Shown here piece by piece: positions 1-44,501 of a stretch of DNA of 44,501 nucleotides; the first letter of the stretch is position 1, and each line of letters starts with the position of its first letter. The notes under the pieces are model-generated. The model ran no database searches. It worked only from the letters and a program-made list of their open reading frames with translations, and was not told the origin of the DNA. The stretch lies in IMG/VR virus record IMGVR_UViG_3300017737_000014, positions 1-44,501 of that record; one strand, given 5' to 3'. This stretch comes from a virus. A program made the translations under genes and the position numbers.

Positions 1-1
1 A

Positions 2-232
2 GCTGTAGAGCAACTTATAAAGGTAGCAAAAGAAGATATAATAAAGCCAGACCCAGAAGACGATATATCTGCGGATAGATTAAAAAATGCGGCAGCAACA
101 AAAAAGCTTGCTATATTTGATGCGTTTGAGATTTTAAATAGAATAGAAAGTGAAAAAGAAGCTTTATCTTTAAGTAAAAATAATAACAGTGTAGATTCAA
201 AACAAGGTTTTGCAGAAAGAAGGTCAAAATAA
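2..232 (+). CDS. Probable terminase small subunit, C-terminal fragment (cut by window edge)
   Basis: An open frame enters from the left edge with no start in the window and encodes about 76 residues ending FAERRSK. The visible part is charged and probably helical (a stretch with RLKNAAATKKLAIFDAF, then LNRIESEKEAL), followed by a polar S/N-rich tail. It overlaps the start of the large terminase gene by 23 nt in another frame. Position directly before the large subunit and a short helical C-terminus fit the small terminase subunit, which recognises phage DNA for packaging. The N-terminal DNA-binding part is outside the window, so this rests mainly on context. Confidence 0.6.
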   Translation, partial: AVEQLIKVAKEDIIKPDPEDDISADRLKNAAATKKLAIFDAFEILNRIESEKEALSLSKNNNSVDSKQGFAERRSK

Positions 233-2456
233 ATTATATAGAGTAGTTAAAGATTATATCTCTAAATCCGTAATAACCAACAAAAATAGAAATAGAAGTT
301 GGGTATATGGATATAATGAAAAATATGATGTTGTTATAATTTCAAAAACAGGTCAAATTGGAAATGTAATTTTAATTAACGGACTGCATATAGCGCTTCC
401 TAAAACTCCAGATGAGTGTCTTCAAAGACACTCTAAAAAAGAAGAACAGTATTGGGAGCGTAAACAATTACCTAAGCAGCTTTCCAGAATACAGTCTATA
501 TTTCAATGGAATGAAATGCCGTCAGAGTTTAAAAACAGATGGGTAGATTACATAGAAGGAGAGTTTGATAGACGGGATGAAGGCGCTTGGTTTATGAATA
601 ATGGAGTGCCAACATATATAACAGGTGCGCATTATATGTACTTACAGTGGACTAATATTGACATTGGGTATCCGGAGTACCGTGAGGCTAATCGTATATT
701 TTATATTTATTGGGAAGCCTGCAAAGCTGATAAGAGAAGCTTTGGTATGATTTACTTAAAGATAAGACGCTCTGGATTTTCATTTATGGGTTCTTCAGAA
801 TGCGTAAACACAGGGACACTTGCAAAAGATTCAAGAGTTGGAATACTTTCAAAAACCGGGTCTGATGCTAAAAAAATGTTTACAGATAAAGTAGTGCCGA
901 TATCTAACAGGTTACCTTTCTTTTTTAAACCCATACAAGACGGTATGGATAAGCCCAAAACAGAGTTAGCCTTTAGGATACCAGCCTCTAAAATTACAAA
1001 GAAAAATATGTATGATGTAGAGACTGAAGAGCTCTATGGATTAGACACAACAATTGATTGGAAAAACACAGATGATAACAGCTATGATGGCGAAAAGTTA
1101 TTGTTGCTTGTTCACGATGAAAGCGGTAAATGGATAAAGCCAAATAATATTCTTAATAATTGGAGAGTTACAAAAACATGTTTGCGTTTAGGTAGTAGGA
1201 TTATAGGCAAGTGTATGATGGGCTCTACATCAAACGCATTAGACAAGGGTGGTAACAATTTTAAAAAACTTTATAATGACTCTAATGTTTTTAACCGAAA
1301 TGCTAACGGGCAAACAAAAAGCGGAATGTATAGTTTGTTTATCCCGATGGAATGGAACATGGAGGGCTTTATAGATAGATACGGAATGCCTGTGTTTCAC
1401 ACCCCTAAAAACCCAAAGGTAGATACTTATGGTGAATACATTAACCAAGGGGCCTTGGATTATTGGCAAAATGAAGTTGAATCATTAAAATCAGATGCTG
1501 ATGCTCTTAATGAGTTTTATAGACAATTTCCAAGAACTGAATCACATGCGTTCCGTGACGAGAGCAAACAATCTTTATTTAATCTTACACGCATATACCA
1601 ACAAATAGATTATAATGACTCTATGATTAAAGAGCATTATTTAACAAGAGGAAGTTTTTCTTGGAAAGACGGAATAAAAGACACTAAAGTAATATGGTCT
1701 CCAGACAAAAAGGGAAGGTTTCTTTGTTCTTGGCTACCGAGCGCAAATTTACAAAATAGATTCTTTAATAAGAATGGTAAAAAATATCCAGGGAATGAAC
1801 ACCTGGGGGCTTTTGGTTGTGATAGTTATGATATTTCAGGAACGGTTGGGGGTAAAGGTTCAAACGGAGCGCTTCATGGTTTAACCAAGTTTAATATGGA
1901 CGATGCTCCAAGCAATGAGTTTTTTCTTGAATACATAGCCAGGCCACAAACTGCTGAAATATTTTTTGAAGAAGTACTTATGGCTTGTGTATTTTACGGA
2001 ATGCCAATATTAATTGAAAACAACAAACCCCGTCTCTTATATCATTTTAAAAATAGAGGTTACCGAGGATTTAGTTTAAATAGACCTGACAAACAATTTA
2101 ATCGTTTGTCTAAAACAGAGCGAGAGTTAGGTGGAATACCAAACAGTAGCGAAGACATTAAGCAAGCTCACGCATCAGCTATTGAGTCGTATATAGAAAA
2201 ACACATTGGCATTGATTTAGATGGTAGCTTTAGAGACTCAGACGCAATGGGCTCTATGCCATTCACACGGACATTAGAAGACTGGGCGAAGTTTGATATT
2301 AGCAATAGAACTAAGTATGATGCCTCGATTAGCTCTGGTTTAGCCATAATGGCGTGTCAAAAGCACTTGTATACACCTGAAAAGAAAGAATCAAAAATAA
2401 AACTTAACTTTGCAAGGTATACTAACAACGGAGTATTAAGTGAATTAATTAGATAG
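210..2456 (+). CDS. terL: Terminase large subunit (packaging ATPase and nuclease)
   Basis: The packaging motor translocates DNA into the prohead with an N-terminal ATPase and cuts concatemers with a C-terminal RNase H-like nuclease. The 748-residue product has a degenerate Walker A-like segment around 184-196 (KIRRSGFSFMGS), a Walker B at about 297-304 (LLLLVHDE), and a coupling segment near 333-342 (GKCMMGSTSN). A nuclease start near 533-545 has acidic residues in GAFGCDSYD. The length matches the large terminases of crAss-like and related flavobacterial podoviruses. The start is a TTG at 210: no in-frame ATG lies upstream of the conserved N-terminal part, and the reading frame overlaps the preceding gene by 23 nt. 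The TAG stop is followed directly by the portal ATG, so the two are probably translationally coupled. A copy of the 16-bp palindrome lies in the coding sequence at 416-431. Confidence 0.88.
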   Translation: MQKEGQNKLYRVVKDYISKSVITNKNRNRSWVYGYNEKYDVVIISKTGQIGNVILINGLHIALPKTPDECLQRHSKKEEQYWERKQLPKQLSRIQSIFQWNEMPSEFKNRWVDYIEGEFDRRDEGAWFMNNGVPTYITGAHYMYLQWTNIDIGYPEYREANRIFYIYWEACKADKRSFGMIYLKIRRSGFSFMGSSECVNTGTLAKDSRVGILSKTGSDAKKMFTDKVVPISNRLPFFFKPIQDGMDKPKTELAFRIPASKITKKNMYDVETEELYGLDTTIDWKNTDDNSYDGEKLLLLVHDESGKWIKPNNILNNWRVTKTCLRLGSRIIGKCMMGSTSNALDKGGNNFKKLYNDSNVFNRNANGQTKSGMYSLFIPMEWNMEGFIDRYGMPVFHTPKNPKVDTYGEYINQGALDYWQNEVESLKSDADALNEFYRQFPRTESHAFRDESKQSLFNLTRIYQQIDYNDSMIKEHYLTRGSFSWKDGIKDTKVIWSPDKKGRFLCSWLPSANLQNRFFNKNGKKYPGNEHLGAFGCDSYDISGTVGGKGSNGALHGLTKFNMDDAPSNEFFLEYIARPQTAEIFFEEVLMACVFYGMPILIENNKPRLLYHFKNRGYRGFSLNRPDKQFNRLSKTERELGGIPNSSEDIKQAHASAIESYIEKHIGIDLDGSFRDSDAMGSMPFTRTLEDWAKFDISNRTKYDASISSGLAIMACQKHLYTPEKKESKIKLNFARYTNNGVLSELIR
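416..431. repeat. Dispersed 16-bp palindrome, copy 1 (inside terL)
   Basis: GTGTCTTCAAAGACAC, extending to a 20-bp inverted repeat at 414-433 (GAG...CTC). Here it encodes CLQRH in the terminase frame, a different reading from the SVFxDT encoded by other intragenic copies. This suggests selection on the nucleic acid and not on the peptide. Confidence 0.9.
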
Positions 2457-4892
2457 ATGAAAGACGTTAAGGTAAATATTTCATCTGTAGGTTTTCCCAG
2501 TCAATTTGTTTCTGACGCTGAAAAAGCAACTGACGAGTTTGGATTACAAATTGGGCAAGCAATACAGTATGAATGGTTTAAAAAAGATGGTAACGCTTGT
2601 CGTTATTATGACCAATGGAGAAACTTTCATAGACTAAGACTATACGCCCGAGGAGAGCAGTCAGTGGGGAAGTATAAAAATGAAATCGCTATTGACGGCG
2701 ATTTATCTTACCTTAACTTAGATTGGACTCCAGTACCTATATTGCCTAAATTTGTAGATATTGTTGTTAATGGAATGTCTGATAGGCTTTTTAAAGTAAA
2801 TGCTTATGCTCAAGACGCAATGTCTCAAGCCAAGAGAAGCAAGTATCAAGATATGATTGAAGGCCAAATGGCCGCTAAAGATATTTTGTTAGACATACAA
2901 AAAGCGACAGGTGCTGACCCGTTTACAACAGACCCTGAGTCATTACCTCAAAACGATGAAGAGCTTTCTTTGTATATGCAAATAAATTACAAACCTGCTA
3001 TCGAGATTGCGGAAGAAGAAGCTGTTAATACTTTGTTTGAGGAAAATCATTATATAGACCTAAGGAAAAGGTTTGATTATGATTTGACCGTTTTAGGAAT
3101 GGGTGTTGCTAAACATGAGTTCCTTCCTGGAGCTGGTGTTCAGGTAGAGTATGTAGACCCAGCAAACGTTGTATATAGTTACACTGAAGACCCTCATTTT
3201 AAAGATTGTTTTTACTGGGGTGAAATTAAAACATTGCCAATTACAGAGTTATTAAAGATTGACCCTAAATTAACTAATGAGGATTTAGAAGAAATTAGCC
3301 AGTACAGCCAAAGTTGGTACGATTACTATAATGTCGCTCAGTTTTATGAGAATGATATTTTTTATAAAGACACATGTACCTTAATGTATTTTAATTATAA
3401 AACCACCAAGAAGATGGTTTATAAGAAAAAAATATTAGAAAACGGTGGTAGTAAAGTTATAGAAAAAGATGACCAATTTAACCCTCCTGTTGAAATGATG
3501 GAAGAGGGTAATTTTGAAAAGATGGAAAAAACCATAGACGTTTGGTATGACGGCGTTATGGTTATGGGTACAAACATTATTTTGAAATGGGAGCTTGCTC
3601 AAAACATGGTAAGACCAAAGTCTTCCAGCCAACACGCACTGCCTAATTATGTTGCTGTAGCTCCAAGAATGTACAAAGGTGTTATTGAATCTTTAGTTAG
3701 AAGAATGATACCATTTGCAGATTTAATTCAAATAACACACTTAAAACTACAACAAGTTATAGCTCGTGTAGTTCCTGATGGAGTTTTTATAGATGCAGAT
3801 GGTTTAAATGAAGTTGACTTAGGAACTGGTCAAGCATACAATCCAGAGGATGCGTTAAAAATGTATTTCCAAACAGGTAGTGTGGTCGGGAGAAGTTACA
3901 CTCAAGACGGGGACTTTAATCAAGCCAGAGTTCCTATACAACAGCTTACATCAAATAGTGGTCTTAGCAAGACTCAAATGCTTATAGCTAATTACAACCA
4001 TTATTTAGACATGATACGGGCTGTAACAGGCTTAAATGAGGCCAGGGATGGCTCTACACCAGACCCCAATTCTTTAGTTGGATTACAAAAGTTAGCTGCA
4101 TTAAATTCGAATACCGCTACACGCCATATATTAGATGGCAGTTTGTTTATGTATCGTAGCTTAGCTGAAGCTTTAACTTATAGGGTAGCAGACATTTTAG
4201 AGTATGCTGATTTTAAAGATGATTTTGTAAACAAAATAGGAAAGTATAATGTTAGTATACTTAATGATATATCTGATTTGTATATATACGACTTTGGTAT
4301 ATTTATAGATGTAGCTCCTGACGAGGAACAGAAAGCTCAATTAGAAGCTAATATTCAAATGGCATTGTCCAAACAAGACATAAACCTTGAAGACGCTATT
4401 GATATACGTGAGGTTAAAAACCTAAAGCTTGCCAACCAATTACTTAAAGTAAAAAGAAAACAAAAGCAAGAAAGAGACGAAAAGGCTGAAATGGTCAAGC
4501 AACAAACCCAAGCTGCCATGCAAATGAAGTCTCAACAAATGGCATCTCAAGCTGCTATGCAAAAATCTCAGTCAGAGATGAATGCAAAAATGCAAATTAA
4601 ACAAGCAGAAATAGCTTTTGAAATTGAAAAAATGAAGACTGAAGCTCAATTAAAAAGTCAGCTTATGGAGCAAGAGTTTCAATATAGCCAGCAATTAAGA
4701 GATATATCTGAAAGAGCGTTGTCTGATAGAGAGCTTCAAAGAGAAGGTGCTAAAGCTAAAAGAATTAGTCAGCAAAATACAGAACAATCCAGACTAATAA
4801 ATCAAAGAAAAAATAATTTACCTCCGCAAAGATTTGAGTCTAACGAGGACAGCTTAGATGGTTTTGATTTAGCTGAGTTTGAGCCAAGGTAA
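2457..4892 (+). CDS. Portal protein
   Basis: The portal forms the dodecameric DNA channel at one vertex of the capsid and docks the terminase. This 811-residue protein follows terL without a gap and precedes the scaffold and capsid genes, the standard portal slot. Its size and internal pattern resemble portals of crAss-like phages: an alpha/beta body around 60-350 with stretches such as VDPANVVYSYTEDPH, then a helical crown. Residues about 690-800 form a long Q/K/M/E-rich coiled coil (KQQTQAAMQMKSQQ onward). The C-terminus is acidic (SLDGFDLAEFEP). No ATPase or enzymatic motif is visible. The function call rests on gene order, length and recognised family pattern, not on a catalytic signature. 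Confidence 0.85.
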   Translation: MKDVKVNISSVGFPSQFVSDAEKATDEFGLQIGQAIQYEWFKKDGNACRYYDQWRNFHRLRLYARGEQSVGKYKNEIAIDGDLSYLNLDWTPVPILPKFVDIVVNGMSDRLFKVNAYAQDAMSQAKRSKYQDMIEGQMAAKDILLDIQKATGADPFTTDPESLPQNDEELSLYMQINYKPAIEIAEEEAVNTLFEENHYIDLRKRFDYDLTVLGMGVAKHEFLPGAGVQVEYVDPANVVYSYTEDPHFKDCFYWGEIKTLPITELLKIDPKLTNEDLEEISQYSQSWYDYYNVAQFYENDIFYKDTCTLMYFNYKTTKKMVYKKKILENGGSKVIEKDDQFNPPVEMMEEGNFEKMEKTIDVWYDGVMVMGTNIILKWELAQNMVRPKSSSQHALPNYVAVAPRMYKGVIESLVRRMIPFADLIQITHLKLQQVIARVVPDGVFIDADGLNEVDLGTGQAYNPEDALKMYFQTGSVVGRSYTQDGDFNQARVPIQQLTSNSGLSKTQMLIANYNHYLDMIRAVTGLNEARDGSTPDPNSLVGLQKLAALNSNTATRHILDGSLFMYRSLAEALTYRVADILEYADFKDDFVNKIGKYNVSILNDISDLYIYDFGIFIDVAPDEEQKAQLEANIQMALSKQDINLEDAIDIREVKNLKLANQLLKVKRKQKQERDEKAEMVKQQTQAAMQMKSQQMASQAAMQKSQSEMNAKMQIKQAEIAFEIEKMKTEAQLKSQLMEQEFQYSQQLRDISERALSDRELQREGAKAKRISQQNTEQSRLINQRKNNLPPQRFESNEDSLDGFDLAEFEPR

Positions 4893-4919
4893 TTGAATAT
4901 TTTATATTGTTTAATGTAC

Positions 4920-4927
4920 TATCTTTG
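4920..4927 (+). promoter_or_regulatory. Bacteroidota-type promoter -7 box
   Basis: TATCTTTG matches TAnnTTTG exactly and lies in the short gap between portal and scaffold-like genes, 18 nt before the ATG at 4945. No convincing -33 TTTG lies 19-21 nt upstream. It may give extra expression of scaffold and capsid genes. Confidence 0.55.
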
Positions 4928-4944
4928 TACTAAAATTTAATTTA

Positions 4945-6105
4945 ATGGAACTTAAAGTAAAAGAAGTTGGAGCTGTAGAAGAAAAATCTGCGGTGCAAGT
5001 AGAAGAGCAATTGCTTGAAAAAGCAGAGCAACAACACCAGGAAGATGTCGTAGAAGTAAACGAAACTCCTGATATCGAGAAAGTGGATATGAGTAATACC
5101 ACTGAGCCCGAAAAAGAAATAGAAACTGTAGAGCCTGAAGACACTACAGAAAAAGAATCAACTCAACCCTCGGAGTTAAACGAGGAAGAAGTTCTTTCAT
5201 TTATTAAGAATAGATACAATAAGCAGATAAATTCTGTTTCAGATTTACTTGAAGAAAGAAAAGAATCTGAAGAATTACCAGAAGACGTTTCGGCTTATTT
5301 TGAGTATAAAAAGAAAACAGGCAGAGGAATTGAAGACTATGTTAAGTTAAACAGAAACTTTGATGACATGCCTGAAGACCAGTTGCTAACCGAGTATATC
5401 TTGGCTACAGAAGAAGGTTTAGACAAAGAAGACGCAGAGTTGTTGATGGACGACTATTCTTTTGATGAAACTTTGGATGATGAAGTTCAAGTAAGAAAAG
5501 TAAAACTGGCAAGAAAAAAAGCAATTGTAAAAGCTAAAAAGTTTTTCAATGAACAGAAGGAAATGTATAAGCAACCTCTTGAGTCAAGTACGGGTGCTTT
5601 TTCCGAAGACAGTGAAGAATATAAAAGCTATAAGCAATATGTGGAGCAAGCTAAAACTTTCGAGCAAGAACAAGCCCGAAAGGTTTCTTGGTTTAACCAA
5701 GAGACGGACAAAGTCCTAAATAGTGAGTTTAAAGGTTTTAACTTTACTATTGGCGACACTAAAGTTCTTTACAACCCTGGTGGCTCAGTGGATGAAATTA
5801 AAAAGGCTCAAGATACACCAATGAAATTCATTGGCAAGTATTTAGATGACCAAGGATTAATTAAAGACGCTGCCGGTTACCATAAAGCTTTAGCTGCTGC
5901 GCTTAACCCAGATAGGTTTGCTAAGTTCTTTTATGAACAAGGCAAATCTGATGCGACTGAAGACGTAAATCGTAAGATGAAAAATATAAACATGACTACG
6001 AGAAACGCTCCAGAGGTTACAACAAAAGGTAAAACGCAGTATCGCTCAATCAGTTCTTCCTCAGGGAAAGGGCTAAAAATTAAGAGTATTAAAAGAAAAA
6101 GTTAA
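4945..6105 (+). CDS. Probable capsid scaffold / head assembly protein
   Basis: A 386-residue protein with a strongly acidic, Glu-rich first 100 residues (EEKSAVQVEEQLLEKAEQQ, EPEKEIETVEPED), a charged helical middle, and a basic end (GKGLKIKSIKRKS). It sits between portal and major capsid protein, where tailed phages place the scaffold that templates prohead assembly. Low complexity, predicted coiled coil and a basic C-terminal tail, which could contact the capsid protein, all suit that role. Its own promoter box lies just upstream, and the A/T-rich leader AATTTAATTTAATG precedes the start. No protease motif is visible, so it is probably not a protease-scaffold fusion. Assignment is by position and composition. 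Confidence 0.65.
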   Translation: MELKVKEVGAVEEKSAVQVEEQLLEKAEQQHQEDVVEVNETPDIEKVDMSNTTEPEKEIETVEPEDTTEKESTQPSELNEEEVLSFIKNRYNKQINSVSDLLEERKESEELPEDVSAYFEYKKKTGRGIEDYVKLNRNFDDMPEDQLLTEYILATEEGLDKEDAELLMDDYSFDETLDDEVQVRKVKLARKKAIVKAKKFFNEQKEMYKQPLESSTGAFSEDSEEYKSYKQYVEQAKTFEQEQARKVSWFNQETDKVLNSEFKGFNFTIGDTKVLYNPGGSVDEIKKAQDTPMKFIGKYLDDQGLIKDAAGYHKALAAALNPDRFAKFFYEQGKSDATEDVNRKMKNINMTTRNAPEVTTKGKTQYRSISSSSGKGLKIKSIKRKS

Positions 6106-6129
6106 ACAATTTAAAAAAAACAAATTATT

Positions 6130-7590
6130 ATGGCGGGAACAGTACAACCAACCCCAGGATTTCAGCTACAGCCAGCCCCACAACAGGTGGCTTTAGCTAC
6201 AAACTATATTACCGATTTCAACTTTTTGAATCAGTATCTTCCCGATACTTATGAAAAAGAGTTTGAGCGTTACGGTAATCGAACAATCTCCTCTTTCCTT
6301 CGGTTAGTAGGAGCAGAACTACCTTCTAACTCAGACCTTATAAAATGGGCAGAGCAAGGTAGATTACACACTAAGTATATCAAAGTAGGAGCAGGCGCAG
6401 TAGTTGCAGGCGGAGAAGTAGTTTTCCAAATCAACGATGCTTTAGTTCCAGATAGAGCCGCAACAGGACTTACTGCAGGGCAAATTGCTATTCGTGTAGG
6501 TCAAACAGTTGTTGTTGCTAATAACGATGGTTCAGGCGAGTTCAAAGGACTTGTAGTAGCTGTTGATTTAGCTAACGCACAAGTAACTGTAGCGTTCTAT
6601 GATGCACAAGGTTATACAGGCGGTTCAGGATTAGGAAGTAGTGACGCAACAATCTTCATTTATGGTTCTGAATTTAAAAAAGGAACAAGCGGAATGCAAG
6701 GTTCTTTAGAGGCAGAAGATGAAATCTTTGACAACTCTCCAATCATTCTTAAAGATAAGTATGCAGTATCTGGTTCAGATATGGCTCAAATCGGATGGAT
6801 TGAAGTAACTACAGAAAATGGAGCAAGTGGATATCTATGGTATCTAAAATCAGAGCACGAAACAAGACTTCGTTTTGACGACTATCTTGAGACTGCAATG
6901 ATTGAAGCTGTTCCTGCACAAGCTGGTTCAGGAGTTAAAGCTCAGGTTCTATCTGACCAAGTAGGAGACAAAGGTTCTGAAGGTATATTCCATGCGGTTA
7001 GCACAAGAGGTAACCTTTATGCTGGCGGAAACCCAACAGTTCTTGGTGATTTTGACTCTATTATTTCTCGTTTAGATAAGCAGGGTGCTATTGAAGAAAA
7101 TGTAATTTTCTTGAACAGAGACTTTGGCTTTGACATTGACGATATGTTAGCTGCTCAAAACTCATACGGAAACCCAGGTGGTACTTCTTACGGATTGTTT
7201 GACAATGACGAAGAAATGGCATTGAACCTTGGGTTCACAGGATTCCGTAGAGGATATGATTTCTATAAGTCAGATTGGAAATATCTAAATGACCCAACCA
7301 TGCGAGGTGGTTTAGCGGGCGGAGCAACTTCAGGACGTGTAAACGGACTATTAGTTCCAGCTGGTTCAACTACAGTGTATGACCAAATCCTTGGCAAAAA
7401 CGCTAAGAGACCATTCCTTCACGTGCGTTACCGTGCTTCAGAAACTGAAGACAGACGTTATAAAACGTGGATTACTGGTTCTGCTGGTGGAGCTGCTACA
7501 TCGGATTTAGATGCGATGGAAGTTAACTTCCTATCAGAAAGATGTGTTTGTACAATGGGTGCAAACAACTTCTTCTTGTTTACAGATTAG
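6130..7590 (+). CDS. Major capsid protein
   Basis: This 486-residue protein should be the HK97-fold subunit of the icosahedral shell. It follows the scaffold-like gene by 24 nt and is followed directly by a strong terminator, typical of a highly expressed capsid gene. The N-terminal region (NYITDFNFLNQYLPDTYEKEF, residues about 25-46) resembles capsid proteins of crAss-like phages, and the length (about 490) matches theirs. An Ala/Gly/Val-rich insertion at about 85-180 looks like a beta-rich surface domain. The end, CVCTMGANNFFLF, is typical of the conserved C-terminus. Codon choice here (GGA, GCA, GTT, CTT rich) looks more biased than in neighbouring genes, as expected for an abundant protein. 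Confidence 0.85.
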   Translation: MAGTVQPTPGFQLQPAPQQVALATNYITDFNFLNQYLPDTYEKEFERYGNRTISSFLRLVGAELPSNSDLIKWAEQGRLHTKYIKVGAGAVVAGGEVVFQINDALVPDRAATGLTAGQIAIRVGQTVVVANNDGSGEFKGLVVAVDLANAQVTVAFYDAQGYTGGSGLGSSDATIFIYGSEFKKGTSGMQGSLEAEDEIFDNSPIILKDKYAVSGSDMAQIGWIEVTTENGASGYLWYLKSEHETRLRFDDYLETAMIEAVPAQAGSGVKAQVLSDQVGDKGSEGIFHAVSTRGNLYAGGNPTVLGDFDSIISRLDKQGAIEENVIFLNRDFGFDIDDMLAAQNSYGNPGGTSYGLFDNDEEMALNLGFTGFRRGYDFYKSDWKYLNDPTMRGGLAGGATSGRVNGLLVPAGSTTVYDQILGKNAKRPFLHVRYRASETEDRRYKTWITGSAGGAATSDLDAMEVNFLSERCVCTMGANNFFLFTD

Positions 7591-7600
7591 TATATTACCC

Positions 7601-7630
7601 AAAGGGGGTGTCCTTAAAGACACTCCCTTT
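7601..7630 (+). terminator. Rho-independent terminator after capsid gene, built on the palindrome
   Basis: The stem pairs AAAGGGGGTGTC with GACACTCCCTTT (one G-T pair) around a CTTAAA loop, followed by a T run to 7633. The core (7608-7623) is a variant of the dispersed 16-bp palindrome with C for T in the left arm. It lies 11 nt after the capsid stop. Confidence 0.88.
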
Positions 7631-7658
7631 TTTATTATTTTAATTAAATTATATTCAA

Positions 7659-8414
7659 ATGAAAAAAAGAAAGCAACTTGTAGATAAAGCCTACAAACTA
7701 ACCAGAAACGCAGCACCATTATCTTTTATGCTGCCAACAAGACATAATCGTAGAAACCCTCTATTATACTTTGACGAGGAGACGGGAACAAACAGGCCGC
7801 TACGATATGCACGAAATCAAGCTTCTCCTTTTGAAGATGAACAAGACGGTAACGCTATCGTTGAACCTATCATTTTTGAAGATGGATTTTTAAGCGTACC
7901 TAAAACTAACCCCGTGCTTCAGGAGTTTTTACATTATCACCCTATGAACGGAAAACGTTTTATAGAGGTTAATCAAGAGGCTGATGCGCAACAAGATGTG
8001 GATAAATTAAACTCACGTGTAGACGCTTTGATTGAAGCTCGAAGTCTAACTATAGAGCAAGTGGAAAATATATCCAGCGTTTTATTTGGCATAGACCCAT
8101 CTAAGATAACATCCTCAGAATTGCGTAGAGATTTGCTTGTGTTTGCAGAAAATCATTCACAGGATTTTTTATCAGCTATTAACGACCCGATGATGAAGCT
8201 TCAAGCTACCATCACTCAATTGTTTAATAAAAAGATTTTAGTTTATAAGAACTCTAAAAAAGACGTATACTTTAACACGTCTTCAAACAAAAAACGTATG
8301 TTGACTTTACCTTTCGGTGAAGACCCGCTATACGTTATAGCTTCATACCTTCAATCTGATGATGGCATAGAAGTATTAAAGTTTTTAGAAAAAAAATTGG
8401 AAAATGAAAAATAA
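7659..8414 (+). CDS. Conserved phage structural-region protein, function unknown
   Basis: 251 residues, directly after the capsid terminator and before a second terminator, so it forms its own short unit. The basic N-terminus (MKKRKQLVDKAYKLTRN) leads into a conserved-looking segment with RRNPLLYFDEETG, RYARNQASPFEDEQD and EFLHYHPMNGKRF. The second half (about 115-251) is helical with a short beta portion (ILVYKNSKKDVYFN). I recognise it only as a protein that commonly follows the capsid gene in related marine phages; a head-completion or packaging role is possible but unproven. No catalytic motif or membrane segment is seen. The start is the ATG at 7659, after an A/T-rich leader. Confidence 0.6.
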   Translation: MKKRKQLVDKAYKLTRNAAPLSFMLPTRHNRRNPLLYFDEETGTNRPLRYARNQASPFEDEQDGNAIVEPIIFEDGFLSVPKTNPVLQEFLHYHPMNGKRFIEVNQEADAQQDVDKLNSRVDALIEARSLTIEQVENISSVLFGIDPSKITSSELRRDLLVFAENHSQDFLSAINDPMMKLQATITQLFNKKILVYKNSKKDVYFNTSSNKKRMLTLPFGEDPLYVIASYLQSDDGIEVLKFLEKKLENEK

Positions 8415-8477
8415 GTTATATATTTGAACATTCGATTTTTTTATTAAACATAATTGATTGCTCATAGTCAATTCTCC

Positions 8478-8512
8478 AAAAGGAGGTCACGGAAACGGGG
8501 CCTCTTTTTTTT
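8478..8512 (+). terminator. Rho-independent terminator
   Basis: AAAAGGAGGTC pairs with GGCCTCTTTT (8478-8488 with 8499-8509, with wobble pairs), leaving a short loop and a run of nine T. It closes the single-gene unit ending at 8414 and is followed at once by a promoter box. Confidence 0.75.
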
Positions 8513-8516
8513 TGCT

Positions 8517-8524
8517 TATCTTTG
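8517..8524 (+). promoter_or_regulatory. Bacteroidota-type promoter -7 box
   Basis: TATCTTTG (TAnnTTTG) directly after a terminator and 19 nt before the ATG at 8543. It would restart transcription for the connector and tail gene block. The -33 position falls in the terminator and shows no clear TTTG. Confidence 0.65.
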
Positions 8525-8542
8525 TACAAAAGATATTTACAG

Positions 8543-9478
8543 ATGAGTATGATAAATTCAGTGCGTGAAACCGTACTGTCATTGTTGAATAAAAATAACT
8601 ATGGCTACATTACGCCTAATGATTTTAACTTGTATGCTAAGCAAGCTCAGTTAGATGTATTTGAGGATTATTTTTATCAATACAACTATCAAATTAATCA
8701 AGAGAATAAAAGACAATCAGGCACGGGTTTAGCGGACATAACCAAAGGATATGAAGAAGTTATAGATAGCTTTTCAGAGATAGAATCTTTAAGCCACTCT
8801 GCTTTAAATTTATTTAACTTACCTTCAGATTATTGCTTAATAAATAAATTAAACTACTACCCTAACTTTATTACGAGCGGAACAATAGACCAGGCTGGCC
8901 CAACAGCTTCTACTACTGTTTCAGAAACAGGAGCAACGTTTATTAGTTCAGGTGTAAAAGTGGGAGATATTGTAAGTAATTTAACTACTAATGAATTTGG
9001 GTATGTAACACAGGTGATTTCTGAAACAACTTTGGTTGCCACACAGCTGTGGGAACTTGGGAACGAATATTCAATAGTAACAAATAAAAACGTTCGTGAG
9101 ATAGAAAGAGTTTCTCAGCAAAAAATATTTAAGTTAAACGCATCAAACTTGACAAAGCCAACTGCTTTATTCCCCGCATATTTTTTAAATGGAAACACAA
9201 CAACTGTATATCCAGATATAATAACAAATCCAGGGACTGTTATTGCTCAATACGTAAGATATCCTAAACCACCAAAATGGACGTATTTTAATTTAGTTGG
9301 AAGCGAACCTACATTTAATGAAACTGCAGCTGATTACCAAGACTTTGAGTTGCCTCAAGATGATGAGCCAACTTTAGTAATGAAAATATTACAGTTTGCA
9401 GGTATGTCTATAAGAGAGATTGAAGCTATAAAATTTGGTCAATCACAAGAAATGGTAGAAAATCAAAATGAACAATAA
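8543..9478 (+). CDS. Putative head-tail connector / ring protein
   Basis: A 311-residue protein opening the connector block. I start it at the ATG at 8543, because the open frame upstream overlaps the promoter and would need a TTG inside the TATCTTTG box. The first 60 residues are helical with SVRETVLSLLNKNN and DFNLYAKQAQLDVFEDYFY. A beta-rich middle (about 110-190) has repeated TTVSETGATF-like strands. The C-terminus is acidic and helical. It ends in TAATG, overlapping the next start, so the pair is translationally coupled. Its position after the capsid genes and before a stabilisation-type protein fits an adaptor or ring protein. This is inferred from order and resemblance, with no diagnostic motif. 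Confidence 0.55.
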   Translation: MSMINSVRETVLSLLNKNNYGYITPNDFNLYAKQAQLDVFEDYFYQYNYQINQENKRQSGTGLADITKGYEEVIDSFSEIESLSHSALNLFNLPSDYCLINKLNYYPNFITSGTIDQAGPTASTTVSETGATFISSGVKVGDIVSNLTTNEFGYVTQVISETTLVATQLWELGNEYSIVTNKNVREIERVSQQKIFKLNASNLTKPTALFPAYFLNGNTTTVYPDIITNPGTVIAQYVRYPKPPKWTYFNLVGSEPTFNETAADYQDFELPQDDEPTLVMKILQFAGMSIREIEAIKFGQSQEMVENQNEQ

Positions 9479-10401
9479 TGGCATATATTAGCGCATGGCA
9501 ATATTACGAGAATGAAGGTAACGCACCAGAAAATGAAAACTGGGGGTCTTATCAATACGTGAGCCTGGAAGATATTGTCAACAATTTTATGTTGATGTAT
9601 GCGGGCAACCATTCTTTAATTAACAACGAAGAGCGGTTTAAAGTTTTGTTTCATGCTAAAAGAGCAATTCAGGAACTAAACTACGATGCGTTTAAAGAAA
9701 TTAAAATATTAGAACTTCAAGTGTGTGACAATTTAAGATTTGTTTTGCCACCGGATTATGTTAACTGGGTAAGGATATCTATATATAAAGACGGTGTGCT
9801 TAGACCTCTTACTGAAAACATACAAACTAATTACAGCGATGCGTACTTACAAGACCATGAGTGTAAAATATTATTTGATGACCAAGGAAATGTTTTAAAG
9901 CCATCTACATCTTTAATTGATTTACAACGAATTGAAGGCACAAAAAAGAGTATTTACTTAAACCAAAACAGCCCTTACAACAATATGGAAGGATACTGCG
10001 TTGATGGGTATTGGTGCTTTGATTACGCCATTGGCGCTCGTTATGGTTTAAATACAGAAACAGCTAACTCTAATCCTACTTTTCGAATAGACTCAAAAAG
10101 TGGAGTAATTAACTTTAGCTCAGGAATGGCAAAAGAATTTTGCATCCTTGAGTATGTCTCAGACGGAATGGAATCTGGAGATGATTCTAAAATAAGCGTT
10201 AATAAATTGTTTGAAGAATATATTTATGCGTATATCCAGTTTGCTATATTGAATGGTAAGTTAGGGGTTCAAGAGTATATTGTAAATAGAGCAAGAAAAA
10301 GAAGCTCTGCTTTACTTAGGAATGCTAAAATTAGAATTAGTAACATACACCCTGGCAGACTACTTATGAATATGCGAGGTAAGGATAAATGGATAAAGTA
10401 A
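9478..10401 (+). CDS. Putative tail adaptor / tubular ring protein
   Basis: 307 residues, overlapping the preceding stop by one base (TAATG). Helical N-terminal half (VSLEDIVNNFMLMY, then FKVLFHAKRAIQELNYDAFK), followed by a beta region with FVLPPDYVNWVRISIYKDG, a pattern common in tail tubular or adaptor proteins of podoviruses, and a helical basic C-terminus (NRARKRSSALLRNAKIR). It lies between another connector-type gene and the stabilisation-type protein, one base before the next ORF's leader. A role in joining portal to tail is the likely reading. There are no catalytic residues to test this; the call is from family pattern and gene order. Confidence 0.58.
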   Translation: MAYISAWQYYENEGNAPENENWGSYQYVSLEDIVNNFMLMYAGNHSLINNEERFKVLFHAKRAIQELNYDAFKEIKILELQVCDNLRFVLPPDYVNWVRISIYKDGVLRPLTENIQTNYSDAYLQDHECKILFDDQGNVLKPSTSLIDLQRIEGTKKSIYLNQNSPYNNMEGYCVDGYWCFDYAIGARYGLNTETANSNPTFRIDSKSGVINFSSGMAKEFCILEYVSDGMESGDDSKISVNKLFEEYIYAYIQFAILNGKLGVQEYIVNRARKRSSALLRNAKIRISNIHPGRLLMNMRGKDKWIK

Positions 10402-10402
10402 T

Positions 10403-13400
10403 ATGCCTACTACTCAAAGAAATTTTATAGCTGGACGAATGAACAAGAGCGTTGATGAACGCCTTGTGCCTAATGGTGAATATATAAATGCTGTTAACGT
10501 TAGGCTTGGCTCTACCGAACAATCAGAAGTCGGGTCGGTTGAAAATTCAAAAGGAAATCAAAAGCTTACTTCAATAGAGTATTTAAACGTGCCACTAAGC
10601 TCAGAAGCAAAATGTATTGGCTCTTTACAGGATGGTCAGCGCGAAACAATAATATGGTTTGTGCACGACCCTGCGTTTACAGGCTCACCTACTGGGAAGC
10701 TCGACATGGTCGTTTCTTTCAATGTAGTGGAAAATACACTTAATTATCATTTAATAAGTGTAAATGACGGTGGAGGAGTTAACACAACTTTAAATTTTAA
10801 TGACAAGTTTTTAATCACGGGTGTCGATAGGGTGGATGACTTATTGTTTTTTACAGACAATATAAATCCCCCAAGATTTATAAATATTTTAAGACCCTAC
10901 GACATTCCAATAGGGACTCCTTTGGTTGATGTCTTTACATCTGAAGAGATATTAGTAATTAAAAAACCACCAGCCACATCACCATCTATATCTTTACGCG
11001 CCTTAAGTGGTGAAGAAAATTTTTTAGAAACAAGGTTTATTAGTTTTGCGTACAGATATCAATACGAAGATGGAGAATACTCTGCTTTATCCCAATTTTC
11101 AGAACCTGCTTTTCAGCCTGTTGGATTTGATTTTAGCACAGACTCAGGTCTTAACGAGGGCATGCAAAATGCCTTTAACTCAGTTCAGGTAACATATAAT
11201 TCAGGTTCAAATTTAGTAAAACAAATAGAAGTAGTATTTAAAGAATCTACAAGTAGTGTTATAAAATCTATTGAAAAATTTAACAAGGAAGAATTAGGTC
11301 TGGCTAACAATACAAATTATAATTTAGATTTTACAAACAGTAAGATATTTACCGTGTTGCCCAATACTGAAATAGTAAGGTTGTTTGACAATGTTCCTTT
11401 AAAAGCTCAAGCTCAAACTATTATGGGTAATCGGTTGGTTTATGGCAACTATGTTGACGGTTTTGATTTAATTGACTTAAACACAAACCCAGTAAAATTA
11501 GAATACACCGTTGGTTTAGTGTCTGAAGAGATTGGAGCTGGAGATGTTTCTGATGAAACTGCTCCGCAAGATTATTCTATTGATGGCCCTGTTACAATAC
11601 AAAATGCAAGAGTTAATTTTGACTTAAATGGATTGGAATTGAAAGCTGGTGCTACCATTACTTTTGATATTCGTTTTGACCACTCTCAATTTAGTGGACA
11701 AACTCCTTTTCCTTCAGAAACAACTGACAATATAGACATATCATTTGCTTTTAATTTACCAAGTGATTTTAATAGTGTATATGAATTAGCTACAGACCCA
11801 TTATTTACTGAAAGCGTTGGGACAGCAGCCAATATAAAACCTGTTTCTGGTCAGCCAGGTGATGAAACTTCTTGTGACGGTACAACTTTTACAGATTCTT
11901 TCAACTGCTTGATACCTCAAAACTTAGATTCATTAACAAAATTTGCCAGCGGAATATCAGCTAACGGACAGGCAATACAGATATTTACTTCTCCAGGCAG
12001 TACTGAAATAGGTTTTTCATTGCTATCAATGGCTTATGTAGATGATATAACAACCCCTACACAAACGGTTTATGAGTATTATGACATATCGTCTGCCGAA
12101 GGGTTTTATTTAGGATTAGGTAATCCAAAAAGCTTACATAGTAATAGAGACTATGAAATAGGCATTGTGTATATGGATGAATTTAATAGGTCTACTACAG
12201 CTTTAGTTAGTCCTAATAATACCACGCATATTCCTTGTGCCCTTTCAAGCTTTGCTAACAGAATAAAGGTTGAAATACCGCCTACTCAGTTAGCTCCAAA
12301 ATGGGCTACAAAATACAAGTTTGTAATTAAACCTGATTTAGAAGATTATAATACAATATATACTAACATATTTTTTCTTGACCCCACAACTAATGCTACG
12401 TTCTTTTTATTAGATGGTGAAAACTCAAGGAAAGTAGAGGAGGGCGATAGGTTAATAGTAAAAAGAGATACGGAGGGGGCGACTACAAAATGTAGATTTG
12501 CCACAGTATTAGAAAAAGATGCTCAAACCGCAGACTTTTTAGACCCCGCTCCAAAAGATGGCCTTGGTGAAGATGTGCCTATCCCCGCTGGTACTTACAT
12601 GAAAATATTAGCTAATGATTTTAACATTATTCAAGGAGATAATCCTGTAATACAGGCAGGACAAAAGAAATCTACGGGGACAAGTGGTGGCTCATATCCT
12701 GTTGTTAGATACCCTTGTAACATTCCAGACCCCAATATATCTGGTAGTTTTATAGACTACACAATCCCTGCTGGCTCAAGAATAAAAATAGAAGCAGATT
12801 TTAATAGACCAGGGAAGGGGAGAAAGTGTGACGGCAGAAGATATCAATTAGACTTAAACTTGACTTCATCTCAAGAATATGAAAACTTTAAAGAATGGTG
12901 GGATGGAGATAATGTTGAGACAAGATTAGGAGATGGCACAGCAACTGTTTCTGGAGACCCTGATTGCCCCGTACCGTATTTTCAAAACTTTTATGACGCT
13001 TCTTTTGCGGCTGATGATAATGATATAGATAGAAACCCGTGTATTTATAATTGGAGATACTATAGAGACTCCACAACAAATGAATTATTATTATTAGTTA
13101 GCGGAACAAACTCGTGTTCCGGAGCAACAAACGGCTCAAGAGACAGAAGGGCTCGTGTTAGTTTAACCATTTCTGTATTTAGGGCAGACAACACTATTGT
13201 TTTTGAAACTCAACCAGAGGACGCTACTCCAGATTTGTGGTATGAGTCTTCTCAATCTTTTGAGATAGACACTGTAAATGGTTTTCATACGGGTAATGTT
13301 CAAAATCAAACCAGCGTACAATCTGCTGTTATTGACACTGCATTTTTTAATTGTTATTCTTTTGGCAATGGTGTGGAAAGTTACAAAATAAGAGACTCAA

Positions 13401-14836
13401 TAATAGGCAAAGAATTGGCTTTAGGTGAAAAAACCACCTCTACTTCTGAAATAGATTTTAAAGAAGCGCACAGATTTGCAGACTTAACTTATAGCGGTGT
13501 TTACAATGACGAGTCTAATGTTAATAAGCTGAATGAATTTAACTTAGGATTGTTAAACTTTAAACCTTTGGAAGATACGTTTGGCCCTATTAGAAAATTG
13601 GATGCAAGAGAAACAGATATACTTGTATTACAAGAAGATAAAATATCTTATGTATTAGCAGGGAAAAACCTTTTATCAGATTCAACAGGCGGAGGACAGG
13701 TAGCGTCAATTCCTGAAGTTTTAGGCACTCAAATCGCTCGCATAGAACAATATGGTATTAGTAACAACCCAGAAAGTTATGTTCAGTGGGGGTACGATAA
13801 ATTTTTTACTGACGCAAAAAGAGGTGTGGTATTAAAATTATCTGGCTCAGGACAAAGCGAGCAGCTTACAGTGGTGTCAGAATTTGGAATGAGGTCTTAT
13901 TTTAGAGATTTATTTATTGGAGCTCCAAACACCCAAAAGCTCGGAGGGTATGACCCGTATATGAACGAGTACGTTTTAAGCTCTAACATAGAAGAACTAC
14001 CTGTAGATGTTCAATGTTTTGGATGCGGTTTTAAAAGGACATTTTCAATTGAAACAGGGGAAACGATTGACTACTGCGTAAATACAGGTCAGCTTGTTGG
14101 GGATGTAAATGTAGATGTTATTATAACTGGAGGTAGCGCTTCGGTAATTGCTGAATATAATGGATTGTCTCAAAACATCTCATCAACAGGGACTCTTGTT
14201 ATTGACAAGAACATAGTAAACAACGAAGAAGTAAGTATATCTTTAGGAGGAGTTACTGGAGCTATAGTTTCCGTTACAGTTAACTGTCCCGTTGCAGAAG
14301 AAATTACGATTACTCAAGTTTGCATTACAAATGCTACAGATGCAGGGCAATTTATACATAATGATTACAGATGGGTAGATGGAACTTTTGTTTCTCCACT
14401 TCACTCTGAGCAAGTAGAATTTATAGATGATACTGCATCTATAATTGTTTCACAATTTTCATCAATTACAGGGCCGCAAGGTGCAGGAGTAATTCCTGCA
14501 GATTCTGCTGATGTAAGTGTTATTAGCAGAAAAGCTCCACAAGATGATTTTGTTTTTGACCCTGCACAAAACGAATTATATTATTTAAGGACAGACACGG
14601 TTTATCAAAACACTCCCGCAGATATAATAAGTCTTTTGAATGCTGCTGTTTCATTAACTATTGATAGCTCTCAAGCGCCAATGGCATATTCGGGTGAATT
14701 TCCAATGCCTAATTCTGGAAAATACCTATATTTGATATATGATTACAGAAGCTCAGTAGAGGCTACTTTATGCTATTCTACAGCAGACTTAGAAGATGTT
14801 TGCTGTAATTGTAACGAACCTATACCACTATTCTAA
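10403..14836 (+). CDS. Large tail stabilisation-type structural protein
   Basis: 1477 residues. The opening, with NFIAGRMNKSVDERLVPNG and EYINAVNVRLGS, is characteristic of the large stabilisation/hub proteins of crAss-like and related marine podoviruses. The body is beta-rich and acidic, with propeller-like short repeats in the first third (FDKFLITGVDRVDDLLFFTDN), Cys pairs scattered between 490 and 900, and a C-terminal segment (about 1190-1470) rich in Cys and beta strands that ends CCNCNEPIPLF. It should sit below the ring proteins and carry tail appendages. The stop overlaps the next start (TAATG). The Cys-rich C-terminus resembles the beginning of the next protein (CPTCAVPCGQ), which could reflect a shared interface. 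Confidence 0.72.
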   Translation: MPTTQRNFIAGRMNKSVDERLVPNGEYINAVNVRLGSTEQSEVGSVENSKGNQKLTSIEYLNVPLSSEAKCIGSLQDGQRETIIWFVHDPAFTGSPTGKLDMVVSFNVVENTLNYHLISVNDGGGVNTTLNFNDKFLITGVDRVDDLLFFTDNINPPRFINILRPYDIPIGTPLVDVFTSEEILVIKKPPATSPSISLRALSGEENFLETRFISFAYRYQYEDGEYSALSQFSEPAFQPVGFDFSTDSGLNEGMQNAFNSVQVTYNSGSNLVKQIEVVFKESTSSVIKSIEKFNKEELGLANNTNYNLDFTNSKIFTVLPNTEIVRLFDNVPLKAQAQTIMGNRLVYGNYVDGFDLIDLNTNPVKLEYTVGLVSEEIGAGDVSDETAPQDYSIDGPVTIQNARVNFDLNGLELKAGATITFDIRFDHSQFSGQTPFPSETTDNIDISFAFNLPSDFNSVYELATDPLFTESVGTAANIKPVSGQPGDETSCDGTTFTDSFNCLIPQNLDSLTKFASGISANGQAIQIFTSPGSTEIGFSLLSMAYVDDITTPTQTVYEYYDISSAEGFYLGLGNPKSLHSNRDYEIGIVYMDEFNRSTTALVSPNNTTHIPCALSSFANRIKVEIPPTQLAPKWATKYKFVIKPDLEDYNTIYTNIFFLDPTTNATFFLLDGENSRKVEEGDRLIVKRDTEGATTKCRFATVLEKDAQTADFLDPAPKDGLGEDVPIPAGTYMKILANDFNIIQGDNPVIQAGQKKSTGTSGGSYPVVRYPCNIPDPNISGSFIDYTIPAGSRIKIEADFNRPGKGRKCDGRRYQLDLNLTSSQEYENFKEWWDGDNVETRLGDGTATVSGDPDCPVPYFQNFYDASFAADDNDIDRNPCIYNWRYYRDSTTNELLLLVSGTNSCSGATNGSRDRRARVSLTISVFRADNTIVFETQPEDATPDLWYESSQSFEIDTVNGFHTGNVQNQTSVQSAVIDTAFFNCYSFGNGVESYKIRDSIIGKELALGEKTTSTSEIDFKEAHRFADLTYSGVYNDESNVNKLNEFNLGLLNFKPLEDTFGPIRKLDARETDILVLQEDKISYVLAGKNLLSDSTGGGQVASIPEVLGTQIARIEQYGISNNPESYVQWGYDKFFTDAKRGVVLKLSGSGQSEQLTVVSEFGMRSYFRDLFIGAPNTQKLGGYDPYMNEYVLSSNIEELPVDVQCFGCGFKRTFSIETGETIDYCVNTGQLVGDVNVDVIITGGSASVIAEYNGLSQNISSTGTLVIDKNIVNNEEVSISLGGVTGAIVSVTVNCPVAEEITITQVCITNATDAGQFIHNDYRWVDGTFVSPLHSEQVEFIDDTASIIVSQFSSITGPQGAGVIPADSADVSVISRKAPQDDFVFDPAQNELYYLRTDTVYQNTPADIISLLNAAVSLTIDSSQAPMAYSGEFPMPNSGKYLYLIYDYRSSVEATLCYSTADLEDVCCNCNEPIPLF

Positions 14837-16578
14837 TGGCAACAGAGGGAACATATTATTTAAACGGCCCAGACCTTGTTAGTTCTTCGGCAATATTTAC
14901 CGACCCTGACATGAATGTCTGTGCTCCAGATGGTTTTTATTCTAATGGCCAAATTGTTCGTGAACAAGTTAACTGCATATTGTTACCTCAACAAGACTGC
15001 CCTACGTGTGCAGTACCTTGTGGACAAATAGCTGGATTTTCAAGCAATGTAAATGGCACGTTTTTAGGGCAAACAAGTGTGGGGGCAGACTTGGGCGCTG
15101 TTATAATATATTCTATTGTGGGAAACTCAATTCCTGATGGCGTTCTTGTAACATACGATAATCAAACTTTTAATCAGCTGACATTTCAAGGAAACAACGG
15201 AACCCCCATTGGTTTAAATAGTACAATTGGAAGCCCTACATATTATGGTAGTGCTCAACGAACACCTACCACAACAAATAATTTACCTGTATACACAATT
15301 CAATCAGATGGAAATTACATTCAGTCTTCACTGCCAAACAGAAATATAGTTGTTGACTCCAACAATGTTGACCTTCGTGGCGGCGGCGGGGCGACTGTTT
15401 ACACTCAAGTAATACCAAAGGCGACATCTGTTTCAATAATGAACATAGATTACTTTGGCCCAATAGTAGGCACATTTTTTCAATACGAAGCAAGCTGTCC
15501 AGCTGCATTACCTTCATTTCAGGGGGCAGCTATAAAAGGAAATACAGATTGCGCCAATATTGATACAACTTATTATTTTGCTCCTAACGCAACGGTTACT
15601 GGAGCTTTTCCTAATCAAACATTTGTACCTGACACAAATACAGTACCTATTGTTGGTAACTATGTTTATTCAGATGCTAATGCTGGTAATGGATTGAACT
15701 TAACAGCAACGCCACAGTATATTATTTTAGCCGACAATAGTTATTTAGAAATTGTTCATGGTATTGTAGTTGCTGTAGGTGCTCAATGTACAAGTCCACC
15801 ATTACCATGTTCTGGGTCTCTAAATCCCCCCGTAGGAAATCAAGGGCACTATACGGTAGAATTAGACGCAGGCTCTACTCAAAATGACGTAGGCGCTGTA
15901 ATGGTATATTTTGACCCTCAAAGTTTTCCAGACGCAATTAGAGTAGAATATGACGGCGTATATTACAACACGCTTTCAACTCCTTCTTTAGGCTACAGAC
16001 AAAGTCAAAGTGGTATAGCTGGTGCGTTTACATTGTTGGGAGACCCTAATAATAATTGTTGGGCGGGTCAAGTAGGTACAAATACTTATAACAGGTCTAT
16101 TTTAAGGCCAACAAATACGTGGGCAGCAAATAATCCATCTACAGGAAACTACACTCTCAACACAACAGACAACCAAACAAATGCTGCTACACAAAATGTG
16201 TTTAGTTACATAGTAATACCAAAACCAAATGCTACCCCTAACATTGTTACTGTTGAGGTTTTAGGGCCATGCCCAGGCACAGGTTTTAATTTAGCTATTG
16301 ATTGTCCAATACAATTACCATCTTTTCAATCAAGTACCGTTCAATCTAATAACGATTGTACAGCTTCATTTTCTCAGGTATATTACTTTGCAAAAGATTA
16401 TGCAGATAGAGCTGATGCTACAGTGGTTTATCCTAAATTATACTACTTTGTATTTGAAGACCATGATGGTATAACACCATTAGCGCAAGGTATTTATATT
16501 ATGGATAACAATGATTTTATACAAGTAGATGCTAACGGAATAGTAATCGCCACTGGAGCGTGTGCACCAATACCTTAA
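14836..16578 (+). CDS. Tail protein with a tandemly duplicated beta domain; possible tail spike/fibre component
   Basis: 580 residues in two similar halves. Each has a Cys-flanked entry (CAVPCGQIAGF / PLPCSGSLNPP), a segment ending GADLGAVIIYSIVG...VLVTYDNQTFN or NDVGAVMVYFDPQ...IRVEYDGVYYN, then a YTQVIPKATSV / FSYIVIPKPNATP strand pair, then CPAALPSFQGA / CPIQLPSFQSS and an N-x-DC...YYFA unit. So one domain of roughly 250 residues is repeated. Beta-rich, Thr/Asn/Gly-rich composition and location in the tail block suggest an exposed, possibly receptor-contacting protein. No enzymatic depolymerase motif is seen. Translational coupling with the previous gene is likely (TAATG). Confidence 0.55.
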   Translation: MATEGTYYLNGPDLVSSSAIFTDPDMNVCAPDGFYSNGQIVREQVNCILLPQQDCPTCAVPCGQIAGFSSNVNGTFLGQTSVGADLGAVIIYSIVGNSIPDGVLVTYDNQTFNQLTFQGNNGTPIGLNSTIGSPTYYGSAQRTPTTTNNLPVYTIQSDGNYIQSSLPNRNIVVDSNNVDLRGGGGATVYTQVIPKATSVSIMNIDYFGPIVGTFFQYEASCPAALPSFQGAAIKGNTDCANIDTTYYFAPNATVTGAFPNQTFVPDTNTVPIVGNYVYSDANAGNGLNLTATPQYIILADNSYLEIVHGIVVAVGAQCTSPPLPCSGSLNPPVGNQGHYTVELDAGSTQNDVGAVMVYFDPQSFPDAIRVEYDGVYYNTLSTPSLGYRQSQSGIAGAFTLLGDPNNNCWAGQVGTNTYNRSILRPTNTWAANNPSTGNYTLNTTDNQTNAATQNVFSYIVIPKPNATPNIVTVEVLGPCPGTGFNLAIDCPIQLPSFQSSTVQSNNDCTASFSQVYYFAKDYADRADATVVYPKLYYFVFEDHDGITPLAQGIYIMDNNDFIQVDANGIVIATGACAPIP

Positions 16579-16582
16579 ATAT

Positions 16583-17386
16583 ATGTCAAATATAACAGTA
16601 ACATTTAGCGAAAATTCAAAAGGGTGGCCATCTTTTTATACTTACTATCCTGATTACATTCAGGGTATGAATCAGTTTTTGTATACATTTAAAGGCGGTA
16701 ACTTATACCAACACAACTCTGACAATGTTTCCAGAAACAATTACTACGGTGTTCAGGGAGAGTCTAAAATGACCAGTGTGTTTAATGAATCGCCACTTGA
16801 CAATAAGAAGTTTAAAACACTTATGCTTGAGGGAGATGATAGTTGGTCTGCAGAACTTTCAACTGACTTACAAACTAATGGCTTTATAGATGCCAGTTAT
16901 TTTGAGCAAAAAGAATCTGATTGGTTTGCTTTTGTTAGAAACAATTCTACAAATCCAGCTGGAGAAAATCAATACGCAATGCGTTCACTAACAGGTATTG
17001 GCGACAGCACAACTGCCAATAATGATACAACTACCGCTACAATAACTTTTAATTTAAACTTAGGCTCTATTATATCTATAGGAGACCAGTTGTTTTTTGC
17101 GGACAACACGCCTCCAGTTACTACGCTAACTCCACAATTTTGTGGACAAATAACGTCAGTTACATATAGTAGTATCACAAACACTTCAACTGTAGTAGTA
17201 GATAACCAGGTTCAAGGTGCAGTTCCGATTCCATCGCAAAACTTTTATTTTCTATATATAAAAGATGCTGTAGCGGAATCACAAGGAGTGTTAGGGCATT
17301 ACTGTGTTTTTGAATTAACAAACGATTCAACTGTGGCTACAGAGCTATTTGCTGTTAAATCAGAAGCTTTCAAAAGTTATCCTTAA
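16583..17386 (+). CDS. Tail-region structural protein, function unknown
   Basis: 267 residues from the ATG at 16583. An upstream in-frame start would overlap the previous gene and adds only seven residues, so I reject it. The first part (SENSKGWPSFYTYYPDYIQ, then GMNQFLYTFKGGNLYQHN) is aromatic-rich and is a recurring pattern in podovirus tail genes of this kind. The middle has NESPLDNKKFKTLMLEGD and a Thr/Ser-rich beta region. No catalytic motif is visible. It closes the connector/tail block: a new promoter box follows within 7 nt of its stop. Confidence 0.5.
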   Translation: MSNITVTFSENSKGWPSFYTYYPDYIQGMNQFLYTFKGGNLYQHNSDNVSRNNYYGVQGESKMTSVFNESPLDNKKFKTLMLEGDDSWSAELSTDLQTNGFIDASYFEQKESDWFAFVRNNSTNPAGENQYAMRSLTGIGDSTTANNDTTTATITFNLNLGSIISIGDQLFFADNTPPVTTLTPQFCGQITSVTYSSITNTSTVVVDNQVQGAVPIPSQNFYFLYIKDAVAESQGVLGHYCVFELTNDSTVATELFAVKSEAFKSYP

Positions 17387-17392
17387 AATTCT

Positions 17393-17400
17393 TATCTTTG
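17393..17400 (+). promoter_or_regulatory. Bacteroidota-type promoter -7 box
   Basis: TATCTTTG in the 23-nt gap before the ATG at 17410. A weak TTTC lies about 20 nt upstream at the -33 position. It would drive the cupin and internal virion protein genes. The predicted start of transcription would be very close to the ATG, giving a short leader. Confidence 0.62.
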
Positions 17401-17409
17401 TAGAAAAGT

Positions 17410-17946
17410 ATGGGTATATTAAGTGTATTCAAAAGGAAAAGGAAAAAACCTGAAGATATACTTCAATATGTTCACCAAAATAGAGGGTTATTGTGGGAAA
17501 ATATTAGTGTCTTTAAAGACACTGTATTGCAACACGAGGGAAGTGTAAAAAACCACACGCCTGAAATGGAGGAACTTATGCCTGTTGAGCACAATCTCCA
17601 AGATGGTCTATACACCAGGGAGATATTTATGCCGAAAGGGACACTGGTGGTTAGCTATATACATAAGCAAAACCACCCATCATTTTTTCTTAAAGGAGAG
17701 ATGTCAGTTCTTTTAGATACAGGTGAGGTAAAAAGAATTAAAGCACCAATGAAGGTGATGACTGAAATAGGAACACAAAGAGTTGCATATATGCACGAAG
17801 ATTGCACGTGGGTTTGTGTTTATAGGACAGATGCTGAAAATATTAAAGATGCGGAAAAGGAAGTTTATACAGAAAACTATAAAGACTTACCTGAACACGT
17901 TATAATAAATAAAGAACTACTATGTCAGGAGCAATTGCAGGATTAG
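17410..17946 (+). CDS. Cupin-fold phage protein
   Basis: 178 residues with a double-stranded beta-helix (cupin) region at about 65-150: GLYTREIFMPKGTLVVSY, then HKQNHPSFFLKGEMSVLLD, then a distal strand ending with Cys-Trp-Val-Cys before YRTD. HxxHP and a distal His (YMHED) could bind a metal, although the substrate is unknown. The basic N-terminus (FKRKRKKPED) is distinctive. Cupin proteins of this size recur among phage structural genes. The gene has its own promoter box, and a perfect 18-bp copy of the dispersed palindrome lies in frame as SVFKDT at residues 33-38. It overlaps the next gene by 25 nt. Confidence 0.65.
   Translation: MGILSVFKRKRKKPEDILQYVHQNRGLLWENISVFKDTVLQHEGSVKNHTPEMEELMPVEHNLQDGLYTREIFMPKGTLVVSYIHKQNHPSFFLKGEMSVLLDTGEVKRIKAPMKVMTEIGTQRVAYMHEDCTWVCVYRTDAENIKDAEKEVYTENYKDLPEHVIINKELLCQEQLQD
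17506..17523. repeat. Dispersed palindrome, perfect 18-bp copy (inside cupin gene)
   Basis: AGTGTCTTTAAAGACACT reads the same on both strands. The centre is TTTAAA, where other copies have TTCAAA. It encodes SVFKDT, the same hexapeptide as the copy in the 113-aa gene at 38803-39144, although the two proteins look unrelated. Confidence 0.9.
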
Positions 17947-18761
17947 CTATAGGGGTGGGAACAGCCACCATGAGCTTCGTTCAAGCTGGAAAACAAAAAA
18001 GAATGATGGAAGACGCTGAACGGGCGGCTCAACAAGCTATGGCTGAAGTTGAAAAAGAACTTACCAAAAATGAATATGAAGCTTTGGCTATTCAAAAAGA
18101 ACCATACGAGATTGCTCAAGATACACTAAAGTCGCAGGCAGCTACTGAGTTACAAGCTGTTAGAGAAGGCTCTCAGCGTGGAGTATTGGCTGGTTCACAA
18201 AGAGTAGGACAGGGAGTATTAGCGGCGGCTGGAGAACAGCGGACAGCTATGGGTAAAGAGCTTGGTGATTTAGACAAGTTGGTAGCGGCAGAAGAATCCA
18301 GGAAGTCAGACATTAAAGCTAACCTTAAGTTAGGGGAGGCTCAAGGGGCTCAACAAGCCATGAGAGATGCTCAGGCTGCAAGAGACGCTAACTTACAACA
18401 AGGTATAATGGGTGTGGCAAATGTAGCGCAACAGGGCTTATCTATGCTTCCAGATTATGGTATGAGTTCAGAGGCTCGTGATATTAATGCTATGCAGCGT
18501 GATGTTAAAAAATCCGCTAAGCAAGACTTCTTGAATGCCGGGGGTACAAGAAAAGAATTTAGACAAAGTTATAATCCAGATACTGCATTTCAACAGGCTA
18601 TAGGAGGAGTGACAATGACTCCAGGGCAGTTCAAAACATTTGGAAATAACAATATTGCATTTGATGAATTAGGTCAAATGTCGATGACAAATATTCAAGA
18701 CCAATTGCTTCAAATGACACCCGAACAAAGACAAATGATATCTGGTTTATTAGCCCAATAA
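17922..18761 (+). CDS. Putative internal virion (ejection) protein
   Basis: 279 residues. A hydrophobic Gly/Ala N-terminal segment (GAIAGLAIGVGTATMSFVQA, residues 3-22) is followed by a long Ala/Gln/Glu-rich helical region to about 170 and a polar Gln/Met-rich end. This layout, one membrane-active helix then coiled coil, is that of small podovirus ejection proteins (T7 gp14 or P22 gp7 type), which form a channel through the host envelope at DNA entry. It lies directly before two larger candidates for the same ejection apparatus, as in other podoviruses. The gene overlaps the cupin gene by 25 nt. The assignment comes from layout, not sequence identity. Confidence 0.55.
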   Translation: MSGAIAGLAIGVGTATMSFVQAGKQKRMMEDAERAAQQAMAEVEKELTKNEYEALAIQKEPYEIAQDTLKSQAATELQAVREGSQRGVLAGSQRVGQGVLAAAGEQRTAMGKELGDLDKLVAAEESRKSDIKANLKLGEAQGAQQAMRDAQAARDANLQQGIMGVANVAQQGLSMLPDYGMSSEARDINAMQRDVKKSAKQDFLNAGGTRKEFRQSYNPDTAFQQAIGGVTMTPGQFKTFGNNNIAFDELGQMSMTNIQDQLLQMTPEQRQMISGLLAQ

Positions 18762-18769
18762 TTATATAG

Positions 18770-20695
18770 ATGGCAAAAAGTTATTACGGTTACGTAGAAA
18801 GAGAGGCCTCTTCAGGGGTAAACTGGGAACAGATAGGTTCAGAGCTAACATCCAAACTAAAACAAGCTGGAGATGAAAGAGCGGCTCGTAGACAAGCTAT
18901 TGATGATGCTTCTAAAGAATACCAAACTACATTAGACGATGCTCCTTCCGGGGATTTTAAACCTGCAAACCAATTTGCATTAGAACACGCTGCATCCGCA
19001 CAACAAGCTCGACTTATGCAAGACAGACTTTTAAAGTCAGGTCTATTGAAATCAAAGGACTATACTATACAGAGACAAAATTTAACTGACGGAACAAATG
19101 AACTATTCGGTTTGTCTAAAGAGTATCAAAAAGAGTACACCGAAAAAATGGCCAGGCTAAAAGCTGGCGAGTCTCAAGAATTAGAAGGATGGTTAATGTC
19201 TCAAATAGAAGGTTTATCTAATTTAAGAAACACCGGAACATATATAAACCCAGAGACAGGGGTTGTAAGTATTTCAAAAGTAGTAGACAAGGATGGCGTA
19301 AGAACCATGAGCGAAGACCCTAATGATTTTATGACTGTTAACCAATTAAGAAACAGGCAAAAAACTAAGTATGACAACTTTAAAGTTGGCGCTACAATGC
19401 AAGCTGAGGCTGATAGACTTGGAAGCTACATAACTACCCTTCGTAGTGCTGGTGGCCCAGGATATTCAGGTCAATTAAAAAAATTGCTTGACCCCACACA
19501 AAGAGGTAAACTTAGTGGAGACCAAGCAAAAGCTGTAGATAGCTTTACAAAGATGGAGGATGATATGATTAACTCTTATATTACAGCAAATCCATTAAAC
19601 GGTTTAGCGGTATTAACAAACTACGTAACTACTAATCCAGAAACAGGGAAACGATACGACCTTACGTTTGACGAGAAGGCTGCTAAAGCAGACCCTAATA
19701 TGATTTTAGTACGTGATGATGGCAGCGGAACGATTGAACCTGTGTTTACTGAAGCTCAATCTAAGGTTGCGTTTGATGCGGTTAGAGCAAACTTCAGAAA
19801 CCAGATTGACCGAGAGGAAACAGTATCTACTTACACTGAACAACAAGAAACTGCTACACAAGAACAAGCTGGAAGGCGTGAAAAAGCAGAAGATAATGCG
19901 CTTAGCTCTTGGAACGACATTGCTTACGGCACTCCAGAAGAAAAGTCTACAGCCATCAATCAATTGCTTGGAACAGATAAAGCCAAAAAATCTGGCGTGA
20001 TAGCTATTGACACTTCAGTACCAGGTGAAGTAGTAGTAACTTACACTGACTCTTCTAAGAACAGAACAATAAACTACGACCCAGATAATATAACTATTCA
20101 AGAGTGGGCTGAGCTTGGTAATGAGATACACGGAGTGGACGATGTGGCTACAGTTCTTGAGCGTTCAGGAGGCGCAAGATTTGTAAAAGATGCAGAAGGC
20201 AATAGAATACCTGCACCATTAGACTTTTCTGAAACTTCCATGACAGATGTGTTCGCAACCAGAGAAGGGAAAACAGAGAGAGAAACTGCTACGCAAACTA
20301 CTACAAGATTGTTAGAAGAAGGTATACCTGATTTAGATTTATCGCAAGAAGAAGAACCTTCTATAGCTTTGCAAAAATACTTTGAATCTAATCCTCCACC
20401 ATTTGGCTTAAAAATAACTGATGTATTTGGCCCCCAACAAAAAAAGGTTGAGGTTAGTGGTACTGTAGCGGGTAAAAAAATAAGCAGAAAATTTGATGTA
20501 AGCAAGCCTGGTGCAATGAAAGAAATAAGAGATTACATTTTATCGCAGACTGATTTAGAGTCACTGGCTTTAGACCCTTCAATTGCAAGTCAAAGAAGAA
20601 ACTTATCATACACACCTCGCTCGCAAAGACAAGCAGGTAGTGGGGATGCCGGAGGAGGCACACCACCTGTAATAAACACATCAGGATATAACTAA
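18770..20695 (+). CDS. Putative internal virion protein, medium
   Basis: 641 residues, highly charged and mostly helical, with no signal peptide or membrane segment. The N-terminal 90 residues (SSGVNWEQIGSELTSKLKQAG, then an ERAARRQAIDDAS helix) resemble the starts of virion-internal proteins. A segment with NTGTYINPETGVVSISKVV at about 150-180 and a low-complexity TQ/E-rich stretch at about 350-375 follow. It stands between the small and giant internal protein candidates with 8- and 4-nt gaps, so the three are very likely one operon. No catalytic motif found. Confidence 0.5.
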   Translation: MAKSYYGYVEREASSGVNWEQIGSELTSKLKQAGDERAARRQAIDDASKEYQTTLDDAPSGDFKPANQFALEHAASAQQARLMQDRLLKSGLLKSKDYTIQRQNLTDGTNELFGLSKEYQKEYTEKMARLKAGESQELEGWLMSQIEGLSNLRNTGTYINPETGVVSISKVVDKDGVRTMSEDPNDFMTVNQLRNRQKTKYDNFKVGATMQAEADRLGSYITTLRSAGGPGYSGQLKKLLDPTQRGKLSGDQAKAVDSFTKMEDDMINSYITANPLNGLAVLTNYVTTNPETGKRYDLTFDEKAAKADPNMILVRDDGSGTIEPVFTEAQSKVAFDAVRANFRNQIDREETVSTYTEQQETATQEQAGRREKAEDNALSSWNDIAYGTPEEKSTAINQLLGTDKAKKSGVIAIDTSVPGEVVVTYTDSSKNRTINYDPDNITIQEWAELGNEIHGVDDVATVLERSGGARFVKDAEGNRIPAPLDFSETSMTDVFATREGKTERETATQTTTRLLEEGIPDLDLSQEEEPSIALQKYFESNPPPFGLKITDVFGPQQKKVEVSGTVAGKKISRKFDVSKPGAMKEIRDYILSQTDLESLALDPSIASQRRNLSYTPRSQRQAGSGDAGGGTPPVINTSGYN

Positions 20696-20699
20696 TAAT

Positions 20700-23600
20700 A
20701 TGAACGAACAAGCTTTTATAGATGCTTATAATATGTTCCTTCAAGGAGGGTACAGAGGGTCTCGTGATGAATTTAGAACTCTGATTGAATCTAATCCAGA
20801 TGCGATGAATGATTCTTTTGAGATTTTTAAAAGCGGTGGATACAATGGTAGTATACAGGACTATCAAGTATTAATCGGCGTAGCTCCTGGTGAAGTAAAA
20901 AAAAAAGACAAGCCCGTTTTGGATTCAGCTGGGGACGCTGGTTTATCGGGGTTATCAGATACTGAGCGTCAAGACACTCAGCAAATATCTTTACAGCCAC
21001 AAGTCGAAGTGGCCCAAGACAACACACGGGTAGCACAGCAAAAATTTATTGACCCGCGCGTAGCCATTGAACAGCAAGAGCAGAGAGATGCTTTTGAGGC
21101 TCAAAGAGAAATAGATATGCAGGCTTTTAAAAAAGAAGAGCAGGCGCAGATTGAGGCTGATGCAGAGGGAAGAGAAAAACAATCACAGGCTTTACTACAA
21201 GACGTTGAGTTTTCAACAGTTTTAAATAACATAGACGCTTCGCTTATAGATATGGAAGAAGAGTCTGTTGTTCCATTTATGATGGACAACTTTCAAAAGT
21301 ACGGATTTACTTTTGAGGAAACAGGCATGGGTGATGCTATGACTGTAACCACTGCTGACGGAAAAGAAACCATAACAATAGACCTTGACCCGTTCCTTTC
21401 AAAAACAGAAGTGCTGGAGTCTAAAAAATTAAAAGACTTTATTACACAGTTTGCGATTGAATCGGAAGAGGTAACTCCAGAGGAAAGTCTTAACCAAAAA
21501 GCTATGCGTGCACAGCAAATGCGTAAGTATGCAAGGCTTAATGCGGATGGCTCACAATCAAGTGTATTATTCACTTCCTTTGAAGAAGATGGAAAGCATA
21601 AGGTTATTCCAACCTTATTTCCAAAAGACCCTAACTTATACGGCTCTAATAAAAACACTTGGCTTGAGCTGGGGTTTGATGAAGCTAAAAAATTAGCGGA
21701 AGAAAGAGGGGAAGTTTTTGAGTTTGAAACTGAGGAAGAGGCTCAAGAGTTTGCAGAAGGTTCTTGGAAAGATAGACACTCTTCAGATGCTTTAGGAAAC
21801 TCAGTATTTGGCGAAGAGGGGTATGACTTTTCTTCAGAAAAAAAACAGTATCAAAATTATTTAGATGTTCGAGATAAAATAGATTTTATTGAGGCAGAAC
21901 AAGCTGAGTTTGGCACAGAATATTTGTCAGAATTAACAGAGGAGGAGCGTAAAAAATATGGCAATCTTTATGTAAATGGAATCATGCGTGATGACATTGG
22001 TGTGGTTTTAAAGGAATTGAAAGAACAAGAAGACACTTTGTTTGATTTGGTTATGGATGATGACAAAGTAAGATTGCGAGAGAAGTTAGATGTCGAGCTT
22101 GACAAAAAATATAACGCTATAGCACAAACAGCAGCTCGCTCAAACAATTATGCTGACCTATCTTTAGATAATTTAAACCTTCAATCATTACAAACATTTG
22201 GCGTAGGCTTAGACCAGTTAAACACTATTGTACCTAAAGACGATACTGAAGCTAAATTAATTGAAGCGCTATCTGTACAAGCTACAGAGGCTAAAACACT
22301 AAAAACAAACGCCGCACAAAAATATGAACAAGCATTAACATTCTACGATGCTAAGCATGACCAAACTATTAGAGGAGAGTTTGAGGACAACTGGGCAGCG
22401 GTATCGTCAGAACTTAAAAAAGGACTGGACAATGGTAATGCCGCAGAGGTAATACTACAACTGTCAACAGGAATGGCTTTTGATTTCGAAAAATTAGACA
22501 TCAACAACCCGGATGATGTAAAGAAAGCTGCCAAGATGATTGCTCTTTTAAAAGGTAAGGCCGCTGAAAAGAAAGATGCTCGTGTCATGTCAAGATGGAA
22601 TAGAGCCAAAGGATTTAAAGAAACTTTTCAAGTTGTAAAGGATAACCCATTGGAGTTAAGTTTGGCATTGGCTATGAACTCAATAGGGCTTATGCTTCCA
22701 TACGGGATAGAATTTATTACATCGGGCGCTTTGGGCGGGATAGCAACAGGCGCAACTTATGGAGCTGCTGCCGGAGCTGCTGTCGGTGGTGTAGGTGCTG
22801 CACCAGGCGCTGTTGCAGGAGCAATCGCAGGGTTAGCAAAAGGCTTGAGGGCTGGATTTGCAGCAACATCTTTTGCGATGGAGTATAGCAATGCTTTTTT
22901 TGACGCAATGCAGGCTCAAGGATTAAACCCTTTAGACCCTCAAGATGTAGAAGACGCTGTAATGAGTGAAGAAATTTGGGCGGTAACAAAACAAAGGGGT
23001 GTAGCAAGAGGTGTCCCTATTGCTGTTGTAGATTATATATCTTTTGGATTAGCAGGTAAGATATTTAAAGCGGGAACATTTGCAAGCAGAGGCCGAAGAG
23101 CAGTAACCATGCTTGCAGAAAGGGGTGTATATGACCCCATTGCAGAATCAACTGGTGAAGCTTTAGCTCAAATAAATGTGGGTGATGAGATAGATTGGAA
23201 AGAGATAGCCGCAGAAGGGCTCGGAGGTTTTGGAAACAACTCTTCTGGTATGGCTGTCAACACTTTTGTCGATACCCGTAAACTAAGCAACATTGAATTG
23301 GCTGATGCTTTGACTGATGTTACATTTGTGGCTGACCAAAAAAATAGTGGCACACAAATATCAAACTGGGCAACTCGCATGGAGCGACTTGGACAGATTG
23401 ATGCCGAGCAAAACCAAAGGATACAGGAAAACTTAGGGCTGTCTAAAGACGCAGATAATCTTTTAGATTTAGGTAGAGCTAAAAACAAACCTATAAACAG
23501 GGAGTTAAAAGGTCGTGTGATGCAACTACTTGCTGCAAGAGAAGAGTACAGCGCAACCGCCAACAGAAAATCAGTGTTTGGTAAACAAATAGCTGACATA

Positions 23601-26600
23601 AACAATGAGCTTGAATACATAGCTCAGAATAAAAAATTATTACCTACAGAACAAAGAGCTTTATTAGAAGGTATATTTGAGCCGACTGCTGAGGTTCGTC
23701 AAGACGTGGGTAGATATCGTATTGATGGCAAGCGTGTGACCAGAGAAAAGTTTATAAAATATATAAATAAAAATTCAAAAGAGCGTTTGTTAACTAAAAT
23801 GCTTACTATTGATAACGATGAAGAAGTTAATAACCTTGTAAAAAATAAATTAGATGCCGTTCAAGTCAGAGAAACAGAGACGGTGGATGTGGGCGAACAA
23901 GCCAGAGATGGCCAAGAAGTGGGAGAAGGAGTACCCCAACTCGAAGCCGCGCAACCTGAGACCACCGAAACGCAAGATACTACCATAGAAATAGAAACTA
24001 AAATTAAAGATGATGCAAAACAAACAAGTGAAACCCCAGCAGGAAGCAGATTATTCAGCGAGCCCGTTAAGGATGCGAGCTCAATTGCTCAAAGAACTGC
24101 AGAAAGAACAGGAGTTGATTTCAAAGAAGCAGAGAGACTAAGTAAAATTGACGAAGACAGAGCCAGGAGGATAGCTCAAACTTATGAGAAGTTAGAGTCC
24201 AACCCTCAAGACCCTGAAGTTCAGAGCTCCTACAGAGCTTTGATTGATGAAACAGTAGAGCAGTATAATGACATTATATCAGAAGGATATACCATTGAGC
24301 TTGTTGATGAGAACCCCTACAATAATTCAGCTGAAATGTTACGGGATGTTAATGAGAATAAAACATTAAAAATATTTTCTACTGAATCAGGGTTTGGAAC
24401 TGAAGGAGTTACCGATACAGACAGGGCTAATAATTTAATGTTAGAAAGCACCACGTTTGTAGACAAGAATGGAAGACCTATGTTGGCGAATGATGTCTTT
24501 AGGTTTGTTCACGACTTCTTTGGACACGGCACATTGGGCAATAGCTTTGGGCCTATTGGTGAGGAAAACGCCTGGAACGTACACTCAAGAATGTATTCTC
24601 CTTTGGCAAGACGAGCCATGACCACAGAGACACGAGGGCAAAACTCTTGGGTAAACTTTTCTGGAGTAAACAACAAAGCTCAAGATTTAATAAACGACTC
24701 AAGAGCATTAAGAAAAGAAGGTAAGTTTGAAGAAGCACAAGCCAAGGTAGATGAAGCTATGAAGCTGTTTAAGTTTGCTGACCAAAAGAACGCTCTAATG
24801 CCAGAGGAGTTTGTTCAGTTAGACGAGGAGGTTGATGTTAAGCCTACTGAAGCTCAAAGCTTAGAGGCTATTGTAGAGCCGGGTAGACCTCAACAAGAAC
24901 AAACAACTGAACAACTAACACTTGAGATAGACCAAACAAAGGGTAGGCGTGGGATAAATCAAACTGAATTTTTTGTAGAGGCCGCTAATGAAAACGTAGA
25001 TAACGCAAATAAGCTGACTGCGTTTATGGGTAAAGTATTCCCTGGTGTTGTTATTTCTACTGACCAACAGACGTTTGACGAAGTAGTAACTTCTGCCCAA
25101 GTACAAAAGTATAGTGTGGGTGAAAATATTATTTATGGTATGACTGTTAATGGTGACATATATATCAACCCACAAGTTCATAATAGCGAATCTAAAATGT
25201 TTAACACCGCCATTCACGAAATGGGTCACGTGTGGGTAAAGCATTTAAAGACTACAGAAAAGGGTCGTGCTATTTACAATCAGGGTATTACACTTGTAAA
25301 AGAAACTCCGTTATATTCTGAGCAATTAAAAAAATATAAAGGAGACGAGACCAGGGCCGCTGAAGAGGCTATGGCTATTCTTATTGGAGACAAGGGGCAG
25401 TCTATAGCTGACGCTGCTGTAAAAAGTAAATTCCAACAATGGCTTGCTGGTATGTGGAACTATATCAAGTCACAGTTTAAAATGTCTAAAGACTTAAGTG
25501 TTGATGAAATTCAAGACATGAATCTTGACGGGTTTATCGGTACTGCGCTTGCAGATATATTTTCAGGTAGAGAAATAAAACTAACAGACCAACAGCTTAC
25601 TGAACTTAAAGATGCTGACGTTGCGTTTAGTAGCGGAGTGTCAATGGAACAAATAATAACAACAGGTAGACAAAACGGATTTACTGACGCCAGTATAAAA
25701 GAGGTGCTTATAGGTAGAGGTTTTAACAAGACCGACATAAACACAGCTATGGAGGTTAAGGTAAACGATATCGTAATGCCTAAAGAGTTTAGTCGTGTTG
25801 AAGGTGGAGTACAAGAAGCTACTAAATTATTTGAGGATGTCAGGAATGATTTGAATGAGTTTACTACAGATGAAACCTCTATGTCTGAAGTCAGACAGAA
25901 AGGCTTAGACTTAATGAAAGCTCACCCAGTGTATCAAGCACAGCCGGAGCAGGTTCAGATGGAGCTTTTAAGCGCCTTTGACAGAACTATAGGTACACGA
26001 GCCAACCCTACTGTACAAAAAGAAATATCGTCCATTAGAAAGGCTCTGAGGGAGCGTAAGGCTGGACAAAAATTAGTTAAAGAAACGCAAGCTAAACTTA
26101 CTGCGTTTATTAAAAGTGCATTACCTGTTTCAAATACATATACTCAGGCACAAATCAATAAGCTTATTAGGCGTGTAGCCAAGGCTACTACTGACACACT
26201 GCAAGCTGACGCTGAGTTTGTATTCAAAATAGTAGAGCAACAACAGAACAAGATAAAGAATGCTATACTAAAGGATATGCTTAAGGTTGTAAGGACTAAA
26301 GCAAAGGCTGCATTCTCGGAGTCTGGAAAGAGAAGAGCTAAAGGATTAAGCAAAGAAGGTCAATCTTATTTCGGGCAAGTGCAAAAAGTATTAAAGGCCG
26401 CAATGACAAATGATGTTGAGGCAATGAACGACCTGCGCCAAACTCTGATAGACAATGACTCAAAGATAAATGAGCTAATAGAGAAGAGACGTAATGGAGA
26501 AGCCATTACTCAAAGAGAACAAGACTTAGTTTTCTTAGCTATGGCAATGGATAACTTTGGAGATGTAATGAATATGGACTTAGCTCAAGTTCAAGAGCTT

Positions 26601-29114
26601 ATGTCTATGGTTAATAATATTAAAGCCTCATCTATAGCTACGTTTAAATCCAGAAGGATGGAGCGTGTGCAAAAATATAGAGAGCAGTCTGACCAGGCAA
26701 CGGAACAAATTAAAGACACTAACCCAGAGTTATTTGACGAGGAAGGAAACTTGTTGACGCAACAAGAATTAAGTCAAAAAAGAAAAGTAGTTCAAGAGCA
26801 TTTTAAAAAGTTTAAAATCGGTCAAGGATTAATTGCTCTTTCAAAAGAAATGCTTTTCAAAAACACTAAAGAATTTTTAAGACAATCAACAATGTTCTTG
26901 AAACACTTGGGTACTCTTACAAATTTAGTTGACAGGGTAACCAAGAACAAATCTATATTTACAGACAAGGTATATCGCTCTCTTAATAGAATGGACAACG
27001 ACTACAACGCCGGGGTGTTTGAATCTGAAGACAAAATGAATACTATAGCAAATAGTATTGACGGAATAACAAAAGGGTATAATCAAATAAAAAGAATGAT
27101 ACCCACCGATGTGTTTACTCTAAATGTAAAAAACACAAAAACAGGGCGAGTCCGTAAAGATAAGTTTAGCGGTGACCAGCTTATGCGTATTTATGCTTTA
27201 AGTAAAAATGATGTTCAAAGAGAAAAGCTTATAGCTCAAATAGGAGAGGAAGGCATACAACAAGTAGAAGAAAGCTTAACGCCTGAGCTAAAGGAGTTTG
27301 TAGATAAAACTGTAGACTTTTTAAGCAATGAATATTATGAGGGAGTAAATTCTGTATACTCTCAAATGAATGATATAAACTTAGGGTATGTAGAAAATTA
27401 TTTTCCAACCATCACGGAAACAGACAAACTTCCTGAAAACTCAATAAATGAGGGAGATTTTGATGGGATATTCAACGCTGAAACAGCGCCAGCTTTAAAA
27501 GAAAGAACTGATAGAACATCAGACATAGACTTAGATGTTGCTGATTTTACCTCTGCATTAGACAACCATTTCCAAACCATGGAAAAATATAAGTCTTATG
27601 CTGAAGGAACAAAAATGCTTAATGCTTTCTTTCAAATACCAGCCGTGGACACTTTATTGACTGAGATGGGCATACTAAGGAACATGAAGAAGGCTGTTAA
27701 CTTTGCAGTCAACCCAAATGCAGGGATGAAAGATAGTCTAAGCATCAAAGCATTAGATGTGTTGCAAGTAAAATTTACCGGGTTTGCTTTAGCTTTTAAA
27801 GCCATACAAATATTAAAGCAAGCTACATCTTTTGTAAACGCATATTCAGATTATTCTTATTTTCCTAAAGACTCCAAAACACCTCAGCCTTTAAGAAGCG
27901 CATTAGACCTGCCAATGTTTATGATTGACGGGGCTAAGGTTGTTCTTAGCCTGGCCAAAGATTTAGTTGGAAAGGATGGTGCTATACACCAAGCTATGGA
28001 AATTTCCCCTACGTTTAGAAAAAGAATTGCACAGGGGTTGGAGGGAGATATTCATGGATTAGAGAGTGGCTCAAAAACTTTTAGGCCTGTATCCAAATCA
28101 AACACAAAGGTTGGTAGAGCCATTAGGCTTTTTAAAACAGCTGCTGCTTCTCCTACTATAATCGGAGATGTTCTCGGAGTTATGGGATATATGATTAACT
28201 ACAAAAGAAATATAGCTAACGGCATGAGCAAAGCCGAAGCGGTAGAAGCGTTCAATGATTACAACGCGACACAGCAATCACGTAGAGGGGCTGATAAGAT
28301 ACCATTGCAAATGAATAGTAATGCACTTCAAAGAACTTTTACTATGTTTGGCAGCACTTTATTCTTGCAGATAAACAAAGTAATGCAGTCCGGAACTAAT
28401 ATAATAAGAGCGGCAAAGGATAGAAAATTTCCTCGTGTTAAAGATGCAAGAGATTTTTATATAAACCTTGCGGTTGCCAACGTTCTTTTTGTTGGAGTTT
28501 CAAACATAGCTAAGTTTGTCAAGGGCGATGAAGAAGATAAAGAAGCGGCTATAAAAAAGATGTTAGAGGCAATGACGGGTATGAATTTAGCTTATCAGAT
28601 ACCTTTAGTCGGGGGGGTTGTTGAAGGTTTTGATGTGGCAGGCAAGATAATAGCCGCAGCAAAGGGAGAAGAATATAAGAGAGGAAAAATATATGACGAT
28701 AATATCGTTAACCCTATTGAATCCGTGATGCGTAAAATAAAAAAGGCCATGGCAAATGAAGAAGGCTTCTTTAAATCACAAATACTCCCTATAATGGAAG
28801 TAGTTATTGGAGCGCAGGTAGACCCGTTTATTGGCTTAGCTAACTTGTTTAGCGAAGACGCTACCCCCGAAGAGTTTGAGGACAATATGTATGACGTGAT
28901 TGGTATATCTCCATCTTATCGTCCAGAGAAAGACAAATCCAAGAAAAAGCCCATGAGCAAAACTGATATGAAAAAATTCTTCCCTCAGACATACGATGAC
29001 TTGTATGGCCCCCAAGGTTCTTTAAGGGAGGTTGAAGAAGTCAAAAGAGAAATAGCAAGAGAGAAAAGACAACGAAAAAAAGAACTGAAAGAAGAGATAT
29101 ATGGTAATCAATAA
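20700..29114 (+). CDS. Giant multidomain virion protein with zinc metallopeptidase motif
   Basis: 2804 residues. In order: two related short motifs at 5-60 (FIDAYNMFLQGGYRGSRDEF and the GGYNGSIQDYQ region). A conserved phage segment at about 270-365 contains FTSFEEDGKHKVIPTLFPKD. A Gly/Ala-zipper hydrophobic stretch at about 650-720 could insert in a membrane. A domain at about 1265-1315 has FVHDFFGHGTLGNSFGP and TETRGQNSWVNFSG. A zincin motif H1506-E-M-G-H1510 lies within NTAIHEMGHVWVKHL. Long helical regions to about 2350 follow, then hydrophobic segments near 2360 and 2590 and a very basic C-terminus. Giant proteins of this kind are carried in podovirus heads and ejected with DNA; the peptidase could open peptidoglycan crosslinks or cleave other virion proteins. 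The 3' end overlaps the convergent gene by 7 nt. Confidence 0.7.
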   Translation: MNEQAFIDAYNMFLQGGYRGSRDEFRTLIESNPDAMNDSFEIFKSGGYNGSIQDYQVLIGVAPGEVKKKDKPVLDSAGDAGLSGLSDTERQDTQQISLQPQVEVAQDNTRVAQQKFIDPRVAIEQQEQRDAFEAQREIDMQAFKKEEQAQIEADAEGREKQSQALLQDVEFSTVLNNIDASLIDMEEESVVPFMMDNFQKYGFTFEETGMGDAMTVTTADGKETITIDLDPFLSKTEVLESKKLKDFITQFAIESEEVTPEESLNQKAMRAQQMRKYARLNADGSQSSVLFTSFEEDGKHKVIPTLFPKDPNLYGSNKNTWLELGFDEAKKLAEERGEVFEFETEEEAQEFAEGSWKDRHSSDALGNSVFGEEGYDFSSEKKQYQNYLDVRDKIDFIEAEQAEFGTEYLSELTEEERKKYGNLYVNGIMRDDIGVVLKELKEQEDTLFDLVMDDDKVRLREKLDVELDKKYNAIAQTAARSNNYADLSLDNLNLQSLQTFGVGLDQLNTIVPKDDTEAKLIEALSVQATEAKTLKTNAAQKYEQALTFYDAKHDQTIRGEFEDNWAAVSSELKKGLDNGNAAEVILQLSTGMAFDFEKLDINNPDDVKKAAKMIALLKGKAAEKKDARVMSRWNRAKGFKETFQVVKDNPLELSLALAMNSIGLMLPYGIEFITSGALGGIATGATYGAAAGAAVGGVGAAPGAVAGAIAGLAKGLRAGFAATSFAMEYSNAFFDAMQAQGLNPLDPQDVEDAVMSEEIWAVTKQRGVARGVPIAVVDYISFGLAGKIFKAGTFASRGRRAVTMLAERGVYDPIAESTGEALAQINVGDEIDWKEIAAEGLGGFGNNSSGMAVNTFVDTRKLSNIELADALTDVTFVADQKNSGTQISNWATRMERLGQIDAEQNQRIQENLGLSKDADNLLDLGRAKNKPINRELKGRVMQLLAAREEYSATANRKSVFGKQIADINNELEYIAQNKKLLPTEQRALLEGIFEPTAEVRQDVGRYRIDGKRVTREKFIKYINKNSKERLLTKMLTIDNDEEVNNLVKNKLDAVQVRETETVDVGEQARDGQEVGEGVPQLEAAQPETTETQDTTIEIETKIKDDAKQTSETPAGSRLFSEPVKDASSIAQRTAERTGVDFKEAERLSKIDEDRARRIAQTYEKLESNPQDPEVQSSYRALIDETVEQYNDIISEGYTIELVDENPYNNSAEMLRDVNENKTLKIFSTESGFGTEGVTDTDRANNLMLESTTFVDKNGRPMLANDVFRFVHDFFGHGTLGNSFGPIGEENAWNVHSRMYSPLARRAMTTETRGQNSWVNFSGVNNKAQDLINDSRALRKEGKFEEAQAKVDEAMKLFKFADQKNALMPEEFVQLDEEVDVKPTEAQSLEAIVEPGRPQQEQTTEQLTLEIDQTKGRRGINQTEFFVEAANENVDNANKLTAFMGKVFPGVVISTDQQTFDEVVTSAQVQKYSVGENIIYGMTVNGDIYINPQVHNSESKMFNTAIHEMGHVWVKHLKTTEKGRAIYNQGITLVKETPLYSEQLKKYKGDETRAAEEAMAILIGDKGQSIADAAVKSKFQQWLAGMWNYIKSQFKMSKDLSVDEIQDMNLDGFIGTALADIFSGREIKLTDQQLTELKDADVAFSSGVSMEQIITTGRQNGFTDASIKEVLIGRGFNKTDINTAMEVKVNDIVMPKEFSRVEGGVQEATKLFEDVRNDLNEFTTDETSMSEVRQKGLDLMKAHPVYQAQPEQVQMELLSAFDRTIGTRANPTVQKEISSIRKALRERKAGQKLVKETQAKLTAFIKSALPVSNTYTQAQINKLIRRVAKATTDTLQADAEFVFKIVEQQQNKIKNAILKDMLKVVRTKAKAAFSESGKRRAKGLSKEGQSYFGQVQKVLKAAMTNDVEAMNDLRQTLIDNDSKINELIEKRRNGEAITQREQDLVFLAMAMDNFGDVMNMDLAQVQELMSMVNNIKASSIATFKSRRMERVQKYREQSDQATEQIKDTNPELFDEEGNLLTQQELSQKRKVVQEHFKKFKIGQGLIALSKEMLFKNTKEFLRQSTMFLKHLGTLTNLVDRVTKNKSIFTDKVYRSLNRMDNDYNAGVFESEDKMNTIANSIDGITKGYNQIKRMIPTDVFTLNVKNTKTGRVRKDKFSGDQLMRIYALSKNDVQREKLIAQIGEEGIQQVEESLTPELKEFVDKTVDFLSNEYYEGVNSVYSQMNDINLGYVENYFPTITETDKLPENSINEGDFDGIFNAETAPALKERTDRTSDIDLDVADFTSALDNHFQTMEKYKSYAEGTKMLNAFFQIPAVDTLLTEMGILRNMKKAVNFAVNPNAGMKDSLSIKALDVLQVKFTGFALAFKAIQILKQATSFVNAYSDYSYFPKDSKTPQPLRSALDLPMFMIDGAKVVLSLAKDLVGKDGAIHQAMEISPTFRKRIAQGLEGDIHGLESGSKTFRPVSKSNTKVGRAIRLFKTAAASPTIIGDVLGVMGYMINYKRNIANGMSKAEAVEAFNDYNATQQSRRGADKIPLQMNSNALQRTFTMFGSTLFLQINKVMQSGTNIIRAAKDRKFPRVKDARDFYINLAVANVLFVGVSNIAKFVKGDEEDKEAAIKKMLEAMTGMNLAYQIPLVGGVVEGFDVAGKIIAAAKGEEYKRGKIYDDNIVNPIESVMRKIKKAMANEEGFFKSQILPIMEVVIGAQVDPFIGLANLFSEDATPEEFEDNMYDVIGISPSYRPEKDKSKKKPMSKTDMKKFFPQTYDDLYGPQGSLREVEEVKREIAREKRQRKKELKEEIYGNQ

Positions 29115-29482
29115 TACCTTGCGTACTTAAATAATTTTTGCTTACCATAGAATACATATAGCTCTGAGTTTAGCTCGCTGTCACCGTACCACTTTACTTC
29201 TCCGGTAACATCATTAATCTTTGCGTACATTATACCATCTAAGCATGACCAGATTATAACGGGGTTCAATCTTTTGGATGAAAGTTTGTATAGTTTTTGT
29301 AAACTAATTTTAAGAGGGTAACAATCTTTTAATGTGCGGCTTGTTTCTATTACCTCTATATAGGCTATTAAACTTTTCTTTTCATTATATACCCTGAAGT
29401 CTACATCGCTGTCTGAAAGCCTGGTGAAACTACCTTTAAATCTATCTGTAAAGGTTGTGATTGCTTTTAGTTTAGGGTTCAT
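29108..29482 (-). CDS. Conserved small phage protein, possibly nuclease-fold, function unknown
   Basis: 124 residues, last gene of the leftward module. A segment with DVDFRVYNEKKSLIAYIEVIE at about 25-46 has the D...(hydrophobic)-x-E-V spacing seen in PD-(D/E)XK proteins. The usual lysine is absent (EVIE), so a nuclease call would be speculative. The rest includes LNPVIIWSCLDGIMYAKIN. Its ATG overlaps the stop of the metallophosphoesterase (TAATG), so the two are coupled. Its 3' end overlaps the giant virion gene on the other strand. Confidence 0.55.
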   Translation of the reverse strand: MNPKLKAITTFTDRFKGSFTRLSDSDVDFRVYNEKKSLIAYIEVIETSRTLKDCYPLKISLQKLYKLSSKRLNPVIIWSCLDGIMYAKINDVTGEVKWYGDSELNSELYVFYGKQKLFKYARYY

Positions 29483-30201
29483 TACAAACTCATTAACCTG
29501 TTTATTGCAGTGTGCCCCCCTATAACCACACCACAGCCTATGGCTTGCTTTTTAAAGTTCTTAGCGTAAGCTGCTGCGTATGCTGTGCAGTCTATACCAC
29601 AGCCGACCTGCATACCAAACACCCTAAAGTTTCTGCCAACCATCCACTCGGTATATGCCTGTGTATGTATGTGTCCTTGCACCGTAGACATCATATCGTT
29701 CTTTGCCTTTGTTCTGGCTGTTCCGCCTTCACCGTGGACATATTGAACGTTGTCATATACAATACGCTCTATCCAATTCCACTCAGTTCCTAACACTTCA
29801 TTGTATGATTTTATCCAACGCTTCGGTATCTGAGATTCAAATGCTTTACGCATAATCATTCTGTCGTGATTACCTATAAGAACATCTGCTTTTGGAAAGG
29901 CTTCTACCCAATCTTGAATAGAGTTGATGGCTAAGTCAAGCTCGTCTCCACCCCCCATTCCGTCTGGGTCTGTAGTATGAAATGAAGAATAATGATTATC
30001 AATTATATCTCCTATAAATATAACTTGGTTGCAGTTATATATAGCGTATGTTTCTTTGCAAAAATCCAGGTATCCGTCAAGTGAAAATGGAGCGTGAATG
30101 TCTCCTACTATAAGTATTCTTCTTTCTTTTTGCGTGATATTATTAAAAGCTGCAAGCTTGTTTCCTTTTAGGCGTGGCCTAAAATCTTTATTATATGTCA
30201 T
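29482..30201 (-). CDS. Calcineurin-like metallophosphoesterase
   Basis: 239 residues with the full two-metal phosphoesterase set in order: GDIHAPF (D34, H36), GDIID (64-68), GNHD (110-113), a His at 156 (YVHGEGG) and GHIH (176-179). Such enzymes hydrolyse phosphomono- or diesters. Phage relatives include protein phosphatases and nucleic acid phosphatases, and the substrate here cannot be told. A class active on 2',3'-cyclic phosphate or RNA ends would be interesting given the ribozymes in the same leftward module, but nothing in the sequence shows that. It overlaps the 62-aa gene before it by 11 nt and the next by one base. Confidence 0.85.
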   Translation of the reverse strand: MTYNKDFRPRLKGNKLAAFNNITQKERRILIVGDIHAPFSLDGYLDFCKETYAIYNCNQVIFIGDIIDNHYSSFHTTDPDGMGGGDELDLAINSIQDWVEAFPKADVLIGNHDRMIMRKAFESQIPKRWIKSYNEVLGTEWNWIERIVYDNVQYVHGEGGTARTKAKNDMMSTVQGHIHTQAYTEWMVGRNFRVFGMQVGCGIDCTAYAAAYAKNFKKQAIGCGVVIGGHTAINRLMSL

Positions 30202-30379
30202 CGTCTACAGAGTCTATTAAAGTTTTAAGCTGTAAGATAAGAGACTTAGCTTCTGACTTGCAAGCTGTGTAGTCCCTATCAATAAGAGACTCGTAGATTT
30301 CGTCACAAGAGTCGTGGAGAGCGCCTGTGATTAAATTCACATGCTTTATTCTCTCTTTCTCCAGTGCTGTTGTTTGCAT
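30191..30379 (-). CDS. Small hypothetical protein (62 aa)
   Basis: A short helical, acidic protein with two Cys (SCDEIYESL and YTACKSEAKSL) ending DDDI. It sits in a tight leftward operon: the gene before it ends one base away, and its stop lies inside the start of the phosphoesterase gene. Not recognised. Confidence 0.6.
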   Translation of the reverse strand: MQTTALEKERIKHVNLITGALHDSCDEIYESLIDRDYTACKSEAKSLILQLKTLIDSVDDDI

Positions 30380-30380
30380 C

Positions 30381-30614
30381 TTATCTGTCCATAGCGACTA
30401 AAAAATCATTACCCATCTTGTAATCTATCCCTTTTATTAAACGATAAATCTTTCGTGAATTTTTCTTGGCTGTTTCTTTTTCGGTCTTGGTTGAGTCAAC
30501 ACCTAAATTTGTATACATATTACAGTCGATTCGAAGAAGCTCGTTAATCTTCTGGCGGTCATTCCAGCTTTTAAACTCTGCAATCTTTTCTATATCATCT
30601 ATATTATAACCCAT
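30381..30614 (-). CDS. Small conserved phage protein (77 aa)
   Basis: Helical, charged protein with a segment IAEFKSWNDRQKINELLRID and a Lys/Glu-rich stretch (DSTKTEKETAKKNSRKIY). I know this pattern from similarly placed small genes in marine bacteroidete phages but not a function. It overlaps the DnaA-like gene by 11 nt, so the two are probably expressed together. Confidence 0.6.
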   Translation of the reverse strand: MGYNIDDIEKIAEFKSWNDRQKINELLRIDCNMYTNLGVDSTKTEKETAKKNSRKIYRLIKGIDYKMGNDFLVAMDR

Positions 30615-31137
30615 TTAGATATGCGTTTAGTTTTTTGGTTACTTGTTTTACTTGGTGTGGTCTAACTCTATTTTCTATTAAAGAGTAAAGTTCACCAAAC
30701 TCTTCATTACGTTTTTCGTAATTTTCTTTTTCTTTTTTTAAACGATTATTAGTCAAAGTTAAAACATTTATTTGTTTTTCCAAAGAAAATGTTAGTTTTT
30801 TGACTTTATCAAATTCCATAAAGTTCACCGGGTGGTGTTGTGTGAAAGCATTTAGACAATGATTATACTTTATCAAAGCTAAATCGTTTTGTTCTATGTA
30901 ATGAAAGTTTTTTAAGTAGTGAAGGATGGTGGCGTGGTTTTTATTTAAAGACCTGCCTATGCGTGATACAGTCATTCTACCCATGTTATGAAGTATATGA
31001 CTATATATAATACGGGCCTCGACTATTTCTCTTTTCCTTGAGGGGTCTTTTAATTTTACCCCGCATACCCCCTCTACTATTTTTTTAAGTTCTTCTGAGG
31101 TCGGCTTTATCTTCTTTGTGTGTATTTGAATTTCCAT
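30604..31137 (-). CDS. DnaA domain IV-like DNA-binding protein with coiled coil
   Basis: 177 residues. Positions 35-80 match the C-terminal DNA-binding domain of DnaA: KREIVEARIIYSHILHNM leads into a helix-turn-helix, and the signature helix is LNKNHATILHYL (compare the GxRDHTTVLHA type, where His-Thr contacts the DnaA box). The ATPase domains I-III of DnaA are absent. Residues 110-150 form a coiled coil (LEKQINVLTLTNNRLKKEKEN), suggesting dimerisation. It could bind an origin or act as a regulator. It overlaps the gene before it by 53 nt in another frame. A second, shorter protein with the same domain is encoded at 38252-38554. Confidence 0.72.
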   Translation of the reverse strand: MEIQIHTKKIKPTSEELKKIVEGVCGVKLKDPSRKREIVEARIIYSHILHNMGRMTVSRIGRSLNKNHATILHYLKNFHYIEQNDLALIKYNHCLNAFTQHHPVNFMEFDKVKKLTFSLEKQINVLTLTNNRLKKEKENYEKRNEEFGELYSLIENRVRPHQVKQVTKKLNAYLNGL

Positions 31138-31456
31138 TTGATTGTAGTGTTTTATTTAAGTTATAATAATCTAAGTACTCATCAGAGTCAATAAACTCTA
31201 AATCTAAATAGATTGTGTTTTCTTCTGGCTGTCTGACAAACTCGACAGTAAAATATACAGGCGGATTTGTTTTGGTCACAACCCCTGCAAAAATCTGTGA
31301 CCACCCAGACTGCATTGGTAAAAAGTCTGCATTCCAGTCAATTTGTTTTGCGATATCAATACCTATGTCCGTAGGCATTTCCCTGAGCTGAGAGATGAAC
31401 CAGTCATCTACCTCGTACTCTACCTCACCCTCTAAAAATCTCAACTGTAACGCCAT
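31085..31456 (-). CDS. Hypothetical protein (123 aa)
   Basis: An acidic protein with a beta-rich middle (GWSQIFAGVVTKTNPPVYFT, VEFVRQPEENTIYLDLEF) and a polar tail that shares its DNA with the next gene's first 17 codons in another frame. Not recognised. The start overlaps the VRR-NUC gene by 32 nt. Confidence 0.55.
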   Translation of the reverse strand: MALQLRFLEGEVEYEVDDWFISQLREMPTDIGIDIAKQIDWNADFLPMQSGWSQIFAGVVTKTNPPVYFTVEFVRQPEENTIYLDLEFIDSDEYLDYYNLNKTLQSNGNSNTHKEDKADLRRT

Positions 31457-31664
31457 GTTTTTTTAATTCTTTAATTCTGTATTCCTGCAAAGCTGACACC
31501 TTACCCGTTGGTTTTTTCACTTCACTGAACAACACATCTGCTTTTGGTGCTATAGCTATTAAATCAGGTATACCGTTTTTATTAGTCTTGATTAGTTTGA
31601 TAACGTAGTAACCCTGCGACTCAAGCTGTTCAATTCTTTTCTTCTGTATCTGCTGCTCAGTCAT
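31425..31664 (-). CDS. VRR-NUC domain nuclease
   Basis: A 79-residue stand-alone VRR-NUC protein, a PD-(D/E)XK family used in phages as structure-specific or Holliday junction-type nucleases. Catalytic pattern: G31-I-P-D34, then E48-V-K50, then Q60 in SALQEYRIKELKKHG, ending VEIFRG. It follows the SF2 helicase by 3 nt, a pairing common in phage replication modules (helicase plus VRR-NUC), and probably helps process branched DNA. A TAnnTTTG-like string lies at 31671-31678, inside the end of the helicase gene. Confidence 0.8.
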   Translation of the reverse strand: MTEQQIQKKRIEQLESQGYYVIKLIKTNKNGIPDLIAIAPKADVLFSEVKKPTGKVSALQEYRIKELKKHGVTVEIFRG

Positions 31665-31667
31665 ATA

Positions 31668-32900
31668 TCACAAAGATAACAAATCCTTTTTGAAGTGTCT
31701 GAGCGTGTAATCTTTCTTCTTAATTACCATGTCATATATCTTCTTTTCAATACCTCTGTCTGCGAATATCCAATACACATCACTTTGTAATCTGTCCTTG
31801 GTTGTCATTCTATCCCTGGATTGCCAATAACTTGTTGCGCTAAAATCTATGTTAAAATAAACAAGCGCCTCTGCTTGTCTTAAGCTAATGCCTTCGCGTC
31901 CAGAAACAATCTGCAGTGCTATACACTTATCAGTGTCTTCAAAGACACTTAATTCCGTAGTAAGCTTTTCTCCATACACCTCTTTCAAGGCTTTTAGCTC
32001 TGCTTTAAACTTATAAAATATACCAATCTTTTTATTTTTAAATTTATCTATTATAAATTCTGCTTTAGTTAAATCTATAATAGTAGAACTTCCGTCTTCA
32101 AATATAATTGTTCCGCTATATAGTTGATGTAGCTTCTGCATTAGTTTTGCTGGAGTATCTGCAAGTATGGTGTTATTACTACCCTCTACCACTAAATCTT
32201 TTTGTAGCCGCTTGGCGACATAATAAGTAGTGTCATTCATTCTAACATTAAGAACATGCTCCCTTGTGTCAACTTTAAAGCCGGCTTCTTTTTGGGTGTA
32301 AGATATCATATATGGTTTCATTAAGTCTAATATACTTTGTTTACCCCTGCTGTAATCCCTTATGTAAAGTGAGTTTATTTTTTTCTCTTTAACATCTATA
32401 TGTGCTTTGGAGAACTTATAAAAGTTTACAAACTCTCTGAATGGGTTAGTTGGAATACCAAACACCTGGTGGTACATTTGACTGTACGACTCAGGTGTTG
32501 GCGTTCCTGACAACAAACAGACATAACAATCTGCTTTCCTTATTATCTCTTTTACTTGCCTTGCTCTTTTACTTGGCTTAGGGAATGCACCCATGCTGTG
32601 AGCTTCGTCAAGTATTATTATATCCCAATCGTGTGGAGGTTCTACTTTATGTAAGGACTCGTAGTTTATAACACAAATGTTATAAGGCGGACTTAACATC
32701 TCGTAATCTTTTACAATACTGCTTATGGCTTTTTTCTTTGTAACAAACAAAACTCTTTTTGAGCCCAGTTGTTCCGCTATGCCTAAGCTTGTTAGGGTTT
32801 TGCCGGTTCGTACCTCCATTGCTAAATATACAAACTTGTGCTTACGCAAAACGTTAGTAGCGGTAGTTATTATTTCGCTTTGGTATTGTCTAAACTTCAT
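31668..32900 (-). CDS. SF2 (SNF2-like) DNA helicase
   Basis: 410 residues from the ATG at 32900, because the codon just before it is a TTG and the ATG lies within the end of the previous gene. Motifs in order: RecA-like lobe 1 with Walker A EVRTGKT (29-35), DEAH box in IILDEAHSMG (95-104), motif III SGTPTP (131-136). In lobe 2 are REGISLRQAEALVYFN (motif V region) and QSRDRMTTKDR (motif VI, with arginine finger) at about 358-370. This resembles phage SNF2-type helicases that remodel replication forks or recombination intermediates. It overlaps the previous gene by 11 nt. A copy of the palindrome lies in frame at 31932-31949, encoding SVFEDT. Confidence 0.85.
   Translation of the reverse strand: MKFRQYQSEIITTATNVLRKHKFVYLAMEVRTGKTLTSLGIAEQLGSKRVLFVTKKKAISSIVKDYEMLSPPYNICVINYESLHKVEPPHDWDIIILDEAHSMGAFPKPSKRARQVKEIIRKADCYVCLLSGTPTPESYSQMYHQVFGIPTNPFREFVNFYKFSKAHIDVKEKKINSLYIRDYSRGKQSILDLMKPYMISYTQKEAGFKVDTREHVLNVRMNDTTYYVAKRLQKDLVVEGSNNTILADTPAKLMQKLHQLYSGTIIFEDGSSTIIDLTKAEFIIDKFKNKKIGIFYKFKAELKALKEVYGEKLTTELSVFEDTDKCIALQIVSGREGISLRQAEALVYFNIDFSATSYWQSRDRMTTKDRLQSDVYWIFADRGIEKKIYDMVIKKKDYTLRHFKKDLLSL
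31932..31949. repeat. Dispersed palindrome, copy inside helicase gene
   Basis: AGTGTCTTCAAAGACACT on the plus strand, with 18-bp symmetry apart from the centre. In the helicase mRNA it reads ...UUUGAA..., the opposite orientation from the other copies whose transcription direction is known. Confidence 0.9.
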
Positions 32901-33219
32901 CAAAGTTGTGCTTAAAGTTTGTTCTTTCTACTTGCATCTTAAACCATTCGAAAGCCCTCATGCCTGCTATATGTGTGTCAGTAGGAACAAAATATCTCCA
33001 CCCTTTAGAGTATCCATTTGGTATGTAATAAAAAAAGAAAGCCGCAAGCTTGCCGCTGTCTTTTTTAAACACCACACAAGCTGTATGGTCTGAAGTGGGT
33101 ATAATCTCTTTTATGGTAAACGTTTCGTTCTGCCAATTCTGCTCTCTATTTGTTTTTGAAAACCTTCGAGCCACATCTTTAGCAAACTCATTAAGTTCTA
33201 CTGCTGTTTGTTTTTTCAT
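32890..33219 (-). CDS. Conserved hypothetical protein beside helicase (109 aa)
   Basis: A 109-residue alpha/beta protein. N-terminal helix ELNEFAKDVARRFSKTNREQ, then antiparallel strands FTIKEIIPTSDHTACVVFKKD and KLAAFFFYYIPNGYSKGWRYF, then a C-terminal helix MRAFEWFKMQVERTN. The compact sheet and basic surface could suit nucleic acid or partner binding. It is wedged between the primase-helicase and SF2 helicase genes with overlaps on both sides (29 and 11 nt). Function unknown. Confidence 0.6.
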   Translation of the reverse strand: MKKQTAVELNEFAKDVARRFSKTNREQNWQNETFTIKEIIPTSDHTACVVFKKDSGKLAAFFFYYIPNGYSKGWRYFVPTDTHIAGMRAFEWFKMQVERTNFKHNFDEV

Positions 33220-33430
33220 TTAAGTATGATTTAATTTTTATACATTTATCGTAATCCTCTGTTTCTTCAAAGTATTTTAGCAAATCTTCTACATCTTTTT
33301 TTCGAGCGGGTAAAGAAGGGTTATGAATAAAAATACCCACATCTGTATTTGTTATAGTCTCTGGTGGTATCCCGTTAATTATAACGTCATAAGAATTTAA
33401 AAAAGCAATGTGTAGCTCCAGTTCATTCAT
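33191..33430 (-). CDS. Small protein with UVR-like C-terminal helix pair (79 aa)
   Basis: I start it at the ATG at 33430, which overlaps the primase stop as TAATG. A longer frame reaching 33484 overlaps the primase by 55 nt and is less likely. The N-terminal half (ELELHIAFLNSYDVIINGIP) is mixed. The C-terminal segment LLKYFEETEDYDKCIKIKSY resembles the short UVR helical motif (E-x-Y-x-K-C/A) that mediates UvrB-type contacts; this is a weak resemblance. It is probably coupled to the primase. Confidence 0.55.
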   Translation of the reverse strand: MNELELHIAFLNSYDVIINGIPPETITNTDVGIFIHNPSLPARKKDVEDLLKYFEETEDYDKCIKIKSYLNEKTNSSRT

Positions 33431-35847
33431 TACATTAAAGAAGTTTGAACGTGTACCTCTTCCTCTGTTTTCAATCTTATCCATTTGCCGGCTGCATCTC
33501 TGTTTTTTTCTGGAGCAACCCCTGTCTTGTAAACAGCATAAGCTTCAAGCCATTTATTAAATCTCACTTGTGTAATAGATAGTCGTGACTTAGGCCCGTA
33601 ATCTGAATAGTCTGTGATAAATTCATGATACAATGGGTTTGTGTGCATTTTTTCACCCCGAGGTATTATTCTACTTGCATCTGTTCCTTGTATCAATCCT
33701 ACCCACTCAATAAATTCATAAGAGGTTTCTGCTGACAGTTGTCGTACCGCAAGGTTTACAAACTTACTCCTCAAAAGCCCTGTGCCTAAATAACTTTGCA
33801 TGCAACCCACCATGTAGTTATCAAACTGACACCAATCTTCATCATTCCAATCGCCAAACATTAACTTGTCAAACTCATCTAAAGGTGTAAAGTTTTTGTT
33901 GTAGTGTTGGTGTAACTCTAACTCCCACTTACGTCTGGCAAATGAATTACCAGCTCCTTTGATGGCGTAATTAGTTGTAATAGCAATCTTAGGAGACTTG
34001 CTAAAGGGTATTTTAATAGCGTCTTTGTTTTTCTTTTCTAAGGTCAATCCCTCAGTTACTACAGAAAATAACCTTTCAAAATCAAAATGTTTCTTTACAT
34101 CATCAAAAACTAATATCTGAGTGTCTGCTGAGACAAGCTGATATGCAAAAGACTTTTCAAAAGCAAACGACTTTCCGTCAATAGTCACAACTTTTTTCAT
34201 GTGTTGCAAAGCATTCATGAACAAGCCTTTACCTGTGCCGCCCTCTGGATTGTCGGATATAACTTCGTCATTTAAAATAACCGCAGGACAGTATGATAAA
34301 TTTTTGTATCCGTGCATTAAAAAACCTATGGTGCTTTCCATGGAAGCAATTCTGTCTTTCTCTTGACCACATATATTGCGTATGAATGTTTTGTAATCAC
34401 ACTTTAAAATTTCGCACTTGTTAAAGTTCCTATCAATCACGTGGTCTTTCCACACAAAACCGTTTAGGTCTATGTAGTCTATAATCTCCACATCTTTCTT
34501 TGTTACTTTTATCGCACAGTTTTTATAATACAAATATGAAGTAGTCTTGTTGTCTTCAATGAAGTAAATATCTATGGTTGATAATAGAGTTAGAAAATCC
34601 TCTCTAAAGTATCTTACTTGGTCTGCAAAATGATTGTATATACTCGCATCATCTAAATCAATTAAGTTGTTTAATACAAAATCTTTAATTTGCTTTTCGT
34701 CAGTATGGTCTACTAAATTATTTGTTACCTTAACAAACACGTAATTCTTACTACCCTCTGGGCAATACTTGTAAAACCCATTATCCTCCAGGAATTGTTT
34801 GAACAATATGTGCACTATTTTTATTACACCCTTGTCACTCTTTGTCCAAAATTGTTTTTGTTGGTTTTCTTCTTCTACCCTATTTAACACACTCTCAATA
34901 ACAACATTCTCTATGTCGCTGTCCTCCAGTTGTTTTCTTACCTCGCTTTTAGACGTGCCCCTACGAAGCTTTACGCGTATGTTGTTTACCCTTTCCTCGT
35001 CTTCATAATACTTTGTTCCAAAGTTCTGAGTTTGGGCGTAAGCACTGTTTATAGTTTGATTTATTTCACGTTCAGTAAAGTCTGATGTCCTGTAATTTTG
35101 CAACACGTATCCTGCAAGTGATTTGTTTATACCGAAATCATTAAAGGCTGATGCAAGTATGTAGCAGTTATTATTTCTCTGGCCCTCCGCCATTGGATAT
35201 TTCTTTACCCACCACTTGGTTAGTATGTCTACAATTTTATTTTCATCTGTGATTGGAATAGTTGGTTGGTCTAACCTTGCTCTTACTTCTGTATATTCTT
35301 TTTCTTTAATCTCTTCCCAAACACTTGAGTTCTCGTTTATGTACAACAATGTGTCGTAACTTTCGTAGCATACTCTTGATATGTTTTTACAAGTGGTATC
35401 AAAGTGTGGGTTGTCAAAGTACATCTCCAGTGAGTTGAAGTAGTTCACGTGGTTGTCTATGTCCTGTGGTATCTTGACCAATACCTTTAAGCCTTTGCCT
35501 GAAGGAGAAATAAAAACTGAATAAACATAATTGTTTTTAGTTAGCTTTTCCTTATCGTTTAAAAGTTCTCTATTGTTTTCGTATCCGTCAAAATCCAAAC
35601 ATATAAAACCTGAGTGCTGAATTATACTATTGTCATTTCTTTTGTTGAATGTGCCGCTGAAACAAATTGCGGGCAACATTTTCTTTATCTCGTTCCTTTG
35701 TGATTTGTTTTTTTCGGAACGTATTTTCTTTACAAGCTCTTTACTTGCTCCGTCTTTTATTCTATCTAATATGAAACTTAAGTCCCTATGGAATGGGGTG
35801 GCGGTCTCTTTTATATTCTGAAAAATTGTTATTTTATTTGCTGTCAT
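33430..35847 (-). CDS. Bifunctional primase-helicase (BT4734/VirE-N type primase region plus SF3-type helicase)
   Basis: 805 residues. The N-terminal 190 resemble the BT4734-like (VirE N-terminal) domain of Bacteroidota primases: LDFDG at 84-88, SPSGKGLKVLV at 114-124, and an ISRVCYESYDTLLYIN segment near 155-170. A helical linker at about 205-290 contains RNNNCYILASAFNDFG. The helicase region has Walker A NPEGGTGKG at about 527-535, Walker B ILVFDDVKK near 575, and sensor-type TTNYAIKG near 627, the layout of SF3/D5-like replicative helicases. It should unwind and prime phage DNA. Upstream lies an AT-rich repeat region that could be the origin. No DNA polymerase accompanies it in this window. 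Confidence 0.82.
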   Translation of the reverse strand: MTANKITIFQNIKETATPFHRDLSFILDRIKDGASKELVKKIRSEKNKSQRNEIKKMLPAICFSGTFNKRNDNSIIQHSGFICLDFDGYENNRELLNDKEKLTKNNYVYSVFISPSGKGLKVLVKIPQDIDNHVNYFNSLEMYFDNPHFDTTCKNISRVCYESYDTLLYINENSSVWEEIKEKEYTEVRARLDQPTIPITDENKIVDILTKWWVKKYPMAEGQRNNNCYILASAFNDFGINKSLAGYVLQNYRTSDFTEREINQTINSAYAQTQNFGTKYYEDEERVNNIRVKLRRGTSKSEVRKQLEDSDIENVVIESVLNRVEEENQQKQFWTKSDKGVIKIVHILFKQFLEDNGFYKYCPEGSKNYVFVKVTNNLVDHTDEKQIKDFVLNNLIDLDDASIYNHFADQVRYFREDFLTLLSTIDIYFIEDNKTTSYLYYKNCAIKVTKKDVEIIDYIDLNGFVWKDHVIDRNFNKCEILKCDYKTFIRNICGQEKDRIASMESTIGFLMHGYKNLSYCPAVILNDEVISDNPEGGTGKGLFMNALQHMKKVVTIDGKSFAFEKSFAYQLVSADTQILVFDDVKKHFDFERLFSVVTEGLTLEKKNKDAIKIPFSKSPKIAITTNYAIKGAGNSFARRKWELELHQHYNKNFTPLDEFDKLMFGDWNDEDWCQFDNYMVGCMQSYLGTGLLRSKFVNLAVRQLSAETSYEFIEWVGLIQGTDASRIIPRGEKMHTNPLYHEFITDYSDYGPKSRLSITQVRFNKWLEAYAVYKTGVAPEKNRDAAGKWIRLKTEEEVHVQTSLM

Positions 35848-35863
35848 GCTTGATTTAATTTAA

Positions 35864-35896
35864 TTGTGCTGTGTTTGTGCTGTGTTTGTGCTGTCT
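35864..35896. repeat. Three direct 11-bp repeats (iteron-like)
   Basis: TTGTGCTGTGT, TTGTGCTGTGT and TTGTGCTGTCT in tandem, 17 bp upstream of the primase-helicase start. They could bind an initiator or regulator. Confidence 0.8.
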
Positions 35897-35900
35897 AACT

Positions 35901-35915
35901 TACTGATTATCAGTA
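35901..35915. repeat. 15-bp inverted repeat
   Basis: TACTGAT-T-ATCAGTA, perfect 7-bp arms around one base, right after the direct repeats. A dimeric repressor or initiator site is possible. Confidence 0.65.
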
Positions 35916-36020
35916 TAAATGTTAATAATGTTATCTTTTTAGTCTTGTATATAGAAAAAATAATATATAAAGTAATAAATAATAATACTATTAGACAACT
36001 TATTTATAACATTGTAACAC

Positions 36021-36050
36021 AAAAAAAGGGAGTGTCTTTGAAGACACCCC
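36021..36050 (-). terminator. Rho-independent terminator after ssb-like gene, built on the palindrome
   Basis: On the minus strand: GGGGGTGTCTTCAAAGACACTCCC followed by seven T. The core (36032-36047) is an exact copy of the dispersed palindrome. It is nearly the same terminator as the one after the capsid gene, but on the opposite strand, and lies about 10 nt after the ssb-like stop. Confidence 0.88.
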
Positions 36051-36061
36051 CCTAATTTACT

Positions 36062-36370
36062 TTAGAAAGGAAGCACTTCGCCCTCTGCCTCTACATTAGC
36101 AGTAGGCTCTGGTTGCTTCACATTATTGTTTTGCCCTCCTTGCGTAGGTTCCCACTCATCTAATATCATATAAGGATTACCTCCTTTAGAGTATTTTACC
36201 TGAATGTTTACCCAGCCTGTTTTACTTTTATTCTTTTGAAGAAAGGCTATTGCATCTTCTACCTTACAGGATATGTTTCCTATAACGAAGTCTGGTGCAT
36301 TAGGGTGTGGTTTTTTAAAATTAAAACCGTCTGCCCATACAGGGTCTTGATTGTTGTTGTTGTTATTCAT
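36062..36370 (-). CDS. Putative small single-strand DNA-binding-like protein
   Basis: 102 residues. A compact beta-rich core, DFVIGNISCKVEDAIAFLQ then GWVNIQVKYSKGGNPYMILD, is followed by a Gln/Asn/Pro linker and an acidic tail ending EAEGEVLPF. That tail resembles the acidic tip (DDxIPF type) through which SSB proteins recruit partners. Small proteins of this pattern accompany recombinases in marine phages. The ATG overlaps the previous stop (ATGA), so it is coupled to the recombination genes, and a strong terminator follows. It is not a classical full-length OB-fold SSB, so the function is a moderate-confidence inference. Confidence 0.55.
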   Translation of the reverse strand: MNNNNNNQDPVWADGFNFKKPHPNAPDFVIGNISCKVEDAIAFLQKNKSKTGWVNIQVKYSKGGNPYMILDEWEPTQGGQNNNVKQPEPTANVEAEGEVLPF

Positions 36371-36537
36371 TGTTTAACAATTAAAGTTTGTTCCAAAAGG
36401 TTTAGTGTTTCCCGTATAGCTTGTCGCCTTGCGGAAGGATTTATATGGCTCTTTGGAACTTCAATCCATATAGTGTCCTTGTTTGTAGTGTTCTTTGATT
36501 TTAGATAAGTTAATATCATTTTTTTAAACTTCTTCAT
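36367..36537 (-). CDS. Small basic hypothetical protein (56 aa)
   Basis: I start it at the ATG at 36537; the frame extends upstream over the end of the exonuclease gene but would overlap it more. It is basic and helical (MKKFKKMILTYLKSKN then HINPSARRQAIRETLNLLEQ). Coupled to both neighbours by overlaps. Function unknown. Confidence 0.55.
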   Translation of the reverse strand: MKKFKKMILTYLKSKNTTNKDTIWIEVPKSHINPSARRQAIRETLNLLEQTLIVKQ

Positions 36538-37252
36538 AAAAATAGAATTGGTTAATATCATTTGTAGGGTTGTCGCCAAAAAACTTATGGTATTGTTCTA
36601 CAGCTCTTTCCACTTTATCTTTTCCGTTCTGGAGAGTTTCCTCTTTTACCGGATACATGCCTGGCATCTTTGTCTTTTTATCAATCCCTATAAACGTCAA
36701 GGGTTTCCCAAAAAGCTCGCTATAAATATATGCTTGGCTGTCGTAGTTAAATGTATTTACTTTCCACTTGAAGCTTGATATATCTCCTGACGTTTTTAAA
36801 TCAATAATATGATTACTGCCAACGATATCAGCTTTTCCTTTCCACTCTAAACCGAATAACTTACCAACCGCAGGTACTTCGTACTCTACACCGCTTTCAA
36901 ATATAAGGTCTCTAAAGTCCTTAATACTCATAAGTCTTTCGGCTAATGTTTCCATTTGTATTTTCTCGTGAGTTAGCAATACATCTGTAACATTATGTTC
37001 TACTTTAAATTCATCATAAGCTTTACCTCGCCTTACTTTTACATCTAAATGCAAAGTTTGTTTTGCTTTTTCTGGCTCTAAAATATACTGATGAAAGTAT
37101 CTACCTAACATGAAGTTCTTATTGTCTGCTTGTACTTTTCTAAATTCAAGCGGGTTATTCAATAAGTTACCTATGTCGGAGTTGGACAGATAGTTTCTGC
37201 CCACCCCCGTATAGTATTCATTGTCGTCTCGTAGTAGTTTGATGATATCCAT
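36524..37252 (-). CDS. PD-(D/E)XK exonuclease (RecE/RecB-like, DUF3799 type)
   Basis: 242 residues. H54 lies in GRYFHQYIL. The nuclease core has KADIV (D142), IIDLKTS (D151, K153) and a downstream QAYIY (Q173-Y177), the RecB-family signature. These nucleases resect double-stranded ends to give 3' single strands. The gene starts 3 nt after the Sak3-type annealing protein, and the pair plus the SSB-like protein form a phage recombination module equivalent to exo/bet. Such a system repairs breaks and builds concatemers for packaging. There is no ATPase domain, so it should act without ATP hydrolysis. Confidence 0.82.
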   Translation of the reverse strand: MDIIKLLRDDNEYYTGVGRNYLSNSDIGNLLNNPLEFRKVQADNKNFMLGRYFHQYILEPEKAKQTLHLDVKVRRGKAYDEFKVEHNVTDVLLTHEKIQMETLAERLMSIKDFRDLIFESGVEYEVPAVGKLFGLEWKGKADIVGSNHIIDLKTSGDISSFKWKVNTFNYDSQAYIYSELFGKPLTFIGIDKKTKMPGMYPVKEETLQNGKDKVERAVEQYHKFFGDNPTNDINQFYFYEEV

Positions 37253-37254
37253 TA

Positions 37255-37869
37255 CTAAGAATTATAAGCTTTCGATATCTCCTGTTTAACTTCATTACTC
37301 ATGGAGTATTTAGTTTTAAGTTCTTCGCCAATTACTTTTAACCCTTTGCTTTTATTGGCTATAATATATTTGAAAACTTTTTGCCAATTATCATCTCCAA
37401 TGTTTAGCTCAATAGTTGTTGCTTTGGCTGTAGGCTTTTTTGCAACAGGTTTTTTAGCGGGAGTTTTTTCTGTGCCCTCTGGCAAATCTTCTCCTGCATA
37501 AACATATAGTCCAAGCCCATGTCGTGCAATAGCCTTTGTTAAGCTTCTCTGTATTGCTTTATTCACATCTACTGAAGTGAGTTTATCAAGAAGTATAGAG
37601 TTGTTTCTAAAATCCATGATTGGAAGATACTCTATGTTCTCAATACCCTCTATGGTGACACCGGTTTTCACCCACGCTGACTTTCCATCGTGATGGTAAA
37701 ATAGTCCGTCTTCGCTTTCGTATATGTTATACGTGGAGTTTGGATAGTTTTTCTTTACCTCTGCCCATGCCCATGCCCATGATAGGTATGTAAGATTGTT
37801 CTTCTTTTCTACTTTGTCGTTTACATTGATAGAGTTCAATGTTTCAAAAACTGATTTAGATTTATTCAT
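37255..37869 (-). CDS. Single-strand annealing protein, Sak3-type (DUF1071)
   Basis: 204 residues. The diagnostic segment LTYLSWAWAWAEVKKNYP (26-43) and the later SVDVNKAIQRSLTKAIARHG (98-117) with GLYVYAGEDLP are typical of the Sak3/DUF1071 annealing family. A Lys/Pro/Ala linker (about 134-148) leads to a small C-terminal helical domain. It should coat single strands produced by the adjacent exonuclease and anneal complementary DNA. The start overlaps the previous stop (ATGA). The repeated Trp-Ala codons produce a short in-gene DNA repeat (GCCCATGCCCATGCCCATG), which is a family feature and not a mobile repeat. Confidence 0.85.
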   Translation of the reverse strand: MNKSKSVFETLNSINVNDKVEKKNNLTYLSWAWAWAEVKKNYPNSTYNIYESEDGLFYHHDGKSAWVKTGVTIEGIENIEYLPIMDFRNNSILLDKLTSVDVNKAIQRSLTKAIARHGLGLYVYAGEDLPEGTEKTPAKKPVAKKPTAKATTIELNIGDDNWQKVFKYIIANKSKGLKVIGEELKTKYSMSNEVKQEISKAYNS

Positions 37870-38267
37870 AACTTATTTAATTTAGATTTAACTTTATTGT
37901 ATTTATTAAGTATCCTTTCACGATTTGTTTTAAGATACTGAATTTGTTTAGGGTTTTGCTTAGAGTTCATCTCGTCTCTAATGCGTTCCTCTATCTTGTT
38001 TAGTTTGGTTTTGTATGTCTTCAAGCATAACTTGTAAACACCACTGCGCCAACCTTCTGTCAAGAATATGTATTCATCTTCATGGTCTATATCCTTGTAG
38101 TAGTCTCCACCAAGAGAAGTGTTTTGTATCAACACTTTGTCGGTTTCATCATCTTTGGATATCTTGCAGCCATATAAAAGTCTTGCCTGATATCCCGTTC
38201 CGTCCAATAATGTAGCTGTATCGTCTGCAACAGCATCATGGAAGATTGTAACTAAAGAATAACGCAT
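37866..38267 (-). CDS. Hypothetical protein (133 aa) in recombination operon
   Basis: The N-terminal half is beta-rich (RYSLVTIFHDAVADDTATLL, KVLIQNTSLGGDYYKDID) and the C-terminal half is a basic helix or coiled coil (KLNKIEERIRDEMNSKQNPK onward). Overlaps of 16 nt upstream and 4 nt downstream place it firmly in the operon. A role with DNA is possible from the basic tail. Not recognised. Confidence 0.58.
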   Translation of the reverse strand: MRYSLVTIFHDAVADDTATLLDGTGYQARLLYGCKISKDDETDKVLIQNTSLGGDYYKDIDHEDEYIFLTEGWRSGVYKLCLKTYKTKLNKIEERIRDEMNSKQNPKQIQYLKTNRERILNKYNKVKSKLNKL

Positions 38268-38554
38268 GACCTGATGCTGTCTACAAAGTTCTGATAGTCC
38301 ACGTCTTGCTCAAGCCTTTCCTTAACTTGTGCAATACCGTGAATGATTGAAGAATGACCTACTTCGTATCCTTTATTCTCCATGTACTGCTGAATGTATC
38401 TGATACGCATAGGTCTATCTGCGCAAACAAAATAAAGTAGCTGTCGTGCATCTACGATATCTCTGCGCTTAGATTTAGTGAATAGTTGTTCTGTGCTTAT
38501 TTCGTATGCTTCACTTACTTTGGTTGCATACTCATTGAAGATTGCCTGTTTCAT
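38252..38554 (-). CDS. Small DnaA domain IV-like DNA-binding protein
   Basis: 100 residues, nearly all one domain. KSKRRDIVDARQLLYFVCAD (27-46) then a recognition region YEVGHSSIIHGI (63-74) matches the DnaA C-terminal DNA-binding fold (VxARxLxxYL ... H-S/T-S/T-I/V-x-H). There are no AAA+ motifs. It differs enough from the 177-aa protein at 30604-31137 to suggest two old paralogues, one per operon. Each could bind DnaA-box-like sites at the origin or regulate transcription. Coupled by ATGA to the 70-aa gene before it. Confidence 0.72.
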   Translation of the reverse strand: MKQAIFNEYATKVSEAYEISTEQLFTKSKRRDIVDARQLLYFVCADRPMRIRYIQQYMENKGYEVGHSSIIHGIAQVKERLEQDVDYQNFVDSIRSCVIL

Positions 38555-38763
38555 TTGTCTTTGTTTTTATTGCCATACGTCTGTTGAATTATATTACCCC
38601 AAGCCTCAAAGATATTATTTAAAACATCTCTGGCTTCTAACTTCTGGTTTGGTATAAGGTATGGGCGTTGTGAATTTAAGTGTTGCTGATACTGGTAGTC
38701 CGCATCAAGCATCTGATTGTCCTCTTCACGCTGTTGTGAAAATAGTTCTTTAGATTTACTCAT
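38551..38763 (-). CDS. Small hypothetical protein (70 aa)
   Basis: A polar, Gln-rich N-terminal part (LFSQQREEDNQMLDADYQYQ) then a helix with LEARDVLNNIFEAWGNIIQQ. First gene after the promoter at 38787-38817, hence first in the recombination operon. Overlaps the DnaA-like gene by four bases. Function unknown. Confidence 0.58.
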   Translation of the reverse strand: MSKSKELFSQQREEDNQMLDADYQYQQHLNSQRPYLIPNQKLEARDVLNNIFEAWGNIIQQTYGNKNKDK

Positions 38764-38786
38764 GATAATAGTGTTTGATTGATTTA

Positions 38787-38817
38787 CAAATATAATAAAT
38801 GTTTATTGATTTATCAA
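38787..38817 (-). promoter_or_regulatory. Bacteroidota-type promoter for the recombination operon
   Basis: On the minus strand TTGA, 19 nt, then TATATTTG (38794-38787), a full TAnnTTTG box with suitable -33 spacing. It lies 24 nt upstream of the ATG at 38763 and overlaps the 3' end of the previous gene. Confidence 0.65.
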
Positions 38818-39144
38818 CTCTCGTTCAACGAATTGTTCATAAATATATTCCTCTGCTTCTGAAAGTTTATTGAAGAAGGTAGCCTCATTGCCATCTATAA
38901 GCCAACCTTTAGGCTGTATGCTTTGTATGATGTATCCACCAATATACTTCATTACGTCCGTACATTTTGCGTCAATAAATGGTTCGCTGATTGTTTCACG
39001 CGGGAACAACCTACCGGTGTCTTTGAAGACACTGATGGTGAGCTCTTGCTCTTTGTCTGATAATGTTTGTAATCTCTGAATGTAACCTTTGTCGGGTTTG
39101 CTTGATGCTTTTTCTGTGAGCACCTCGTCTAAATAAATGTTCAT
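38803..39144 (-). CDS. Hypothetical protein (113 aa)
   Basis: Mixed alpha/beta. The N-terminal half is charged and helical (RLQTLSDKEQELTISVFKDT) and the C-terminal half has a small sheet with IIQSIQPKGWLIDGNEATFF and an acidic helix SEAEEYIYEQFVERE. Preceded by a promoter-like pair (39175-39206) and an A/T-rich leader with AATTTAATTTAA. A copy of the dispersed palindrome is in frame, encoding SVFKDT. Not recognised. Confidence 0.58.
   Translation of the reverse strand: MNIYLDEVLTEKASSKPDKGYIQRLQTLSDKEQELTISVFKDTGRLFPRETISEPFIDAKCTDVMKYIGGYIIQSIQPKGWLIDGNEATFFNKLSEAEEYIYEQFVERELINQ
39017..39032. repeat. Dispersed 16-bp palindrome, copy inside 113-aa gene
   Basis: GTGTCTTTGAAGACAC on plus; the mRNA reads GUGUCUUCAAAGACAC, the common sense orientation. 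Encodes VFKDT. Confidence 0.9.
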
Positions 39145-39174
39145 AATAAATTTAATTTAAGTTTAATGAATGTA

Positions 39175-39206
39175 TAAATATAGTAATTTTCTTTAACAAA
39201 AACAAA
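39175..39206 (-). promoter_or_regulatory. Putative promoter after accessory-operon terminator
   Basis: Minus strand TTTG (39206-39203), 20 nt, then TATATTTA (39182-39175), one base off TAnnTTTG. The same pattern occurs at 44286-44316. It starts just where the preceding operon's terminator ends. Confidence 0.5.
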
Positions 39207-39222
39207 CCCCCGTAATGGGGGT
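39196..39222 (-). terminator. Rho-independent terminator of accessory operon
   Basis: Minus strand ACCCCC-ATTAC-GGGGGT followed by TTGTTTTTGTT: a perfect 6-bp G/C stem and T-rich tail. It lies after three tandem hairpin repeats behind the gene ending at 39286. Confidence 0.8.
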
Positions 39223-39286
39223 CGTATCTTTTTGGGTACGCTGTCGTATCTTTTTGGATACGCTGTCGTATCTTTTCGGATACGCT
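39221..39286. repeat. Three tandem 22-bp hairpin repeats
   Basis: Unit GTCGTATCTTTTTGGATACGCT occurs three times head to tail (39221, 39243, 39265) with one or two base changes. Each unit can form a CGTATC/GATACG hairpin with a 6-nt loop; unit 1 has a G-T pair. The last base of the third unit begins the reverse-complemented stop codon of the gene at 39286-39519. Confidence 0.88.
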
Positions 39287-39519
39287 TAAATGTTTCCTTT
39301 TGCGTAGTCCCATACAGCACTATCAAGGCGGTCATCATCTAAAAGGTAGTCCCAATAGAAATCTGTAATATCTGCTTCGTCTAAATAAACGGAGGTTATT
39401 TCGAGTTCTTCGTCTTCCGGAGTTTCGTAGTCTCCGGCATCATAGTAGTACGTATAGTTGATTGATAAACTATATGTGTCCTGCACTATCGTGTATGTGC
39501 CTTTGCTCTTAATGGACAT
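39286..39519 (-). CDS. Very acidic small protein (77 aa), possible DNA mimic
   Basis: About a quarter of residues are Asp or Glu with only four Lys/Arg, plus many Tyr (YTYYYDAGDYETPEDEELE, then WDYLLDDDRLDSAVWDY). Small, strongly acidic phage proteins often mimic DNA to block restriction or other host DNA-binding proteins, but no known family is recognised. It overlaps the Api92-like gene by 11 nt and is followed by three hairpin repeats and a terminator, so it ends the accessory operon. Confidence 0.6.
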   Translation of the reverse strand: MSIKSKGTYTIVQDTYSLSINYTYYYDAGDYETPEDEELEITSVYLDEADITDFYWDYLLDDDRLDSAVWDYAKGNI

Positions 39520-40072
39520 GGCGTAATTCTTTTTCGTAAATTCTTACAGCCTCATCAAAAGAAACGTCCGTCAAGTACACGTCATTGTTGTAGTACCAAC
39601 CGGCGTTTCTGTCTTCTATTCCGTTGTAGTCGTGCATGAGCCTAAAGATATCATCATGTTCTGTATCTTGCCACTCCGGTATATCCCAATCCCTGAAAAC
39701 AGTTACGTTTCCGTCTACTACCTCCATGTATTGACCAAACCCTTGCTCCTCTTCCCATTCCCAAATAAAGTTTTGAAGAAGCTCCACTATACCTTGTTCA
39801 ATCTCCGTATAGAATGAGCTCCATGCTGTTTGAAAGTTGTACGTTAAGTGACAGATTTCATTATTGCTATCCAGTTCTTCTTCTATATCATTTTCGTAAG
39901 CTCCCCACTTAGTCCCCCAGTTTCCCACGCACCAGTCGTAGTCCCACTCGTCATTAGGCATAGGTTTGATTACTTCGCATAGTCCATATTTATATTTGGA
40001 CACGATTGCTTTGATAAGCTTTGCCGCTTTGGGGTCTTGTGTTTGAATTGTATGAAATACGTGATTAGGCAT
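39509..40072 (-). CDS. Api92/YubB-like ferredoxin-fold protein
   Basis: 187 residues beginning MPNHVFHTI, the typical start of Api92-like proteins (usually MPNW/H). The conserved core motifs are present: CVGNWGTKWGAYE (48-60) and NFQTAWSSF (79-87), separated by an acidic loop. The C-terminal half is acidic and Trp/Tyr-rich. The family occurs widely on phages and plasmids; its function is not established, though it tracks with mobile elements. Coupled to the acidic protein by overlap. Confidence 0.75.
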   Translation of the reverse strand: MPNHVFHTIQTQDPKAAKLIKAIVSKYKYGLCEVIKPMPNDEWDYDWCVGNWGTKWGAYENDIEEELDSNNEICHLTYNFQTAWSSFYTEIEQGIVELLQNFIWEWEEEQGFGQYMEVVDGNVTVFRDWDIPEWQDTEHDDIFRLMHDYNGIEDRNAGWYYNNDVYLTDVSFDEAVRIYEKELRHVH

Positions 40073-40074
40073 AT

Positions 40075-40227
40075 CTATTGAATTAAAATGTTAGTTGGTG
40101 AGTATATCTCCGCATGTTCTGCAGTAGCACTTAACTTGCGTGCTTCGTCTATTCCAAGTACATAGTGAGTAGAGGTCTCCCTCTCCCCACCATGATACAA
40201 TACTACTTTGCAAACTACTTCTTTCAT
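40075..40227 (-). CDS. Small hypothetical protein (50 aa)
   Basis: I place the start at the ATG at 40227, which overlaps the previous stop as ATGA. The frame is open further upstream over that gene but this start is the coupled one. Sequence: short sheet VVCKVVLYHGGERETSTHY then helix GIDEARKLSATAEH. Not recognised. Confidence 0.58.
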   Translation of the reverse strand: MKEVVCKVVLYHGGERETSTHYVLGIDEARKLSATAEHAEIYSPTNILIQ

Positions 40228-40436
40228 AGCACGTTCTTTTGAATTAGTTCCAAGCGTTCGAGTTTTACCTCGTCTGTTAGTTCGTCCCAATCGGAGGGCT
40301 TCTCCCACTCAGGATTAAAGCTTCGCATGGTAGCAAATACCATACGTTCCTTGGTTTTTACTTTCGCCTTGATATCATTATCAGAAGTCAAGTCGGTCAT
40401 AGCCATGAATGCGCTGAGCATATTAAAAGTATCCAT
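40224..40436 (-). CDS. Small hypothetical protein (70 aa) downstream of ribozyme HH1
   Basis: Start at the ATG at 40436. The frame stays open upstream, but that stretch is the hammerhead ribozyme and palindrome, so the longer version is rejected. Met-rich helix (FNMLSAFMAMTDL) then a charged segment and an acidic helix (WDELTDEVKLERLELIQ). The ATG lies 23 nt after the ribozyme in an A/T-rich leader. This gene is therefore the first one on the 3' cleavage product. Function unknown. Confidence 0.62.
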   Translation of the reverse strand: MDTFNMLSAFMAMTDLTSDNDIKAKVKTKERMVFATMRSFNPEWEKPSDWDELTDEVKLERLELIQKNVL

Positions 40437-40459
40437 AATAAAAAAATTAAAATTAGAGT

Positions 40460-40512
40460 TGCTGTTTCGACCTTTCGGTCTCGTCAGGGGAGACACACAT
40501 CTCCCGACAGCA
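40460..40512 (-). ncRNA. Hammerhead self-cleaving ribozyme HH1 (type III topology)
   Basis: Read on the minus strand, 5' to 3': stem III UGCUGU (40512-40507), cleavage base C (40506), stem I GGGAGA, loop UGUGUG, UCUCCC. Then core CUGACGA (40487-40481), stem II GACC with GAAA tetraloop and GGUC, core GAA (40468-40466), then stem III ACAGCA (40465-40460). All stems pair perfectly (6, 4 and 6 bp). Every invariant core base of the hammerhead consensus (CUGANGA, GAAA, NUH) is present, with the favoured GUC triplet. Cleavage is predicted between 40506 and 40505. The ends lie in stem III, which defines type III. It sits between the amidotransferase/cyclotransferase gene and the 70-aa gene. Confidence 0.93.
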
Positions 40513-40515
40513 CGA

Positions 40516-40533
40516 AGTGTCTTTGAAGACACT
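40516..40533. repeat. Dispersed palindrome copy, 3 nt before ribozyme HH1
   Basis: The minus-strand RNA reads AGUGUCUUCAAAGACACU and can fold as a hairpin with a UCAA loop. It lies between the amidotransferase/cyclotransferase stop (40550) and ribozyme stem III. Confidence 0.9.
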
Positions 40534-40549
40534 CCGTTCTGCTCGCATA

Positions 40550-41635
40550 TTAGTAATGAGCATTCATCACTTCGGTTTCGGTGTACCACTCGTGGCACAC
40601 TCTGCATTCAAAGGCGTTTGCAACCTCGTCATACATTAGGTCATTGTAACAGCCCAAGCAATAAGGCGCGTCACTTGTGTCGTCCATGTCGTTAATCTCC
40701 GTACACTCATACGTCTCTCGCACGTTTACAGGCTCTTTGTCTGCAAAACTAAAGACAGGCTGGGTGTAGTAGTGCACCGGCGTTTGGCGTAGCTTTACGT
40801 AGTCCGATATTAGCTTGCTGTGCATGGGCGCATTGCCATTCTGAAAGTATAGCCAAGCTGTAATAACTTTACCGCTTTTCATCACAACAGGTATCTGCTT
40901 GCGTTCGTACCAATTAGGGTGTCCCTCGAGTTGGTCAATAGGCTTCAAGTCCATGTCGCCAACCTTGAATACGTCTACAACAATTTGATTACCTCTGCCT
41001 TTCTCGTCATACACATAAGGTATTCCTTGCGCTATCATGGGGTATTTATCCTGTGTAGTTCCACTGCCAAGGTGTTTGGCGTTACGTAAGTACCGGTGGT
41101 AGTTGCCCATGCCTTTGCGTAGCGTTCCGTACACTGCAATAACATTGTCTTGTAGGACGTTGTTTTTGGAGTACCATACGCCGTCTTTGTACGTGTACAA
41201 GTTGCGGTTGTAAATTTGAAACGCACGTGTACGTGTGTTGATGGTTACAAATCTGCTGTCGTACTTCTGAAGTTCTTGCTTCCAAGTTTGACGCGGTATC
41301 TTGCCAAGTGCACGAGCCAATACTTTGGTGTCGCATTCTTTGGTGTTACCAAGCTTCTTGATAGTTCCGTTCATCATTAGTAGTTCGTCTTTGTTGTACC
41401 CACATCTGAAAGGGTGGGTGTTGTCCTTGTTTACAGCGCCAACAGTCGCATAGCGAAAGTGAGCAATAAAGGGACGTGTAGTGTCAAGTAGCTTATAAGC
41501 TTTTGACTTGTGATACTCGACCTGAAATGTATCGAGCCATACAATACCAAGTCCATGCGGATTGATACGTGCGGAGGTTTTTAACGTCTCCATTGGGATT
41601 GTGTTTGATTTCTGTTTGATGATAATAACACACAT
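40550..41635 (-). CDS. Class II glutamine amidotransferase / gamma-glutamylcyclotransferase-like fusion with zinc-ribbon tail
   Basis: 361 residues. I start at the ATG at 41635 because it gives MCVIIIK: Cys2 is the N-terminal nucleophile of class II (Ntn) amidotransferases. Supporting residues: NPHGLGIVW (25-33), HFRYATVG with NKDNTHPF (59-76), and MNGTI (88-92). From about 165 a second domain has the AIG2/GGCT signature VYGTLRKG (168-175) and QLEGHPNWYER with the expected acid E237. A C-terminal CxxC...CxxC (326/329, 344/347) suggests a zinc ribbon. The first domain should release ammonia from glutamine; the second should cyclise or remove gamma-glutamyl groups. Together with the amidoligase gene this suggests making and trimming an amide-linked modification. 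A promoter and a palindrome precede it; a palindrome and ribozyme follow. Confidence 0.82.
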   Translation of the reverse strand: MCVIIIKQKSNTIPMETLKTSARINPHGLGIVWLDTFQVEYHKSKAYKLLDTTRPFIAHFRYATVGAVNKDNTHPFRCGYNKDELLMMNGTIKKLGNTKECDTKVLARALGKIPRQTWKQELQKYDSRFVTINTRTRAFQIYNRNLYTYKDGVWYSKNNVLQDNVIAVYGTLRKGMGNYHRYLRNAKHLGSGTTQDKYPMIAQGIPYVYDEKGRGNQIVVDVFKVGDMDLKPIDQLEGHPNWYERKQIPVVMKSGKVITAWLYFQNGNAPMHSKLISDYVKLRQTPVHYYTQPVFSFADKEPVNVRETYECTEINDMDDTSDAPYCLGCYNDLMYDEVANAFECRVCHEWYTETEVMNAHY

Positions 41636-41654
41636 AAAAATAAAAATTGTGAGG

Positions 41655-41672
41655 AGTGTCTTTGAAGACACT
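41655..41672. repeat. Dispersed palindrome copy in 5' leader of the amidotransferase gene
   Basis: AGTGTCTTTGAAGACACT on plus. It lies between the -7 box at 41698-41705 and the ATG at 41635, about 19-36 nt into the predicted leader. Outer GAGG and CTC lengthen the possible hairpin. Confidence 0.9.
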
Positions 41673-41692
41673 GACCTCTGATTAAACATATA

Positions 41693-41893
41693 TTAGACAA
41701 AGATACGACATTCCTTAGACATACGCAAGCGATTTTGTAGTTCTTTTACAGCTGTCCGTAGATTGTTTTTATCCTGAGCCTTGTCTTTGTAGTTGATTGG
41801 CGTTGAGGTTTTTTCTGTAAGCATCAACGCAATACGCCTAAGGTCGCCTATCGTGGCAACCTTAAGCATTCTGCTAAACTCTGTATTATCCAT
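41693..41893 (-). CDS. Small hypothetical protein (66 aa)
   Basis: Starts MDNTEFSRM, basic and helical (GDLRRIALMLTEK, LRTAVKELQNRLRM), ending CRIFV. Its ATG overlaps the stop of the 61-aa gene in the string CATGGATAA. The same stop/start string, followed by MDNT, recurs after the 75-aa gene at 42110. The -7 box of the next promoter lies inside its 3' end. Confidence 0.6.
   Translation of the reverse strand: MDNTEFSRMLKVATIGDLRRIALMLTEKTSTPINYKDKAQDKNNLRTAVKELQNRLRMSKECRIFV
41698..41727 (-). promoter_or_regulatory. Bacteroidota-type promoter for the amidotransferase gene
   Basis: Minus strand TTG (41727-41725), 19 nt, then TATCTTTG (41705-41698): good -33/-7 pair. Transcription would start near 41690, giving a leader that contains the palindrome at 41655-41672. 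Confidence 0.7.
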
Positions 41894-42071
41894 GGTAACC
41901 AGAATTTAAAAATAAAGTAATGCTTTCGTCCCCATCATTCCAGACCTCAGCATCTTCAAAAAATATATCACAATTCTCATCTTCAGGATTTTCAAAATTT
42001 CCTAAGAAATGAATATATTTATCTTGATTTTCTACTTCTTGTAATTGCTTTATTAGCTCTTTTATTTTCAT
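41886..42071 (-). CDS. Small acidic hypothetical protein (61 aa)
   Basis: Start at the ATG at 42071 (MKIKELIKQL), right after an AAATAAA stop; the upstream in-frame ATG would overlap the duplicated junction. A basic helical start is followed by an acidic part (NPEDENCDIFFEDAEVWNDG) and the end LNSGYHG. The 75-aa gene upstream ends almost identically (LNCGYHG), though the rest of the two proteins differs. Confidence 0.6.
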   Translation of the reverse strand: MKIKELIKQLQEVENQDKYIHFLGNFENPEDENCDIFFEDAEVWNDGDESITLFLNSGYHG

Positions 42072-42098
42072 TTTATTTGATTTTAAGATTAAACTGAA
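42064..42098. repeat. 35-bp direct repeat, copy A
   Basis: Identical to 42330-42364 (plus strand begins ATTTTCATTTTATTTG and ends TTAAACTGAA). On the minus strand it encodes QFNLKIK-stop followed by ATGAAAAT, that is, the end of one frame and the start of the next small gene. Confidence 0.88.
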
Positions 42099-42117
42099 GC
42101 TGTTGTGTATTATCCAT
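42073..42117 (-). other. 14-codon mini-frame, probable cassette scar
   Basis: Reads MDNTQQLQFNLKIK then TAA. Its start matches the start of the 66-aa gene at 41893 (MDNT) and its end matches the end of the 51-aa gene at 42339 (QFNLKIK). It looks like the remnant left where a small-gene cassette was inserted or duplicated, but it could be translated as a coupling peptide. Confidence 0.5.
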
Positions 42118-42337
42118 GGTAACCACAATTTAAACAGGCTGTTGTCTCATTTTGTTTTGTCACTAAATATGGATTAAAGCACCCGTCAAAAAATATAGTC
42201 CTGTATTCTTGACCATTGTGATTAAAGCGCAAGCCTAAAACATGATTGCTTGTTATGTATTTGTGATTTTTGTCGTACATAAAATTGTACTTTTTTGATA
42301 ACGCATTTAATGTGCGTCCGTCTCTTATTATTTTCAT
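42110..42337 (-). CDS. Small hypothetical protein (75 aa)
   Basis: MKIIRDGRTL start, basic N-terminal half, a sheet-like middle (HVLGLRFNHNGQEYRTIFFD) and two Cys near the end (ACLNCGYHG). Not recognised. It begins two bases after the 51-aa gene's stop. Confidence 0.6.
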   Translation of the reverse strand: MKIIRDGRTLNALSKKYNFMYDKNHKYITSNHVLGLRFNHNGQEYRTIFFDGCFNPYLVTKQNETTACLNCGYHG

Positions 42338-42364
42338 TTTATTTGATTTTAAGATTAAACTGAA
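42330..42364. repeat. 35-bp direct repeat, copy B
   Basis: Identical to 42064-42098, spanning the end of the 51-aa gene and the start of the 75-aa gene. Confidence 0.88.
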
Positions 42365-42494
42365 TTAGCACGTCTTTCCACCACGATTGCATGGTGTACT
42401 CGTCTTCTGTTAGGACGTGTACGTGTCCGTCCTTTGTTGTGATTGCATGTAAGCCTGTCGGCAAAATTACGTGTCTTACGATTGTTTGTATCAT
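42339..42494 (-). CDS. Small hypothetical protein (51 aa) downstream of ribozyme HH2
   Basis: ATG at 42494, TAA at 42339. Begins MIQTIVRHVILPTGLHAITT and contains KDGHVHVLTEDEY and MQSWWKDV. The ATG lies 19 nt after the ribozyme, in an A/T-rich leader. It is the first gene on the predicted 3' cleavage product. Function unknown. Confidence 0.6.
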   Translation of the reverse strand: MIQTIVRHVILPTGLHAITTKDGHVHVLTEDEYTMQSWWKDVLIQFNLKIK

Positions 42495-42513
42495 GATATT
42501 AAATTTTAAAGTT

Positions 42514-42564
42514 CCTGTTTCTGCCTTTTGGCTTCATCAGTACCGGCACACACCGGTAAACAGG
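42514..42564 (-). ncRNA. Hammerhead self-cleaving ribozyme HH2 (type III topology)
   Basis: Minus strand, 5' to 3': stem III CCUGU (42564-42560), cleavage base U (42559), stem I UACCGG, loop UGUGUG, CCGGUA. Then core CUGAUGA (42540-42534), stem II GCC/GGC with AAAA loop and an A-A pair at its base (42533, 42522), core GAA (42521-42519), then stem III ACAGG. The core matches the hammerhead consensus. Loop 1 is identical to HH1 while stems I, II and III have other sequences that still pair. The GUU triplet and the missing G-C pair at the base of stem II suggest slower cleavage. Predicted cut between 42559 and 42558. It lies between the amidoligase gene and the 51-aa gene. Confidence 0.88.
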
Positions 42565-42569
42565 GGGCG

Positions 42570-42585
42570 GTGTCTTTGAAGACAC
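42570..42585. repeat. Dispersed palindrome copy, 5 nt before ribozyme HH2
   Basis: The minus-strand RNA reads GUGUCUUCAAAGACAC. Outer GGGG (42591-42588) can pair with CCCC (42567-42564), extending the hairpin until it touches the first pair of ribozyme stem III. No T run follows, so it is not an ordinary terminator. Confidence 0.9.
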
Positions 42586-42597
42586 TACCCCACTTTA

Positions 42598-43632
42598 CTA
42601 AGTTAGTGACACTAAGTTAGTGTAGTGTTCTAAATAACCCCTTTCGGCGTCATGTGCTATTTGTTCACGTGTCGCATGTGCGTTTCTTGTAAAAAAACGT
42701 TCGAAGCGTTCATTAGTACGTCCATGCCTTGACATGAAGTAAGGTGCAACATGTTGGTCAATTTTACCTGTCAGCACCATACGTCTGAAGTGCTTCGCAA
42801 GTTCAAATAACTTCGCAACTTTTTGCTCGTCATAATCGTACATGCTCATGATGATTGGTTTTAAGCGTTTTAACAGCGCATTAAACGTTCCGTTTGGATT
42901 GTTTACACTGAAGTCCACAAGCTCATAAAACAGCTCATAACGGCGCATCATTTGCTTCACACTGGTAAACCGGCTAACTACTCTAAATTCAACACCGAAG
43001 TCCTTGATTAGCGCCATTTGGTATTTGTGATGATATCCACCAACAAACCTGTCGCGAGGTGTAAAGTCGTAATTTAACATGGTTAAATTGTGATTGCAAT
43101 AGCTATTCTGAAAACGTCTTCTGAATAGCGCCATAATGATACCCACATTTTTACGTAGCAAATCATTTAATTGACCCCCGTTGAGCCCGTCTACAGCTAT
43201 TGTGATATGTCCACCACATTTACTATCCGAGGGGCTGTATCTGTCATCAATTATCTTCGTAGCCTTGTGCATCATGTCGTAAACTTTCGTTCTCCATGTA
43301 CTTGCACCCAACAGGGGTAATACATGCGTTACAGCTTCGTACCCACATGACCCGTCACGTTCGAACCCACAGAACAATTCGTACTCTCGTACCGAATTTC
43401 GGTGTAACCTCGTCTTTTCAACTTCGAAGCCTATGGTAAACTTTGACTTTACTTCGTCCCCCTCGATTAGTAGATTTTTGCGGTCTACACTTTTAAGGTT
43501 TGCAACATCAATAGTTTTAGCATTAGCCCTCATGATTGGTGATGGCTTGCGGTGATATGGCAAAATTTCACCACGTCTTTGCCCGTCATTCAATACTTCG
43601 TATTGGTGTCCGTTATCTGATAAATTTCTCAT
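42598..43632 (-). CDS. Amidoligase-like enzyme (carboxylate-amine ligase, glutamine synthetase-like fold)
   Basis: 344 residues with the Amidoligase_2 / glutamate-cysteine-ligase-like pattern: IGFEVEK (67-73, GxExE metal site), ERDGSCGYEAVTHVLPL (91-107), KCGGHITI (138-145) and VEFRVVSR (214-221). These enzymes join a carboxylate to an amine using ATP. In the family survey by Iyer and colleagues (2009, as I recall it) such ligases neighbour class II amidotransferases and AIG2-like cyclotransferases in phages, as here with the gene at 40550-41635. The substrate is unknown: a small metabolite, peptide, cell wall component or protein tag are all open. The C-terminal 120 residues are helical and basic. 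A palindrome and ribozyme follow the stop. Confidence 0.78.
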   Translation of the reverse strand: MRNLSDNGHQYEVLNDGQRRGEILPYHRKPSPIMRANAKTIDVANLKSVDRKNLLIEGDEVKSKFTIGFEVEKTRLHRNSVREYELFCGFERDGSCGYEAVTHVLPLLGASTWRTKVYDMMHKATKIIDDRYSPSDSKCGGHITIAVDGLNGGQLNDLLRKNVGIIMALFRRRFQNSYCNHNLTMLNYDFTPRDRFVGGYHHKYQMALIKDFGVEFRVVSRFTSVKQMMRRYELFYELVDFSVNNPNGTFNALLKRLKPIIMSMYDYDEQKVAKLFELAKHFRRMVLTGKIDQHVAPYFMSRHGRTNERFERFFTRNAHATREQIAHDAERGYLEHYTNLVSLT

Positions 43633-43655
43633 AATATGCGATTAAAAATTAAAAT

Positions 43656-44234
43656 TTAGTTGTTGATGAATTGCTCAATTATTTTAGTGACAAGTTCCCT
43701 GTTAATTTGAGTTTTGTCCCCTGTAGCTTTTAAACTTCCGTCACTCATTAGCATCAGGCTAACAATTTTGGTTGGTCTCTCGACAACCTCGCCGGTTTCT
43801 GTTTCATCTGTTGATAATTCCGCTTTCGCAAATTTCAACAAAGAAGATACACTTCGTGGCACATCTTGACCATTGTTTTCCGCTTGTGTAGTTTGGCGTT
43901 TGTACTTCGATACAACATCAGGGTTGTCAGCTTTTAACGTGCCTACTTTCAACATCTTGAAGAAGTAAGATTTTTGCCAACCGAAAACTTTGTTACTAAA
44001 ATCTTCGATATTCCACGTGATGCCCTCTTCTTGCATCTTTCGCTTTCCGTCTTCGCTGTTAAACCAAACATGGCTATTTTTAACGATATCCGCTAACTTA
44101 AGTGACTTTTCAAATTTCACTTTCTTAGCATCTGTAACATCAGCCTGTAGGCTTTGTATCCGGTCTAATCGGACGTGTTGACGTACTTCGCTATTGTTTA
44201 AAAAGTCCGCCTCAATTTGTAATAAATTACTCAT
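43656..44234 (-). CDS. Hypothetical protein (192 aa), first gene of leftward module
   Basis: Start at the ATG at 44234; an in-frame ATG ten codons upstream lies in the leader and is less likely. Charged, largely helical N-terminal part (RLDRIQSLQADVTDAKKVKF), a middle with ITWNIEDFSNKVFGWQKSYF, and a C-terminal domain with IVSLMLMSDGSLKATG and an amphipathic helix. No catalytic motif. The middle segment could be a helix-turn-helix-like DNA-binding part, in keeping with first-gene position behind a promoter, but I do not recognise the family. It is 23 nt upstream of the amidoligase gene and probably in its operon. Confidence 0.58.
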   Translation of the reverse strand: MSNLLQIEADFLNNSEVRQHVRLDRIQSLQADVTDAKKVKFEKSLKLADIVKNSHVWFNSEDGKRKMQEEGITWNIEDFSNKVFGWQKSYFFKMLKVGTLKADNPDVVSKYKRQTTQAENNGQDVPRSVSSLLKFAKAELSTDETETGEVVERPTKIVSLMLMSDGSLKATGDKTQINRELVTKIIEQFINN

Positions 44235-44285
44235 AATCAATGAATTAAAGTTTAAATGACGCACATTTCTTGTGCATTACTGGTT

Positions 44286-44316
44286 TAAATATAGTACATT
44301 TCTTTCGTTTGGCAAA
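44286..44316 (-). promoter_or_regulatory. Putative early promoter of leftward module
   Basis: Minus strand TTTG (44316-44313), 19 nt, then TATATTTA (44293-44286), near the TAnnTTTG consensus. It lies about 50 nt upstream of the ATG at 44234. The remaining gene-free sequence to the window end (44317-44501) shows only the palindrome at 44451. Confidence 0.55.
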
Positions 44317-44450
44317 GGTTTGTTTATTATTTTTTCGCCTTTCGTTTATTTTTCGTTTGTTATCTGTTTATCAATACTTTACTGGAATTGTCTACCCTTT
44401 GCTTTGTTTACCCTGAAAAACATGGGCGTGACGTTATCCGTCCTTTGTGT

Positions 44451-44466
44451 GTGTCTTCAAAGACAC
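44451..44466. repeat. Dispersed 16-bp palindrome, last copy
   Basis: GTGTCTTCAAAGACAC in the gene-free right end, upstream of the leftward promoter and hence probably outside that transcript. Confidence 0.9.
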
Positions 44467-44501
44467 TTTACATCAAACGTACGGACTACAGGTATCCCAT
44501 C

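Follow-up and report, generated by a model that had tools for sequence, protein, structure and literature searches.

Hairpins paired with type III hammerhead ribozymes at phage gene junctions: a probable mRNA punctuation module

The window analysed here (the whole viral DNA stretch of 44,501 nt) carries two units of the same order on its minus strand (Table 1), each consisting of: (i) an upstream gene, for which an enzyme function had been proposed, (ii) a hairpin, (iii) a hammerhead ribozyme (HHR), (iv) an A/T-rich leader and (v) a small gene. This repeated arrangement had been described in a first-pass annotation of the DNA; both units are present, and the two cleavage sites were correctly positioned.

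Table 1. Features of the two units and of the palindrome in the window.
Feature	Position	Strand	Basis or remark
Unit 1 upstream gene, class II glutamine amidotransferase (N-terminal) and gamma-glutamyl cyclotransferase fusion	40550-41635	-	Pfam, translation
Unit 1 3' hairpin, 11 bp, ACGGAGUGUCUUCAAAGACACUUCGU	40512-40537	-	fold; core 40517-40532
HH1, type III HHR with flanks	40458-40514	-	GUC; predicted cleavage 40506/40505
Unit 1 A/T-rich leader	40437-40457	-	sequence
Unit 1 downstream small gene, 70 aa	40224-40436	-	ORF
Unit 2 upstream gene, putative amidoligase, 344 aa	42598-43632	-	ORF; conserved in 52 IMG/VR loci
Unit 2 3' hairpin, GGGGUAGUGUCUUCAAAGACACCGCCCC	42564-42591	-	sequence; exact palindrome core 42570-42585
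HH2, type III HHR with flanks	42511-42567	-	GUU; predicted cleavage 42559/42558; A·A at 10.1/11.1
Unit 2 A/T-rich leader, reaches next start codon	42495-42510	-	sequence
Unit 2 downstream small gene, 51 aa	42339-42494	-	ORF
Palindrome GTGTCTT(YR)AAGACAC	10 copies in 44.5 kb window		nine exact, 7608 with mismatch
Palindrome, third copy without HHR	41656-41671	-	ahead of amidotransferase/cyclotransferase gene
Palindrome as ordinary intrinsic terminator, GGGGGGUGUCUUCAAAGACACUCCCUUUUUUU	36032-36047	-	
Variant palindrome as intrinsic terminator (UUUUUU)	7608-7623	+	after virion structural gene 6130-7590

The enzyme names proposed for the two upstream genes fared unequally. The unit 1 protein, the start of which was set from the translation at an MC motif (MCVIII..., Cys2), matches the cyclotransferase family PF06094 (1.4e-21) and, weakly, the class II amidotransferase family PF13230 (3.5e-5). 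By contrast, the name amidoligase for the unit 2 protein is nearly unsupported and the assignment is weak: the window protein has no Pfam or PHROG match, and one of seven relatives matches PF12224 at an E value of 0.14. Neither of the small downstream proteins matches a family above the cut-off.

Judged by sequence, HH1 and HH2 are type III HHRs, in which the core CUGANGA ... GAAA is accompanied by stems I, II and III, with stem III open and an NUH triplet in place; self-cleavage is predicted after C17 in HH1 and after U17 in HH2. The family to which they belong comprises 118 motifs (101 distinct) in 47 loci, 100% of them in the sense orientation relative to the upstream genes, and is represented in 38 of 42 family contigs. 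In an alignment of 65 sequences, the 15 pairs of the fold are formed in 96.5% of cells, and the covariation was reached in none of 500 shuffles. Position 17 is C or A in 100 of the 101 distinct copies. Against the Rfam model Hammerhead_3 (RF00008), family members score 43-49 bits, which is near or below the gathering score of 48.5; HH1 falls slightly under it (45.7 bits, E 5.8e-7), and HH2 is undetected by Rfam at E<=1. A model built from relatives (R1), the training set of which included HH1 and HH2 themselves, scores the two elements at 70.1 bits (E 3e-15) and 71.1 bits (E 1.8e-15), respectively. The family shares with RF00008 the core, the topology, the three helices and the GUH site, whereas 13 of the 65 aligned sequences lack the G-C pair at 10.1/11.1; this position is G-C in 52, U·U in 12 and A·A in one, and HH1 has G-C. 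A U10.1-U11.1 variant has been described and is active (PMC3088659). HH2, with its A·A core pair and GUU site, may be slow to cleave. The predicted 5' product of HH1 would carry a 6-nt tail past the hairpin, and the MFE fold of HH1 in isolation extends the hairpin stem into the 5' strand of stem III.

The family HHRs are placed at gene junctions: 97% follow a stop codon (median of about 33 nt) and 92% precede a start codon (median of about 22 nt), against a random expectation of 38-40%. HHRs of type II lie 1 nt past the stop. At the putative amidoligase junction, 44 of 52 relatives carry an HHR, 5 a tRNA-like element and 2 the palindrome alone. The module is not limited to the two pathway genes, as had been supposed, since about two-fifths of the family HHRs lie behind genes other than the putative amidoligase and amidotransferase types, and the genes that flank HHRs in other phages differ from those of the family.

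The hairpin at the 5' edge sets type III apart from types I and II. With a hairpin counted at <=-6 kcal/mol at the 5' edge of the ribozyme, scored per cluster, and with the sets from other phages collected by core patterns that ignore upstream sequence, a hairpin was found in 43 of 51 type III clusters of the family and, among the matches listed, in 45 of 49 type III clusters of other phages, often with unrelated sequence. The corresponding counts among the matches listed were 8 of 40 for type I and 25 of 99 for type II, the latter being the background level; type III of other phages and bacterial contigs differs from types I and II combined at p=5e-19 (again among the matches listed). The effect is weaker for type III in bacterial contigs, mostly of Patescibacteria (30/49). 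In types I and II the 5' product ends in the hairpin of stem III itself, with medians of -8.9 for type I and -8.3 for type II, where the search pattern itself fixed three G-C pairs of that hairpin. In cultured Flavobacterium phages a single type III HHR was seen, that of elemoA; it lies, without a strong upstream hairpin, at a site that resembles a first-gene leader. When single hairpin-HHR sequences were compared with cultured phages by BLAST, one informative match emerged, a type I HHR in Cellulophaga phage phi18:3. The pairing of hairpin and HHR is real and general for type III across related and unrelated phages. The linkage that the first-pass annotation had wanted sought in other phages is, for type III, not refuted, with types I and II as a fitting negative control.

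In the family, hairpin and stem III abut with a gap of 0 nt in 81 of 93 cases, although this flush spacing arises partly from maximal extension of both helices, and stem III has only 4-5 pairs. Such an anatomy would suit a hairpin that serves the ribozyme as a folding insulator, stacking coaxially on the short open stem III to stabilise it and blocking invasion by upstream coding RNA. This explanation is unlikely: types I and II also meet upstream RNA through their open stem, yet do so without a hairpin, and stable, extended hairpins persist without an HHR at the homologous junctions L024, L049 and L056. Given these hairpin-only junctions, the hairpin may also act independently of the HHR.

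The palindrome that forms the hairpin core in the window (16-mer form, GTGTCTTCAAAGACAC) had been taken as the specific partner of the HHR, which is ruled out by its 10 copies in the window, four of them inside ORFs and others in terminators, and by the unrelated hairpins that take its place elsewhere. At <=3 mismatches, the window holds 11 matches against a shuffle mean of 2.0. Copies number 7-13 in 11 of 12 contigs examined (0.06 expected) and occur in TerL, helicase, GroEL and giant structural ORFs in all three frames; given its presence in coding sequence, the palindrome owes some of its conservation to causes other than HHRs. Its core shifts in concert, being TTCAAA in most contigs, TTCGAA in L054 and GTTAAC in 14 of 14 copies of MW202828. 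A dispersed, sequence-conserved dyad of this kind is what an operator or stoperator would present, and in mycobacteriophage L5 one short stoperator site recurs in many copies genome-wide; both have at least 10 copies, the palindrome being a near-perfect 16-bp dyad and a putative binding site. That it is a dispersed DNA-binding site, with the RNA hairpin beside HHRs incidental, is nevertheless improbable as an account of the pairing, as it leaves unexplained the extended stems found only next to HHRs, the unrelated hairpins before HHRs in other phages and the contrast between type III and types I/II. The stems of HHR-linked copies are extended by a median of 4 pairs, compared to 0 in ORFs (p=6e-14) and 0 at other intergenic sites (p=6e-20), and their extended flanks covary in relatives: in three of the four flanking pairs, pairing was more frequent than in each of 2000 shuffles. 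The palindrome is probably a DNA-binding site as well, in a second layer of function that does not explain the pairing.

At 7608 and 36032 the palindrome forms true terminators, and the HHR-linked hairpins might by extension be decayed or weak intrinsic terminators behind which an HHR came to lie by chance. We give this next to no credence. A U-run (UUUU within 8 nt) follows none of the 113 HHR-linked hairpins of the family, which rules the terminator reading out, and the distance to the cut is constant, with predicted 5' product tails of 5-8 nt past the hairpin in 111 of 113. The hairpin sequences are moreover independent, and none is typical before types I and II.

The unit is instead probably a module of mRNA punctuation: the HHR would make the cut, and the hairpin would be left as the new 3' end. 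A long phage transcript would span the genes; a stable hairpin would fold shortly past the stop codon, and the type III HHR immediately behind it would cut itself. The upstream mRNA would then finish with the hairpin and 5-8 further nt bearing a 2',3'-cyclic phosphate, an end that would resemble that of an intrinsic terminator but without the U-run and without stopping the polymerase, while the downstream mRNA would keep the HHR as a structured leader with a 5'-OH, about 22 nt ahead of the start. Since the cut of a type III HHR lies close to the 5' edge of the ribozyme, this type would depend on a separate hairpin. The anatomy, conservation, covariation, placement at stop/start junctions and contrast between HHR types that underlie this reading are observed. 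From them we infer cleavage in vivo, protection of the 3' end by the hairpin and an effect on expression. The recurrence of the module is upheld from the earlier proposal, and the short tail and the lack of a U-run agree with its terminator-free mRNA processing, in which cleavage and 3' stabilisation are presumed.

Between the cut sites of HH1 and HH2 lies a 2.05 kb piece whose ends would be ligatable, as would suit circularisation of HHR-flanked pieces by an RtcB-type ligase that joins 5'-OH and 2',3'-cyclic-phosphate ends. This is highly implausible and was ruled out by the absence of RtcB from 23 family contigs (some fragmentary); several contigs, in addition, carry a single HHR, and a search for circular products in PMC3088659 found none.

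The punctuation module has counterparts among known systems. In RNase III punctuation of the T7 type, hairpins between phage genes mark where polycistronic RNA is cut and leave stable 3' ends, whereas the cutter here would be the RNA itself, behind the hairpin. In mitochondrial tRNA punctuation, structured RNA between genes sets the mRNA ends; likewise, tRNA-like elements occupy some junctions of the family where others carry an HHR. The first-pass annotation had named no described phage system of this kind. Clustered prophage HHRs that flank genes were, however, proposed to process long transcripts in 2011 (Perreault et al., PMC3088659), and tandem phage HHRs cleaved in vitro, one set also in E. 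coli (PMC3088659). The word 'terminator' is absent from the main text of that paper, which appears to report neither the upstream hairpin nor a rule separating type III from types I/II and does not appear to discuss the 3' ends of products; the hairpin rule, with its type I/II control, appears to be new.

Mini-tRNA-like elements are common in phages and apparently undescribed. Mostly about 41-42 nt long, they have an acceptor and T-arm only and are presumed substrates of RNase P or RNase Z. ARAGORN called none of them a tRNA, and Rfam at E<=10 listed none of those of L032, L049, L054 and L131. An upstream hairpin is not general before these elements (p=0.2 among the matches listed), which rules out a hairpin ahead of all cutting elements; a terminal hairpin on the 5' product of each cut is likewise not universal.

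A broader possibility, which we hold tentatively and at somewhat under even chances, is that phages use a general code of RNA punctuation, with gene ends that arise by cutting instead of termination and a hairpin as the 3' end of the upstream mRNA. In types I and II this hairpin would be stem III of the ribozyme itself, in type III a dedicated one, and in some relatives a mini-tRNA-like element would stand in place of the HHR. The rule predicts exact, mappable RNA ends, and the module might also provide expression work with compact gene-end parts that need no terminator. What hammerheads do in bacteria and phages has been described as open (PMC6155905; PMC10085705). The contrast between type III and types I/II points to one function, namely formation of the 3' end of the upstream mRNA; the punctuation code, if true, would provide the function that phage hammerheads have been missing.

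The 44.5 kb virus record is tied by its portal protein to phages of Flavobacterium, Cellulophaga and Maribacter and to MW202828. On the minus strand, two units are built alike: the stop of a gene is followed by a hairpin, a type III hammerhead ribozyme (HHR), a short A/T-rich leader and a small gene. This repeated order, claimed in a first-pass annotation, is borne out, and the cuts placed there at 40506/40505 and 42559/42558 are the same as those predicted here. The two copies, HH1 (behind an amidotransferase/cyclotransferase gene) and HH2 (behind an amidoligase-like gene), are both among the training members of the family HHR model that scores them; HH2 has A·A at positions 10.1/11.1. A 22-nt repeat, GTCGTATCTTTTTGGGTACGCT, is present in three tandem copies elsewhere in the window.

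Coordinates of the features (window unless a locus, L, is named)
Feature	Position	Strand	Detection
HH1	40458-40514	minus	Rfam 45.7 bits; family model 70.1 bits
HH2	42511-42567	minus	motif and family model (71.1 bits) only
Palindrome copies	416, 7608, 17507, 31933, 36032, 39017, 40517, 41656, 42570, 44451
22-nt tandem repeat	39221-39286
Mini-tRNA-like elements	L032:8986-9026; L040:8891-8932 and 10540-10581; L047:3318-3359; L049:7890-7931; L054:7948-7988 and 9699-9739; L131:4851-4891
Mini-tRNA-like elements, IMG/VR	L470-L664		>100 matches, among the matches listed
Longer tRNA-like elements	L008:6625, L013:9478, L028:15623, L031:13665, L045:15354, L053:15519
elemoA HHR, type III	L290:19138
PaP3 HHR, type III	L468:45468
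phi18:3 HHR, type I	L271:7996

A search with the putative amidoligase yields a family of 52 related loci, and a motif scan finds 118 type III HHRs, of which 101 are distinct, spread over 47 loci. HHRs are present in 38 of 42 family contigs, every one is sense to its upstream genes, and their covariation score exceeds all 500 shuffles. The pairing of hairpin and HHR proposed in the first-pass annotation is real: 43 of 51 family type III clusters (72% identity) have a hairpin at or below -6 kcal/mol that ends no more than 8 nt from the ribozyme. The palindrome GTGTCTT(YR)AAGACAC, by contrast, is not HHR-specific but a separate dispersed element, with four of its ten window copies inside ORFs and two forming the core of U-tract terminators. 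GTGTC-N6-GACAC occurs in 7-13 copies in 11 of 12 contigs examined (0.06 expected); the remaining contig, G035, has zero copies and carries GTCTCT-type copies instead. The core shifts in concert per genome, being TTCAAA in most, TTCGAA in L054 and GTTAAC in 14/14 copies of MW202828 (L291/L292). Coding-sequence copies occupy every one of the three reading frames; they are found in the ORFs of TerL, helicase and GroEL and in giant structural ORFs, and recur at the same places while neighbouring codons have diverged. The likeliest reading is that a sequence-specific factor keeps the palindrome as a putative protein-binding site. Next to HHRs, the palindrome has a median of 4 extra stem pairs versus 0 in ORF copies (p=6e-14) and 0 in other intergenic copies (p=6e-20). 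Of four flanking pairs tested, pairs 2, 3 and 4 are paired in 88%, 88% and 90% (shuffle means 47%, 71% and 75%), each above the maximum of 2000 shuffles; pair 1 does not exceed it. Thus, the extra stem pairs and the flanking-pair excess indicate that the palindrome at HHRs is built into a longer RNA hairpin.

Of the family HHRs, 97% are behind a stop codon (median 33 nt, room for a hairpin) and 92% precede a start codon, by a median of 22 nt, compared to 38% and 40% of random positions. The amidoligase-like gene (52 loci) is followed by an HHR in 44, a tRNA-like element in 5 (a possible sixth, in L006, was seen by eye and not called) and the palindrome alone in 2; for the amidotransferase/cyclotransferase gene (44 loci), the counts are 31, 3 and 8. 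U·U replaces G-C at 10.1/11.1 in 18/28 HHRs behind the latter gene (family loci L005-L056) versus 2/37 behind the former (p=3e-7), which we conjecture tunes the cut behind the amidotransferase/cyclotransferase gene. Active U10.1-U11.1 variants have been described (PMC3088659).

Outside the family, HHRs were collected from other phages with core-only patterns, blind to upstream sequence, and from bacterial genomes. Among the matches listed, hairpins adjoin 45/49 type III clusters of other phages, 8/40 of type I and 25/99 of type II, the latter two at or under background; bacterial contigs give 30/49 for type III (other phages plus bacterial contigs versus I + II, p=5e-19, among the matches listed). 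In other phages, hairpins with unrelated sequences are often seen (e.g., GGGAGGAGCAAUCCUCCC, GGGGCGAAAGCCCC, GGGGGCUUCGGCCCCC). Among the matches listed, type III HHRs of other phages are behind a stop in 91% and before a start in 84%, the median distance from the stop to a type II HHR is 1 nt, and just 50% of type I HHRs are behind a stop. Many Patescibacteria (CPR) contigs (L413-L467) also carry type III HHRs preceded by hairpins.

Types I and II have their own stem III hairpin within the 5' cleavage product (medians -8.9 for I and -8.3 for II, the latter biased by a search pattern that fixed three G-C pairs of stem III). A type III cut, near the ribozyme's 5' edge, would leave no such hairpin on the 5' product, and it is here that the extra hairpin occurs. 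The predicted family 5' product has a 5-8 nt tail past the hairpin in 111/113, and a U-run follows the hairpin in 0/113. Most likely, hairpin and HHR form an mRNA punctuation module, in which the HHR would cut the transcript between genes and the upstream message would gain the hairpin as its 3' end; cleavage, protection and an effect on expression are predicted. The main rival is an insulator, in which the hairpin aids ribozyme folding; this accounts for the flush hairpin-ribozyme spacing but leaves unexplained why hairpins are absent before types I and II and kept at HHR-free junctions.

At some junctions of relatives, a mini-tRNA-like element of about 41-42 nt is found, with a 7-bp acceptor, a linker of ~10 nt containing (A)UGGU and a T-arm containing UUCGANU. 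In an alignment (n=18), 95% of cells are paired versus 56% shuffled, with 84 double-sided changes versus 22. Among the matches listed, these elements are widespread in phages and frequently follow a stop closely: 131/240 unique matches have at least 6/7 acceptor pairs (18 expected), and 68/121 structured matches are no more than 25 nt from a stop codon (13 control positions). ARAGORN reports none, nor does Rfam for those in L032, L049, L054 and L131. As RNase P requires a T-loop or similar loop and apparently no D-loop (PMC4919913), the elements could be its substrates; RNase P/Z processing is possible. The palindrome or another clear hairpin is a few nt ahead in about 10/17 cases of the amidoligase family, with no such link in phages at large among the matches listed. 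Longer tRNA-like elements (about 70-97 nt) have atypical middle regions and no ARAGORN call in the loci scanned; several follow a GTGTC-N6-GACAC-type palindrome.

Perreault et al. (2011; PMC3088659) described clustered phage HHRs, proposed that they process transcripts into gene-length mRNAs and demonstrated cleavage both in vitro and, for one set, in E. coli. The word 'terminator', looked for, is absent from the main text of that paper; judged on the open literature, priority of the hairpin-HHR finding is not certain. The type III HHRs of Flavobacterium phage elemoA (no strong upstream hairpin) and Pseudomonas phage PaP3 are apparently in first-gene leaders, and the type I HHR of Cellulophaga phage phi18:3 is between genes. 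The HHRs of these cultured phages are suited to experiments.
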